Shown one piece after another: positions 1-64,000 of a stretch of DNA of 64,000 bases (positions within the stretch are counted from its first letter, which is position 1; every line of letters begins with the position of its first letter). The DNA lies in assembly GCA_038049695.1 (NCBI GenBank), contig CP142452.1:81014501-81078500 (forward strand), written 5' to 3'. The stretch is from Cinnamomum chago (lineage: Eukaryota > Streptophyta > Magnoliopsida > Laurales > Lauraceae). Under the pieces are notes generated by a model, which was not told the DNA's origin, did not search any database, and saw nothing but the letters and a program-made list of their open reading frames with translations. A program made the translations under genes and the position numbers.

Positions 1-1243
1 CACGTTGCACCACTTATCGGGTCACCGAGCGGGCGTCAGCTGAGCTTCAGTGGCCCGCCCGGCCTTCTAGATTGCACCCCCAATACAACGGTCGATGACA
101 GGGAGATAGGTCGATCACCCGTTCCGATTCGAAGCCCGGCAAGTGATGACGGTGATATCGATCGGAGGGCAGAAATCTTCATTGCCAACTTCCACCGGCA
201 TCTTCAGATGGAACGACGGGTTTCGCTCCAGCTGCGCCATGCTAGAGGGAATGACGGGTTGGAGAGAACTCCCTCCTATTGAAATGGTTTTGGAAGATGA
301 AGAAATGGAGATTCAACTGTTCATGAGTGGCCTGGTCTATTCAGTTGAAGTGAAACAAAAGGATTGAAGTGAAATTGGAATCCTGCGTTTTTGGTTGATT
401 TCGTTTTCTTTTCTTTCTTTTAGAATGGGACCCCATGTTAGCATTGATGGTGGGCCCACTAACATGTACCAGATGCTGGTCACAACCGCTAAGGATAAAC
501 ACACATCTATTGTTTCTTTTGGAATGTTCCCTCCTACTGCAACTTGAATTTGGGCCCCACTAATTTGGGTTTTTTTTTTTAATGGGCCCTCACCAGTACC
601 TTTAAGTTTAAAATCTTTGGTGAGTCATATTTGTCACTAGTGGCAGTCGATGAGTGGGCCATTGTGTGGGCCTGCTCAACTTGGCTCGGTTAGGGTTGGG
701 CTCGTGCTCTACTTGTGAGCCAATTGACCCTGATTATTAATAGGTCCGAAGCATTGATTTAAAATCATGCTCTCACTGGCACAATCACTTCAAAGAAAGA
801 ATATTCCTTACAGGTGAATCAGTTGACAAAGAGGAAGGTGTAGGAGGAAGGTAGTAAACAGGCCCCATTACCCGGTCACCAGACCCACCTGAGTTGGGAA
901 ACATGAGTTGAGTACTTTTATGGTCCTGATGAATCATCCAGTTGTGATCCAGGCCCAATATATGCTGGAATACCAGTGTACCTTATTATAATTTTATTTA
1001 GATTCATAATAAAGAAATAAGAGCCATTTTAAGATGGCACTTGTGGCCCACTTGGAAGCATGCTGGAGAGGGTTAGGAGTTTGAAAGGGTGTACCATATT
1101 AGTATTATAGTGTACCTGTGTGAGAAATATTAGTACCATCCAACAAAGGTAGGTAGTGATTTGAAGGCCTCAAGTAGTCAAAATCCAAGCCATTACAGAA
1201 AGTCTAATGGATGCCAAAACTGGTGTGAACTATTGAAGGGTCT
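1..1243. other. No recognisable gene
   Basis: The first 370 bases are GC-rich and contain a 74-codon open frame without recognisable motifs. The rest is AT-rich non-coding DNA with many GGGCC-type words, probably old transposon debris. Confidence 0.4.
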
Positions 1244-1449
1244 AAGAACTAATATCTAACTCCAAGGAGTAGCTCAGTTGGTCTAAGACTACGGTTTGCA
1301 GCTGGAGGTTGTAGGTTTGAAACTGCACTACCACACTGGGGCTATAGGGGAGTTTACCCGGCTTCCCTCTGGGCCCGAAGGGATTAGTCCAACCCAAAGG
1401 GTTGGAAACCCTCAATAGCAAAAAAAAAAAAAAAAAAAAAGAACTAATA
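1244..1449 (+). mobile_element. tRNA-derived SINE with poly(A) tail and target duplication
   Basis: A Pol III A box (TAGCTCAGTTGG near 1269) and a B box-like motif (GGTTTGAAACTGC near 1313) are followed by a body ending in a run of about 21 A. The bases AAGAACTAATA occur before the element (1244-1254) and GAACTAATA again after the tail (1441-1449), as for a LINE-mobilised SINE. Related 3' parts recur at 40313 and 56814. Confidence 0.8.
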
Positions 1450-1869
1450 ACTAGGATGAGTTTCAAGGTTGAGTCAGTGCTACTTACCGGGGATTTAAGT
1501 GTGACAGACTTTACTACTTTATTCGCTCTAATAATTATCCTAATTACTTGATGAATGGCCGGCAAATTTTCACCATCCAAAACAAGTAATAGCAGTTCAG
1601 GAAGGAAAATGAGCGTAAGTGCCTTGGATTGATAGTAGGTAGGGCCCACATAGGCGCAGGACGTTAGTGCTTCCGTCACTCTCGATGTCACTCTCTAGAT
1701 AAATATACACACGGGTGGTTTAGTATTGTTGCAAAGGTAAGCATAGAACATTTTCTCATGAAGATATGACCATTTCTCATGTTATTATACTTTATTGATC
1801 TAAGTTTTTATAAAGTTGAATCAAACGTAACTATGATTTACTATGTAATATGCAACTAAAAATCATATT

Positions 1870-2017
1870 TTGTTTAATGGCTGCCGCTCTCCTCAGCTGC
1901 AGCTTCCCTCTAATATCAACTGCAGGCATGTGAGGAGGGCTGCAGCTGCTCCCTTCACATGCTTGCAGCTCATATTAAAGAGGGCTGCAGCTGAGGGGAG
2001 TAGTCCTCTTGTTTAAT
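1870..2017. mobile_element. Hairpin MITE, Mutator-like (130 bp)
   Basis: Bases 1879-2008 form a near-complete foldback: arms of about 57 nt centred on CTCAGCTGCAGC pair around a short GC-rich loop. The 9-bp sequence TTGTTTAAT flanks it exactly on both sides (1870-1878, 2009-2017). A 9-bp duplication is typical of Mutator-like elements. No coding capacity. Confidence 0.8.
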
Positions 2018-3849
2018 ATATGTGATCACCATATAAATGATGTAAAATCAATGCGAACTTCAGTTAAACTTGGCACATAAGACAATGAGACAGAGCCAAA
2101 GTGAGTTCAAGCCAAATTGAGCCGAGCATTAATAACACATATGATTAATAATACAAAAGATTATGCTGATCACATTTTCAGCTAGGAATTCAGCTTATGG
2201 AACAACATTCAAGGATGTAACACTGAAGGGAATGGCATTGATTTTGAATGATCCAAGTTATCTATAAGTCGGCCCTGCATGAAGCTTCGCACATTCCACC
2301 TGCAAGAAACTTGTGGGAAACACTCGTTTGAAATTATTTGTGATCTTTTAAGATATTAGATTTGATAGGATGTGTGGGTCTTTCTCCCACCATTAGATTT
2401 TTTTATATAGGTTTTTTTTTTTTAAATAAGAAAAGGTGAAAAGGGGATTGTATTGTGTAACTTGAAAATCTGTGAAAATTTGGGAGGACTCACAATAGTT
2501 GAAATCAGAGAAAATATGAGAAATAATGATTTTTGCATAAAGAATTGCATTTTCATTCATTTTCTCAAGTTTATTTATACATGGGTTCAGAGTTTCTAGC
2601 TTTATGAATGCAGGTTGTTTACGTGACATTTTTTTTTTCATGACGCCACCACTTGGCCTCAGGTGACCTCAAATTGACAAAAAAATATAAGAAATACACA
2701 AAGAACATAGAAAGTGGATTGCCAATCGGCAATTTGAACTTAGGATATTCTTGATTGTAGGAATTTTCCAATAGTGAATTTAAATATAGCAGTGGATGTT
2801 GTAATAGAGGTAATGTTATCTTTCCATCTATATAATACCTATTGAAAATGTACATTGGATTGGTAACTCCTTTCACACTCTTTCACATTATAGCTCCATA
2901 TTTTTGACATATCTCGCTCGGAGGCCTAAAGCCTTTCCATTTTACAATTCCTCCTACACAATATCAGAAGGTGGGTAGCATTAAATTACTATAGGACAAA
3001 GAATATTAGATTGATAAACACATATTAGTGTTGGAGTATTTACATACTTTTTCGAGATGAGCGAATGAAATTTATCAAGAGTGGAGGAGGTTCTATATTA
3101 TGGATCATGTCCTCCTAAAGTTGAAATTTTCTCCCGAATCCCTATAATCTTTTCCTCAAATAAAATTGAAATTGAAATTGGAGTTCAAATTTTGCAATCA
3201 ATCAAGAAATTGAGCTCCAATTTTGAAATCGAATCATATCTCTATAATATATAATAACTAGCAAAAAAGCCTGTGCTTAAGAAAAATATTTATACATAAA
3301 TCTTTAACTTCAAAATATTTTTCTAGTATTGTTAGTTATTTTCATTCATTTTGAGGATATGGACAACTGTTAATTAAAAAAATAATTAAGAGAAAAAGAT
3401 TATTTTTAACTAAATGACATTTCCGTTACTACTCATTAAATGGCATCGTTTAAAACAAAAAACAAAACAAAAGATATTATAAATGAATTAAAAGAGGGAA
3501 AAAGGGAATATGAAGAGGAGATGCACTAAACCATAAAATGAAAAGAAGAACCTTCGCATATATGGAGAAATGTAGATGAGTAACGGAAGAATCATTATTA
3601 AATAAAAGAGAAAAAAGTTATATAACTGAATGGTCAAAATAGATTAAGCAGTCAAAATCAATTGAACAAATTGAGGCTGATTTATCAATTGAAATTAGTC
3701 TCTTTCATGCATGTAAATATAAATAATAATCGTAGCTCAAAATCAATTTTTGTCAATCATTTTTTATATTTATTTTTAGAAGCTTATTATAAGTTGAATG
3801 ATGAAATATATTTTATTTTATTATATATATATTTTATTTATTTATTTTA
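2018..3849. other. AT-rich non-coding DNA upstream of PUMY
   Basis: Homopolymer runs and short chance ORFs on both strands; I see no gene or intact element. Confidence 0.4.
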
Positions 3850-4083
3850 AACAACAGTATACTGAGTCGGAATCGGAACCATTCCCAGGTCCTGCATCGC
3901 TCGAGTCGGAACGAACCCATTTACATCCCTTTGCCGCATACTTTGATCCGCACATTTAATTGCGGGAAGGGAAACAAGGAACATAAAAAAAAAGTCTTCA
4001 ACTTCGAAACGAGCGAGTAGAGGTGCCGTTTGTTTTCAACGTTTCGTTCTTTACCCTAGCAGCACAGCAGTCCTCTCTCAAAG
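3850..4083 (+). promoter_or_regulatory. Presumed PUMY promoter-proximal region and 5' leader
   Basis: A GC-richer stretch after AT-rich DNA leads to the start codon. No TATA box is evident. The last 60 bases are pyrimidine-rich, as in many plant 5' leaders. The transcription start cannot be placed. Confidence 0.3.
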
Positions 4084-4110
4084 ATGTCATCTTCAGCTGT
4101 TTCAAGCTCG
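4084..4110 (+). CDS. PUMY: PUMY exon 1
   Basis: It encodes MSSSAVSSS and ends at a gttagt donor in phase 0. The ATG lies in the context caaagATGt and is the only start that joins in frame to exon 2. The upstream leader (about 3960-4083) has no obvious TATA box. A further small N-terminal exon in the 7.3-kb intron cannot be excluded. Confidence 0.7.
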
Positions 4111-7100
4111 GTTAGTTCCTAACTTCCAACGTTTGGATCTTTTCAGTTTTCCCCTCTTTTACAATGTAATTCACACACACACTCTCTCTCATTTCTGGTT
4201 GGGCTTCCAAAAACCTCGGGACCGTTTGTGCGCGAAAAGTTGGGAGGAGAACTTTCTTTGGAGAAACCTTTTTCTTTCCTTCTGTAGTGAAAAGTAGTTT
4301 TCCTCTCTCTCAAACGGGTGGAGAAAACATTCCTGTGAACTAGTTAAGTGAGAATTTCATAACAAAAATTGTAAACTCGTTAGATGAGACTTTCTAATAA
4401 CGAGAAATAATCAATTTTGACCAGAGAAAAGGCTGGTCTCTACCCACCTTGTCTTGAAACGATCGCTCCTTTTTGCCGAAGATAGTAAGAGTCTCCTTTT
4501 AGGGCAGAAAAAAAGGGGCTAAACAGGATAAAAGGGGTTTCTTTGGAGAATAATTTTTCTTCTCCCAGTTTTCTTTACATCTGATCTGAACAGGCCCACA
4601 GTGAAATGAAAATTTTAAAATTTGACATTTGGCCATTTAATAATTAGTTTCTTTGTTTTGGAGAAGTTTTCAAAATGGTTTCTTCTCCATGCTTTCTTCA
4701 ATTAAATCCATTCAGAGTGGAGAATTACTGCAAGAGAAAAAGTAGGGAGTCTCAACCAAGGAGATTCTCCACTTATAAATATCCTCCTTTTGTTCCTCTT
4801 GCCAGTGAGCCTTTACTTTTGGTGACCCTCTTAAGATATTGTATGATTTGTATCTCTAGTTAGTTGCTCTGTCATTTGTTTTGTTTTGTTGCTTTGTTGC
4901 GGCCTGTACGAGCAGTGGTGGACCCGGGATTTTTATCTGAGTGGGGCGGACGATAGTTAATTGAAGAAGTCAAAATCAATGTCAACTATCAATAATGAAT
5001 GCCAACTACCAATAATCTCTACTTGTTGCATGATTTAAAGACATGATTTTTTTTTTTTTTTTTTTTACAAATTAAGTATAAAGAACTCACATTCTACTAC
5101 CAACACTCAATTCCTACATAAGCTTTTTCTCAAGAAATTGTTTTTTTATTCAACTCAATGGGATGGAAATCAGATCAGCAACCGCACTACAACAACAATA
5201 AAGAAACTCTAGAAAACTCAAAAGAAGTAATAATCACTATCATATGAAAATAATAGACAGGGTGGAGAATCAGATATTCACTACATGTCTGAAAGCCGAT
5301 TCCAAAAGTAGGAGTCGGTTCAAGAAGAAAAGTACAAATCAAGAATTCAATTCATCAAATCCATTTGCAAGAAGGCATTTTTTCCATACCTATTTGATTC
5401 AAATGTAGAAATCTCATCATCACTCTCTTGTTTGTAAATAGAGAGAAAGGGAGAGTGGTGGTGTTGTTAAATCGAGGTGACGAGGAAGAAAGAGGAGAGA
5501 ATCAAAAAAGAAAAAAGAGATCGAGAGGGAGGGCAAGCCTTTGTGCCGTGCAATTGTGTCAACTTCGGAGCTTGAAGGGGAATGAGGAAAAACGATTGAG
5601 AGGATGGTTATGAGGTTTACTGAAATAGGTGCAGAAAAGGAGGACGGTTTTTAGGTTTTCAAGAGAGGTGGACAACAACTTTACCAAAACGGAGCATGAG
5701 CCATCCAGCCCATGCAAACCTTTAGCCCTTTTTGGATCCGACCTGGGGCGACCAGCCCGGGTGCTGTCCGTGCGGATAACATGAGTCCATCCATGTGTGC
5801 GAGTCTCTTATACCTCTATTTTATTTTCCATTTTGGCGTTTTGGGGTTGTGCTATGTACTTTTGTATGTGTTTTCTCTTTTTATAAAAATTCCCAGTTAT
5901 CGATAAAAAAAGAGAGAGACTCAGTTGCTCTGTATTGGTGTTGGCTATTAATGTTGATGATTAGTGGTTGTTCCTGCTTTTAACTTGACACCTATTGCTT
6001 ACTTGTGCATTTATATGTACTAAATGGTACCTCTAGTCAATTACTCTGTATTGTTTATTAGTTCATATTTATATATTTTTAGGGTTCGTTTGGTTGGGAA
6101 AAAGTGATAGGTGGGAATCCTCGCTAAGTGGATAAAAAAGGAGAATCCAATTTTTTTTGTGGGATGATGTTGTTGAAAAGTTTAAGAAAACTTGTGTAGT
6201 TGGAAACAAAATTATTTATCTCTTGTGGGTAGGAAACTTCAATTAAAGCAACCTTGTCTAATTTGCGAGTTTACTTTATGTCATTATTTAAGATGCCCGT
6301 GGTGGCCCCGAAGAGGTTGCATGGTAAAGACATGGTGAAAAAAGAATATGCATCTTATGAAGTAGTGTTTTAAAACTCTCTTGAGTTGTCTACTTAGTCA
6401 TTGACTAGTTGGTTCATAAAGGACTTGGGCAAGTTAACTAATAAAACTTTAATTTTCAGTTTGGGGAGGTGGAGGGGGATAGGTGGGACTGGTTTGAAAA
6501 CCCTATTTTTGGTTTAGGGTTTGTGTGATGGAGGTGAGGTTTTGGTGGAAGTGGTGGGGTTGCAGTGGAGGTGAGGTCATGAGGGAGATGGAGGTGGATG
6601 TGGTGGTGTCAGGGAGAAGAGGGGAAGTGAGGCGGAGCTCGATGGGGTGGAGGGAGGTTGGGTTTGGGTTTTGGGTTGGGAGTTGATTTTTGTAATGGAG
6701 AAGTACGGATGTGGTGAGGTCGTGAGGGGGGTGGAGGTGGATGTATTGGTGGTCGGGGAGGAGGAGATGGTGCTGATGGTGGAGGAGGAAGTGAGATTAG
6801 GAGGAGAGAGGGGAAGGGGAGAAGCACGGCAGAGTCCGTTGAGGGCGACTTGTTCAAGTCGATTTGACTTGAGGGGGATCGAGTTGCCCTCAAGTCTGAT
6901 TTTAAAACGTTGTTATGAAAGTTGAGTGAAGTAATGAAGCATAAGGGACAGGGGGAGTTTGGGTGTCGAGAATTTTTCTCATAAACATTGGCACTGGAGC
7001 AAAGTGGTGACGGAGATTTGGGGAAGAGAGAAACTCCTTGGCACAAAATAACTCACTAAGCATGGTATGGATGAGGGGGTTGGGTCCTTAGGAATAGAAG

Positions 7101-10100
7101 GTGGATTTTTGGGGAGCAATTTCTTGTCTTGGGTTTAGTTGAACATTAGGGGGAAAGTGTTTATTGAAGGGGTGGGTCTTAGAGACTGGGGAATTCAGTT
7201 CACTTTTGGTTAAATGATTGGGTTTGTAAGGGGCCTTTTTTAATTTGTTCCCAAGGGAGTTGTTTCCAATAATCAGTCTTTGCTAGCCACTCAATTGTAG
7301 CGTAGCTAGTTAGGGACATGGGCGTGTAAGTCGAGTGCATACGTTCAAATTCCTGATGTAGGGGGAAAAAGTATTTGTTAAAGATTGTCAGTGACATTAT
7401 TGCATGGGGTGTTAGTCAAGGAGTCCTCCATCAGTTTGAAGTGTCTTAGCATGAGTCCTTGTTAAATTTTCTTTCTAATGTTTTTATCTGTAGGGATGAG
7501 AAAGATGTTAGAATTTGAAAATCATCTATTTGAGGACACTTCACTGCCAAATCCTTCTCCATGTCTAACTTCACCCATTATAGACTGCCCTTCATGTTTG
7601 TGGATGTGGATGGGTTTAGCTCCTCCAAGAGCGAAGCTTTTGTTGGATTGCGGTGAGAAAAAGGTCTACAATGGATCATCTCAGTAAGAAAGGGTTTAAT
7701 TCAGATAATTTTCTCAACATTTGCATCTTGCGTGGAAAGAAGCTGGGGGCGATTGATCATTTATTTATTCCTTGTGAGGTAGCTTATTTTATTTGGGGTT
7801 ATCTTTTGAAGCATTGCGTTCCTCGGTCATTAGGTGAATTGATGGATGCTTGGAAGGTGGCTCTTTTCATGTTTGCAGCTTGGTTATTTGGAAAGAATGG
7901 AATGAGGGGATCTTCAAGAACAAGGTGACCCCCTTGGCAGATGTGCTTGTGGCAGTACTTTAGACATTGGCAAATGGACTGTTCAATAGGAAGGATTTTG
8001 AGGACCTAAATCTTGTTAACATCATTGGTTGTTGGGAGGCTTCCATGGAGTGTGGCCCCATTAAGCAAAAAAAGCTTCTTAATTGGTGCCCTTGTCTTCA
8101 AGGCTATTTGCAATTTAGTGTGGAAGGGGCCGGTGGTAAGCTGGGTCCAACTGGTAATGGTGGGTTACTTCGTGACTATCAAGGAGGGGTGATCACTTTT
8201 TTGAAGCCTATTCGTGTGAAGGATTCTAAATTTCTAATGAAGCTAAGATGTCCACAATATTAGAGGCAATGAGAATCTATTTTGGCTCTTTTTAAGAGAA
8301 GTTGATTATTGAGAGTGACTCTACTAATGCTATCTCATGGGTTTCTCGTTTGGAAAAGAGTTTTTGGAAATTTTAGTTTATTCTTAATGAGAAAAAATTC
8401 TTGTCCACTTCGATCGATGTGGAGTTTTGGCATGTGAATCTATCCGCCGAAGAGAGAACTGATCTGTTGGTAAAGCAAGAGCTGGACAGAGTTAATTTGT
8501 TTGTGGGCTCTTCTTGTAGTTTCTTGTTTGTTTTTTGGTGGGAGATTTGGCCTTTGGGTATATGGCTTCCACACCGTTATCTCCTTTTTTTTCCTTTTAG
8601 TTTTGCATGTGTACTTTTCTCTATTTTAATATGATTTCTTGTTACTTATAAATGGAGGAAGAGAATTCTAGACGTGGAGAAACCTATAGTGGATTTTCAA
8701 CACCTCTCTAGTATTGATTCTCCATTGTGTTTGGATTTTGGTTGGAGAATTCATGTGGGGAAAAACTAAATTTTTTAAACCATTATATTGATACGAAGAA
8801 GTGCAACCCATTCGAGGATTTGGCCATGGATAGAATGGAATCGCGAAACATAATTCTTGTGGCTGACCCCAACATATTTGAGACAAGACTTAGATGATGA
8901 TGATTATGGTCAATATCAGTGGCGGATGGAGTGTAAATCCACTGGGGGCCCAGGCCCCCAGTGGATTTCTAAATTTTATTTCTAAAATTGGTGGGGCCCA
9001 CTAATGTTTTCCATAAGGCCCCCAATGAAATTTTTGGGCCCCCAATGGATTTTTGTAGCCCAATATTAACTTTAATTAATATATGTTCGGATACTCCTTG
9101 TGTGTTTAAATATGTCCAACTGCTATTGCAGGCAGAGGCGGATGCAGTTCATAGTCACTAGGGGCCCAGCCCCTCAGTGACTTTTTGGAAAAAAAAAATT
9201 ATGTATACTAAGTTAGGCCCAAATCAATTAGGCCCCCAGTGACATTGAACCAGGCCTCCTAATGAAAACTCGTAGAGAACAATTGTGATAAATAAATATG
9301 TCTTGTTTTATTGCTTGAAATTATTATATTATATTTGTTCCATATAAAAGGTTTTGGGTAAATCTGCACACTATTTGTCCTTGCTAGGCATGATTTGCAA
9401 TGCAGTGGAAATCTACAAACTATCTGTCTTTGAATGCACCTTTCTGTGTATTAGTTACTGATAGTGTATGTAAAAGGTCCACTACTTTTTTTGTGCATTG
9501 TTTTTTCTCAAGCATGAAGAAAAAAAGAAGAAAAAATCATTTGCAATCATATAAATAACCAAAAAAAAAATTCCGGGGGCGTTGCCCCCGAACCCCCTAC
9601 TACTTAATCGTGCCCCCAGTGATTTTAAATCCTGGATCCGCCACTGGTCAATATTACTTTCTAATTGTAAAAAAATCAAATTCACTCTATAAAAGTTCTC
9701 TACTCCTTTGAGGAGAAAAGCTATTTATCCTACACTATGTTGAGAAGGTGAGATTAATTTATTGAGCTTACTTGGATGAGTGTGAACCATGAAGGGCAGG
9801 GGGAATTGAAATTTTTGAGAGGGAGGGATAAGTATGTTCGAAAAATCAACCCCATCCAATCATCCTAGCCCTTTCAGCCTATCAGTTTACATTTGCAACG
9901 ACTAAGATAAATATAACTTATTTCACGTGTCAAACAAAATTGATGGTATTATGTTTTTGCACATACTTAGCTCCCATCAAGATCTTTCAATTTTCCCTAC
10001 CCTTCATGGTTAGCACTTGTCCAAGTGAGCCTTGTAAAGTCATCTCAGCCCCTCACTGGATGATTTCTCTGTGCACACACATACACATCTATATGCAGCT

Positions 10101-13100
10101 ATTTATGTTTTACTACAAGGCAGCAAGGTCTACTTTTAAAATGCCCACTTCTTGTGGGCCCACCTTTATGCATGACAATCAAGAGAGGCATAATAGTAGA
10201 TGGGTTTCGACATAGATTTTTGGTACGAAAAACTTTTAGGTTGATCAAATGATCCTAGCTCTTAGTTTAATCCCTCGAAGTTTAAGGGCTATGCATCTTG
10301 CAAACTCATTGTGGTAATATCCATTGGGGACCAATCCCTATATTAATTTCAAATTAGGACCAATGCTAATTCAGTGGCATAAATACATCTGAAGAAGTAC
10401 AACTTATTTGAGGATTTGGCTCAAGATAGTTCGGAATGGAGAAACATAATTCATGTAGCCGACCCCAACATAGTTGGGACAATGCATTGATGATGATGAT
10501 GACGCTATTTTAGTGGCATAGGTGTGTGGGAAGGAATTGGAGATGAAAACAGAAAAACAGCCAGAAAGAGTGTGTTCTGGAAAAACTTTATGCATAAGGA
10601 TATTAGATATGTATTTATGCAACAAAAAAAAAAAAACCTTTATTTTTGGTCTAGGTTCGAAGGTTTGAATTAGAAGGACCCAGACCTGGACTAGAATATT
10701 TCTGGGTTCAATGCAGCGTCCTCAAAACCTGACCTAACCTAAGAATTAACTGACCAAAATTGTTACTCATGCCCTAGTTTTGTAGTCAGGTCTTGGTAAA
10801 TGGGTAAGCCCTATCATTATCTCCCCCCCCCCTCCCACTTTTTTTTTGGTATAACCCTATCATTATCCTTGTGAAGCTGTAATTGTTATTGCTACACATG
10901 CTGCTGCTACTTAATTCTTTAGCAGTTTCTTTCATTGAACATTTTGATCTTCTGTCCATAAGAGGAATTATATGTTGCTTGGTTCAAGAATATGTAGGGT
11001 TTTGCTTTGGAATTGTCAATTTGTAACAATGGGGCCCATTATCTGGTGGCTCAACCTATTGGTATGATGTTTCATACATTGGTTGGCTTGCCATTCCATC
11101 TGTGCAAATTTTTTGAATGTGGGCACTGTTTCATTTTTTTCCTCTACCATTTGTTTACTGACCACTCCAAATGAAATTTGGTGTATGTGTTTTCCTTTGT
11201 GTTCCCTACTTATACAAAATGGAAACCAGGGCAAATTGAATATGTTCCTAGACTGAGCATTTTTTATATTTCTCTTTTTACAATTATGTGCGTTATATTT
11301 GTAAGAAAAGAGTGTATTTATCCCTTTAAAACCTGTTCAGTATTTTACCCTATTTGAAGGTTTACTTTTCACTTCCATCCTTGTAGGGTGGGGAAGTCAA
11401 CAGTGGAAGAGGGCATTTGAAGATTGCCCCTGAGGTTTCTGATGCTCTTCTACGTGGGAGAGCTGTTGTTGCTTTAGAGTCTACAATAATCTCTCATGGT
11501 ATGCTGGTTAGAATTTGTTGATTGAGAGAATTTATGTCTGAATCCTTTTGCAAATTACCTTTTTAGTTTTTATGAACCGTCAGTCAGTATGCCTGCATTA
11601 AGAAAATCTCATGAGTAGTCTAACCACATTCATTTCTATGAAAGTTTGCTGGTTCCCTAGCATCCAGGCATTCACTATGTATGCATTATGCAAGTAGAGT
11701 TTTCACATATGGCAGGCATTCTGAGAAATTTATCTGTCAAATTTCAGTTTGAATTTTGCATATATCTTAGCTGAGGTTTGATGAATGCTGGGATTTGGTT
11801 GAAGAGACAGCTTTTGAACGAGTGAATTCGTGTTTGGTTCTTTTTTCTTTCCAAAATTTAAGCACCATGAAAATGGAAGGATGAGGTATCATGATATTTA
11901 CTAAGGCAAATGGTTGAGTAAAATATTCAAGAGACATGTATCTTAGACCTAAAAATGCCTTTTTTTTTTTTTCCAGTTTCATTACTAAGGAAATGAGGTG
12001 TCAACATAAATTTGGGGCTGGCTAAAATTCCCACGCAACGATGTCATGAAACACAATTGTTCTTCTGAAACAACTGAAAACAAAGAAACTTCAGATCAGG
12101 ATTGTGTCAAATGCAAACAAACTTTTATTTCCCTTTCCGATCACCTTCCCAATGCTCTATTCCTGTATAACACAACCATCATGAGAAATAATACAAGACA
12201 GTCTTATCAACAAGCTGATCAGTAGAAAGATCCGTGGACAACTCTAGGTACCAAAACAACATTTTTAGGGCATTGAGGAACAGCAAAGTTCAATTGCCAG
12301 AATTGGTAACTGTGAAGAGATCGCAGTCTTTCACAGCAATTTTTGATTGAATGGTGGACACCATAGCTTGATATGCTTGGTGATCAGTACGTCTGAATCT
12401 TCTGAATGGTTGAATGGCGGAGAGAGAGAGAGAGGATCTTGATAAGAGAGGAAGCTAATCCTCAAAGAATGATATCATATGAGCCTTCTTCCACAGGCCA
12501 ATCAAGAGGTTCTTTGAAGAATTTTATCAGATGATCTTTTCACAATCACGAGAAAAGAGACTCTTCGTTGAAGCCTCTGCCATAAGATTTCATCTATGAT
12601 TTCTTAATGTAAAGGAGATGGCTTACTTGGTGATGGGGCTCTAATACCATGACAATTACACAGGTATTTGAGTTTAATTGCTTCCCTTCACTATTCAGCC
12701 CCTTAAGATTTATATTGAATACAAATAGTGAAGAAAGGAAAGAGAAATGCATACAACTCTGACACCTAGCCTAATCAGCCAATTTGGAGGCTTAATCAAT
12801 GCTAATTACAACTTAGAAAAATTATCCGTCTCCTTTTTAGTGTGGCACATCTCTACACTATATGATACAATTTTCTACACCATATGCTAGTCCATCATGG
12901 TGTGGTGGTCCGTAGGATTACCAGAATTTGTATTTCAAGGTAGGGTTTTGGTTTTTTTTTTTTTTTTTTTGTAATTGTTGAAATAGGAAATAATATAAGT
13001 AGAAGTGTTATTGCTGGTCATAATTAGGGTTGGGATCAGTCCTCATGGTTCTCCAAATTATTTTCTCCTTCTTTACAGCCCTAATATTCTTACCGATCAA

Positions 13101-16100
13101 AAGAAAAAAAAAGAAAAGAAAAGAAAATAGGAAGAAGAAGAAGAAGAAAGAAACCTAGTGTTCTTGTTGATTAAAAAGTTTCAATTTATGGGGTTGAGTA
13201 CGCTGAAATTAAGTTCTCTCTTGGGTTATGAAATTAGGGAAAATTTCTTAGGGGGTCTTTTTGCAAGAATTTAATATAAAGTTAATAAGCAAAGAGAATG
13301 AGGATTGCAGGAATTCAATGAAATTGATGAGAATAGAAGGAACCTAATTCTAGATGATGAATTGGATGAAAAACAGATGACCAGTTGAAGGGATTTTGGT
13401 GATTTAATGATGTAAATGGACAAGATGAATGATCTATGATGCGGCTTAAACAAACTGAAGGGAAAATACGAGTCTATTCTGCATCAAGAGAATGAATGGA
13501 TATCGTCGATAATAGAATAGATCAACTTATGTGTTGACCTAGAGCACAGTCTGCCATTGGCTTTGGCTCAAACTAAAACAACAAATTGGATGAGTGGATC
13601 AGTCCGATCAAGGCACCTCCAAGTGTAGTTTAGCACACTAGATCTAGGGTTTCTCCCCAGATCAAAGCATGTCAAGTTAAAGGACAAATTTTACTAATGG
13701 AAAATGTAAATACACATCGAGGCCAATGGGCCTCGTGGCCATTCAACTTAGAAAAAGCATCCTTACTCATGTCTGATATGGTTTCCTATTTTTCATCAAC
13801 ATAAGATAAAAGAAAGTCTTTCCTGATTCCTCAGTCTAAAAACAGTATAGAAATAAAAATGGGAAAAAGGATCACGGCAGGAAAGCAGGAGGTTTATAAT
13901 GGTCCTTTCATGCTATTGCTATTCAAGTAGTGCCCCAATTTTAAGTCAAGTGAAAATCTTGAGTGGGATCGTTTTGGGTTTTTCAATACCATTGCCTTTA
14001 TTTATATTTTGGGTGTATGACTAGGGGCCTTGAGCCTCTTGTGTACGCCTGCGGCCACGGTGGGCTTGGTCTTGGTGCATGGGCCTTGGGCCAATGATGG
14101 GCTGTTGACTTGTAACAATCAATCCAAGATCCAACCCCCTTGCCACACCTACCTTGTATGAATTGAATGTCCTGAACTTGATCTCAATTGGAGGAACACT
14201 ACCTTGGTTTGTGGTCCAAATGCTTAATACCATTGGATAAGGTGAAATATATTTGCGTGATAAATTGATTCTTACATCACCTAACCAGGTTGATCTTTAA
14301 GTCATCTCTAATTCACTGTATGACCTTGCTATCTACCCTCTTATGAATAGCTTTTGATCTTTGAGAGCTATCATTTTCTGATGAAGCTGATCTTTAGAGG
14401 CATCGAATGCCACCCAAATAGGGGACTGCTCAAGTCTGATGCAAGAAGCAGGCCCAAGGCCCATATATCCAACAGAGCATGCCCATTCACGTTGATATTA
14501 AAGAAGGGAGCCTGACATCGCTTAGAGTTAAAATTATTCACACACTCAAGCGGAGTTAGTCACATGATGTCACATTTCTAATTTGTTATCTTGTAGTTTT
14601 TATTTTTTTATTTTTATTGTGTCATGATAGGAGCCTTAAAAGAGTAAAAAATGTCTTTCATATAGATAATAGATTTAATGAGTCCAACAATGTTTGAATG
14701 ACGTGAATGTAGGTGCAATTGACGGGTTATTTAGTTACTCGTCCAAGTAGCCCAAGATTGTGCGATCTGTCTGACTTCTAGAAGTTATGATTCATTTATT
14801 GACTAGGCATTTCTACTTACAATCTTGAGTCCTGCTTGAAGTTACATAGGTGAAAGAATTAGGGAAAGTGGTCTGCATAAACATGTATCACTTATCGGTT
14901 ATCAATGAATGAATCTCTTTTTTGCTTCCTCTCTTTATGAGTTGAAGAGATCTATCTCCACTGTGTGAATACTCCTTGGGAATGGCATCAAAGGTTGGGT
15001 CCTTCAGAAGATCATGCCTCGGTTGCGTTCTTCTCAACCTCCACCAGCATTCCAAATCTACCATAAGACATTCCAATCGCTAACCCCACATGAATACTGA
15101 AGGCTCTTATGATAAACTGGTAATCATTATCATTTGATAAAGCTGAATTTTATTGCATCCTTAATATGCAATCATCATCATCATCAACAGGGGCGGATCT
15201 AGGACTTCTAATCTGGGGGGGCTGCACTTAAGTTACACTAAAAAAATAGCAACAATGTCTCACCAAAAACTATAAAAAATAGCAACAATGTCCCACAAAA
15301 AACTATCTATGTACTATCTTCATAATTCATTTTCGACAAGCATCATACCAAAAGAGTGATCATTTTTATTATACTACTCAAAATCAACAAAAAAATGTCT
15401 TCACAATAGATCTTGACAAGTATGACAAAAGACAAACAAAAGTTAAAACATGATACTAGTGAAATCTTGACTTGCGTGGCTTCTTATCAAATTCATCTAT
15501 TACCAACTCTATGTTGACTTCATTAGCAAATTCTCTTTCGATGTAAATAACCATGCAATCCGCGAGAAACTCGTCATCCATCTTGTTACGGAGTCATGTT
15601 TTGACAAGTTTCATAGCTGAGAAGGCTCGTTCGGCAGTCGCCGTGGAAACAAGAAGAGTCAAGACAAGACGAATCAATCTATCAATCAAATGATAAATAG
15701 TTGACTTTTCTGTTTCAATTAAAGCTCGACATAACTCAGAAATGGTAGACAATTTCTGAAAACGGGGATGACGATGCACATCAAGCTTATAATGTTGCAA
15801 TTGACTTCTCAAAATATGTATCTCTTGCTCCGTGAAGTCTTCACAATAAAACTTCTCAGCGAGCTTGCAAATATCATCAATATGAAAGTACTTAAAAGCA
15901 TCTTTCGGGTCCAAAGCCGAACTAAGAGAAAGAAGCTCAATTGCCTCCTCAGAGAATCTACTCTTCAACTCCAGCAATTGGAAATCTATTACAGCATTGA
16001 AAATATCAACGCGATAATGATGCTCAACCGTAATACAGTCATTCTGTTGGCAAGAACGGCGTGTACCAATCATATGACGAGAACTCATATCAGGAATATC

Positions 16101-19100
16101 AATGTCATGTTTTATACAAAAAGAAATCACATCCTCAAGGAAGCTACCCCAACATGTTTCTCTCAACTCTTGAAGAAGTTCATTTGTACTTGAGACTAAA
16201 CCCATGGCATTTAGAATGTCTTGTGACTTTACTTGCAAAGCTTTACATAGTATATTTGTGATTCCCATAGTCTTATGCAATAAATGAAACATGAAGACAA
16301 ATTCAAAATTTCTCATAGCAACATAAGAACCCTTAGCTTCTCCACGCATAGTGTTACTAGACCTATTCTTCATGATGCTTTCAAGAACCGTGCAAGTCGC
16401 ATCATACATCTCTATCAAGCTACAAACAGATTCATAGTGAGAGCTCCATCGAGTATCTCCAGCTCGTTGCAATGTGCGAACTTGATTAGCACCCCGTCCA
16501 CTATCAAGCACACCACTTGCCAACAAATTATTGATTTCTATTTTTCGAGCTTTCTCCAACTCTTTCTTCCGCTTAGGCGTAACCTGGAGATTAACAATGG
16601 ATGCCAACTTTGAAAAGAATAACCAAACGTCTGGCACATCTTTAGAAGCCGCAACTAATGCAATTTGTAGTCGATGCGCAAAACAATGCACATAATATGC
16701 ATAAGGACACTCATTAAGAAATAGTGCTTGTAATCCATTCCATTGACCATGCATATTACTAGCACCATCATAACCCTGGCCTCTCATATTTCCAATAAGC
16801 AAATTCTTGTGAGCAAGAACATTGGAAATCTCTTCTTTCAAGGTTAACGCAGAAGTGTCTTCAACACCAACAATAGCAAAAAACCTTTCTCTAACAATAC
16901 CACCACGATCAACAAATCGTAGAATAATGGCCATTTGTTCTCTATGTGAATTATCTTGTGCTTCATCCACAAGGATACAAAACTTTGCATCACCAACATC
17001 TTCGCGTATTTTCTTTCTCACATTTTCGGCAAATATATGCAAAAGTGTTTTCTGAATACCATGTGAGGTATACTTGGCATTTCTTGGACAATCACCTACT
17101 ATTTCGGTAACTTTCTTGTTCAACATTTTCGAAAACTCGAACATTGCAATGAAGTTTCCACAATTCTTTGATTTCTTCGATTCATCATGTCCTCTAAAAG
17201 GAAACCCTTGTAGTGCAAGCATCCGAATACATTGAATAACATTTCGGAGAAGCAACCGATTATTTGCAATTGCTTCTTTAGAAAGTGTATTGAAAACACT
17301 ATCTATATGTCGAGAAGGATTCATTAGATTCTCACAATACATTGTCGCCGACCTATGTGGAGAACAAAGACCACCTTCATGTTTCAAAAAAAGGACACTT
17401 CTTCCCATTGTTAACCTTCTTCCAATTCTGAAACCCATCAATGGTAAATACCGGATGCTTCGGAGGATTTGTTTCAAAGAGAAAGCAATAAAAACAATAT
17501 GCTCTATCCTTGTGGAGTGAATATTCTAGCCAAGGGAATAGTTTGTACCAATTAGTGTTGAACCGTCGACCTTGCTTTCCAAATATGGTCACCGGATAAT
17601 CTTTTTCTTTCTCATGAGTAGGTCGACAAGGTCCCATTCTAAGATAAGCTACCCGAAGTTCATCATGTTTGTTAAGCGGGTATTCATATATAGCAATGCG
17701 TTTACCCGGATCACATTCAAATGAAGAAGTGACATCAACTTCCATAGGTGCAACTTCTTGAGCTTTGGAAGAATGTTCAACTACGATTCTTTGGACTCGA
17801 GAAGAGGGTTCAACTCCTTCAATTTCAACAACTTGAACTTTGGTAGGACGTCGCTCATCCTCATCAAGTTTTGAAATATCAGGAATAGATGTGGAAGTTT
17901 TGCCGCTTTCAGATTTATCATCTTTTCTCTTATAGAATGATAGAAGAGTTATTGGTTTTTTGGGCGCTTGATGATGCGACATTATAACCTAAGATAGTAA
18001 ATAATCATCAATATACAATACGTAAGACCGGTTTTAATTTTTTTTTCCTTAAGAATCTCTTGTATTGTGAAAACCTAATGCCTTACAAATCAACCCATGA
18101 CGGACAAATAACACACCTGGGTAACAAATCAATCCCTCACAAATAACCCATAACAGGGACAAATAACATTCCAGATAAGGCAAAGTATCATGCAACCAAG
18201 TATAAAACAACAACAACAATGATGATGATGGTAATCAGATACTCAGATGGTTTGCATTACCTTCACCCCCTATTTCCATCCATTGAAGATGTCTCTGTTT
18301 TCCAAAATTTGAAAGTTAATCAAGATAAAGGGGTATACAAATGGATCGTTTAATTTTACACAAACCAAGGATGAGGTATACAAAAGACATGGTGGATTGA
18401 TGCTGAGAACTTGCGCTATATTACCAACAAAAGAAGTATCTACAAGTAGCTTTTAGGATCACAAAAATTCACAAAACAGAGACACTTCATCCAAATTGCC
18501 CAAAAGGGGACTACTACTATTACCCCAACAACAAAGGACAAGAAACTACATTCCAAGTTACCCACAAAGTACCAGCACAAAAGTACACAAATCACCCATG
18601 TGCCTAGTAGTATTTTAAGTGATCTGTACTTCCAAGCAACTCCCAAAGCCATAAAACCACCAACAGAGAATAATTTTCCAATGTGCCCACGCCAAATTAC
18701 AGCCATTGGCCAGCCCGGAGCCCTTAATTATCAATGGCCAATGTAGCCCCATGACCTCAGTTAGATGCTGCCATTGTGCAGTCACGAGCCACAATCATGG
18801 CCATTGCCATCTATAAAAGGGTGATCTGGTAGACCCCAAGTGAGAAAGAATCAATTGGCGATGATGAAGGGAAAGATGGCAATGGTGGTGATGTTGTTGG
18901 CTGCTGTTGTGATGGGGAGTGGGATTGTGGGGTCCAAGGCAGATGGCCTGTGCAGCATCCCCATCAAGGGTCTGATGTCCTGCAAGCCTTCCGTTAGTGG
19001 GCCAGAGGGTGTGGACTGTGGAGCCCACTGCTGCAGGGTCAATCATGAGGAGGAGAAAACCCACCAGAAAAAACCCAACAAAACCCATGTTTCAGTGATT

Positions 19101-22100
19101 CAGTCATCATCCAAAGAGTGAAAGAGAGAATGATAAGGAGGAGAAAACCCACAAGAAAGGGGGGGGGAAAAAACCATGTTTCAGTCATCTAACACATGAA
19201 AAAGGGAAAAAAGAAAGAAAAGAAAAACCCATCTTAAAAAACCAAACAAAAAGCATGTTTCAGTCATCAACCACGTGAAAAAGGGAAGAAGAATGGAAGA
19301 TTTGGGAGGCAATGAACCTGACTAGGAGACAAATTCCTCTGATCTTCCTCCAGTTCTTGGTGTTGTTGACCCTCTTCTGCAACCTCTTCTGTATCCAGTC
19401 TTCTGCAACCTCTTCTATATCCACTCTCAGAAACAACCTTTCCAGCAGACCAGCACCCTTGTTTGTTACAACAGGTAACAAAGGTGAAGACGGTGAAGCA
19501 CTGAAGCAGAAGAGGATGAGTCTATGAGAGGTAACAAAGAAAACGGACAGAGAATAAAAAAAAAGGGTTTTGACTTTTTTGAGGGTTGAGTTGTGGGCCT
19601 TGTGGCTTGTGAGCCTGGGCCCAAAATACAAAATCTAATTTTTTTTTTGGGTTGAAAGCTTGGGTGGGCTGCAGCCACCCCAGGCCCCCCCCTTGATCCG
19701 CCCTGTCTCAACTATGTTGGGGTCGGCTACATGGATTTTGCGATAAGATTTTTTATTCAACCCCCTCACATGAATTTTGCGATAAGATTTTTTATTCAAC
19801 CCCCTCACATGAAAAGTTAGTATGGTTTCTTATTGGGTCCAAACCAACACCCCCCCCCGCTATATATATATATATGTATATATATATATTTGTGTGTGTG
19901 TATCTCCAAGTTGTGTGTATAGAAAATTTATTGCCTATTGCATTTGCGGGCTCACATGCACACTTCTTGTGGGATCCACTTCTCTTGAAGGTTTGCTACT
20001 TGGTTAAATTCTTCCACCTTGATTAGGCATGGATTCAAAGAAAATTTATTAAATTTTTTGTGCCTTCAAAACTGTGGCTATCATCATACAACTTGGTGAT
20101 TTTGGGCTATCCCAATTCCCAGTCGATGATGGGAACTTCCTATCCCACTTGCTGTAAATGGTGTGGTCAGTATTGGTGGGGCTCTCATGAGGCTTGCAAG
20201 GAACCTTAGCTGCAAATGATTAGTCGGTGTTTCTCTCTCTCTCACACAAAGAAAGATTATACTTAACATGATTCATTTTTTTTTTTTTTTTTTTTTCTGA
20301 TCTCTACTTTTCATTTAGGCATGCCCTATCCACAAAATCTGGAGACTGCAAGGCAGGTTGAGCATGTCATAAAAGAGAATGGGGCGGTTGCAGCAACAGT
20401 AGCTATTTTGGATGGTGTTCCATGCATAGGTATTATCTTGCAAATGTATTATACGTTGTTTAGAGTTTTCTATCTTTTATTTAAAAAGGGGTCATTTTTA
20501 GTTAGTATGACCTCAAAATGTAAGGATATCTACTGGCAGGTCCATGAGAAGAAAAAGAAAATAATTTGTAAATTTTGTATAGACGCGGCCTGGAAAGCCC
20601 ACCCTGATCAGTTCAATTTTGAGTCCCAGTGGCCCGTTTGGACAGCCTTTTCAAAATGATGTTTATTAATTATTTTTGTGCTTAAATGCTTTCTGAATTA
20701 CCTCTTTGTGGTGTTACGCATGTGTAATGTGCTGAATTAGCAGCTTTGAGATTGATTGTGCATATACATGTGCTCATGGTTGGTGCATGGCATAGGTTGG
20801 GTCTTGGGAGAGTTTCATTTTATTTTCTTGTATGGCATAACATACATGTCATTTTATGTTGTATGTGGTTCATTTTTGGAAATGAAGAGTTTGAATGCTT
20901 CCTAGTTTCCTTAACTTGCATGAAAGTTGGTAGAAATTTGCAAAGACTGAATACCATAGCCTTTTTATGTCCTCAAAATTGAGTTTGTCCCTGGAGCAAC
21001 ATTTATTCTATTGTTTCTGATTCATAATAGGTCATGGCAACATGCTTGCATACATTGTGTGGACTATGGATCACAGTAATCTAGACACGGGTCAATTTTC
21101 TTTTTGCCCATAATACCTAGCTACCGAAAGTTATATGGTTTGTGATCCAATTGTCTACAAGTCATGATCTGGATTGTATTTGATGATCTGCTTTTGTTAA
21201 ATCGGAAGTTAGTTTAACTCATGATCCATATTATGTACATGAGCTAACTCTATAAATATGTTAGCCATGAGGCCCATGACTCGTTACTTTGGTAAGATAA
21301 TGAAGTGATGTTTTCGCTGCCGCCGCCGCCGTCATTGTCATTATCATTATTGTTAGTATTGTTATTCTACTGCTATTTTCATTTGGACTCAGTTTACTCA
21401 TCAAACTTAAAATTAGGAGAAGTAGGCTCAACTTTCGGAATTGATCAATAATAGAAAACCCTAAAAAAATAGATGAAATGTAGCAAAAATAATGTAATTT
21501 TATATAGGAAAGAACAATTCACCTTATGTGATCAAAGCAACTATTCATTCTAATTTTGCACTCAATCTGCCTGGAGATTCTGGGTGAGTAGCTTTTGCAG
21601 TTCTACTTCTCTAAACTTTGGAATTGTGATGCTTTCCTGCCTTCTTGGTGAGGGTCAAGTGCTTATTTTTAGAATCTCAGGATTCAATTCTTGTCCAATT
21701 AAAACTCTTGTATTAATTAAAGAAAGCTAATATAAATCCCCGATCAAATAATGTTCTTTCTTTTCTTTCATAGTCTTTTCTCAAACTTTCAATCAATATT
21801 AGGGTTCTCATGGTATAATCTAGCTTCTGAAATTTTTTGTGCTTGAACTCCACCATTATGAGTCAATCTTAATGGTCCTGGGTGTTACCTGATTCACTTG
21901 TTGGTTCATTCACATTAACCCCAGGTTTTTGTTATGCACACTATGACCTTGCATATAGTTCGTGCAAACTATTAACCCACATTGGATTTCATGCAAACTA
22001 TTAGCCCACATTGGATTTCATGCAAACAATCCATTAGGTCATGCAAACTATCATCCCCATGCTTGGTTCCATGCATGCAATCTCATGTATGGTAACTTGA

Positions 22101-25100
22101 ATGTATATACCAACCCAGTTATTTTTTCATTCATATGTCAATCTACATTTGCTTACATGCATTTCTTAACGCATGTATTATTCATGCAAACTAAGGGTTC
22201 ATTTGTTTGCAGTTGTTTATATAGGTAAATGATTCCCATGCCAAATGGTTATGCATCATCACGTTTGTTTGTCCTTATTTATGCATCACACCTGTAAATG
22301 AGGTGTGAAAATGGTGTGTTATTAGGGCCATTTACTCACCAAAACTTTCACACTTGAATAGTGTGAAAACCACTTTCACACCTCTCTTGCAAAATGTGGG
22401 GCCATCGAACACCTTTATTTATTTTTATTCCTGTGGGCCCATATTTGTAATCCAAACCATCTAATCTGTTTCAAACTATTCTTTTTGTTTATTGGACTAA
22501 TAAATCCTAAGATCTTGAAGCTGATCATCTTAAATCTTCATAGATTGAGTAATTTGTGAAAAAGTCCCAACCTATAGAACTAATTTTCCACACTTCTGTT
22601 GGGCCCTCAATTCATGATTCGAACCATTCAATATTCTTGTATTAATGGTAAATACCAGTGTGTTTAGTTTCATATCTTAATACTTAATGGATTTTGAGAA
22701 ATTTGTTAAAAAATTCAAAGAATTGAAATAAATTTAAAACCGTTGGATGTACTCATTGACTCGTATGAAAATCATGATTTTGACAAGCATGGTAATGTGT
22801 TTCACATGTGTTACATTTGCATATGCAACATTTATAGATATAACATTTACATATGTAAAACACATTTTCCTATCACGTGTAAAAGGCAAACAACCCCTAA
22901 TAGTTGGAAGCTTTGATTTGCTAAAAACTGTGTTAAAACCCAAGGAGATGAAGCAGGGAAAAAGTAGACATGATATTAGGGCTTAGGATGAGAGAAGAAT
23001 TAGAAAGGCCTGCTGGTCATTCAATAGTTCCAGGCAATGGGTCTCCGTGCTTAATTACTATTGATTATATCTTCAATAATTATAAGATACACCTTTATCT
23101 TATATAATTAAAAAATAGTCCAAATATTTTGAGAAGAATACAAATTATCCCTCACATATCTCTCGACACTATCCCTCAAGGGTGCAAAGATATCCACAAT
23201 GGTCAGCTTGGACCATACAATAGCTAATTGTTCTTTAGCAACTGCTTTTGTGAGAAATACACCATTTGATCTTTAGTGTGTGTATGTACCATCTGTATTT
23301 CTTTTTGTCACCTTTCACGGATGAAGTGACAGCTGACTTCAATGTGTTTTTGTAATAACTTGAAAGAGGAGATTGGAACAAGTTGAAGGAATTTTTTTTT
23401 TAAATGAATCTCCCATGGTTTGATCACAAGTGAGGAACTGAATGCCCCTGAAATAATCATAAGCCTAAGATATTGTTACTCAGATAAGCATTTAAGAAGT
23501 CATGGCCAATTTAGTGATGGGGTATAGTGTGGTTATGAATTATAGTAGTTTTAGTTGGTTCAAATTCGATGTTAAGAGTCTGTGTCAAGTTCCTATTCCT
23601 AGAGTCCAAAGCCGTTGAATTCTTTTGTGAAGGGGATTCTTAAGGTACACTACATATGTAACTTATCAGCCATCAATGAATCAAGTGGACCCCTTCTTTT
23701 ACCCCTTTCTTGGATTGCATAAGTTGTAAAGCCATCTCCTTCATGTAGTGAAGTCGTGGAGGTTATGTTGCAGAATTCAGGAGTGTGACTTCAATGCCTC
23801 CTTGTATCACTTTGGTGTCAGAGCCATTGACTGCATGCAGGGTTGGTGTCTTCTCGTCATCTCATTTCACGAGCACTAAACTTTGTTATTTGTTTGTGGT
23901 TTTTGTTCTTCCATTCCATCTATATCAATAAACTCACTTGCTGAACAACTTAAAGTTGGCTCGTAGACTGGCATTTTGTCATGGATGGTGCTCATATTGG
24001 ACATATAGAACACCTTGTCTGTAGCCTGGGATGTTTATGATGGTCAGAAGGATCTCAATCGAAAATTTAGCCAGGTGAGGTACTATCATATGCCTAGGAG
24101 TTATTATTTGATACTTTCTGTTTTGTTCTCCATATGACTAACATATGACTTGGTTACCTTTTTATGACGATAGCTGTGTTTTACAGAGAAAATTAATGCT
24201 TGCTTGAAAAAATAAAAATAAAAATGAATGAAATGAAAGAAGCATGTTGTGTAGTGCACATCTACTCTTTACCGTTGTGATTATTCACTTACGTGCAAAA
24301 TCATTTTACCTTTACAGGTCTTAGCGCTGAAGAATTAGATAGGTTGGCCAATCTCGGCATAAAATCTCAAAAGACAGCTCGTCGAGACATTGCTCATGTT
24401 GTGAGTTACATTTAGGCCTTGCTTGCCCTTACTTTTAAGCCAAACCTTGAATGAATCTTATTTTTTCCTTCTAAATTCTTTAGAGGGTTGGAATCTTAGT
24501 AGTGACAAATTGTTGGTTTTTATAAATTTATGATAGCTTTAGTTATACATGTTTTTGGCAGAAGTACACTGATTTTCTTGATCACGAGGTCCTTTTACCC
24601 TCATTTCCTTTTTTCTTCTTGTAGTCTATTTAGCATCTTTCAAATGTTTCTTGGAACAGTTCACTTGTCCTTGGTTCTTTTATTTAGGGTGATGGTTCTT
24701 CTTTTAATAGGGTCAGTCCTCATTATCCTAAAACTTGGTCCTATTATGATGCCCCCCTGTCAGTTCTTATTATCCACAAAATAAGGTCATACCCATCAAT
24801 GGTCAACTAAAGCCTTACAACTATTTTGTTTTAAAAAAGGAAAAAGAAAACAAAAAAAGGGGGAATTGCCAACATTCTCACATTCATTCGTCTAATGGTT
24901 GGGATCATCTTTAGTGGAATAGGAGACTGACCATGACCTATAAGCCTATAACTCTGCAATAGTTTTTGTCACCATAACACACAGATCAACCTGGAAACAT
25001 AAATCAAAACTGTAAATCTTTTGTACCACTAAAGCTGGCTTCTTGAGTCATAAAATTGTTCTGGCACTATTTTTCAACTTTGTGCAAAAAGGCTTGAAAA

Positions 25101-28100
25101 TAGTCCGTATTGAAGACAAATCTGCATATAGTTTTTGCCTTAATAACTGGGAGTGATTTTCCAAAATATATTAAGTTAGCAAATTCTTTCTTTGAACTAT
25201 CCAGCTCACTTGCTTATTGTAATTCATGATGATGCTGTCATGCTGATGATTGCTTGTGTATATTAATGTTGACAAATTGTCATGTTCTGTATCAAGGTAT
25301 TTATTTGGTCTTGGAATGTATCACTTGAGCCAAATCAAGTGGTCACCTACCCTTAGTTAAGATAGACCAGATAATAAACTTGATACTACTACCCCTGATT
25401 TACAAGCCTGGGATTTCCAAACCTCTCTTTGAATTTTTCCCCTTAGAAAATTCAACATGATATTAAAACTATCTTCTCTGAAATGTCAGCATGATGAGCA
25501 GGCGATCAGTGTTCCGTCTGTTGCTGATGCAGTCAAGGGCAGCCAAATCCGATTGTTTGTGAACCCAAAAAACTTGTACCAACAGAAATTCCATGGCCAA
25601 ACAAGGAGAAAAGTACAGATTTGCTTACCATTGATTGTGAAGATCCATTGCAGATATCTTCAATCCAATGGTAGATACTCTACTAATAGGAGACGATATA
25701 TAAAATCGTATGCAATCAATTTTACTGAAAAAAAAAATTCATAAAACAGCCTATGTCCCATACATGCACATATATATATACTTTTGCCAACTAAAATAAA
25801 TGCCTAAATCCAAAGCAAATCCCAATCACTCATCAACCAGGAAAATAAGGAAAACCTAATCCAGAGTCATTATACAATGCAACTAACTCAAAGACCAAAA
25901 AAAGGAGACAGATCTTGTTGAAAGCCTCCTCTTACTTGGATGTACCCATGTTTTATGGAATGTGGACTCTCTATAATGGGATGAAGCTAATCTCCTAGTC
26001 CTACTTTGTCATAATTAAATCTTCTTCCAAAGCCATCTTTCCATAATCAACGAAGGTGAGATTCAGGGAGAACGAGTTAACTTTAAGGAAGAACTGTGTG
26101 CAAGCATTTTTGTAGTTGGCTGGATATGGTAGGCCCCATTTGATAAGTAATTCAGGTCAATCCCTTGATCTCTCCTCACCCATAGCAACTGCTTAATTGA
26201 TGTCACATATTCCCAATTGTTGCTGCATGTTTGCTGAAAGGGGGCTGTGGGCCCGACATCTGCATCTATGGGACCAACCACTTCGCTGAAATGGGCAACC
26301 TGGCCTGGTTGACCAGTGTGGTCCTGGTTGCAGTCGGATTGGGCGTAGTTTGGGCCAGGTTCAATTAGACTCAATTTGACAATGTGAATTCCACTTTTAG
26401 GGGACTATTTAGCTCAACTGTTACCAAACCCATTTAGCCTTGATTAGATGGAGAATTAGACCTATTAGAGAACTAGTTTGGATCCCCATTAAGTTTAGGC
26501 ATTTTATTTTAAAATTTGAGACCCACTGTCAATCTTTTTTGAGCATCCAGAACTAGATTTTGTTAGGACACAGTGAGGACTTACTTATAATTATTAAGAT
26601 ATTGTGGACTGTTTTGTAAATGAGACAAAAATTTATTAAAAAAAAAAACTGAAACTATAATAAACTAGAAATTGGTGTCGTTGCCCAACCCTAGGAAACA
26701 CCCCAATAACTTTCGTTTGGTTTAATTCCTCTCATTCTCTTAGTTATTCTTCTTTCTCATATGTCTAGGTTTAATTGATCTTTAGAGGAAACAGACCCTA
26801 TAGATTATTAGATTGATTAGTTTAACATGGTATCAAAGCTTACCTGGGAGCATTCCAGTGGTTTGGATTATTGACTTAAGCAATGAATCAGGAGCTTTAA
26901 TCCTATCCAAATTCTATGAAGGAGTTGTCCGCAGGCTGGTTGTTTGACTGGTTTCATTCAGAGCCATCTGATCTGGAGGAGGAGGAACACTGGACTAGAT
27001 ACTGAGTCTTCAAATATAGGAGTGGCAAGTCATCCATTCTCCCTACTGCGTGCTGGAAGCAGTGTATTGAATCTTCAAACATCTAAGATTCTAAAGTCTT
27101 CTTCAGGGACATGATGTTGCTCTATTTGAACTAGAGATGTCAAACGGGCCGGGCCGGGCCAGCGGGCCTGTTTTTTTTTTTTTTATTATTATTTTTTTAG
27201 AAATAGATCAAGAGAAGTAAGATTTGGTTTGTTTATGAGAATAATCTAGTAGGTTCATTGGCAAAGAGACTTTCATCCATTGTACACCCAAGCATCCAAT
27301 TGGATGAAAATACTGCTGGATATGAAACATACATTTTGGTTTTTATCAAGTAAGGCAAGTGGTCATGAGTGATACTCTAAACTTTGAAAAGACCCAAGAC
27401 CAATTGGGCACTTCCGTGATTGGATTTGGGTATGCTGATAGTTTTTAGTTTGAATTTGCATTTTGGTTTTCCCCAACTAGTTCTCTAGATGATAGCTGTG
27501 GGAAATTTTTCCTGACAAAATGTGCAGACAAAGAGACAAATTTTCTCATTAGCAGTTAAAATGAAATAGGTGTTTTACTTAGAAAAATGAAGAGCTCTGG
27601 AATTAAAAGCGCCTTGGAGGTGATTTTATGAATCTATGAGGAAGGGGCTTTCCATCGAAGGGATTAAAAATGAAGTTGGAGATCTTCAACCGACCATTTA
27701 AAATATCACTTTACAGGGTCATATTGTAAATTTAGATTCAAGAGTCTTGATTTGGTATTGGAAACTGTCAACCAAAATGGCTGTTTGGAGGGGGGGTTGT
27801 AAAATGGACAAATTTTTTTAAAAAAGTCACTTTTGGGCGGGCCACAGAGGGCAGCCCACGTGCCTGGTGGTGCCGGGCCACGGCCCGTTGACTGGCGTGT
27901 TCGGCCCGGCCCGGCCCATTTGACATCTCTAATTTGAACCATAAACAGAGGAATGCTGATGTGTAATGTGTATGCTGTATCTAATTGGGGAGACTGCTTG
28001 ACTGCTAATGATAAATCTGTTGATTGATCAACTAGAGAGGATTAGCTCCGCTTGTAGCCGTTATTTGTGTGAAGCTGCATAGATGAGGAACTTTTTGACA

Positions 28101-31100
28101 GATTTTTTTAGTTGAGGCTAAACTTTCCTATGTCTCTGATGATAATTAAGAAGAATTATTATTATTGATAATTCAATCTTCTTTGAGCCGAGAGAACAAA
28201 ACTTGCTAATTTGAGTTTGGGTTCATCAGAGGAAAATGAAAATGGCATCCTCTATACTGTGCATGTGCGAAGATGATTAATTGGTGATATACTTACGAAG
28301 GCAGTCTGTATGAATTGGTTTCAAGGCTTACTTGTCAAGCTCGACATTATTGATTTCTATTGGCAGCTGGAGAAGGTGTTGGTGTATATTGTTATTGACT
28401 AAAGGCATGATTGTTATAAGTAGAATTAATCGTATTATGTAATTTATCACTCATAAGCTAGCAGTTCTCTACTTTTAGAGACAGCCAGAACTTCTCTCCT
28501 TTTTGTCTGCTAATCTTTCTTCTTTAAAGATCCAACCAAAACGTTAGCCATAACAAGAGAAGTGCCTTCAATTGGATTGGACAACTCTTTGGCATAATGT
28601 CAACTGGTATTTTGTGTTTCGTACATAGTATTCTTCATCAACAACTATGCCTATGATTGTGACTTAGGGGCTTTAGATGCATTCCTCATATGCTTGCTCA
28701 GGCTGTTTATACACGATTGTTATGCTCATTAAGATATCACTGAAGGATATAACTTTCTGTTACATGGTCATTTTGTTCCTCATTGTTAAGTAGATTTATC
28801 TTCTGCTTCAAAAGCTTTTGTGATGTATTGGCTAGTCGGCCTTGACAAGACACCAGAGGCACGCTTAAGCTTTTGGGATCTAGTGGCTAGTTGGCCTTGA
28901 CACTCATCACCTTTGGCCATTTCTCATAGTACTTATACTCAAGTTTAGACATGGGTATAAGATTTGATAGGATTTGCACAATATAAACTGTATTCATATC
29001 TAAGTAACATTGCTGCCTTCCTGACATTATGGAGTCAATTTTGAACCAAATTAAGTAGAACTCATTGCTATTTATCTACAGCTCAAAATCATCACTTTGG
29101 TTGATGTGTCATTCAGCTTGTTGCACATCCATTTAAATTCTTAACATATCTTACATGTTGATTTATGTGAATTGACAGGTTGCAACTAGAGGAAATGGGG
29201 CAACAACTGTTTCTGCAACCATGTTTTTTGCTTCTCTGGTAATTCATACCACATCATTATATATTTTGAAATTTTTTGAAAAGTAGGAAAATTTCACACC
29301 CCGTAGTGGCCCCGTAGCGAGTGTAGCGGTTCCGTAGCGGCCGCTATGGATGTGAATAGCGCTAAATACCATTTTCTTCACCGCTACGCCCGATATAGCG
29401 GCCGCTACGCATTTTGATCCATGGTGGGGTGTGTAGTGTCAAGTGTATAGGAGGTTGTGAAAATTTTCTCACATTTGATATCCTAGCCATATGATTGTGG
29501 ATTTGAAACTGAGTTTTTGATTCATTTAGGTGGGCCCCTCATTGCAAAACCTTCATTTATTATCTCACCTGTGCACCAGATCAACAAGTGCTTAGATTAT
29601 CTGGATATTTAATTGTTTCCTTGCAGGTTGGCATACCGGTATTTGTAACTGGCGGGATAGGAGGAGTGCATAGACATGGAGAACATAGTAAGGAACTCAG
29701 TTACTTGTGAGGAATTCGTAAAATTCTACTATATCTTGTTTCTGTAATTGAGTAATTGGCCTAAGTGAAAGCAACTTTCATCATCTAGTCATAGAAAATA
29801 TGGCAAGAGAGAAATTATTAGCTTTTATTGGTGATAGATTGTGTCAGCATTTCTTCTATTGTAAATTGTAATCCCTTATCATATTTTGACTCAAAAGCTC
29901 ATCTAGTTTCAGTTTCTTTAACTTCGTTTCCTTTTTTAATTTTTTAACATATACAGCAATGGATATATCTTCTGACCTTACTGAGCTTGGAAGGACTCCA
30001 GTGACTGTGATATCTGCTGGTATAAAGTCAATTCTAGATATTCCCAGAACACTTGAGTATTTGGTATGTACTGCACCTCCCATTATTTAAGTATGAATAA
30101 TGTAGTATGTGGATGTGAATATTTGGGAACCTTGTCCCTTGGCTGGCGCTCAGCTGGTTAGGGATGTGCGTGTGGAAGTGCTTGAGTTTGATTCCCCAGT
30201 GTAGCAAAAATATTTGTGAACCTCGATTTGATAAACCTGTTCTATTGTTATGTCCCCAGTGTCTCCAACATAACTCTATATAAGGTGGACAATCTACAGT
30301 TGTTTTCTCCAATCTAAAAAATTGTGAAATAAGCGCAAGTGCTTTTGATATGCATTTGAAGTATGCATGTCATCAGAAGGAATTAGATGGTATTTTCAAC
30401 CATCTATACCATCTAAAGTATGGCTACTTTTACAAACTCTAAAACTTGTTAGAATTATGTAACATTTTGTAAGAAGTATGTAACATTTTGTGATCAATGA
30501 GCCTGTTGTGTGAAAAATGATTAGAGATGGAGAAAATAAGAGAATGGAATGTACTGGGTGCCCATTATTGTGAGAGGCTGTCCCTTCTAGTAGCATGAGT
30601 ATCGTCTATTTACGGCAGGTATCTCCTTAATTGGGGCTAATCTAATCTGCGGAACAAATGTATCCCCTTAATTAAAATAATCCAATCCTTTAGATTTATT
30701 ATACATGGTAGTCTCACAACACCATTCTAAACAAAAAATAAAAGTAGAATGAAAATATTGAGACTTGGGAGTCGACCAGTAGCAACTTTATGCACGAGGA
30801 ACTGATGTCGAGCATGAGATAGAACTTCGGGGAAGACGTTGGTGATCTGAAGTTCCGGAGAATCACGGAGAAGAGCAAAATCATTGTCGTCAAAGTCGTC
30901 ATGAATGGGATGATGGTCAACCTCATTATGTTTGGTTTGAACATGAAAATGGGGTCGCTACAATCTAAATATCATTGGTGTTTCCAGCATGAAGAGGTGT
31001 AGCATATTTCTGAGCAAAGCCAAGCTTGAAATGCAGTTGTGGAAGCCAATGGGAACAAGTGGAGGACATAACACAATACTCAGCCTCATTGGGAGGATTT

Positions 31101-34100
31101 GGGAACCAGTTTTGTTTCTTGTACTTACATGAAGTTAATGCGTCCATAAGGCACATGCACCACCCTATCATAGATCCATGAGTATCAAGACAACCAGCCT
31201 TGTCAGCATCACAGTCCAACCGGATGAAGGGAAGATTAGCAGGAAAAAAAAAAAAAAACCCACATTCAGGTGTATGAAGAAGATATCAAACGATTCACTT
31301 GACTGCTGCCATGTGGAGATGTTGGAGTGTAACGGATTGATTTTCAAGGTGAATAGCATGAGAAATGCTGAGCTGAGTAATGGTCGATTAGAGAAGGTTC
31401 TGAACAAGTTTGTGATATATAGTACGAGCAAGAAGAAGAGTACCATCATCTTGTCTGTACTTTGACATTTACTTCCGGGCAGGTGTCCACCCACAAGAGT
31501 ATAATTGTGTAGACTGGCTAGAGTAATAAGGCCTTAATTGTATTTGTGTTTGTTATAAAAATACCTTGGGCTAAAGTGTGAACCTCAATTCACAAAAAGT
31601 AGGTGAGATGTCCAAGATCCTTCATATAGAAAGATGCATGGAGGGAGCCAACTGATACGATCATAATCAATGTTGGTGATAATCATGTCATCAACATAGA
31701 GGAGAAGAATAGTGATGTCGATATCAGTCTGTCTGAGAAACATAGGAGGATCATTCTTGCTCTGTTAAGATTTTTTGAACATCAGAATGTAAGCAACTCC
31801 CAAAGAAGGGCAGGGAAGACCCTTTATACAAATTGAATGAATTACTTCCCAGACCATAGTAAGGTCACCTGCTATGCCAAAGCATAAGATGACATGCAGC
31901 AGGCAGAGGCAGCAAGAAGGACAACCCAACAAGCTGGGACTGCTTTAGAAAGACGAAAAAAATAAATAGATAAATTCACGTAATTGAGAAAGAGAAACGC
32001 AAGGGGATTTTGCCAATGAAATTGAATGCCTCGGTGTGATCGGCCAATCCTTATAGATCTGAGTGTCACTATCTTTGGTAAGTGTCTTGCAAGTATATCT
32101 CCTTAATGTGGCAAGCATATCTCCTTAATGTGGGTGATTTCCCTTATTTGGGGATCTCATCCTAATCTCACAGATACAGCAGATTACATTCTCTCCTATT
32201 TACAGAAATAATGGTCTCCACTCCATATATTGTGGGTCCCAATCCCTTGTTAATATCACGAAACTTTTCAAACCATGCATGTGGGACGTGTTTGAAACCA
32301 TAAAGGGAATGTTGTAGTTGGATAACGCTGTGAGAGTGTCAGCTATCTCTTGTGGAAGACTATGTAAACTGCTTCTTTAAGATCACTAGCAAAATGGCGT
32401 TCTTATGTCCATTTGGAATAGAAGTCATTACTGTGTCGTGGGAATGACAAGGAGGGTGCAAACCGTGGTCATTTTGCCATGGGTAAATTTCTCATGACAG
32501 TCAATTCCATGTTGTTTTTGCTTGCCCAGTGCAACTGACTCAGTTTTGTAGTGATCCAAAAAGCCATATGATTTTACTAAACAATTTAGACAGGTATCAA
32601 ATGATGGTAAAGGGTGTCAGCTTGTAAGGTTAGGTCAGACATATTCAATTTCATGAGGAAATTTCATAAAAAAAAAATAAAAAAATAATCCCGTTGTTTG
32701 TTATTATGAACCTTTTTGATGGTTAGCAATAATTCAGCCAAAACAATAGCATAAACTAACAAAGTAAATTCAGTTCACAGTTGATGAAATTGAAGTAGTA
32801 CTCTTTGATTAGATTTTTCTTTGGTAATATTCCGCTATTTCTTATTTGAGTTGAAATTGCCATGCCAAATTGTCTTGATTATAAACCCTCTTTAGAGAAT
32901 TCCTCATTCCTTCAGCTGATTTATCTGGCCTAAGGTTCACAACAATATAAGAATCAACAGAACTTAATATGCAGCTAACAATTGAAGCATCAAGGGCTTT
33001 CCATTTGGCTCATTTAGTGGCATTGGGTTTTCTGGTTGTCTCATCAGGATGACCCCATGGTTGTTTTTCTTTTGCATATATTTGGAATTGAAGTTTGCAC
33101 ACAAGATAATTTTTTCTAGTAAATCGGATGGGGAAAAAATAGATTTTCTCAATAGGTGCCATGGGAATAAATAATTAATCAATAAATTAAAACCACCTAA
33201 AAACTATCCTGAACAGAGTGTCAATCAAAACAGATTTCACGCGATCAGAGACAGCCAGAAGATATGTTTCACAGAAAGAGCTCTCATGCAAATCTGCCGA
33301 GGTCTTGAATCTCTGAGTGGAGCCTCTGATTCATGATTATGAGGCTTTTGTGAGAAGTAGAGACTTGGGGACTTATTGACGGCTCTTGGAGTTCAATCCT
33401 CAAGACTGCTCGGGATGGAATCTTAAACCCAGTGAGAAGATCCTAATCACAAATAGATGGGCCAACTCTATTTGGCTCTGATGCCAAGACAAATAGATAT
33501 AGATGGAGAAAATAAGAGATTGTAATGAATTGGATGCTTTTTAGCAAAAAAAAAAAAAGTAATGAATTGGATGCTCATCACTGTGAGAGTTCATCCCATC
33601 TTTTAGGATGAGTCTCGTCTATTTTCAGTGGGTATCCCCTTGATTGGCCATCTAATCTTTACAAGAATTGTATCCCAAAGACATACAGATGGAGAAAATA
33701 AGAGATTGTAATGAATTGAATGCTCATCAATGTGAGAGTTCATCCCATCTTTTAGGATGAGTCTCGTGACTCTCGTCTATTTACAGTAGGTATTCCCTTG
33801 ATTGGCCATCTAATTTTTGCAACGATTGTATCCCCTTGATTGGGGCTAATCTAATCTTTAGAGATTTATTCTTGTAAATCCATATCCCAATGCATACGGT
33901 AGTCTGCAGCACCATTCTAATTTTGTGGATTTTTGTCTGCAGTTGAAAAATTGTGATGATTGGTCAAAGTGCTTACATAATAAAAAATGTGCCAATGGTC
34001 CTTATTTTCTCCCTTTTATCTGTCAGCCTTGGCCATGTTCTATTCAAGAAGTTGATTTTCAATGGCATGGGCTGATTTAATCCGAACTTCTGTGCAAGGT

Positions 34101-37100
34101 AGACACATTCCCAATTAGTAAAACTCAAATTTATATTATTTCCCACCTCTAACCATCAATGGATGCACTTGTGGATGGACCAAGATTGTTCTACTTCTGA
34201 CATTCCTCTTGGATTGACTATAATACATAGATTGCATGAAAAGGTCTATTATAAATAACTATTAAATTCAAAGCATTATTCTATAGTTCGTTGAGCATAG
34301 TCTTAAAAACAGGTGTTGGCTGAGCAATAAATACGATCTATTTAATTGGGTTGTGCATTATATGCAATTCATCAGATGTTGCATCTTCTGCTGAATGGTT
34401 TGGATGAGTAAAACTGATTTTATTTTTGGTGAATTGTAAGTTGTAACATAATCTTCACACATGATTTTCATGCAACTTGTCGGGCATAAGTGCATGCATA
34501 CATATGTATACATATATATTGGAGTATTCATGGAATGACGTGGCTTGAAATTCCTCACCAACTAGACCCTCGTGATCTAGTAATCTCCCTAATCTAACCC
34601 CTATTTGAAAAACCTGTGGATTGATCATTTAATTTGGCATCCATCGTTATTAAACATCTAGGATTCGGATGACTTTCAGGCCCTGAAAAACCAACCTCCC
34701 ATGATAAGAAGGTTCCCTTTGTTAATAAGCAGTAACGCCAAAAACTCAAGCTTGTAGTGAACAGCACAACAATGTATTCCCCCCTCCCCCTTCCTCCTTG
34801 TAGTGAATGGCACAACAATGTATATCAACACCCTTTTCTTGCACAAAGGTTGGCCATGGAGGGACCTTTCAAGCCCTTTGCTCCCCCATGATTGTTGTGG
34901 TTCCATGTGGACTGCACTTTGTAGAAGATAACAGGCCCAGCCCATGTACAAAGCCCACACGTGGGATACATACTCAAATCTGTATAGGATAGGATTTATT
35001 CCCTGATTTCTCTCCTTCTATGTATAGGATAGGATTTATTCTTTCCATTCTTTGTTATTCTAATTTGTACTCTTTACATAATTAGAGCCTTGATTAAGGC
35101 ATAAGATCAATATAAATAGAATCGTCGTTGCTCTATTGATGCACGACCTTCTCCCAAGTCCCACCATTATTATTCTTCTTCTTCTTCCTTTCCTTCACAT
35201 AGTATTACATGGTATCAGAGCTCTGTGGGATCTATTCATCTCAACTGTCTCTCAGTTGCAATCCCATCTCAAGGTTCTAGAAAGAGAACTCTTTCTCATG
35301 GCAGTTTCACTGTGTCGACAGTCTGCAGAGAGCAAATCAAGGTGGGCCATCATCCGATCATCCATATATCACAAACGATCACCTCCACAAGGGTTACACA
35401 CTTGCCTGGACGTTCCTGAATATTATTATATGCAAACACATACTCTATATAGGTGCTTGTTTAAGCTTAGAAGTGGTTTGGCAGGTGGGAAGCACCTGGC
35501 TACATTCCAGTCGTGGGGAGTGAAATGGATGGAGAGGTCTTAATGTGGAGTGAGTCCCTTTTAGAATTTCTTGTTATATGATGTACATTATCATTTAATG
35601 CAGGAAACTCAAGGTGTCACGGTTGCTGCTTATAAGACCCACAAGTTCCCCGCATTTTTCACCGAATCAAGCGGCTGCAAGGTGGGTACTTTTGCATTCC
35701 ATCAAAATGTATGCCATTTTCCTATAATTATTGTAATTGTTGTAATCAATATCTTCCATAACATGCAGTATTTCTGAATTCTTTTTGAATTATCTCATTA
35801 GATGGATAATCGAGCCATATTGCTTTCAATTATCAATTTTTTTGTTCAAAAAATATCAATCTGCCACCTGCCTCGGTGTTGTTGGTTCATTGTCTCAAGG
35901 CGTGGGTTTGCTCCCCATGTCATGTGTTCGACACCCCTCAAATTTACCTGGTGCATGTGTTGCGGGGTCGTATGTGCATACGTACAACAAGGATACCCTT
36001 GTTAGCAAAATAAATAAATAAATAAATAAAATCTGCATTTATGAAATTAGTCCCTTTTTTTTAAATGGTAAAACTTATTGCTCCAGGAAAAGAAAACAAA
36101 AACTAAGTCAAAAGCATCTTAGACAAACACGAGACAACAAACACAAAATAGCACCAACTAAAAAATAATCCAATTAAACATCAAAAGAAATAGAAGAACG
36201 AAGAACTCCCTCCTTTGCTAGACCATCCACCATAACATTTGCCTCTCTTAGAACTTGATGAAAAGAAGTTTTCATCTGATTAGAAATGTCATGCACCTTC
36301 TCCACCCAATCTGCCAATCTCCAAGGATAAGATGCCTTCCCTAAACCCCATTGAATTGCCAGAAAAGAATCACCTTCAATGATAGCATTGTTTCCTCCCA
36401 ACTTTGTGAGCAAATAAACAATGAATCATCAAATGATAAATTGTTTCCTCATCTTTTGAACACATCGGACACCCATTCACGATAATATGCTTTCTTTTTC
36501 TCAAATTGTCTATGGTAAGAATTTTAGGCCACCACACTTCAACAAAAAGCCAACACTCTTGGAGGAATAGATGGTCCCAAAAATCCTGCCAACCTCCCAC
36601 TGTATTACGTGAATTTGTCAAGATATTTACAAAAGAATTTACTAAGATAAAGGCTTCCATATCCTAGCATCAGTACTGCTAGATAACATAAACTTTATCA
36701 ATTGCCATGCAAATCGGTAAAGTCTGAAGTCTCTCTCAGTCAGATTCCTGTGGAAACATTAATCTCAAGCTATCATACCGCTTATTAATGGAAAATTTTC
36801 AGCACCAAAATCATTCTGTCTTCTGTCCAACAAATAAAGATTAGGGAAAAGATGGTAAAACACAATCTGCCCACACCATTCATCATGCCAAAAATGAACC
36901 CTATGACCATCGTGAACTTTGTATCGAATCCATTGATAAAAGTCATCCTTAACAGATAAAATCAGTCTTTTGATTTCCAAATTCAACTTGAAAAATATGA
37001 AATATATCATTGATTTTGTGGAAAGCCGGCTGCTCCTAATTGGAATTTATGTTCTGAACTTACAACAGTTTTTCTAAGTAAAAATAGAAATTCTGAAAAA

Positions 37101-39224
37101 TATTGGAAAAAGAAAGCACAATAGAAAAGGGAATGGAGAAATAGAGAGAGAAGAGGGGAATTGCTGGCTATCCAACTTAGGGTTGGGCGACCAACATCTT
37201 ATTATATTTAAATAAAAGAAGTAAGTATTTTCAGTATTTACTAAAAGCCCCTGTACTTTCTAGTAACTACAAATAAGTCCCTGGAATATAAAAATTACAC
37301 AACTCCTCTAAGCTTCTCAACATCTATGAAATTGAATTTAAATTTAGTGGTCTCACCGTCTGAGTCTTTCCAGCTACATTGTGGTGATTCAAACGAGTTT
37401 TTAGTTAATTGATGAGTCTTCGAAGATTGCGACTACAAGATCTCCAATCATCTGCAAGCTTTACTGATAGATAAAAGTCATATTCCTCTCGTAAACTTCA
37501 GAGATAACATTTCATAAAACTGTTGTGTTTCTTTATTAAATAAACACCATATATATGGAGGATAGTGATAGATAGAAGAAAGGAAATTGACCTTCTAAGA
37601 ATCCCATCACAATTCAGTTCCAATCTCAAAAGATCCTGTCATAATTCAAATCGAACTCAGTAGTTCCTAATCTACTGAAATCTATATAGCCTCTAATTTA
37701 TTCTAAACAATCTCAACCTTTCTAATAAATTCATTCATATATTATAATCTCATAGTCGTTACAATTAAGAATTGTTTGATTGGCTACATTAAGTTGGGAG
37801 CATTGATAATGTAAAATCAGTGATAAGGAAATGAAAATTGAATTTGAGGGAAAAGAAGTGAGCGAGAGGAGAAATTAAGGAAGCAAACTATATGGTCTTG
37901 GTCATTAGGGTTAGGTGACAAGGCTGTAGCTTTATGTTACTACTGGAAGTAATCCTTTTCAAACACTTCCAATTCGTTTGAGTTGTGATTATTTCCTGAA
38001 TCCTAATTATGATATACTTATCTCTTAATTCCAATCGTCATTATCTAAAAGATATGGTAGTCCATGGGACTATTTAATACCTCCTTTGAAATTAATGTTT
38101 GATTGATCAAACAACAACTTCTTATCTAGAAATTGATGATTTTGCTAGCTCGTTCCCTTCGTGAAAATAAATAAGCGATCTGTAGGTTAGAAGACAATTG
38201 TGGAATAGTAATGATTTGACAGTCAAATGCTTCACAAATAGAATGGAAATCTGCCTCAATATGCTTGGTACACTTGTGAAAGATTGGATTTGCTACAATT
38301 TGAATCGAGCTAGTGTTATTTGCATGAAGTTGAGGAGGATGATGTTGAGGAACTCCAGTTTCAGAAAGAAGTCCACGAAGCCATGTCATTTTAGAGCAGG
38401 CCAACATCATGGTATGATATTACACTTTTTGTAGATGATTTAAAAACGCTATCTTGTTTTTTTAACATCTCCAAGAAATCAAGAAATTTCCCAAAAGCAT
38501 GCAAAGAGTGATGAATGTCAAACCACGAAGGGAAATTACAATTTTCTCCAGAACTACCTCTAATGTCTAACAATACGTGTGTGTGTCTAACAATACTTGC
38601 AAAGAGGGATGAATGTCAAACCACGAAGGGAATTGATCCTATGAGGTCCGTCCTCACTCTATATCATAACGACTCATCCTCACTGTATAGTCAATGCATC
38701 TATCCAACGGTTCTCATCAAGACTATAAAAGAAAAGAGAGGGAACGAAAAGAAAATCCAAATCGTTTGAACAAAAAATCCCAAATCGTTTCCTCTTTGAC
38801 TCTTCCTCATCTCAGTCGCCCTCTTCCTCGTCTCTCTGATCTCACCTCACCACTGCTCGTGCTCATTCTCTGGATCTTGCCCTTCTTGGTTCTGCCCTAA
38901 ATTCATTTACAGGCACAAAAAAAAAAAAAAAAAAGATATATCAGAAACTCACTCTCCTCCTGCCATGGACGATCATCCCTCTTTCTAACCCGCTTTGTTC
39001 TGCCAAAGCTCGCCTTCCACGAAAGAGGTGCAAGAGGTCTCAAGTCCGTGCTCCATGCCCTAGCCGCTGTCTGCGATCTCCCGTTTCTGTGCTCTCCCTT
39101 CTCTTTGCCTCTCCATCTCGGGTGCAGTGTAGATCTGCAACTCAAACTTTGGTCCTCGCACTCTCCTCTAGCCTCCCCTTCTTCAGTATCTCTTGTTCCC
39201 AGCTCATCTTGCCCCTGTTGGGAC

Positions 39225-39257
<33 letters not shown>

Positions 39258-41087
39258 ATATTCTGGATTTTTTTTTTGAAATTATTGTGAGGAAGTTCTG
39301 CATTTTTACTGAAAATAATGTGAAACATATTCTGGTATAGTTTTTAGAATATTCTAAAAATACTGTGAAAAAGTTCAACGTTTTTTGTGAAAAATATTCT
39401 GGCAATTCTTCTATTTTTTTTTGGTTTTTCTCACCCTGTTTTGGAATGCAAAATTAATTGGTGCTGATATGCTCCTAAATAGGCCTTCATGACATCATTT
39501 ATGTAATGGCCACTTAACACTTTTTGGTTATGTATTTTTTAAACTTCTTGCTATCTGAATTTTTGTTGTTGAGTGGGTTGAATAATATACTTTGATTGTT
39601 GAGCACCGAATTTCGGAAATATTGTACGGCATTGTGAATTTTGGTTGTTAAATGGCATTGGGAAGATGAATACCCAAGCTAATGAATGGCATTGTGAATT
39701 TTGGTTGTCGAATGGAGTGTGCAGTTCTAACATAGAATGTGTTGGAAGTTCATTGAATGGAGTATGCAGTTATGACATAGAATGCGTTGGAAGTTTGTTG
39801 AATGAAATGTGCAGATATAACATAGACGGGGAGACAAGAAGGAAATCCAAATGACATAATTTTCATCAAAGGGAAGGCTTGGGTCCTTTAAGATCTCCAT
39901 TTTCTGCAATCCAGAGCAAGAGCACTGGCTTCAACTTGAATCTGTATAGATTGGTGAAATACCCATATAGGAAGAGTAACTTGCAGCTGAATCAATGGTG
40001 TTGGATCTAGATTGGAATATTGGACAGTGATGAGAAATGGAACCACTAAAACGAGAACTTGAAACTATACCATGCATTTGTAAGGAATGCGTAGGTGAGT
40101 TATCGAGAAAAAGAAACCCAAACAATATGATGGTTTGAAATCCTTTCAATTTTTAAGATAAAGTTCTAATATCTGGGTTATGAATTACTTCCTGGTTGCA
40201 TCAGCTTAATGAGGATTTATGGTTTGAAATGGGTGAATCAAGTTAATTTCAGCAATGCCTGTAAGTGACCTTGAATAAAATATTTCCTATCACGTAAAAC
40301 TTGTAGCCCCATTTACCCGCCTCCCCCCGGGCCTGAAGGGATTATGGCCCATATGGCCGGGACACCCTCCGTTTTATTAAAAAAAAAAAAAAAATTGTAG
40401 CCCCATACAACATGTAATTGGGCATGCTCATGACCTACATTTAACTTGTGATTTTGGTCAACACTGAACATTAACTGTGTATATAAAAGCCGACCTGTAG
40501 ATTTTGGGACTCACATTCAACTGAAATTATAAACCAACATTCAATAATAAATAAATTGAACTTGTCTGAGTATTAAAACTGAACATCAAATTATAAAGAA
40601 CCTATATCATTCATACAAACCAATTAAAGCCATCACAGACACCCCTACCATTGAACATTAAATGGAATATCAAGTACATGTACTTGGGAACATTAAATGT
40701 CATCAGATGTCCTGTAACATGAGCTTGAGATACAAATGGAATATCACAGATATCCCGTGACAAAAAATTAGAACAACATCCCACATGATTTTATGGAATC
40801 AACATCATTGTGCCGGTGAGTCGTCATTGGAGGTAGACATGTCTAAAAAGCATTGCCTTCAATAGACCAATAGGAGTTGTCTTCTAATATGCTTAGATTG
40901 ATTGCAGAATTCTCAATAGTGCCCCTGAAATGTAAAAAATACAATTAATAATGGTTAAATCAATTAATAACCATCGAATAAGAAGAAATTTAATCTATCT
41001 TCTCAATCATTCAAAAAAAAAAAAAAAAGAGAGAAAAAAATGTTACATTAGTTGTCTAAATCAATTTATCAAAAAAAGAAAAAAAAA

Positions 41088-41125
<38 letters not shown>

Positions 41126-44100
41126 ATACATATAACTTTGAAATCACTCTATTCAGTTTATTAGTTACAATATAAGAAAAAAGATTACTCCATAATCCAC
41201 ATGCAAAAGTTGAATTTTACTCATTATATATATGTATATATATATATATATATAGAAAAGATTCAAATAACCAGATATAACATGGTATCTAGTACCCATT
41301 TTTATTGGTATCTAGTTCCAAGTTACACTTTCTGGCTAGGATTTGCATTTCTAGAATCCTGCATTGTCTAAAATTTCCTTTCATTAAGCTAAGGGTGAGT
41401 TTGGGTGCTGATACATTCAAGATAGCAAAACTTTAGTTGAAATGGAGTAAAATCTTGTAAAGGTGATTTAGGCCCATAAGGGCAATCATTCCCAAATTGA
41501 GATTCTAATCTCTCTTCTCGTTGAAAAATAATGGAGAACCCGCTTCTACTTCCTTTTTTTTCTTTAATAGGTAAATTTGTTTTAAGCAAAAGAGAAAACA
41601 AGGACTTAGAAAGTCACTAGAGTTACAGAGAGCCCAAAAGTCAAGCTATACATTGAGATTGACCCCATGGCCAAATAGAAAAGAAATGACAAGAGCAAAT
41701 CCAGGCACAAAAAATCCATTGGGGAGAATGTGTTTGTGGGCTTTCCACTCCCAAAACAATGAGAATTGCCCTGTAACTGGAACTTTTGCACATACCCAAA
41801 TTAAATAAACCCAATTCCCGATTCCACACCCCAATCCCCACCCCCACAAATAAAAATGAAAACAAGAAAAAGGAAAAAAAAAAAACACCCATGTAGAGTA
41901 ATGACGGTACAAAAAAAAAAAAAAAAAACAAAAATCAAATTAAAGTAGCGAAAGAGAGGACTCGAGAGAGATGCAGTGGTGGAGTGCAGCAGAGAGACAC
42001 TTGCGTTGAAAAAAAAAGGACCATGAGAGAGAGATTAGGTTTGATTTCATGTGAGAGATAGAGGTCTGGTCTCTCGATAGGCGGAAGCTACCAGTACAGT
42101 CTGATGGTTTCGATTTCCCATCCCCATTGGGCACCGTCTGATCGTTTTCTGACCGTTGATTAGGTGGGATCAGATGGCAGAGGAGAAGTCGATCTGGTGC
42201 ACCAGCAGAAGAGGCGTCAGATCCATACACGACAGAGCATGAGACGAGGAAAAGGGAGGAGGAGAAGAGTGTCTGCTGCAGTGGCGAGATCAGAGAGAAG
42301 GGAAGTGAGCGACCGAGAGAGACATGAGGAAGAGGGAACGATTTGGGTTTTTTTCATTCAAATGATTTGGATTTTTTCTTTTTCCTGTTTCCCTCTCTTT
42401 ACCTTTATAGGCTTGATGAGAAATGTTGGATGGATGCATTGATTATACGGTGAAGATGAGTCCTTACTATAGAGAGTGAGGACGCTCCTCATAGGATCAA
42501 TTCCCATATATATATATATATATACATACATATGAATGAATGAAAACAAAACCCTATGATCCAAGACTCCTACTGAAATTAGGACATTAATCCTAATGAT
42601 AACTTATTAAATAAATAAATAAAGAAACAAAATCCTAGATGCAAAATGAATCCTTTCTCTTTGGATGCCTAGTCGCTAGACACCCTTCTTTGGGTCCTAT
42701 ATGTGTGCCACAAGGGTTATGGTGTCTTGTTAATAGAGACTTATAGAACAAACACATACATGTTCTGATGTCTTGGCACATAATTATGTCGGGGGATCAA
42801 TGCTGACACATAATCCCACGTGCATGCTGCACAAAATCACAACTATGATGATACACATTTTCTTAGAAATGGCTTGAACTAACTGCATTGCTTGTTGAAC
42901 CATTGGAATATAGGTGCATTGTCGTCTGAATACTCCAGAGGAATGTGCGAGGCTTATAGGTAAGTGGAATGGTAGTTCAGTTTCTTAGTGAGGAAAATGT
43001 TGAAACACTGGAGAGTATGAGAATGAGTATGCTTGCACACAACTGATGCAGATGTGTTGCTATATCTTATAGCCCAAAACTCAGATTGATTGGATGGTTC
43101 TATCCTCTTATCATTGGATAACTACATCAAGTATGTACCAATGACTGATTCTTGTTCTTAACGCCAGTTCCCTTCAACTGTATCAGATGATCATTACTTT
43201 TGCATCACTTTTGGTGAGGCCCCAATTCTCAATGAGCTCATGAGTTGGATGTTTTGGATTCAGGCTCATACAACGGTTGTGATCATGTGTATGGAATGTC
43301 ATACTTCCCATGTGTATCGAATACTTGCATTTTTATTTTCCTTTGACATCTGTTTCTGTTCTTTTGCAGATGCAAACATGAAACTTGGACTCGGAACCGG
43401 AATTTTGATTGGGGTGCCTATTCCTGCAGAACATGCAGCTTCTGGAGCTTTGATAGAATCTGCCATACAAAGAGCTCTAAAAGAAGCTAGGTTTGAATGG
43501 TTTACACCTTATTTCCCTTTTATTTTGGTTCCCTTTTTATATCTCTGTCATACTGATACTTTGTTAGGGATTCGAGATGCAGTGATAATAATGTTACAGG
43601 AAATTCTGCAACTCCCTTCTTGCTTGCAAGAGTAAATGAACTTACTGGTGGAGCCTCCCTAGCAGCAAGTATCCTTTTATCTTTAAATTTGCTTTATCAT
43701 TAAAAAAGAGAGAGAGAAAGAGGCATCCTAAAATCAGCCTCATTAGATCATCCTAGCTCTTGATTTAATAGGTCTTAAAGTTTAATGGTCTGTTAACCAT
43801 AGATTTTTTTTGGGATTCAATCGAATGGTTAGTGAAGGCTTGATGAGCATATAACTGGGCATGGTTTCAGAATTCAGATCATGGGGGGATAAGAGCGGGA
43901 AAAGAGCTGCAGTTATCAAAGGTGAGCCCAAGTGGGCCCCATAGAGCTGGACTGTACATGCGGTCTACTCGTAGGAGAAAATTCTCCATCCAATCAAGGT
44001 CATCAAATAAAATTAAGAAAGTTTCTATTTGATCATCTATTTAGTGATCTTTCATTAGATTGCTGGCAAAATCTTAGTGGACCTAATTTTTTGTAGATGG

Positions 44101-45377
44101 TTAGATGTTGCAGTGAGCCCAAGTGGGCCCCATAGAGCTAGACTGTACATGCGGTCTACTCGTAGGAGAAAATTATCCATCCAATCAAGGTCATCAGATG
44201 AAATTAATGTATTTTCATTCTGATCATCTATTTAGTGATCTTTCATTAGATTGCCAGAAAAATCTTAGTGGACCTAATTTTTTGTAGATGGTTAGATCTT
44301 GCCCTCGTGCTTGGTAGGTAGTGGGGCTCTGTGTGCTTTTGCTACATATCCTATTTTAGCTGTTACTTAACTTTAGAACAAAACCTCTGAAGTTTCCAAT
44401 AACCCATCATTCTAAATCCATTGATGGGGCTGACATTACACATGCATACTTCTCAAAATCACTATCACCCCTGTTCTTTATGTCCAAGTGCTCTTCAATT
44501 GAATGTGGCCATACAACTAGATTGATCACACAAGATACATGATTAAAATAAAAATAAAAATAAGAATCTCACAAGGTGAGTCTTGCAGATCAATTTGATG
44601 GTATACCAACTTTGATTAAAGTGAATATTTTCATATCAATTAAAGGGATGATAGTTATTCTTGTCCGTTTAGATTTTAGATATGGACCCAACTCATGGAT
44701 CATAAGGATGGGTTCTCAGAGGATACCCTATGGTCATCCCTCAGAGGAGCCAATTCTTAAAAGGAGTCTAGACCCTTAATTTTAAATTCTTAATATTTAA
44801 TAATCATTTTCAATCCATTTATTGCAGTAATTTGTAATCCAAAATTTTATAATATTGAAGTTATTTTTCATGAGAGGGTTGTGTGTACAAGGATTTGGAT
44901 AACACAAGTCAGCTTAGTGCATGGTTAAGACTTACGGACAAAGAGGGAGCACAAATCTATATCAACTTGAGTTGCTTTCATGGATTTTCAATTTGTACAA
45001 GTTGGCCAATGGGCCATTGTCTAATGACTCAGATTGTTGAAATGATGGTACTTTGATGGTAAATACCAATATATGTGATGCAAACATTAAGACTTTAACA
45101 GCTTTAACAGTTAAGAATCTGAACTTCATGGAGTGATTATTATGTGAACTTGTGCCTTCACTCTGATGTTGAACCAATGAACTAAGTGCATAACTTATCA
45201 GTGATTTTCCATACTTTCCTCTGTATAGACTCCTTAACCAGGCTAGATATTGCACTTGTGAAGAACAATGCATGTGTTGGCGCAAATATTGCTATCGCTC
45301 TTTCCAATCTAAGACGGAGGAATAATATGGGTGAGTTCTGGTATCCATTGTTGTTTACGTTAACTGCATCTCTCTAA
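4084..45377 (+). CDS. PUMY: Pseudouridine-5'-phosphate glycosidase (whole gene, 12 exons)
   Basis: This enzyme splits pseudouridine 5'-phosphate into uracil and ribose 5-phosphate; in plants it works with a pseudouridine kinase in peroxisomal RNA-nucleoside breakdown (family knowledge). I joined exons 4084-4110, 11387-11498, 20319-20429, 24318-24400, 29179-29238, 29627-29687, 29957-30063, 35604-35681, 42914-42959, 43370-43490, 43583-43668 and 45247-45377. All introns are GT-AG, phases agree, and the product is about 340 aa, as usual for the family. Family motifs in order are [12 protein letters not shown] (38-49), VATRGNG (112-118), [10 protein letters not shown] (139-148), MDISSDL (153-159), SAGIKSILD (171-179), FPAFFT, PIPAEHA and ARVNELTGG. 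By spacing, Glu40, His146, Asp158 and Lys175 match the bacterial catalytic Glu31, His137, Asp149 and Lys166 (recalled numbering); the lysine forms the Schiff base. No stop or frameshift is seen, so the gene looks functional. The C-terminus after residue 325 is uncertain, and no clear peroxisomal PTS2 is visible. Confidence 0.93.
4915..4970 (+). mobile_element. Orphan hAT terminus
   Basis: CAGTGGTGGACCCGGGATTT resembles the terminus of the hAT at 8917-9646, but no matching opposite end was found in the following 2 kb. Likely a truncated element in PUMY intron 1. Confidence 0.35.
4971..7284. other. PUMY intron 1, proximal part
   Basis: Non-coding. Holds T-runs, a purine-rich G/GA tract at 6460-6830 with degenerate repeats of a GGAGGTGGATGT-type unit, and one MITE-like end at about 6081 (GGGTTCGTTTGGTTGGG after TTA) without a visible partner. 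Confidence 0.35.
7285..7372 (+). mobile_element. SINE head (tRNA-like), degenerate
   Basis: An A box-like TAGCGTAGCTAGTTAGG and a B box-like CGTTCAAATTCC are separated by the usual 30-35 bases, followed by a short G/A-rich tail. The target duplication is not clear. Confidence 0.45.
7590..8640 (+). mobile_element. L1-type LINE 3' fragment (zf-RVT and RNase H)
   Basis: Broken frames encode the plant L1 zinc-binding segment ([30 protein letters not shown]) then an RNase H-like domain ([38 protein letters not shown]). At least three frameshifts or stops are needed to join them. The reverse transcriptase part is absent. Sense-oriented in PUMY intron 1. Confidence 0.75.
8793..8908 (+). mobile_element. 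RTE-type LINE 3' terminus, copy 1
   Basis: It encodes the C-terminal end of an RTE reverse transcriptase ([16 protein letters not shown], stop) followed by a (GAT)n-like tail, the usual 3' signature of the RTE clade. A hAT element has inserted immediately downstream. Confidence 0.7.
8909..9654. mobile_element. Non-autonomous hAT, 730 bp, exact 8-bp TSD
   Basis: The termini are CAGTGGCGGATGGAG at 8917 and, inverted, CAGTGGCGGATCCAG at 9646. GTCAATAT occurs immediately outside both ends (8909-8916 and 9647-9654). The inside is non-coding, with short GGGGGCCC-type palindromes and a second hAT-like end near 9133 (CAGAGGCGGATGCAG), which suggests nesting. Confidence 0.9.
9655..11386. other. PUMY intron 1, distal part
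   Basis: Non-coding apart from an RTE tail at 10385-10503. C-run and T-runs at 10831-10850. No other feature seen. Confidence 0.4.
10385..10503 (+). mobile_element. RTE-type LINE 3' terminus, copy 2
   Basis: The frame [18 protein letters not shown] ends in a stop and a (GAT)4 tail. It matches copy 1 and is severely 5'-truncated, as usual for LINE insertions. Confidence 0.72.
11387..11498 (+). CDS. PUMY: PUMY exon 2
   Basis: It encodes residues 10-46 plus the first base of Gly47, including [10 protein letters not shown] and ALESTIISH with catalytic Glu40. The acceptor is ccttgtag and the donor gtatgc. Confidence 0.93.
12638..12649 (-). mobile_element. Copia-like primer binding site
   Basis: GCTCTAATACCA is the complement of TGGTATTAGAGC, one base from the initiator-Met primer site of Copia elements. 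It implies a minus-strand LTR element whose LTR starts at about 12650; the LTR limits cannot be set by eye. Confidence 0.45.
12650..15187. other. PUMY intron 2, presumed LTR debris
   Basis: Contains runs of T, an (AAGAA)n purine tract at 13097-13150 and several short ORFs without recognisable domains. Likely degraded LTR element, but no paired LTR was found. The left flank of the hAT (15169-15187) is a (TCA)n run. Confidence 0.35.
15456..17982 (-). pseudogene. hAT transposase, zinc finger MYM-type 1-like, two lesions
   Basis: Read on the minus strand, it spans about 841 codons without introns. Order: low-complexity N-terminus, TTF zinc-finger segment ([25 protein letters not shown]), DUF4371 core ([47 protein letters not shown]), and a C-terminal hAT dimerisation motif ([14 protein letters not shown]). 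Two changes break it. A run of seven T near 17386-17392 (six would keep frame) shifts the frame after KKCPF. A TGA at about 15591-15593 lies where the family usually has an arginine (VKT-R-LRNKM), consistent with CGA to TGA at a methylated CpG. After the stop the same frame continues for about 45 codons to the natural stop at 15456. This would be a recently active copy or a source of related non-autonomous elements. Confidence 0.88.
18808..18822 (+). promoter_or_regulatory. TATA box of the captured DIR1-like fragment
   Basis: CTATAAAAGG lies about 45 bases upstream of the ATG at 18861. The spacing suits a plant core promoter with a very short leader. Confidence 0.55.
18861..19121 (+). pseudogene. 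Truncated DIR1-like lipid-transfer protein inside the hAT
   Basis: The frame starts with a hydrophobic signal peptide ([16 protein letters not shown]), then [19 protein letters not shown] and GAHCC. This is the beginning of the DIR1-type non-specific lipid-transfer protein fold, with the first cysteines including the CC pair. After CCR the protein leaves the family: the CLCSYKN half and the last cysteines are missing, replaced by lysine-rich sequence from a degenerate repeat (19040-19290) before a stop. An in-frame ATG and TATA box remain. It is on the strand opposite to the transposase. It looks like a host gene 5' part captured by the transposon. The signal ATG is 18861; an upstream GTG is not a plant start. 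Confidence 0.6.
19040..19290 (+). repeat. Degenerate tandem repeat, three units of about 80 bp
   Basis: Units of the type GAGGAGAAAACCCA...CATGTTTCAGTCATC recur three times and replace the missing second half of the DIR1-like gene. Rich in A and C, with a nine-base G-run near 19160. Confidence 0.55.
19312..19527 (+). other. 71-codon ORF with hydrophobic N-terminus, unidentified
   Basis: The product begins with a likely signal peptide ([20 protein letters not shown]) followed by a serine-rich tail. I recognise no peptide family. It lies inside the hAT and could be another captured 5' gene fragment or chance. Confidence 0.25.
19706..19740 (-). mobile_element. RTE-type LINE 3' end, copy 3
   Basis: Read on the minus strand it encodes [11 protein letters not shown], as in the copies at 8793 and 10385, and stops at the hAT boundary. 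Confidence 0.55.
19741..20318. other. End of PUMY intron 2
   Basis: A direct duplication of about 42 bp (GATTTTGCGATAAGATTTTT... at 19735 and 19774), a C-run, an (AT)n/(GT)n microsatellite at 19860-19900, a CT tract near 20231 and an 18-T run before exon 3. Confidence 0.5.
20319..20429 (+). CDS. PUMY: PUMY exon 3
   Basis: It encodes [11 protein letters not shown] through ILDGVPCIG. The acceptor follows a long T-run (tcatttag) and the donor is gtatta. Residues 47-84, no stops. Confidence 0.95.
20430..22191. other. PUMY intron 3, proximal part
   Basis: No gene or element recognised. Short (CCG)n and (ATT)n runs at 21316-21370. Confidence 0.4.
21955..22080 (+). repeat. Short direct repeats, about 30-33 bp unit
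   Basis: TCATGCAAACTATTAGCCCA-type units occur about four times in tandem with decreasing similarity; the first two are almost identical. Confidence 0.7.
22192..22900. mobile_element. Tourist-like (PIF/Harbinger) MITE, 703 bp
   Basis: The left end GGGTTCATTTGTTTGC (22195) and right end, inverted, GGGGTTGTTTGCC (22897) are flanked by TAA on both sides, the 3-bp duplication of PIF/Harbinger elements. No coding capacity. Confidence 0.65.
23813..23824 (+). mobile_element. LTR-element primer site remnant
   Basis: TGGTGTCAGAGC matches the Met-tRNA primer site except one base. The preceding 200 bases may be LTR; no coding part follows. Confidence 0.4.
24318..24400 (+). CDS. PUMY: PUMY exon 4
   Basis: It encodes [16 protein letters not shown] through RRDIAHV, residues 85-111. 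The acceptor is tttacag and the donor gtgagt. Confidence 0.95.
24401..27123. other. PUMY intron 4, proximal part
   Basis: Non-coding. Includes a primer-site remnant at 26828 preceded by LTR-like sequence. ORFs at 25457-25744 and 26063-26374 (minus) have no recognisable domain. Confidence 0.4.
26828..26839 (+). mobile_element. Copia primer binding site remnant
   Basis: TGGTATCAAAGC directly follows an LTR-like end (TTTAACA). The LTR is probably within 26380-26827. No Copia protein is seen downstream. Confidence 0.45.
27124..27939. mobile_element. Non-autonomous hAT, 800 bp, exact 8-bp TSD
   Basis: Inverted termini TAGAGATGTCAAACGGGCC (27132) and TAGAGATGTCAAATGGGCC (end 27931) are flanked by ATTTGAAC on both sides. 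GC-rich subterminal arrays of GGGCC lie next to both termini, the likely transposase-binding repeats. The middle is AT-rich and non-coding. It is in PUMY intron 4. Confidence 0.93.
27940..29178. other. PUMY intron 4, distal part
   Basis: No gene or element recognised. A short imperfect direct repeat (GGCTAGTTGGCCTTGACA-like) occurs at 28828 and 28884. Confidence 0.4.
29179..29238 (+). CDS. PUMY: PUMY exon 5
   Basis: Twenty codons encode [20 protein letters not shown], a conserved substrate-site segment of the family. The acceptor is attgacag and the donor gtaatt. Confidence 0.96.
29289..29472. repeat. Foldback repeat with GTAGCGG motifs in PUMY intron 5
   Basis: AAAATTTCACA near the left and its inverse near the right enclose CACACCCC/GGGGTGTG and several GTAGCGG words, two of them as the palindrome TAGCGGCCGCTA. 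It looks like a small foldback transposon; no target duplication was identified. Confidence 0.45.
29627..29687 (+). CDS. PUMY: PUMY exon 6
   Basis: It encodes [20 protein letters not shown] plus one base of Thr152. It contains the glycine-rich loop and His146. The acceptor is ccttgcag and the donor gtaagg. Confidence 0.96.
29957..30063 (+). CDS. PUMY: PUMY exon 7
   Basis: It encodes [14 protein letters not shown] through DIPRTLEYL. It carries metal-binding Asp158 and the Schiff-base lysine Lys175 in SAGIKSILD. The acceptor is atatacag and the donor gtatgt. Confidence 0.96.
30118..30224 (+). mobile_element. tRNA-length retroposon with 16-bp TSD
   Basis: Bases 30134-30208 (about 75 nt) carry an A box-like GGCGCTCAGCTGGTTAGG and a B box-like GAGTTTGATTCC. 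They are flanked by AATATTTGGGAACCTT and AATATTTGTGAACCTC. The target copies differ by two or three bases. It is a SINE head or a processed tRNA copy in PUMY intron 7. Confidence 0.6.
30520..33922 (-). mobile_element. Degenerate Copia retrotransposon, antisense in PUMY intron 7
   Basis: Related LTRs lie at 30520-30728 and 33487-33922; both share GATGGAGAAAATAAGAG and end near CACCATTCTAA. Minus-strand order fits Copia: primer site at 33475-33486, reverse transcriptase with SLYGFK (32291-32308) and YVDD (31687-31698), then RNase H ([31 protein letters not shown]; 30965-31219). Many frameshifts and stops. The right LTR contains an internal duplication of about 185 bp beginning again near 33696. 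gag and integrase are not recognisable. Confidence 0.78.
33475..33486 (-). mobile_element. Copia primer binding site
   Basis: GCTCTGATGCCA, the complement of TGGCATCAGAGC, directly inside the right LTR. This sets the minus-strand orientation. Confidence 0.6.
33923..35603. other. End of PUMY intron 7 with Copia LTR remnant
   Basis: A Copia-type primer site lies at 35210-35221 and is preceded by LTR-like sequence with a 40-bp duplicated TGTATAGGATAGGATTTATT unit (34981 and 35021) and a duplicated TAGTGAA-GCACAACAATGTAT unit near 34757 and 34801. No Copia protein follows before exon 8. Confidence 0.45.
35210..35221 (+). mobile_element. Copia primer binding site (exact)
   Basis: TGGTATCAGAGC, the exact initiator-Met primer site, follows an LTR-like end ATTACA. 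The element is truncated a few hundred bases later. Confidence 0.6.
35604..35681 (+). CDS. PUMY: PUMY exon 8
   Basis: It encodes [15 protein letters not shown] and [11 protein letters not shown], residues 188-213, phase 0 on both sides. The acceptor is taatgcag and the donor gtgggt. A 5.5-kb intron with Copia debris precedes it. Confidence 0.95.
35858..36036 (+). mobile_element. SINE with (AAAT)n tail
   Basis: A tRNA-like head with a B box-like TGTTCGACACC (near 35925) ends in an (AAAT)5 tail. AATCTGC occurs before (35858-35864) and after (36030-36036). Confidence 0.6.
36050..37015 (-). mobile_element. L1-type LINE 3' part (zf-RVT, RNase H)
   Basis: Minus-strand frames give [17 protein letters not shown], then the zinc-binding segment ([21 protein letters not shown]), then RNase H ([31 protein letters not shown]). 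Two frameshifts join the three ORFs. Antisense in PUMY intron 8; a T-run near 36053 may be the reversed poly(A). Confidence 0.78.
37016..38125. other. PUMY intron 8, middle
   Basis: AT-rich, non-coding; no feature recognised. Confidence 0.4.
38126..38410 (-). mobile_element. Copia RNase H fragment
   Basis: The minus-strand ORF contains [32 protein letters not shown] and [11 protein letters not shown], the end of a Copia polyprotein. The rest is missing on the upstream side. Confidence 0.8.
38505..38634 (+). repeat. Direct duplication next to the long-TIR element
   Basis: ATGAATGTCAAACCACGAAG occurs at 38512 and again at 38609, about 97 bp apart, with GTCTAACAATAC repeated between. The second copy abuts the long inverted repeat at 38628. 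Confidence 0.7.
39225..39256 (+). repeat. (CT)n microsatellite
   Basis: About 15 uninterrupted CT units inside the long-TIR element. Confidence 0.9.
40301..40406 (+). mobile_element. 5'-truncated SINE with exact 12-bp TSD
   Basis: Bases 40313-40394 match the 3' body of the SINE at 1244-1449 (CGGGCCTGAAGGGATTA) and end in a run of A. TTGTAGCCCCAT is repeated exactly on both sides. It is nested in the long-TIR element, so it is younger than that element. Confidence 0.82.
41091..41122 (+). repeat. (GA)n microsatellite
   Basis: About 15 GA units; an (AT)n run follows at 41224-41254. Confidence 0.9.
42914..42959 (+). CDS. PUMY: PUMY exon 9 (46-bp microexon)
   Basis: This short exon encodes [15 protein letters not shown] plus the first base of Asp229. 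It restores the segment that the family has between SGCK and DANMKL. The acceptor is gaatatag and the donor gtaagt. It is isolated, with 7.2 kb of transposon-filled intron upstream and 0.4 kb downstream. Confidence 0.93.
43370..43490 (+). CDS. PUMY: PUMY exon 10
   Basis: It encodes [19 protein letters not shown] through IQRALKEA plus two bases of Ser269. The acceptor is cttttgcag and the donor gtttga, the weakest donor in the gene. It is followed by a 92-bp intron, far shorter than the others. Confidence 0.93.
43583..43668 (+). CDS. PUMY: PUMY exon 11
   Basis: It encodes [17 protein letters not shown] and [11 protein letters not shown]. The acceptor is gagatgcag and the donor gtatcc. Codon phases on both sides agree with the neighbouring exons. 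Confidence 0.94.
43669..45246. other. PUMY intron 11
   Basis: Contains the 191-bp tandem duplication at 43922-44303 and otherwise no recognised feature. Confidence 0.5.
43922..44303 (+). repeat. Tandem duplication, 191-bp unit
   Basis: GTGAGCCCAAGTGGGCCCCA starts both units (43922 and 44113). They are about 95 percent identical by eye, ending GATGGTTAGATSTTG. Confidence 0.9.
45247..45377 (+). CDS. PUMY: PUMY exon 12 (terminal or penultimate)
   Basis: It encodes [24 protein letters not shown], the conserved C-terminal helix. If read through, the frame adds [15 protein letters not shown] and stops at 45375-45377. However, a near-consensus donor gtgagt sits at 45331, just after the conserved part, so the last 15 residues may be intron. 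Splicing to an acceptor near 51478 would end the protein in MGRLS, and to one near 52230 in GHCKSSL. The core to 45330 is certain; the tail is not. Confidence 0.8.
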
Positions 45378-46036
45378 TGAAGTGTCATTCCCTATATGTT
45401 CCTTAACTGGTGTGCATAAAATTAGTCTTGATAGTGATGCTGTTACATTGCTATTGGCAATTATGATAATTCAAATGTTTCATTATGATGATGTCATTAT
45501 TGCTGTCACTATTAGCTTTTGAAGCTAGAGTAAAGTAATACAAAGGCAGTTAGTCCATGAGCTTTTAAAATGCTCTGCCACCATTGCTGAAGGAAAGGTT
45601 CCCAATTGGAAAGGGGATGAGGCGGTTCCTTACTGTTTTATGTAAATCATGAGAAGTACCATTCCTTTTGACTGGCAAACAGGGCCACTATTTTGTTACA
45701 TGTTCTGCTAACATTTCTGTGACAACATATGATTGCATTAATACTATGAGATTGAGTTGTCTGAGATTTTTGAGGAGCTAAATGATTATTGACTGACACC
45801 AATTGGTTGCTTGGTCCTGTAAATGGAAAGTTCATCCTACAATCCTCACTCAGCAGCAAGATCCACTGAATCAATGAGCCGTGGTCCCGTACAAGAAATC
45901 TAGGTCATGCTATATTGGACCTGCTTTTAAGCTGCTGGCCTAATTGAAGTTTCCAATTTAGTTTCACTGTATATTTCCTCTACTTGAAACCTACATTCAC
46001 AAAAACTTTATGATCATAACTTACTTGGGTTTACAT

Positions 46037-46100
46037 ACTATAGTTCATCATCGTCATCTTCATGGCCTTATCCCATCAATCTAGAGTCGGCTGGAAGTAT
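46037..46100 (-). mobile_element. RTE-type LINE 3' end, copy 4
   Basis: On the minus strand: AGCCGACTCTAG, GGGATAAGGCCATG and a (GAT)n-like tail, matching RTE 3' ends. Only about 60 bp remain. Confidence 0.45.
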
Positions 46101-46154
46101 TCAATTAAAGAAAGTTGATAAAAAATGAAATCATCTTATTTAATAACTATTTAC

Positions 46155-46250
46155 CTAAGGTGAAATAGGGCGAGGCCCTCGGGTTGAGGGCCAAAGGCTC
46201 CTGGCTGGGCTGGGTGGGAGATACCCAGGGTTATAAAAAAAAAAAGAAAA
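46155..46250 (+). mobile_element. Possible SINE 3' end
   Basis: A GC-rich segment (GAGGCCCTCGGGTTGAGGGCC) ends in GTTATAAAA and an A-rich tail, like the SINE 3' bodies elsewhere. No clear target duplication. Confidence 0.35.
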
Positions 46251-46830
46251 AAGGGTATGTCCTTATGCTCATGCATGCATGATTGTATGCTTGAATGAGA
46301 GGAAAAAGACACTTTGTAGCTGAAAAAAGAATGAAAGAGAGACCACTATGAGGCAAGTACCAAATTTCTATCACATGTATCCCCTAAAAAGCACTTCCCA
46401 TTTCTCCCCTCAGAATGGTAGTGCCTATAACTTTTTTTCTTTTTTTTCTTTTATTGAATGGTGCCTATAACTATTGTTCAATGTGTTGATTATGCTATTC
46501 TGGGAAGATGTCAAGAAAACACTCCATGTGGATGTAATGAAACCTACAACAGACATCCCCTCAAATAGAAGTGCTAGAGAAGCCACCCTCATACTAATCA
46601 CATCAAGGAACATCGACTTACTATTAGCATGTCATTTTCACTTTTCTGAACTATTAGGATCACCTTATGTGGTTTTTGCTTTTCTACTAATTCCTATTTG
46701 ATGTGATGCTATCTGTTACTTTGCATTTCTAATGTGTCTTTCCCATTGCTTCATTCCTTGTCTCTGTTAGCCTCCCCATTTTCCTGATTCTTTGTATTTG
46801 TAACTCTCAAATACTTTGTAAGAAGCCCTC

Positions 46831-49420
46831 TTTGGTTTTCTGTTTATTTTTGGTAGGCCTAAACCCATCAAAAGGCCTCATGCAAGATAAGGGTGCAAGC
46901 TCTACATATAAACCTAGTTACTTTCCTCTCTATAGTCGATGTGGGACACCTGTGCATCACAATCCACCCCCTTTTTAGGGATGCAAGTCCTTGTGCAGTA
47001 GCGTGCCAGTCATCTTGGCCGGCCCGCAGGAAAATCCGCCCACTTGCACTATACCACGGCAGGGACCCACTCTCGAACTAGTCGAAAGTCGGCTCTGATA
47101 CCATTTGTAACGTCCCACCCCACACATGCATGATATTGTCTGCTTTGGCCCATGGGCCTCTGGTATGTACCAAGTAACCTAGAAATAAGCTACTAGTATG
47201 CACACAATTAAAACTCGCAAGCGCACCGGATCACTATGTAGTGTGGTGAATTGTAAGTACGAGGTCGATCCCATGAAGATTTGTGATAAAACAATGTCGA
47301 AAGCAACTAAAAACCAGAATGTTAAATGGAAGAATTGAAAGATGAAAGGTTGAATTAAACTACTAAAAACAGTAAATTAAACTATCAAAAGCTAAATGGA
47401 AAGTAATCTAAAGCACACAACTAATATTAGAATTGAAAAACAGTAATAATGAATGAACTAGGGTTTCATCTACTCCCCTAACCAATCCTATGCATGTCCC
47501 TTGTTATCCTTTAATAAAAAATTAGAATTTATTAGTGACATCTATCAACCTAGACCATGGCATATGTATATAGATTACTATTCCCCTAAACCTAATTCAT
47601 GAGTGGCATACTGCATGAATTGTTCATTATGATGCAAAAACTAAGAATGGCATATGTCCTAGTCAAAACAATCATAATGCATAAAAACAATGGGAAAGAT
47701 AAATGCATGAGTCTAAGCATGACAAATACTTAGATTATTCATGGTTCTAAACCCTAAATCAAGTTAGCTACTCTTAAAATTAATTGAACATGGTATGGTT
47801 GGCATGACATATACACAACTCATCAATTAAAAACATGGTTTAGAATCTCAAATAATAAAACTGAAATCTGAATTAAAAGATGCCAAAAGAGACTACAGTG
47901 ATTAGGCTAGGGTTTCAATTACAACCTAGCCTTAAAAAGTTTAGCTACTCATGTTTGTAATGGAAAATAAAATAGAAAATAGAGTCATAAGAAGAAAACT
48001 AGAAGATGATGAAGATGCAGTGGACGGCCAGCTGCTTGTTCCCCTTTATTCCTCCTCCAAAAGCTCTCCAAAGATGCTCCAAAGGTTGTCCCAAAGGTGG
48101 CTGTAATGCAGCTGTCTCTATGGATTGATTGTGGCTGGGTTGATGGCGGGTTTTTTTGTCATGGAAGGGTGCAGGACGTCCACCCCTTTGATCCCCTCTT
48201 ATGCTTTTTGCAAAGGTTCTCTTTAGCAAGGAGTTACCTAATTTTTGGGCTTTGTTTTCTTTTATGATTAGGTCTCTTGCTTTCTTTACAAGTATGTTTC
48301 CTAATTGGATGAGAATAGAAGTCTCTTTTCTTGTTGTGCAAGATTTTCTAATTCCGGTCCCACTTTATGGCTTTTTGAAAAATCTTCACATGGACCCCAA
48401 AATCTGAGAATTACTTGTAAGAGATTAAATCTGAAGCTTCGATCATAAAAGTGGGCCCTATATGGTGCGTGCAACATGAGTGTGGGACCCCCCTTTTTGG
48501 ACTTCTATCTTGGCTTGAACTCTTGCTATAAACTTTCCTTCTTTTTCTCCTTGTTCTTCTCCATTCTTGGACTCCACTTTATCTTGAATAAGACTTTCTA
48601 ATTTCTGAAATTTCACTATTTGCAATGGATATGAGCCCCCTTTTGGGTGTGTATCCCTAAATTGGGTTTCTTATTTTTTCTTCTTTCTTTCACTTTCCTT
48701 CTTTGAATTTGCTTCTTTCTCTAACTCTTTCCTTCTTTGATTTGAATTGTAAGTTGTCCAAAGAATTAGAAAGTAGTCTTGAAATTTGAAATAGCTTGGA
48801 TGGGACCCACCTTGGTCCTTCTTGAAAGGTGGGTCCCATCTTGATGCTTCACGCCCATCATGTCTTCATGAATTCTTCTCTTTTTGCTCCTTTTTACGTT
48901 TGCATAAAAATTAACAAAGACTATGTAAAAACAAATAAAATAAACACGAACTAGCACAAGATAAACAAAATATTAGGGCTCTAATTGTAAACAATTAAGC
49001 GCCTATCAGCCTCATGGTTTTGTTTTTGGTAGGCTCCAACCTACAAAAAAGGCCTCATGTGGAGTTAAGGTCAGGTCACGCGCATATGTACTTACGATCA
49101 GGACTAGCATAGGCATGACATACTCCCACACCGGAAAACAAAGCCTTCATCAGCTCTTATACCATCGGTAACAACTCGAGCCCACTATCCACATCCGCTT
49201 TGGCTCATGGGATTCCAATCCAATCTTGCCTCACAGTTTTAAAAGGCCTCATACGGAGTTAAGGTTGGTCACACATATATATACCTAAGATCAGGATCAG
49301 GACTAGCGTGTTTCCAATGTGGGACTTATACACCACTGCATACCCGGTCTTTGTTCCTCGTCGGACCCAACGCCCTTCTACAGGGGAGCCACATGCATGA
49401 CATTTTCAATGCACATGCCC
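46831..49420. mobile_element. LTR-type debris with a repeated AGGCCTCATG unit
   Basis: A related sequence with AAGGCCTCAT and GATACCATTTGTAACG-like words occurs near 46870-47110, 49018-49180 and 49240-49330. The complement of a Copia primer site is at 47092-47103. Between the copies, 47199-49008 looks like an inserted LTR (TGCACACAATT...GCGCCTATCA) but no target duplication supports the exact limits. No protein-coding part recognised. Confidence 0.4.
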
Positions 49421-49757
49421 TCACCAATTCAAACAGTATTACTTGATTCCCCCCCCTCCCCCCCCGCCCAAATTGCCAACTCTTGTATTCTCGCTAACCA
49501 ACATTCCTCTTCACACAGCAGAGCAGGTACTATTGTCATCTTATAAATTCCAGGTCAACAAAATCTAGGTCTCTGGGTATAAAATTAATGATAATTTTAG
49601 AAACAAAATCAAGAATGAAAGTATCACAATCTGACGGTGTTGGCATTTTATTTTATTTTTTCTAAAATGGTAACTTGTTTTAATCTAAAGCTTTACCGTA
49701 TAAAGGATTATACTAAGAAATGGCAGCAGGAAAATCCCGAAAAAAAGAAAAAGGCAC

Positions 49758-50574
49758 CACCCAAAGTAGGGTTGCACAAAAAATCCGGTATCATCGTAAA
49801 ACCGAACCGAACCGAGCGGTTTGGATCGGTTTATAGTAGATCGGTTCGGTTAACAGTTTGAAAATCATAAAAACCGCTTACATTGGTCGGTTATCGGTTT
49901 GAGCCCACAGTTAACCGCTTAAACCGAACCGACCGTATGCAGTAACTTAAGTATTGCTTTTTTACTATTTCAATGAAGTTTTTATAAAAAGGCTGCACTT
50001 TTGAGAATACTAGAAATGCCTGTAGAGCCTAGCCTTTTGATGGTTGGTTTTGGTCATACCTAACCAATGTGTTAAGAAACCTTCATTTCTGAAAAATACA
50101 GTGAGTTTTAATACAGATTTCGTTTGTGTGTGACTTTTCTTGACATGAACTATTATTCTATTGTAATTCCAAATGGTATCATGTGGAATGAATATTTCAC
50201 TGCAAGTTTTTTTTTTTTTTTTGCGCGCTTGCTTTTAGTCCAAACTCTCATTTTGGAGTAAAATTATATTTTATATGCGTTTAGTCTAGTCTGGAATATT
50301 GGATTTTTATGTTTGCACTAAATATTGGAATAAATGCAAAGGACGGGGTATCATCATTTTGAAATTTTCAATGTCTGATTTTCAAAAAAATAAAATAAAA
50401 AACAACGGTTTAACCGACGAACCAAACCGAACCGTTTGGTTCGGTTCGGTTCGGATTAAGCTCTTTCCATCGGTTGGATCGGATCGGTTAATTAAAAAAC
50501 CGACAGGTTCGGTTTGGTTGTTGGTTTTAGTATTGAACCGATTCGAACCGCCCATGTGCAGCCCTAACCCAAAG
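49758..50574. mobile_element. Non-autonomous Ac-like hAT, 801 bp, exact 8-bp TSD
   Basis: Termini TAGGGTTGCACA (49766) and, inverted, TAGGGCTGCACA (50566) resemble the Ac group. ACCCAAAG flanks it on both sides (49758-49765, 50567-50574). Both subterminal regions carry dense ACCGAACCG / CGGTTCGGT repeats on both strands, probable transposase-binding sites. No coding capacity. Confidence 0.93.
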
Positions 50575-50639
50575 AACGAGGAGGAAACAAGCAAAAAAGA
50601 AGTCAACATGGGCCCCACCCAAAACAACAGAGAAGGAAA

Positions 50640-51230
50640 CCCCTCATCTTAAAGTGGCAACTTCCCTACAGTTGTTCAAGATGCTAGCGAAAGAAATGCC
50701 CCAGAACTCCAGGTGGATAGAAACCCAAGAAGTGGCGACGAATTTCATACTGTGCATCATATCTTCAGGCGTGGATGCAATGCCGTCAAAACATTTGCAG
50801 TTTCTCTCTCCAGATTGTCCATGAGCACTCCAGAAGGATAAATGCCACAAAATCTTTCCTTTGGCGGAAAGAGATTGGCAAGTCCATGCGTCAAACAAGC
50901 CTATGAAGGACTGAGTGAGCACCCAACAGCAGTAGAATTCTCTGAGAAGCCAATCCATAATGCATTTATCATATCACAATGGATGAGAAGGTGCTTGGCT
51001 GATTCCTCGACGGTGAGACAAATGGAGCAAGCATTGATGACGATCATCTTACGCCGGCAAAGGTTGTCCATAGTAAGAATTCTTCCTTGAATGGCAAGCC
51101 AAGGAGCCTTAAATCTTACACCGGCAAAGGTTGTCCATAGTAAGAATTCTTCCTTGAATGGCAAGCCAAGGAGCCTTAAATCTTCCAAAGAGAGGACCAT
51201 CGTCTGGAGGGGGCTGGACTATGAGATAAA
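50640..51230 (-). mobile_element. L1-type LINE zinc-finger fragment
   Basis: Minus-strand frames contain KAPWLAIQGRILTMDNLCRR, ACSICLTVEESAKHLLIHC and LWIGF, the plant L1 C-terminal zinc-binding segment. It carries a tandem duplication of 67 bp, so part of the motif is encoded twice. Confidence 0.68.
51054..51187 (+). repeat. Tandem duplication, 67-bp unit
   Basis: The units 51054-51120 and 51121-51187 are almost identical, starting CCGGCAAAGGTTGTCCATAG. The length is not a multiple of three, so it adds a frameshift to the LINE. Confidence 0.92.
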
Positions 51231-51478
51231 GTAGAGAAAAAAGGAAGCCACAGGAATAAGATGTTAAATGCCTTTCAAAAAATAAAAAATAATAATAAAA
51301 AAATAAAACAATAAGATGAATACGGTTATGGAATCCTTAATGATGAAACTGTCAGATTCTAGGTCAACAGATACAAGGTATTTAGAGGTTAAGGATCTGA
51401 ATTTAAAAGATAGCTACCTGTTATGTGTAGTAGATGGAGAAATTTGTCCCTTATTACCCTCTATCTTGCTGCTTCAGG

Positions 51479-51610
51479 TAGATTGTCGTGATATTTTTCA
51501 TCCAGAAAAGATACACTACTAGTGACTCCAAACTGGGGATCTGTGCTCCATGAAAGCTGTAAACCACCGCCGTAATCTTTTTAATTTTTCTTGTAATGAA
51601 GATTCTTTTC
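51479..51610 (+). other. Candidate alternative last exon / 3' UTR of PUMY
   Basis: A polypyrimidine tract and acceptor (ctatcttgctgcttcag) precede sequence that, joined to the donor at 45331, adds only GRLS and a stop. The following sequence is not transposon-like and holds AATGAA-type polyadenylation signals near 51595. The intron would be about 6.1 kb, typical for this gene. This is inference. Confidence 0.3.
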
Positions 51611-51663
51611 TTGAATATTGATGAATATTGTTCTAATTTAGTATTATTCTTCTTGTTTTTCCC

Positions 51664-51770
51664 CCTACTTGGCCTAGTGGCCTAGGGCGGTTATCAAAAG
51701 TCAAAACCTACCCACCTAGGGATCGATCCCTAACCTGTATGGTGAGAGCAGGAGTCTTCTCTATAGAAAC
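51664..51770 (+). mobile_element. SINE-like head
   Basis: GGCCTAGTGGCCTAGGGCGG and a B box-like GGGATCGATCCC at 51719-51730 resemble tRNA-derived SINEs; a related ATCGATCCC occurs at 52015. No target duplication found. Confidence 0.35.
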
Positions 51771-52691
51771 ATGCCTAATTCCCAATCATAGTATTCTTTG
51801 TTATTTTAGGCAAGTACTTTTTTCATCTGCAGGGCTCCTGACCTAAAGTTGTGGGGTAGGCCCATAAGTGGAAATTACCCTTGACCAGGCAATGCATATT
51901 CTTGAAGAACTGCAATAATAGAAAATGTCTCCACCTTAAAAAAGAAAAAAGAAAAAAAACCTACTCATACATATCCACACTCAACACCCATCCCCCTATC
52001 AAACAGACCCAAGGATCGATCCCTGGTTGTATTTGTGGATAGGGAGATGCCTCGCCACGTGGGCTACAAGTGAATTAGCTCATTGCCTTATCTGCACTAG
52101 TTGCTATGTATGTGTACTGATTCTAAAAGCAACTTTTAAGGAGTTTTTCTGCAATATGGTTCATCTTTTAGTTTCTTTATTATTATTATACTTTAATATT
52201 GGTATTGAAAATGATGCACTATTTTTACAGGTCATTGTAAGTCGTCATTATAGGTGGGAAACATCAACCTGGGGAGTCTTGTTCTCAAAATTTGAGAAGC
52301 TTATACTGTTCATTCTTATTTCTAATCTCTCACTTCGTTAATATCAACATTTCATAGGTTTCTTTCTATTTTCTTTTCTTTTTCCTTTTCATCAGTGTCG
52401 ACATTATGCTGTTCTCCACTCCCTTTATTGCAATTTTGGATTATGTATTAATGAAGAGACCTTCGTCTTTTCTAAAATGCTCTCCTCATTCTAGACCCCA
52501 TCTGGTGGTCTCGTTGATCGCAACTATCATCTATTGCTACCTTTTAGGACTTCCAACTCATGTAGTCACCTCCTTTGAGGGGAGGGCGTGGTGGATTGTT
52601 TGATATCCCTATGGGGCTGAGCTACAGCGAAGGATAATCTATGGATAGATTGATTGTGGCCTTCTGTTTGTGGTTGTTTTTGGATAATGGT

Positions 52692-53310
52692 CTATTTATT
52701 TGCATTGAGTCGGAATATTTGTAATTCATTGTTAAACGACTTTTTTGTCTGCATGCAATTGAAATACATAAAAAGCAATTGATTCAAATGGGTCTGCTTG
52801 TCTGCATTTTAAATGTGCCTGCTCGTTTTCATCAATTCATTGTGTTCGAATATATGGGGGCCTGTGGTTCGCGTAGAATTGGAATAAATAGGGAGTGATT
52901 GATTAAAATTGGTGGTCTTGTTCGCATGGAATATGAGTGCATAGGAATTCGCTCTCAAATGGACCTACTCTTTTATAAGGAATTGGGATTACATAGGAAG
53001 ACTTTGTGAAACGGGCATGTTCATACACACGGATTTGGAAGACATAGGGAGTGATTGATTCAGGTTGCCTGGTTTGTTTGTATATAATTGATTATATAGG
53101 AATTCATTTTTTAAATGCCTTGTTTGTTTGCATTAGATTGAAATGAATAGGAATTTGTTGACGGGCTGGGCCAGTTTATTTGGATGTAATTGGATTACAA
53201 AGGAAGTAACTAATTCAAGTCAGTCTGGTTGTTTAAATGGAATTGGAAAATGTAGAAATTCATTGTCAAAAGGGTTGGTTTGTTTGTTTGTATGGGATTG
53301 AATACATATG
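52692..53310 (+). repeat. Degenerate minisatellite, about 52-bp unit, about 11 copies
   Basis: A unit of the type GTTTGCATGGAATTGGAATA, CATAGGAATTGATTGATTCA, AATGGGCCTGGTT recurs with many substitutions and small indels. The best-preserved units start near 52746, 52865, 53067 and 53160. No coding frame runs through it. Confidence 0.7.
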
Positions 53311-53653
53311 TAAACAAAAAATCAAAATTTTATACATAGTTTACACGTAGTTAAAATAAACATTGCAATAAGAAAATGACAGCCGAGTGTCCACATTATG
53401 CATGGTGGTTTTTTTTTTCGACCAAATTACTCTTTACTTGATATCACAATTTCGTGGGTATTCCTATCTTCTTCAATCATCTTCTACCTAATTTATTCTC
53501 CAAAATCCATCTAAAACCCTTGAAATCCAAAAACCATCTAAAACCCTTGAAATCCAAAAATCCCGTCCCTTCGTAGGATCAACCATCCGCAACCCATCTC
53601 CCCTTCACAAAATCACATCTTATCCAAATATCCTTGTAAAATCACTTCTATGT

Positions 53654-53656
<3 letters not shown>

Positions 53657-53692
<36 letters not shown>
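53657..53692 (+). repeat. (AT)n microsatellite
   Basis: About 16 AT units, followed by (ATTT)n. Confidence 0.9.
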
Positions 53693-53696
<4 letters not shown>

Positions 53697-54198
53697 TTAT
53701 AGGGGAGCGCTATACAACACCCAGACAGTTTTTTAAGGAGAAAATACCGATCCTAGTGGGTCTGAAACTTCCAAATGATGAAATTTTGTAGTCTTAAGTC
53801 GGTAGCTATATATATGTCTTACATATGATTCCATCGCTAGCTCGATATACAGGCCTACCATGAATTTTGATAAATTGAGAAACATCCCTGTGGATAAATA
53901 AGCCGGGAGTCCCTGAGCCAAATTTGGACACAGAATGCTTGTGGGCCTGAACTCATGTGGCCATGGGCCTGTTGACCCGAATACGTGGCCGGCTGACTTC
54001 TTGATCTTGTGAGTACTTATCCAATTAATTGGCACCAAATATAATTTGAGTCTCATTCTAACAGAACTGAAGGTAAGAAAAAAAAAAAAAAACACTATTT
54101 TCGACCTTAGATTCATTTAAGACAACAAAAAAAACAAACAAATATCTCACACATTTTGTCCAATAACTGCCTTAAAAGCAAAAATATTACTATCATTT

Positions 54199-54830
54199 TC
54201 AATGAAAAACTGGACAGCTTTCAATCACTATCCCTTTAGCGGTAGGGCAAGTTGCAAGAGGACAGTGATCACCCAATTTCAGTCCCCACCAATCCACTCC
54301 ATATATATTATTTCCTTGAAAAGCAAAGGATTGTAGAAGTATAAAAAATGCAGGTCCTACATTTAGCGCTGCTGATAGGACATAGTTATATTTTGCCCAC
54401 CATTCCTTGTGCTTTCTGAAGACATAAATGTTGAAGAAAATGCCTAGTCCAGCCCATGCCCAGACGTAGACCGGGGTAGCTGGAGGCATAAGCGAAGGGG
54501 TAGAAAGCAAGATTGGGATATTGATTCCCTGTATCCACTTTTTATGAGGAAAGACTCGGGATAGCTTCCATGCCGCCACTGTTGCTATGATGCCCACGGC
54601 AAAAAAGATAAAAAGTCCACCAATATAGGCCATGTGGGAAAAATAGGAGCGAAGGTCCCACCACTTCTGATTCCTGATTGTACAGTGGCATCAAATACCA
54701 CATGTTCATTGGGACACGTCCAAGGGCTCCCTTTGGGCAACTTGTCCGGTTCACAAATGTTCTTTATCGTAGATAATAGCCACCATCCTACCCCAACATG
54801 AATAAAGGATGTGATAACTTGCGCAACAAC
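54199..54830 (-). pseudogene. OPT terminal exon
   Basis: The last 144 codons (54199-54633) are an undisturbed ORF ending ESCPVFH. The upstream 200 bases use another frame; the switch lies between DATV and KWWDL. The acceptor is at 54831-54832. Confidence 0.85.
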
Positions 54831-55269
54831 CTGTGTATCACATAAGAAGATATCAAATATTTCTGTTAACTGTGTATATGATCATCACTGAATCACTCAC
54901 AGATGGTTGTAAATATGTGTTAGCAACTGTACCTTCCCTCAATCGACGTACTTATTTCAGATACATGAGATAAAAAAAAAAAAAGAGTCCACAGGTTTAT
55001 CTCCATTTGTAATCATAAGTCTTATCATGGGAAATGGGAGAAGTGGTGCTGATTGGGTTGATCTTGGCAACTTAGGATCAACTAGTTCTCCAAGGATAAC
55101 CGACTCTACTGTACCTGTGGCCCACTCAAATTCATCAATATCAGGTCAAACCTCACGTCAAGCTAATATATATTTCTATGCAGCGAACTCATACGATGCA
55201 AGCCAGAGCCTTGGATGGGATTTTTAAACCCGAACAACACATGGCCAGTCGGTATCCTCTGACTCATGT

Positions 55270-55690
55270 GTCGTAAAGTCACCCTTGCCCCAATGGAACC
55301 TACCAATTAAACCTTGCCGAAATATTCTTTGGTGTAAATGGGTACTTAAATTTAAATTAAAACAGAAGTCCAACAAAGAATGGTTAGTGGCGAAGGGCTT
55401 TCATCAACAACCTGGGCTTGACTATGGTGATACATTTAGTCTTGTGATTAAATGCAGCACTGCTCGACTGTTCCTATTGCTTGCAATACATTTTCGTTGG
55501 CCAGTTTGCCAACTTTCCGTGCACAATACATTCTTACATGGTGTTTAAACGTAAGAAGTGTACATGGAGCAACCTTATGGCTTTGTGGACTCTTGGGTCC
55601 TTTTATAATAATTTCACCTCGTCACACCCACCATCTACCATGAAATCAAACTGTTACTTGATCGACTATTACACATAAGCACATTTGTAC
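55270..55690 (+). mobile_element. Copia reverse transcriptase fragment in the OPT intron
   Basis: RNILWCKWVLKFKLKQKSN, WLVAKGFHQQPGLDYGDTF and TFLHGV are followed, after a frameshift, by YMEQPYGFVDS. These are the N-terminal motifs of Copia reverse transcriptase. It is opposite in strand to the OPT exons; no LTRs were identified. Confidence 0.82.
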
Positions 55691-55996
55691 ATTGTATCAT
55701 CATTGACTTTTGATGGTAGTTGTTTTTATGTAGAGGGAGATGCCTAAATATTAAGTTATATAAGTGGATTGGCGGAACCTTGGTGCTCAAAAGTGCTTTT
55801 TAGAAAATTGTAGCAAAAAATATGCCATCAATATCGTGATGTTAACTTACGTTTCCCCTGCCGGATCAGGTCTTATATCCGGGACGGACTTTCTTATTGT
55901 GGGAGTGGGTGCGAACAAAGTCTCTAGTGGGTCCCAAGCCGAACCCTAAGTTTTTGTGTTTGTTTCTCTACTTTTATTTTTATTTTTTATCATTAC

Positions 55997-56178
55997 CTGA
56001 ATTAAGAATATTGACCTTGGAGGGATCTTAAGGTAGTGTCCAAGCTTGAGATTCTGAGAAGATAGAGAGCCTGCAACATGCTAATATTATTATAGGCTCT
56101 AAATGTTTCAAGAGCAAGAGGCCGTCCTGGTAAAATGTATGCCATGGTCAATTCCTGGATAACAGTACTATCGAAGCC
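55997..56178 (-). pseudogene. OPT penultimate exon
   Basis: About 60 codons with the conserved G(F)xxE and PGRPLA segment followed by a 1-bp deletion. Phase 0 at the 3' junction with the terminal exon. Confidence 0.82.
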
Positions 56179-56797
56179 CTGCATGCAGTAGTTAATAAGA
56201 AATTGTGAATCAAATGATTTTCTAGTGAAAAAGTTGTTAGCATTGGATCAATCAAAGCAACAATTTCTATTGACAAGATTGTTAACATTAACATTAAACC
56301 AATCAAAATAATGAATGAAAGCTAAATTTGTATTATTATGAATTTCTCACCAAAGAAATCATAATTAATCCCACTAAACACTAATCAGTAATAGGGATTT
56401 TAATATTTATCAAAATGGAATGACCAAATCTTAGGAATTTTTTTTTTAACTACGTTTTGGGAATTCCTATTATTAGTTTCACATGTGACTGTAACGCTAG
56501 CCCGCTTGAGTTCTAATCATGTAGACGTTGGATTATATCCAACTCATGTGGCTTCAGGTTGTTTAATTAGGAAACCCCAATCCTACTAGGATGTGGAGAA
56601 TCCGTTGGCGAGATCAAATCAAAGAGGGAAGACTGAAAGATTATAATCCAAGACTTATTGTAAAAAGCAACCAAAAGAATGGAAACACAATGATAGCATG
56701 AGTTTGCTTAGATTTGTACTTTATTCTTGGATTAGTTTGAGACATTATGAAATATTTCATGATTATTATCTAACAGCCCTAACACACCTATGTAAGT

Positions 56798-56878
56798 TGA
56801 TGGTGTAGGGGGAGGGATTAGTCCAACCTTTTCCTCTGTTAGCCAAAAAAAAAAAAAAAAAAGTCGATGGCGCAGGCT
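56798..56878 (+). mobile_element. 5'-truncated SINE with 16-bp TSD
   Basis: GGGATTAGTCCAACC and a run of 18 A match the 3' end of the SINE at 1244. AAGTTGATGGTGTAGG before and AAGTCGATGGCGCAGG after differ only at C/T positions, consistent with cytosine deamination since insertion. Confidence 0.7.
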
Positions 56879-58109
56879 TACATTAACTTTGAACATGAAT
56901 ACCATAAATGTTTAGTAGACAGCCCAATTAATCTCAGAAAAAGTGATAAACAATTTCTATATCTTTTGTAGGAGCATGGAAGAGATGCCATGTATGTTGC
57001 AGTGATGTTGTTGTCGCATCATGATCAAGTAGGTGATGATAGGTAAAATGTAAACTGCAAGAACCCAAAGAATATAGCGAAACTTAATTGCTTCCCTAGT
57101 CTAAATGACTAGAACTAAACTCGTCCAGCTCTACAATACCGTCTCAGAGAGAGTAAACTCAACAACTTGGGAGACTCATGTCTTTTTCAAAATACTTTAA
57201 AGAGGATTTTATCCGAAAAAACACTTAATATGACTATTAGACCGAAACAGACAAATTAGCAAACTATGCACCAAATAGGGCAATTCTCCAAAAAATCCAT
57301 CTTTTTTAACCATTTCTTTCGAGGGTCAGTTATGTGTAGAGGGTTGACCTGGGTATGCAGAAAAAACACTATTCCTTATCTTCTTGCTTCTTCCTCTATT
57401 CTTCAAACCCAATCCAGTGATGGAAAAAAAACTCTCCTAAGCAATGTGAATCTCTTGCCCTTGACACTAGAAGAAACATGACTACATGAAACAATTATGT
57501 GGGGTGGTTCCTTTAACATGACTAAAATTGACGTCGCCACCTAATGTCAAGTGGTTCCTTTAACTCCGTAATTTTCCAAGTCAAATGGCTAAAGGATAAG
57601 GATTTGGGTCTTTTTGAAATTTCATAAGACAGTACCCTTAAGACTCACCAACTCACTAATCCACGAGATCACATACTCTCAATGGAGAAACCAAAACCAA
57701 GGTTTGCGTACATTCCAATTTCTACTGCAGCTGCACCTCAAACCTATTACAATTCTATCTCCTTCTCGGATAAGAAGAAATCTCTATCTTTTTTTTTTTT
57801 TTTCGTTTTGATCAGTAAAAACCCCATCTTTCACCTCAAAACAAAATCCCCAATAAACCCTACAAAACCCTTTTTTTTCCGATAGACAGGCAAAACTTCT
57901 TGCTTCCTTCTTCAACCTCAATCATGACGACCCAAAAACCCCAAAAGTCCCCCACGTTACACGTTGGCATTTAATAATCACTTGCACCAAAATGTATGGG
58001 GCATTTGTTTTGAGCAACTTAATGAACCAACGCATTATGAATACCGATAACTTATTAGAACAGACTTGGAAATTCGCAGTGGCATTTTAAAAGAAATGCC
58101 CTCCTTTTT
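56879..58109. other. No recognised gene
   Basis: AT-rich spacer; chance ORFs near 57266 and 57682 lack recognisable motifs. Confidence 0.4.
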
Positions 58110-60543
58110 GTAAGTGTTACACCCCGACCCAAACTAATCACGATTAAGGCTAATTAATTCAGATTAATGCTAATTAAGCATGAATAATTGGATTAACGAA
58201 GGCTAATGACCGTAGAGGGAGAAATTAGTCTCAAATGATGCATTAAGCATAATTGAATGGACTAAGATGAGACTGAATGGGTTAAGTGAGTTTAGACTCG
58301 AACAAGGTAGGTTAAAGACTTTTTCGTAAATATGAATTTTCACGTATTTCGTCAAATACGGAAATCCTTGATACCAACGCGTGTATCTTGAGTAGTACGT
58401 TAACTTTCATAATAGACGCGACTCTATTTGACCTCAAATGGACCAAATGATACTTCATTTGACCCAAAATGTAATTTGACTTATTGAGAGGGGGTTTTTG
58501 TGTGAAGGAACCCTATATTAGAATGAAATGAATCATTCATTCATTTTCACTTCAAGAAAAACCCTAGACTCATTCTCTCATTTTCTTTTCCAATCTCCTT
58601 TCTCAAGAGAGAAGCTAGGAGTGATCCAAGTAGTTTGTGAGGAGTGTATTTTCATCTTTATCATCTTCTCCAAGCCATCCTCCCCATTGTTGAAGTAAAG
58701 AGCTTGAGAAAGATCTCAAGATTTCTCTTATTGAGCTACAAGTAAGTACTTGGAACTTTTAATGAGTTTGCAAGTCATAATGAGTGCTTAGGCATGATTT
58801 CTAGCACAAATGGCTTATAGATTGTGTATTTCATGTTTTCATGGAATTAGGGTTTCATTTGGGGGTTTTTCATCTCAAAAGCAAGCTAAACAAAGGGCTT
58901 TGAGTTAACTAAACTTAAAGAGAGGCAAGTATAAATATTTGCTTGTGATTAGTGTTAATCATTGCAAAGTTCATTGAGTTTTTCCATGGATTTGGAGTTT
59001 ATGTATTTTCCATTAAGTTTTGGAAATTTATTATGGATTGATTGAAATGGTTAGTGATGATGTATGAAAAGGGAACATGAAGTTCTATTTTCTTGTAGGA
59101 TGGGAGTGATTTGAATATATAAAAGAGGAGAAAGGAAAGGGGAGAAAAATCAGGTTTTCGGACCTATAACTATTCCCAGGTCCAATCGATCGGACTGTCA
59201 TCCGATCGACCGGACATGCATTTAACTGAGAGGTTTTTCGGTCCGATCGATCGGACAGCCCGTAACTGGGACATGATTTCAGGCCTATCGATCGGACCTT
59301 CAGTTGAAATTGGTTCTTTTTGGAATCAAATACTGTTTCTATGAGTATTAGTGGTCTATAAATTAGTGTTAGAACTAATTATACCCTAATCTAGGATTTG
59401 TCAAGGTTATAGAAAATTAAAGAAAAGAATGGTAGTGCATTAAGTATAATTAAATTGTGTATGGACTCTCCAATTGTGTTATCTAAACCTGCATAAGTGT
59501 TAGCTAAGTTATTGAATGTACAAACTACTATCAAAGTGATGTTCATCGAGAATAACACGTGCATTCAATGACGAACGTTTCACTTATTTGTTTGGTCTAG
59601 GAATTTGACTAGAGCTTGGATAGAATTAATAGATTTGATTTGATTCCGAGTCCAACACTACTTGTTAGTTTCTTAAACTCATTACTGAGCTGAACTGAAC
59701 AATGCAATGAATGAATTAATGAATAAACAAATACTAAAGGTAACAATGAAATTAATAATTCTACTGCAGTAGATGGATTTGGGGGCATTTCGGAGCTCCA
59801 TGGTGATGTTAGTTGTCCCTGGCCCGGACACTAGTGAGTCCCATATATTCCGATCATATCTATGGGTATTGATTGATGCCTTTCATTCGGAAGATGAATC
59901 CTTTCTTTGAGGGAAGATGATAAATTAAATGAAATGAATGAATGAAAGCTATGGTAATGACCATTTTGTATATGTCTATTGATTAACTCTTAAGTTTACC
60001 TATTGTCATTGTAGGAATTATCTAGATTTTGTTTAGAATGGTATCTGTTACCAAATGGATTAATGAATTCAGTATATGTATTAACATGTGTCATTACAAG
60101 ATCTGTTTATACACTATTGAACCGTCATGTTCATTAGTGTTATTGATGGCATTACAAGCCCGTTTCCCCCTGTCGGTGCAGCAGCGCCCCTGGCGGCAGC
60201 GGAGGAGACCGCTCTAGTTCCTCTAGGAGGATTTAACGAATGGAATGGACGGAATACCATTTGATATGAGTATTTGAGCGCGAGAAACTGATTGATAAGA
60301 AAATGATGGGAATGATACATGTATAAGGACCTTATTCTTTTGTATACATGTAAATCAAAATTTGATATTGTCAAATATATATATATATATATGTTTCCAC
60401 AATATTATGTATTTGACAGGTTTATTAAAAATGTTATCCCTTGTGGATTCCGTTTTAACTTCAGTTAATTCGGAGTTTACAGAAGTAAGTATGGGCTCAC
60501 GATTCGGGATTATCATAATCCGGGCCCGGATCGTGACAGTAAG
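58110..60543. mobile_element. Solo LTR, 2.42 kb, exact 5-bp TSD
   Basis: The LTR runs 58115-60538 from TGTTACACCCCGACC to CGGATCGTGACA and is flanked by GTAAG on both sides (58110-58114, 60539-60543). Length and ends fit a plant Gypsy element reduced by LTR-LTR recombination. Inside are four copies of ATCGATCGGAC-like sequence (59183-59295) and a GC-rich segment at 60160-60220. No gag-pol remains. Confidence 0.92.
59183..59297. repeat. Clustered CGATCGATCGGAC palindromes in the solo LTR
   Basis: Four near-copies; the third, GTCCGATCGATCGGAC at 59241-59256, is a perfect 16-bp palindrome. They are spaced about 20-45 bp apart. Confidence 0.8.
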
Positions 60544-60845
60544 TTTTCGAAACAAACCTAGCAAGAGAGGAAATTAACAGACACTGTGAGAGAGTTTGTC
60601 GAGAAAGAAAGAAAGGGCGAGAGAGAGATGGGATATGGTGTGTCTTTTCCCCAACAAATCAACCACATGTGCACTTTCTTAAAAAGTGTATCAATGACCT
60701 ATAAATGACAGATTGAGGAATATAAACTGCTTTGGAAAATTCAGAAGCCAACTAACATTAATATGTTCACTAAACTAGTAGATAAGATCAGGACATTCAC
60801 ACAATAAATCCTAGAAAGGATGAATGATATCGTGCGAGTCTTCTT

Positions 60846-61185
60846 GAGTAAAAGGTAGGAAGGGTAAATCTGTATGAATAGGTCAGCATCACTCACCTGT
60901 CATCTATTCAGAAAGCCATGTGAAACATTAATTTAGTTACGTCGTCAAAACGACATATTTTGCATTCGATTGGATGTTTGCAGAGAGGCTACGAGAAAGG
61001 ATATCTTGAGTAGGAAGAGAGTAAAAGGTAGGTAGGTTAAATTTGTATGAATAAGTCAGCATCACTCACCTGTCATCTATTCAGAAAGTCATGTGAAACA
61101 TTAATTTAGTCACGTCGTCAAAATGACATATTTTGCATGGGAATGGATATCTGCAGAGAGGCTACGAGAAAGGACAAACTTCGAA
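60846..61185 (+). repeat. Tandem duplication, 173-bp unit
   Basis: GAGTAAAAGGTAGG begins units at 60846 and 61019, and GAGAGGCTACGAGAAAGGA ends both. About 90 percent identical by eye. Confidence 0.9.
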
Positions 61186-61189
61186 AAGA

Positions 61190-62890
61190 GGAAAGTCTTT
61201 ATTTATCTATTTATTTCCTTTTTCCTCTTTCCACATAGAAGGCCAATAACTATATATGATCCAAACCCATAACACACAGCCATCCCCATAAATTATCACC
61301 CACCCCTTCTTACACCAATCCGATGGAAAGAGATCTTCCCATGTAAATCCATTAAACTTTATTCTCAATTCTATAGGAAAGGTTGCTTGACTGCAATGGA
61401 AAGATATTCTAGATCTATGTCCAAATGTTACCCTCGCACATTCATATGGGCTGACATGGAGGATGTCTTTCTTGTTAAAAATGCCCTATATTTGTAATAG
61501 GTATTACTTATTTGGAAAACTGAAAATGCAATTTTTTATTTGTAATTAGCCAAAACTTAAGGACATTTTATATTAAAAAATGAAGAAAAAATTCTAACAA
61601 CTCCATTGCCTAGGAACTGCTATTCAAAGAAGCATGTAGATCCCACCATCACTAGATGGCGAACATCTCTCTCTCCTCACCGTCGGCAACAACTGTCTGG
61701 CACCATGAGGCTCGTTACATTGTACTAGCAGAGATGATTTCCTTATACATTAGAAAGAGAGGCAGCAATAGCATTCCATATATATACACAGTCAGACATA
61801 AGAAAATAGAGGAAAGGTCCAAAGAGGAAAATCTCATTTCCTGGTTTGATGGATCCTGAATTACATGTGAAAAGAGGCAGGTGATACTGAATTAATGGTG
61901 GTTGGTTCAAATATCAGTAAACAGTAAATGATCAAGGCCATCTTTTCATGGAGATTGGCTATTAGCCATTGGAATTTGGATATTAGTTTGATATCTCACC
62001 TATGTGATTGAAATAAGAGAGAGAGAAGCTGAATTGGTTGGTAGCTAAAAGGGATCATGTTCACCGATTTGTCATTCTTGAGCTATTGTCTGTTGTGCTG
62101 CAGTCTTACTGCTGGGAGAGAAATTATGTGTCACTGCAAACTTTGAGAGCCCAAAATGGATCTGTTCATATTACTCTCCAGTCTGATGAATTTTTTTCTG
62201 TGCCACTTCCGTTTCGAGGAAGAGTTTTATCAGGTTTGTCTGTATTTATTGACGATTTGCAGTAGGTGTAACAAAGGATATTTTGCCCACTTATATAAAT
62301 GGGTCGGGTTAGACCTAGGACCCAACCCAGACTGTTCAGAAAAAAAATATGGGGCTGGCCTTAGGACTTATGCATGGGTAGGCAACAGTGATGCTGTTGT
62401 CCGATCTAGGCCTAATCTTGCCCAGCGGGTATGAGGAGAGAAGTTTGAGAACTCCATTCACACTTCAAGTTTTCATTGTGAAAGGATCTAGGCATAAGAG
62501 TTTTCTATTTTGACCAGGCCTCACCCAGCTTCTTTCTGGGCTCATCTTGGCAAGTGGAACTGTATGTGACTTGATGCAATACGGACCTTATTTCAAGCGC
62601 TGGGCCTGGACCTGGAGTGTCCCTTCTGCTCCATTGTATCTGATGTTTTGTTATTTATGAAGCAATGAACCAATCAATGATCACAAGCAATTACCCTCCA
62701 ACCTTTGATTCCAAAATTGATGCTGATTTGACTGCTATCTATGTTTTGCTAAATGACAATGAATACTGTACCAAACCAGTAAATTTTGATCCCCGAAAAT
62801 CCATTTTTTTTGGTAAATGAGGATTTGGATCACTTGAGTGGTAATATTTCCACCATAGTCCACATAAAGTCCCATTCTTCACCTCAATTA
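61190..62890. other. No recognised gene
   Basis: Spacer. The ORF at 62038-62265 has balanced composition (e.g. NGSVHITLQSDEFFSVPLPF) and could be a gene relic, but no family is recognised. Confidence 0.35.
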
Positions 62891-62904
62891 TCAACATTCA
62901 ACCA

Positions 62905-63108
62905 AGTGGGTTCCACAGGGAGGACCATACCATTCCTAAAAGGCACTGCACCTGGCCAATTGTAGTTGGTGCATGTGCTTTTAAAGCCGAACGTGATTTG
63001 GTTTAGTTTCCACAAGGGAGGCCCACACCATTCTAAAAAGGTGCACCTGGAGTTTTGTAGTTGGTCCATGTGCTTTTAAGGCCAAACGTGATTTGGGTTA
63101 GACCGATA
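62905..63108 (+). repeat. Tandem duplication, about 100-bp unit
   Basis: CCACAGGGAGGACCATACCATTC / CATGTGCTTTTAAAGCC and CCACAAGGGAGGCCCACACC / CATGTGCTTTTAAGGCC are the start and end words of two adjacent related units. Confidence 0.8.
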
Positions 63109-64000
63109 AGGCATAATAGAGGTAAAGGCTGAATCTTCTCTTAACCCCCACCATGTGGAATAAGGAATTGGGCCCATGGGCCTTCTGAGAGCCAGTAGTC
63201 CACTGCTAGCCAACAATACATCATAATAATGAAAATTTACCTCTAATGTTGCGTTAAAATCTTGCCAAATTGAAAATGTCAGGAGGAAATTTGGATAAAA
63301 TGTAGAAAATAGAATGGTACTTTACATCCCATTTTGAGTGTACACTTGGCTGCATGTGAAGAAAAGGCCTCAAGAAACAGTAAGCCCCTGGTTATCAAAA
63401 AGAAAGAAAGAAACAATATGCTTGGCCTCATGCGTTATCTAATCCAACCTCGTCACTGGTTTCTGATTTTGTCTTCCCAATAATATAACGGTCAATTATT
63501 ATGAGTTATTGAACGAAGAAATTCTTGAATGGAACAAAAGATCATAGTACAAAAATGATTTGGAAGATTGTAGATAAAATTAAATTGAGATAACAATGCA
63601 TATCATCCGGAAGAATAATTCTCTAAACAAAAAAAAAAAAAGTGAAACATCATATAATGTTTCGAACAATAATACTTCTCCACTCTCTCACTCACTATGA
63701 AGATGAAATTTACAATAAACTGTCAATCTGTCCAACTGATCACCATAGTTTGGATGACTTAGCACAGGCCTTAATACAGGAAAAAAATACATAAGTGGTT
63801 AACTTTAAAACCAGGCACCTTCAGTTGCTTTGTCACAGGAATGTAATTGATTTAGAATCTATCACAAATATCATTTTCGTTTTATTCTTCTTTTTTCCAA
63901 TCACGAGAATCATTCAGTGGCCCCATTTGAATATGATTCATTTATTAATTGGGCTGAAATAACATGTTGTAGAAGAAAAACTCCGATAACTCGATACCCG
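63109..64000. other. No recognised gene
   Basis: AT-rich spacer with A-runs; nothing supported. Confidence 0.4.

Follow-up and report, generated by a model that had tools for sequence, protein, structure and literature searches.

Likely capture and amplification of the 5' end of a DIR1-like lipid-transfer protein gene by a transposase-bearing hAT family in Cinnamomum chago

Maize Ds2-22 and Ds-l4-354 are gene-fragment-bearing Ds elements, non-autonomous and carrying exon-intron pieces, and the authors who describe them term host gene capture by hATs rare (PMC3260210). Pack-TYPE elements, Pack-hATs among them, hold captured coding DNA between their termini and carry it to new places. In a Pack-TYPE survey these elements are defined as non-autonomous, and the pipeline classes a candidate with a BLAST match to a transposase as autonomous, so that elements like the one described here would be set aside (PMC8903248). 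A further report describes the frog element Pack-hAT-N8_XT, a multicopy animal hAT with 291 bp derived from a captured 5' UTR, found in three places with distinct target duplications (PMC8277862).

Here we describe a hAT family that shares with the maize elements the superfamily, the 8-bp target duplication, and a host fragment with its source on another chromosome, but differs in bearing a transposase, in holding a promoter and 5' coding sequence, and in being found in nine copies. As in a Pack-hAT, a fragment of a host coding gene has been captured; unlike a Pack-hAT, the family is not free of transposase matches, as the copy in the window gave one in Pfam and the transposase part gave DNA matches in all eight sister copies fetched. 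A literature search for an autonomous hAT with both a transposase and a captured gene fragment found no paper, and one for lipid transfer protein sequence captured by Pack-MULEs listed a single paper.

The window, a 64,000-nt stretch of contig CP142452.1, contains one copy of the element, with the following principal parts.

15188..19705, minus (transposase strand): hAT element of 4,518 bp with imperfect terminal inverted repeats; its termini are common to the sister copies
15594..17477, minus: main transposase frame, matching DUF4371 (Pfam, E 5.1e-50)
17377..17982, minus: N-terminal transposase frame, 201 aa, in a frame different from the main one

The short terminal inverted repeats characteristic of the hAT superfamily are present; in the window copy the imperfect inverted termini read CAGGGGCGGATC... 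at 15188 and CAGGGCGGATC... at 19705. Besides DUF4371, a domain that presumably accompanies hAT transposases, the main frame gave a Dimer_Tnp_hAT score of 20.1 bits, below the Pfam cut-off of 21.4. As to the TTF-type zinc finger of the TTF/MYM-type hAT subgroup, the N-terminal frame had no match in Pfam at E ≤ 1, and a C..C pattern was seen there by eye only. The preliminary description had placed a hAT transposon at these coordinates; the termini, the DUF4371 transposase, and the sister copies with the same termini bear this out. An 8-bp target duplication was not recognizable at the flanks of this copy (ATCATCAA / TCTCAACT), perhaps through a small loss from the right flank. An Rfam scan at gathering scores and a tRNA scan of the window returned nothing. 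The window copy seemingly sits inside an intron of a pseudouridine-glycosidase gene, with an Indigoidine_A exon near 20315.

The host-derived segment and its immediate surroundings lie between the transposase start and the right terminus. L017 denotes the place of the parent gene, and L024 is a capture-free relative.

18435..19033, plus: captured host segment, 599 bp, 94% to L017:4738-5326, running from upstream of the DIR1-like gene through its promoter and the 5' half of its coding sequence
18812..18818, plus: TATA box TATAAAA, inherited and identical in the parent
18861..19009, plus: captured coding sequence still in frame with the parent, including start codon (ATG 18861), signal peptide, and first two Cys
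19010..19024, plus: 7-bp duplication TGTGGAC/TGTGGAGC, in the transposon copies and not in the parent, shifting the frame
19029..19034, plus: Cys-Cys codons that are spurious, not being in frame with the parent; the second crosses the capture junction 19033/19034
19041..19295, no strand: degenerate leader repeat native to the hAT family and present too in L024 and the type-C elements

The parent gene (L017:5161-5466) is intact and located on a contig other than that of the window, as the prediction of a DIR1-like parent in this genome had it. Like DIR1 (PDB 2rkn) and other LTP_2 proteins, its product is a full eight-cysteine member with an LTP_2 domain (E 2.3e-10), and in PDB it matches DIR1 (2rkn_A) at E 7.2e-11; unlike them, the captured piece encodes the signal peptide and only two of the eight cysteines. 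Searched alone, the captured fragment had no match in Pfam (E ≤ 1) or PDB (E ≤ 10). Its DIR1-like identity comes from the 94% match of 18435-19033 to the parent gene region, a degree of sequence similarity that is far beyond chance. The same match moves the start of the captured piece, initially put at 18700, to about 18435.

Several features reported for this fragment were confirmed on the strand opposite to the transposase, namely the TATA box, the start codon, a signal-peptide-like start after ATG 18861 (judged by eye), and the first two cysteines; the degenerate repeat noted beyond them is present and belongs to the hAT family. The CC pair at which the fragment was said to end is not DIR1's own and was rejected on the reading of the parent, which continues ...GPEGVEPTAECC. 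In the transposon copies, the extra TGTGGAC (19010-19016, with a one-base variant in L016) throws the sequence out of frame, and one base of the second Cys codon comes from past the junction. The parent's true CC codons are outside the captured piece.

A protein search with the parent as query, in which 21 of 21 candidates were scored, gave 18 matches: the gene itself (100%), three diverged paralogues (52, 39, and 30%), two weak matches, and twelve rows within nine transposon copies that cover at most residues 1 to 59. A DNA search (40 of 120 candidates scored) returned the parent and at least nine copies with most of the query. All nine non-parent places with the piece in these searches, window included, are hAT copies. 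Eight are new sister copies on five contigs, giving nine elements on six contigs with the window, and the capture junctions and the fragment are common to all nine. Target duplications, read by eye for the seven of eight sisters with both ends in view, are 8 bp long, four of them perfect and three with one mismatch. The gene capture originally proposed for this hAT is supported by a parent that exists and by nine hAT copies that share their junctions. One could instead see two separate features here, either a DIR1-like gene that a hAT afterwards inserted into and truncated or the termini of two unrelated elements lying close together, as the missing target duplication of the window copy might suggest. 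That reading is refuted by the identical junctions in the sister copies, seven of which have both ends and target duplications, and the intact gene lies at another place; because the junctions are common to the copies, the fragment is not a separate gene that a transposon later entered, and we assign the two-feature account a negligible probability. In a scan of 16 elements, some of which were truncated where the analyzed sequence ended, no transposase frame stayed open over its whole usual length.

Because L024 and the four type-C elements read, which are short, do not have the captured piece, one capture followed by amplification fits best. Homology of the window element to L024 runs to 18235 and picks up again at 19041, placing the captured piece inside the element, between stretches of its own leader. 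In a midpoint-rooted transposase tree of 15 copies, in which most forks are weak and the bootstrap had not settled, L024 falls outside, followed by L016 and then a star of 13 (95/91); five B copies, which retain a DIR1 stub of about 31 bp, come together (88/88). This order of events is supported, less firmly than the parent, the copies, their common junctions, and the sisters' target duplications, which are demonstrated. We put the probability that a hAT captured the DIR1-like segment and amplified it at roughly 0.9. The Pack-TYPE model includes a step in which neighboring copies merge. Two hAT copies flanking the gene might have merged in this manner, in place of repair synthesis within one element, and two papers describe closely spaced insertions of related elements for Pack-TYPE (PMC8903248; PMC13317346). 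We consider such an origin unlikely here, given the internal position of the piece within its own leader and the 8.75-kb stretch around the parent, which has no further match to the element of at least 50 bp at E ≤ 1e-6.

The same 5' region is crowded with short duplications, three of which in the window copy are as follows.

19090..19105, no strand: footprint-like duplication TTTCAGTG/ATTCAGTC, not in L016 or L024
19112..19127, no strand: footprint-like duplication CAAAGAGT/GAAAGAGA, in the window copy only among the 15 aligned
19441..19456, no strand: footprint-like duplication TCCAGCAG/ACCAGCAC, not in L016 or L024

Across the 15 aligned copies, a set that leaves out the rearranged L018, imperfect 7- to 8-bp tandem duplications make up 25 rows. 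They fall at 22 positions, three of which (18546, 19443, and 19500) account for two rows each, and a pair of poly-C rows at 19686 is not counted. Every one of them is in the 5' region; the transposase gene has none. Eight further 7- to 8-bp indels were not scored as duplications; seven are in the 5' region, and some are variants of scored events. Compared with the left non-coding part alone, the bias to the 5' region is moderate: p is 0.03 for the 13 private events (of 15 listed before poly-G runs were left out) and 0.003 for the 22 positions. In 22 of 25 rows a complementary base follows the duplicated core (null 1/3, p 2e-8), and in only 13 does one precede it, the 7-bp events seeming to have lost that base. 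Where 8-bp events have a 6-bp core, eight of ten have the junction flanked on either side by complementary changes (null 1/9, p 8e-7). From their sequence, the duplications resemble the footprints that hATs leave on excision. Slippage during replication, or microhomology repair, could also act in a region that is repetitive in part, and a strict scan of 16 elements, requiring a perfect 8-bp duplication and identity at 8 of 11 terminal bases, gave no nested hAT still in place. Slippage, however, predicts perfect copies, in contrast to the two-sided complementary changes just described, and we regard these processes as an improbable source.

Most probably, a plant hAT whose transposase gene is of the DUF4371 type copied 599 bp from the 5' end of the DIR1-like gene, once, and this piece entered the non-coding region between the transposase start and the right terminus. 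The altered element was then mobile as a unit, giving rise to the nine copies found, and in a later branch most of the captured piece was probably exchanged for other DNA, represented by the type-B filler at L019:3920-4740 (minus), with the stub kept. The chances are about even that the segment was copied when a double-strand break in the 5' region was repaired by synthesis that switched template to the DIR1 gene. Such breaks could be the legacy of hATs inserting into and excising from the region, where their footprints are dense, and repeated breakage there may account for the entry of host DNA. Fillers at rice excision sites measured 1 to 123 bp (PMC4423477), less than the 599 bp here, which counts against break-repair capture. 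More tentatively, and with some doubt, we speculate that the 5' region is a landing pad for other hATs, where faulty break repair keeps importing host DNA, in this case a complete defense-gene promoter. If so, other hATs would have turned transposase-bearing hATs into vehicles that shuffle promoters time and again. A transposase-bearing family whose parent is identified and which can be ordered against capture-free kin carries the promoter of a host gene, along with its start codon, in nine places, and dense footprint-like scars in the region that took up host DNA make gene acquisition by cut-and-paste elements testable across species and accessions.

An 8-bp insertion lies inside the signal peptide in three of the nine copies, and 7- to 8-bp insertions make the reading frame further on vary among copies, so the idea that the fragment encodes a short secreted peptide appears weakened. 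A simple splice-site scan, with a consensus and home-made scores, on which nothing rests, gave a plausible acceptor at 17988, just ahead of the transposase start; the captured fragment may therefore lie in a leader intron. Because the fragment is antisense to the transposase, any transposase transcript initiated close to the right end would include DIR1 sequence in antisense orientation, within its leader or leader intron. The parent gene might be regulated by the captured promoter or by antisense or small RNA, or the promoter might drive the pseudouridine-glycosidase gene, since the upstream region and TATA box are retained and the fragment runs in the same direction as the Indigoidine_A exon. 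The indels immediately downstream of the TATA box and those at the start codon nevertheless vary from copy to copy, and the frame is not preserved in all copies; we think either effect has little likelihood.

Other differences among the copies include a 597-bp insert in L010, L014 (at 4253-4849), and L015. Two changes outside the scored set appear footprint-like by eye, an 8-bp change near the TATA box in L011 and a 4-base inversion in the window copy, L009, L010, L014, and L015.

The hAT element of the window holds its DIR1-like piece on the plus strand, between the transposase start and the right end of the element, and hence antisense to the transposase:

15188 to 19705, hAT element, ends are imperfect inverted repeats
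minus strand, start at 17982, transposase gene in two frames

Of these frames, the larger matches DUF4371 clearly and the hAT dimerisation domain below threshold. No 8-bp target duplication is visible at the ends of the window copy, perhaps because of a small deletion of its right flank.

We searched the genome (1.06 Gb in 14 contigs, the window being on C2) with window 18700-19121 and scored 40 places of 120 candidates. These formed three groups: 10 covering most of the query (query positions 1-334 only in one case), 14 beginning at query position 304-311, and 16 beginning at 342. The DIR1-like parent gene postulated in the preliminary description was found intact on contig C1 (L017:5161-5466; 101 codons, eight cysteines), and its protein matches LTP_2 of Pfam at E 2.3e-10 and DIR1 (PDB 2rkn_A) at E 7.2e-11. 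A genome search with this protein, in which 21 of 21 candidates were scored, gave 18 matches at E<=1. The sole close full-length match was the gene itself; three were diverged paralogues (52, 39, and 30% identity), two were weak (E 0.16 and 0.82), and the other 12 rows came from the nine transposon copies.

Window 18435-19033 aligns with L017:4738-5326 at 94% over 599 positions, comprising about 430 bp ahead of the start codon, TATAAAA included, plus the 5' half of the CDS. The earlier assignment to a DIR1-type 5' half therefore stands, apart from the CC pair. Relative to the parent sequence GPEGVEPTAECC, an extra TGTGGAC in the transposon copies shifts the frame, and parental sequence ends in them after CCCACTGCTG; this makes the Cys-Cys codons at 19029-19034 an accidental product of shifted frame and junction. 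Over the piece, the copies differ from the parent by distances of 0.025-0.065 and from one another by 0.010-0.049.

Immediately downstream of the TATA box (window 18820-18835 and the equivalent site in sisters), indels or a 4-base inversion differ by copy in the window group, L011, L012, L013, and L016, as if this site had been hit repeatedly. Other DNA, about 597 bp long (2353 bp in L010), lies inside the captured upstream region of L010, L014, and L015 at window-equivalents 18519-18558, and its first 193 bp also occur in L021-L023.

As had been anticipated, sister copies carry the same fragment: it is present in eight further elements (L009-L016; contigs C3, C4, C6, C7, and C9). In the seven with both ends in view, 8-bp target duplications, judged by eye, were perfect in four and had one mismatch in three. 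We also fetched six of the 14 second-group places (L018-L023, type B) and five of the 16 third-group places (L024-L028). L019-L023 match the element through the transposase as far as 18201 or 18519 and again from 19003 onward (19010 in L023), with other DNA in between. All five keep a DIR1 stub of about 31 bp with the 7-bp duplication and so descend from the element that made the capture; in L018 the stub is present in a rearranged element. The filler in L019-L023, about 1.1 kb ahead of the stub, takes the place of most of the DIR1 sequence. The piece is absent from the long relative L024 and from L025-L028 (about 650 bp each).

A tree built from the transposase part of 15 copies and rooted at its midpoint placed L024 outermost and L016 next, followed by a star of 13 copies (95/91) in which the five type-B copies grouped together (88/88); good support is confined to one fork, with a bootstrap that had not settled. 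A single capture followed by a burst of copies fits best.

Homology of L024 to the window copy runs up to 18235 and resumes from 19041, so that the element's own leader lies on both sides of the piece. Such an arrangement agrees with repair synthesis that switched template inside the element. We infer that the breaks in the 5' region (17982 to the right terminus) may stem from excisions of nested hATs; a strict scan of 16 elements found no nested hAT still in place. Capture through repair of excision breaks was proposed in an earlier paper (PMC3260210). In rice, another paper describes foreign filler in 58 of 94 excisions, although at 1-123 bp it is shorter than the piece captured here (PMC4423477).

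Fifteen copies (window, L009-L016, and L019-L024), homopolymer rows excluded, showed 25 rows of 7-8-bp insertions duplicating their neighbour, at 22 positions within 18546-19500. The transposase part of these copies had none, its sole 7-8-bp indel being a stretch missing in L021. Examples are as follows:

GATGATGT/CATGATGA, footprint-like duplication at the captured start codon
GGTCCAGC/CGTCCAGG, footprint-like duplication in the signal peptide
CAAAGAGT/GAAAGAGA, footprint-like duplication private to the window copy

The base at the end of the left copy was the complement of that expected in 22 of 25 rows (null 1/3, p 2e-8; rows share descent and are partly dependent), and the base ahead of the core in 13 of 25. 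Both sides were complements in 8 of 10 eight-bp events with a 6-bp core (null 1/9, p 8e-7; rows share descent). The pattern resembles the excision footprints of Ac and Tam3. Insertions complementary to adjoining bases are attributed to hairpin formation and end-joining in work on hAT excision (PMC3499496). Against all element bases, concentration in the 5' region gave p 2e-9 (22/22 positions) and 7e-6 (13/13 private events); against left non-coding bases only, the fairer comparison, it gave 0.003 and 0.03, with rows sharing descent in both tests. Given the fairer test, a footprint hot spot in the 5' region is probable, though short of certain.

Cases of gene capture by hATs are on record but were termed rare (PMC3260210), and a Pack-TYPE survey counts an element with a transposase match as autonomous (PMC8903248). 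Judged against one open-access library, what is new here is a multicopy transposase-bearing family that combines a captured promoter with a dense record of footprints; such a family may be published elsewhere.

The coding frame of the piece is lost in some copies, so a secreted peptide common to the family, judged from sequence, is unlikely. The window copy is flanked by exon-like stretches of a pseudouridine-5'-phosphate glycosidase-like (Indigoidine_A) gene, and other features lie nearby:

near 11456-11500, exon-like stretch, a motif we take to be a pseudouridine-glycosidase exon
near 20315-20437, exon-like stretch, Indigoidine_A, E 4.4e-12
near 43363-43491, exon-like stretch, Indigoidine_A at 24.3 bits, below the cut-off of 25.2
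10452 (minus) and 19720 (plus), two GGGTCGGCTACATG motifs, presumably SINE-like, the latter in the right flank of the hAT
36177-36425, minus, retroelement remnant RVT_3, weak, sub-threshold match
54202-54690, minus, oligopeptide transporter (OPT) exon, E 2.2e-17
55228-55545, plus, retroelement remnant RVT_2, E 6.4e-13

On this arrangement, the window copy looks to be within an intron of the Indigoidine_A gene. The captured promoter is oriented toward the exon near 20315, in the same direction as that gene.
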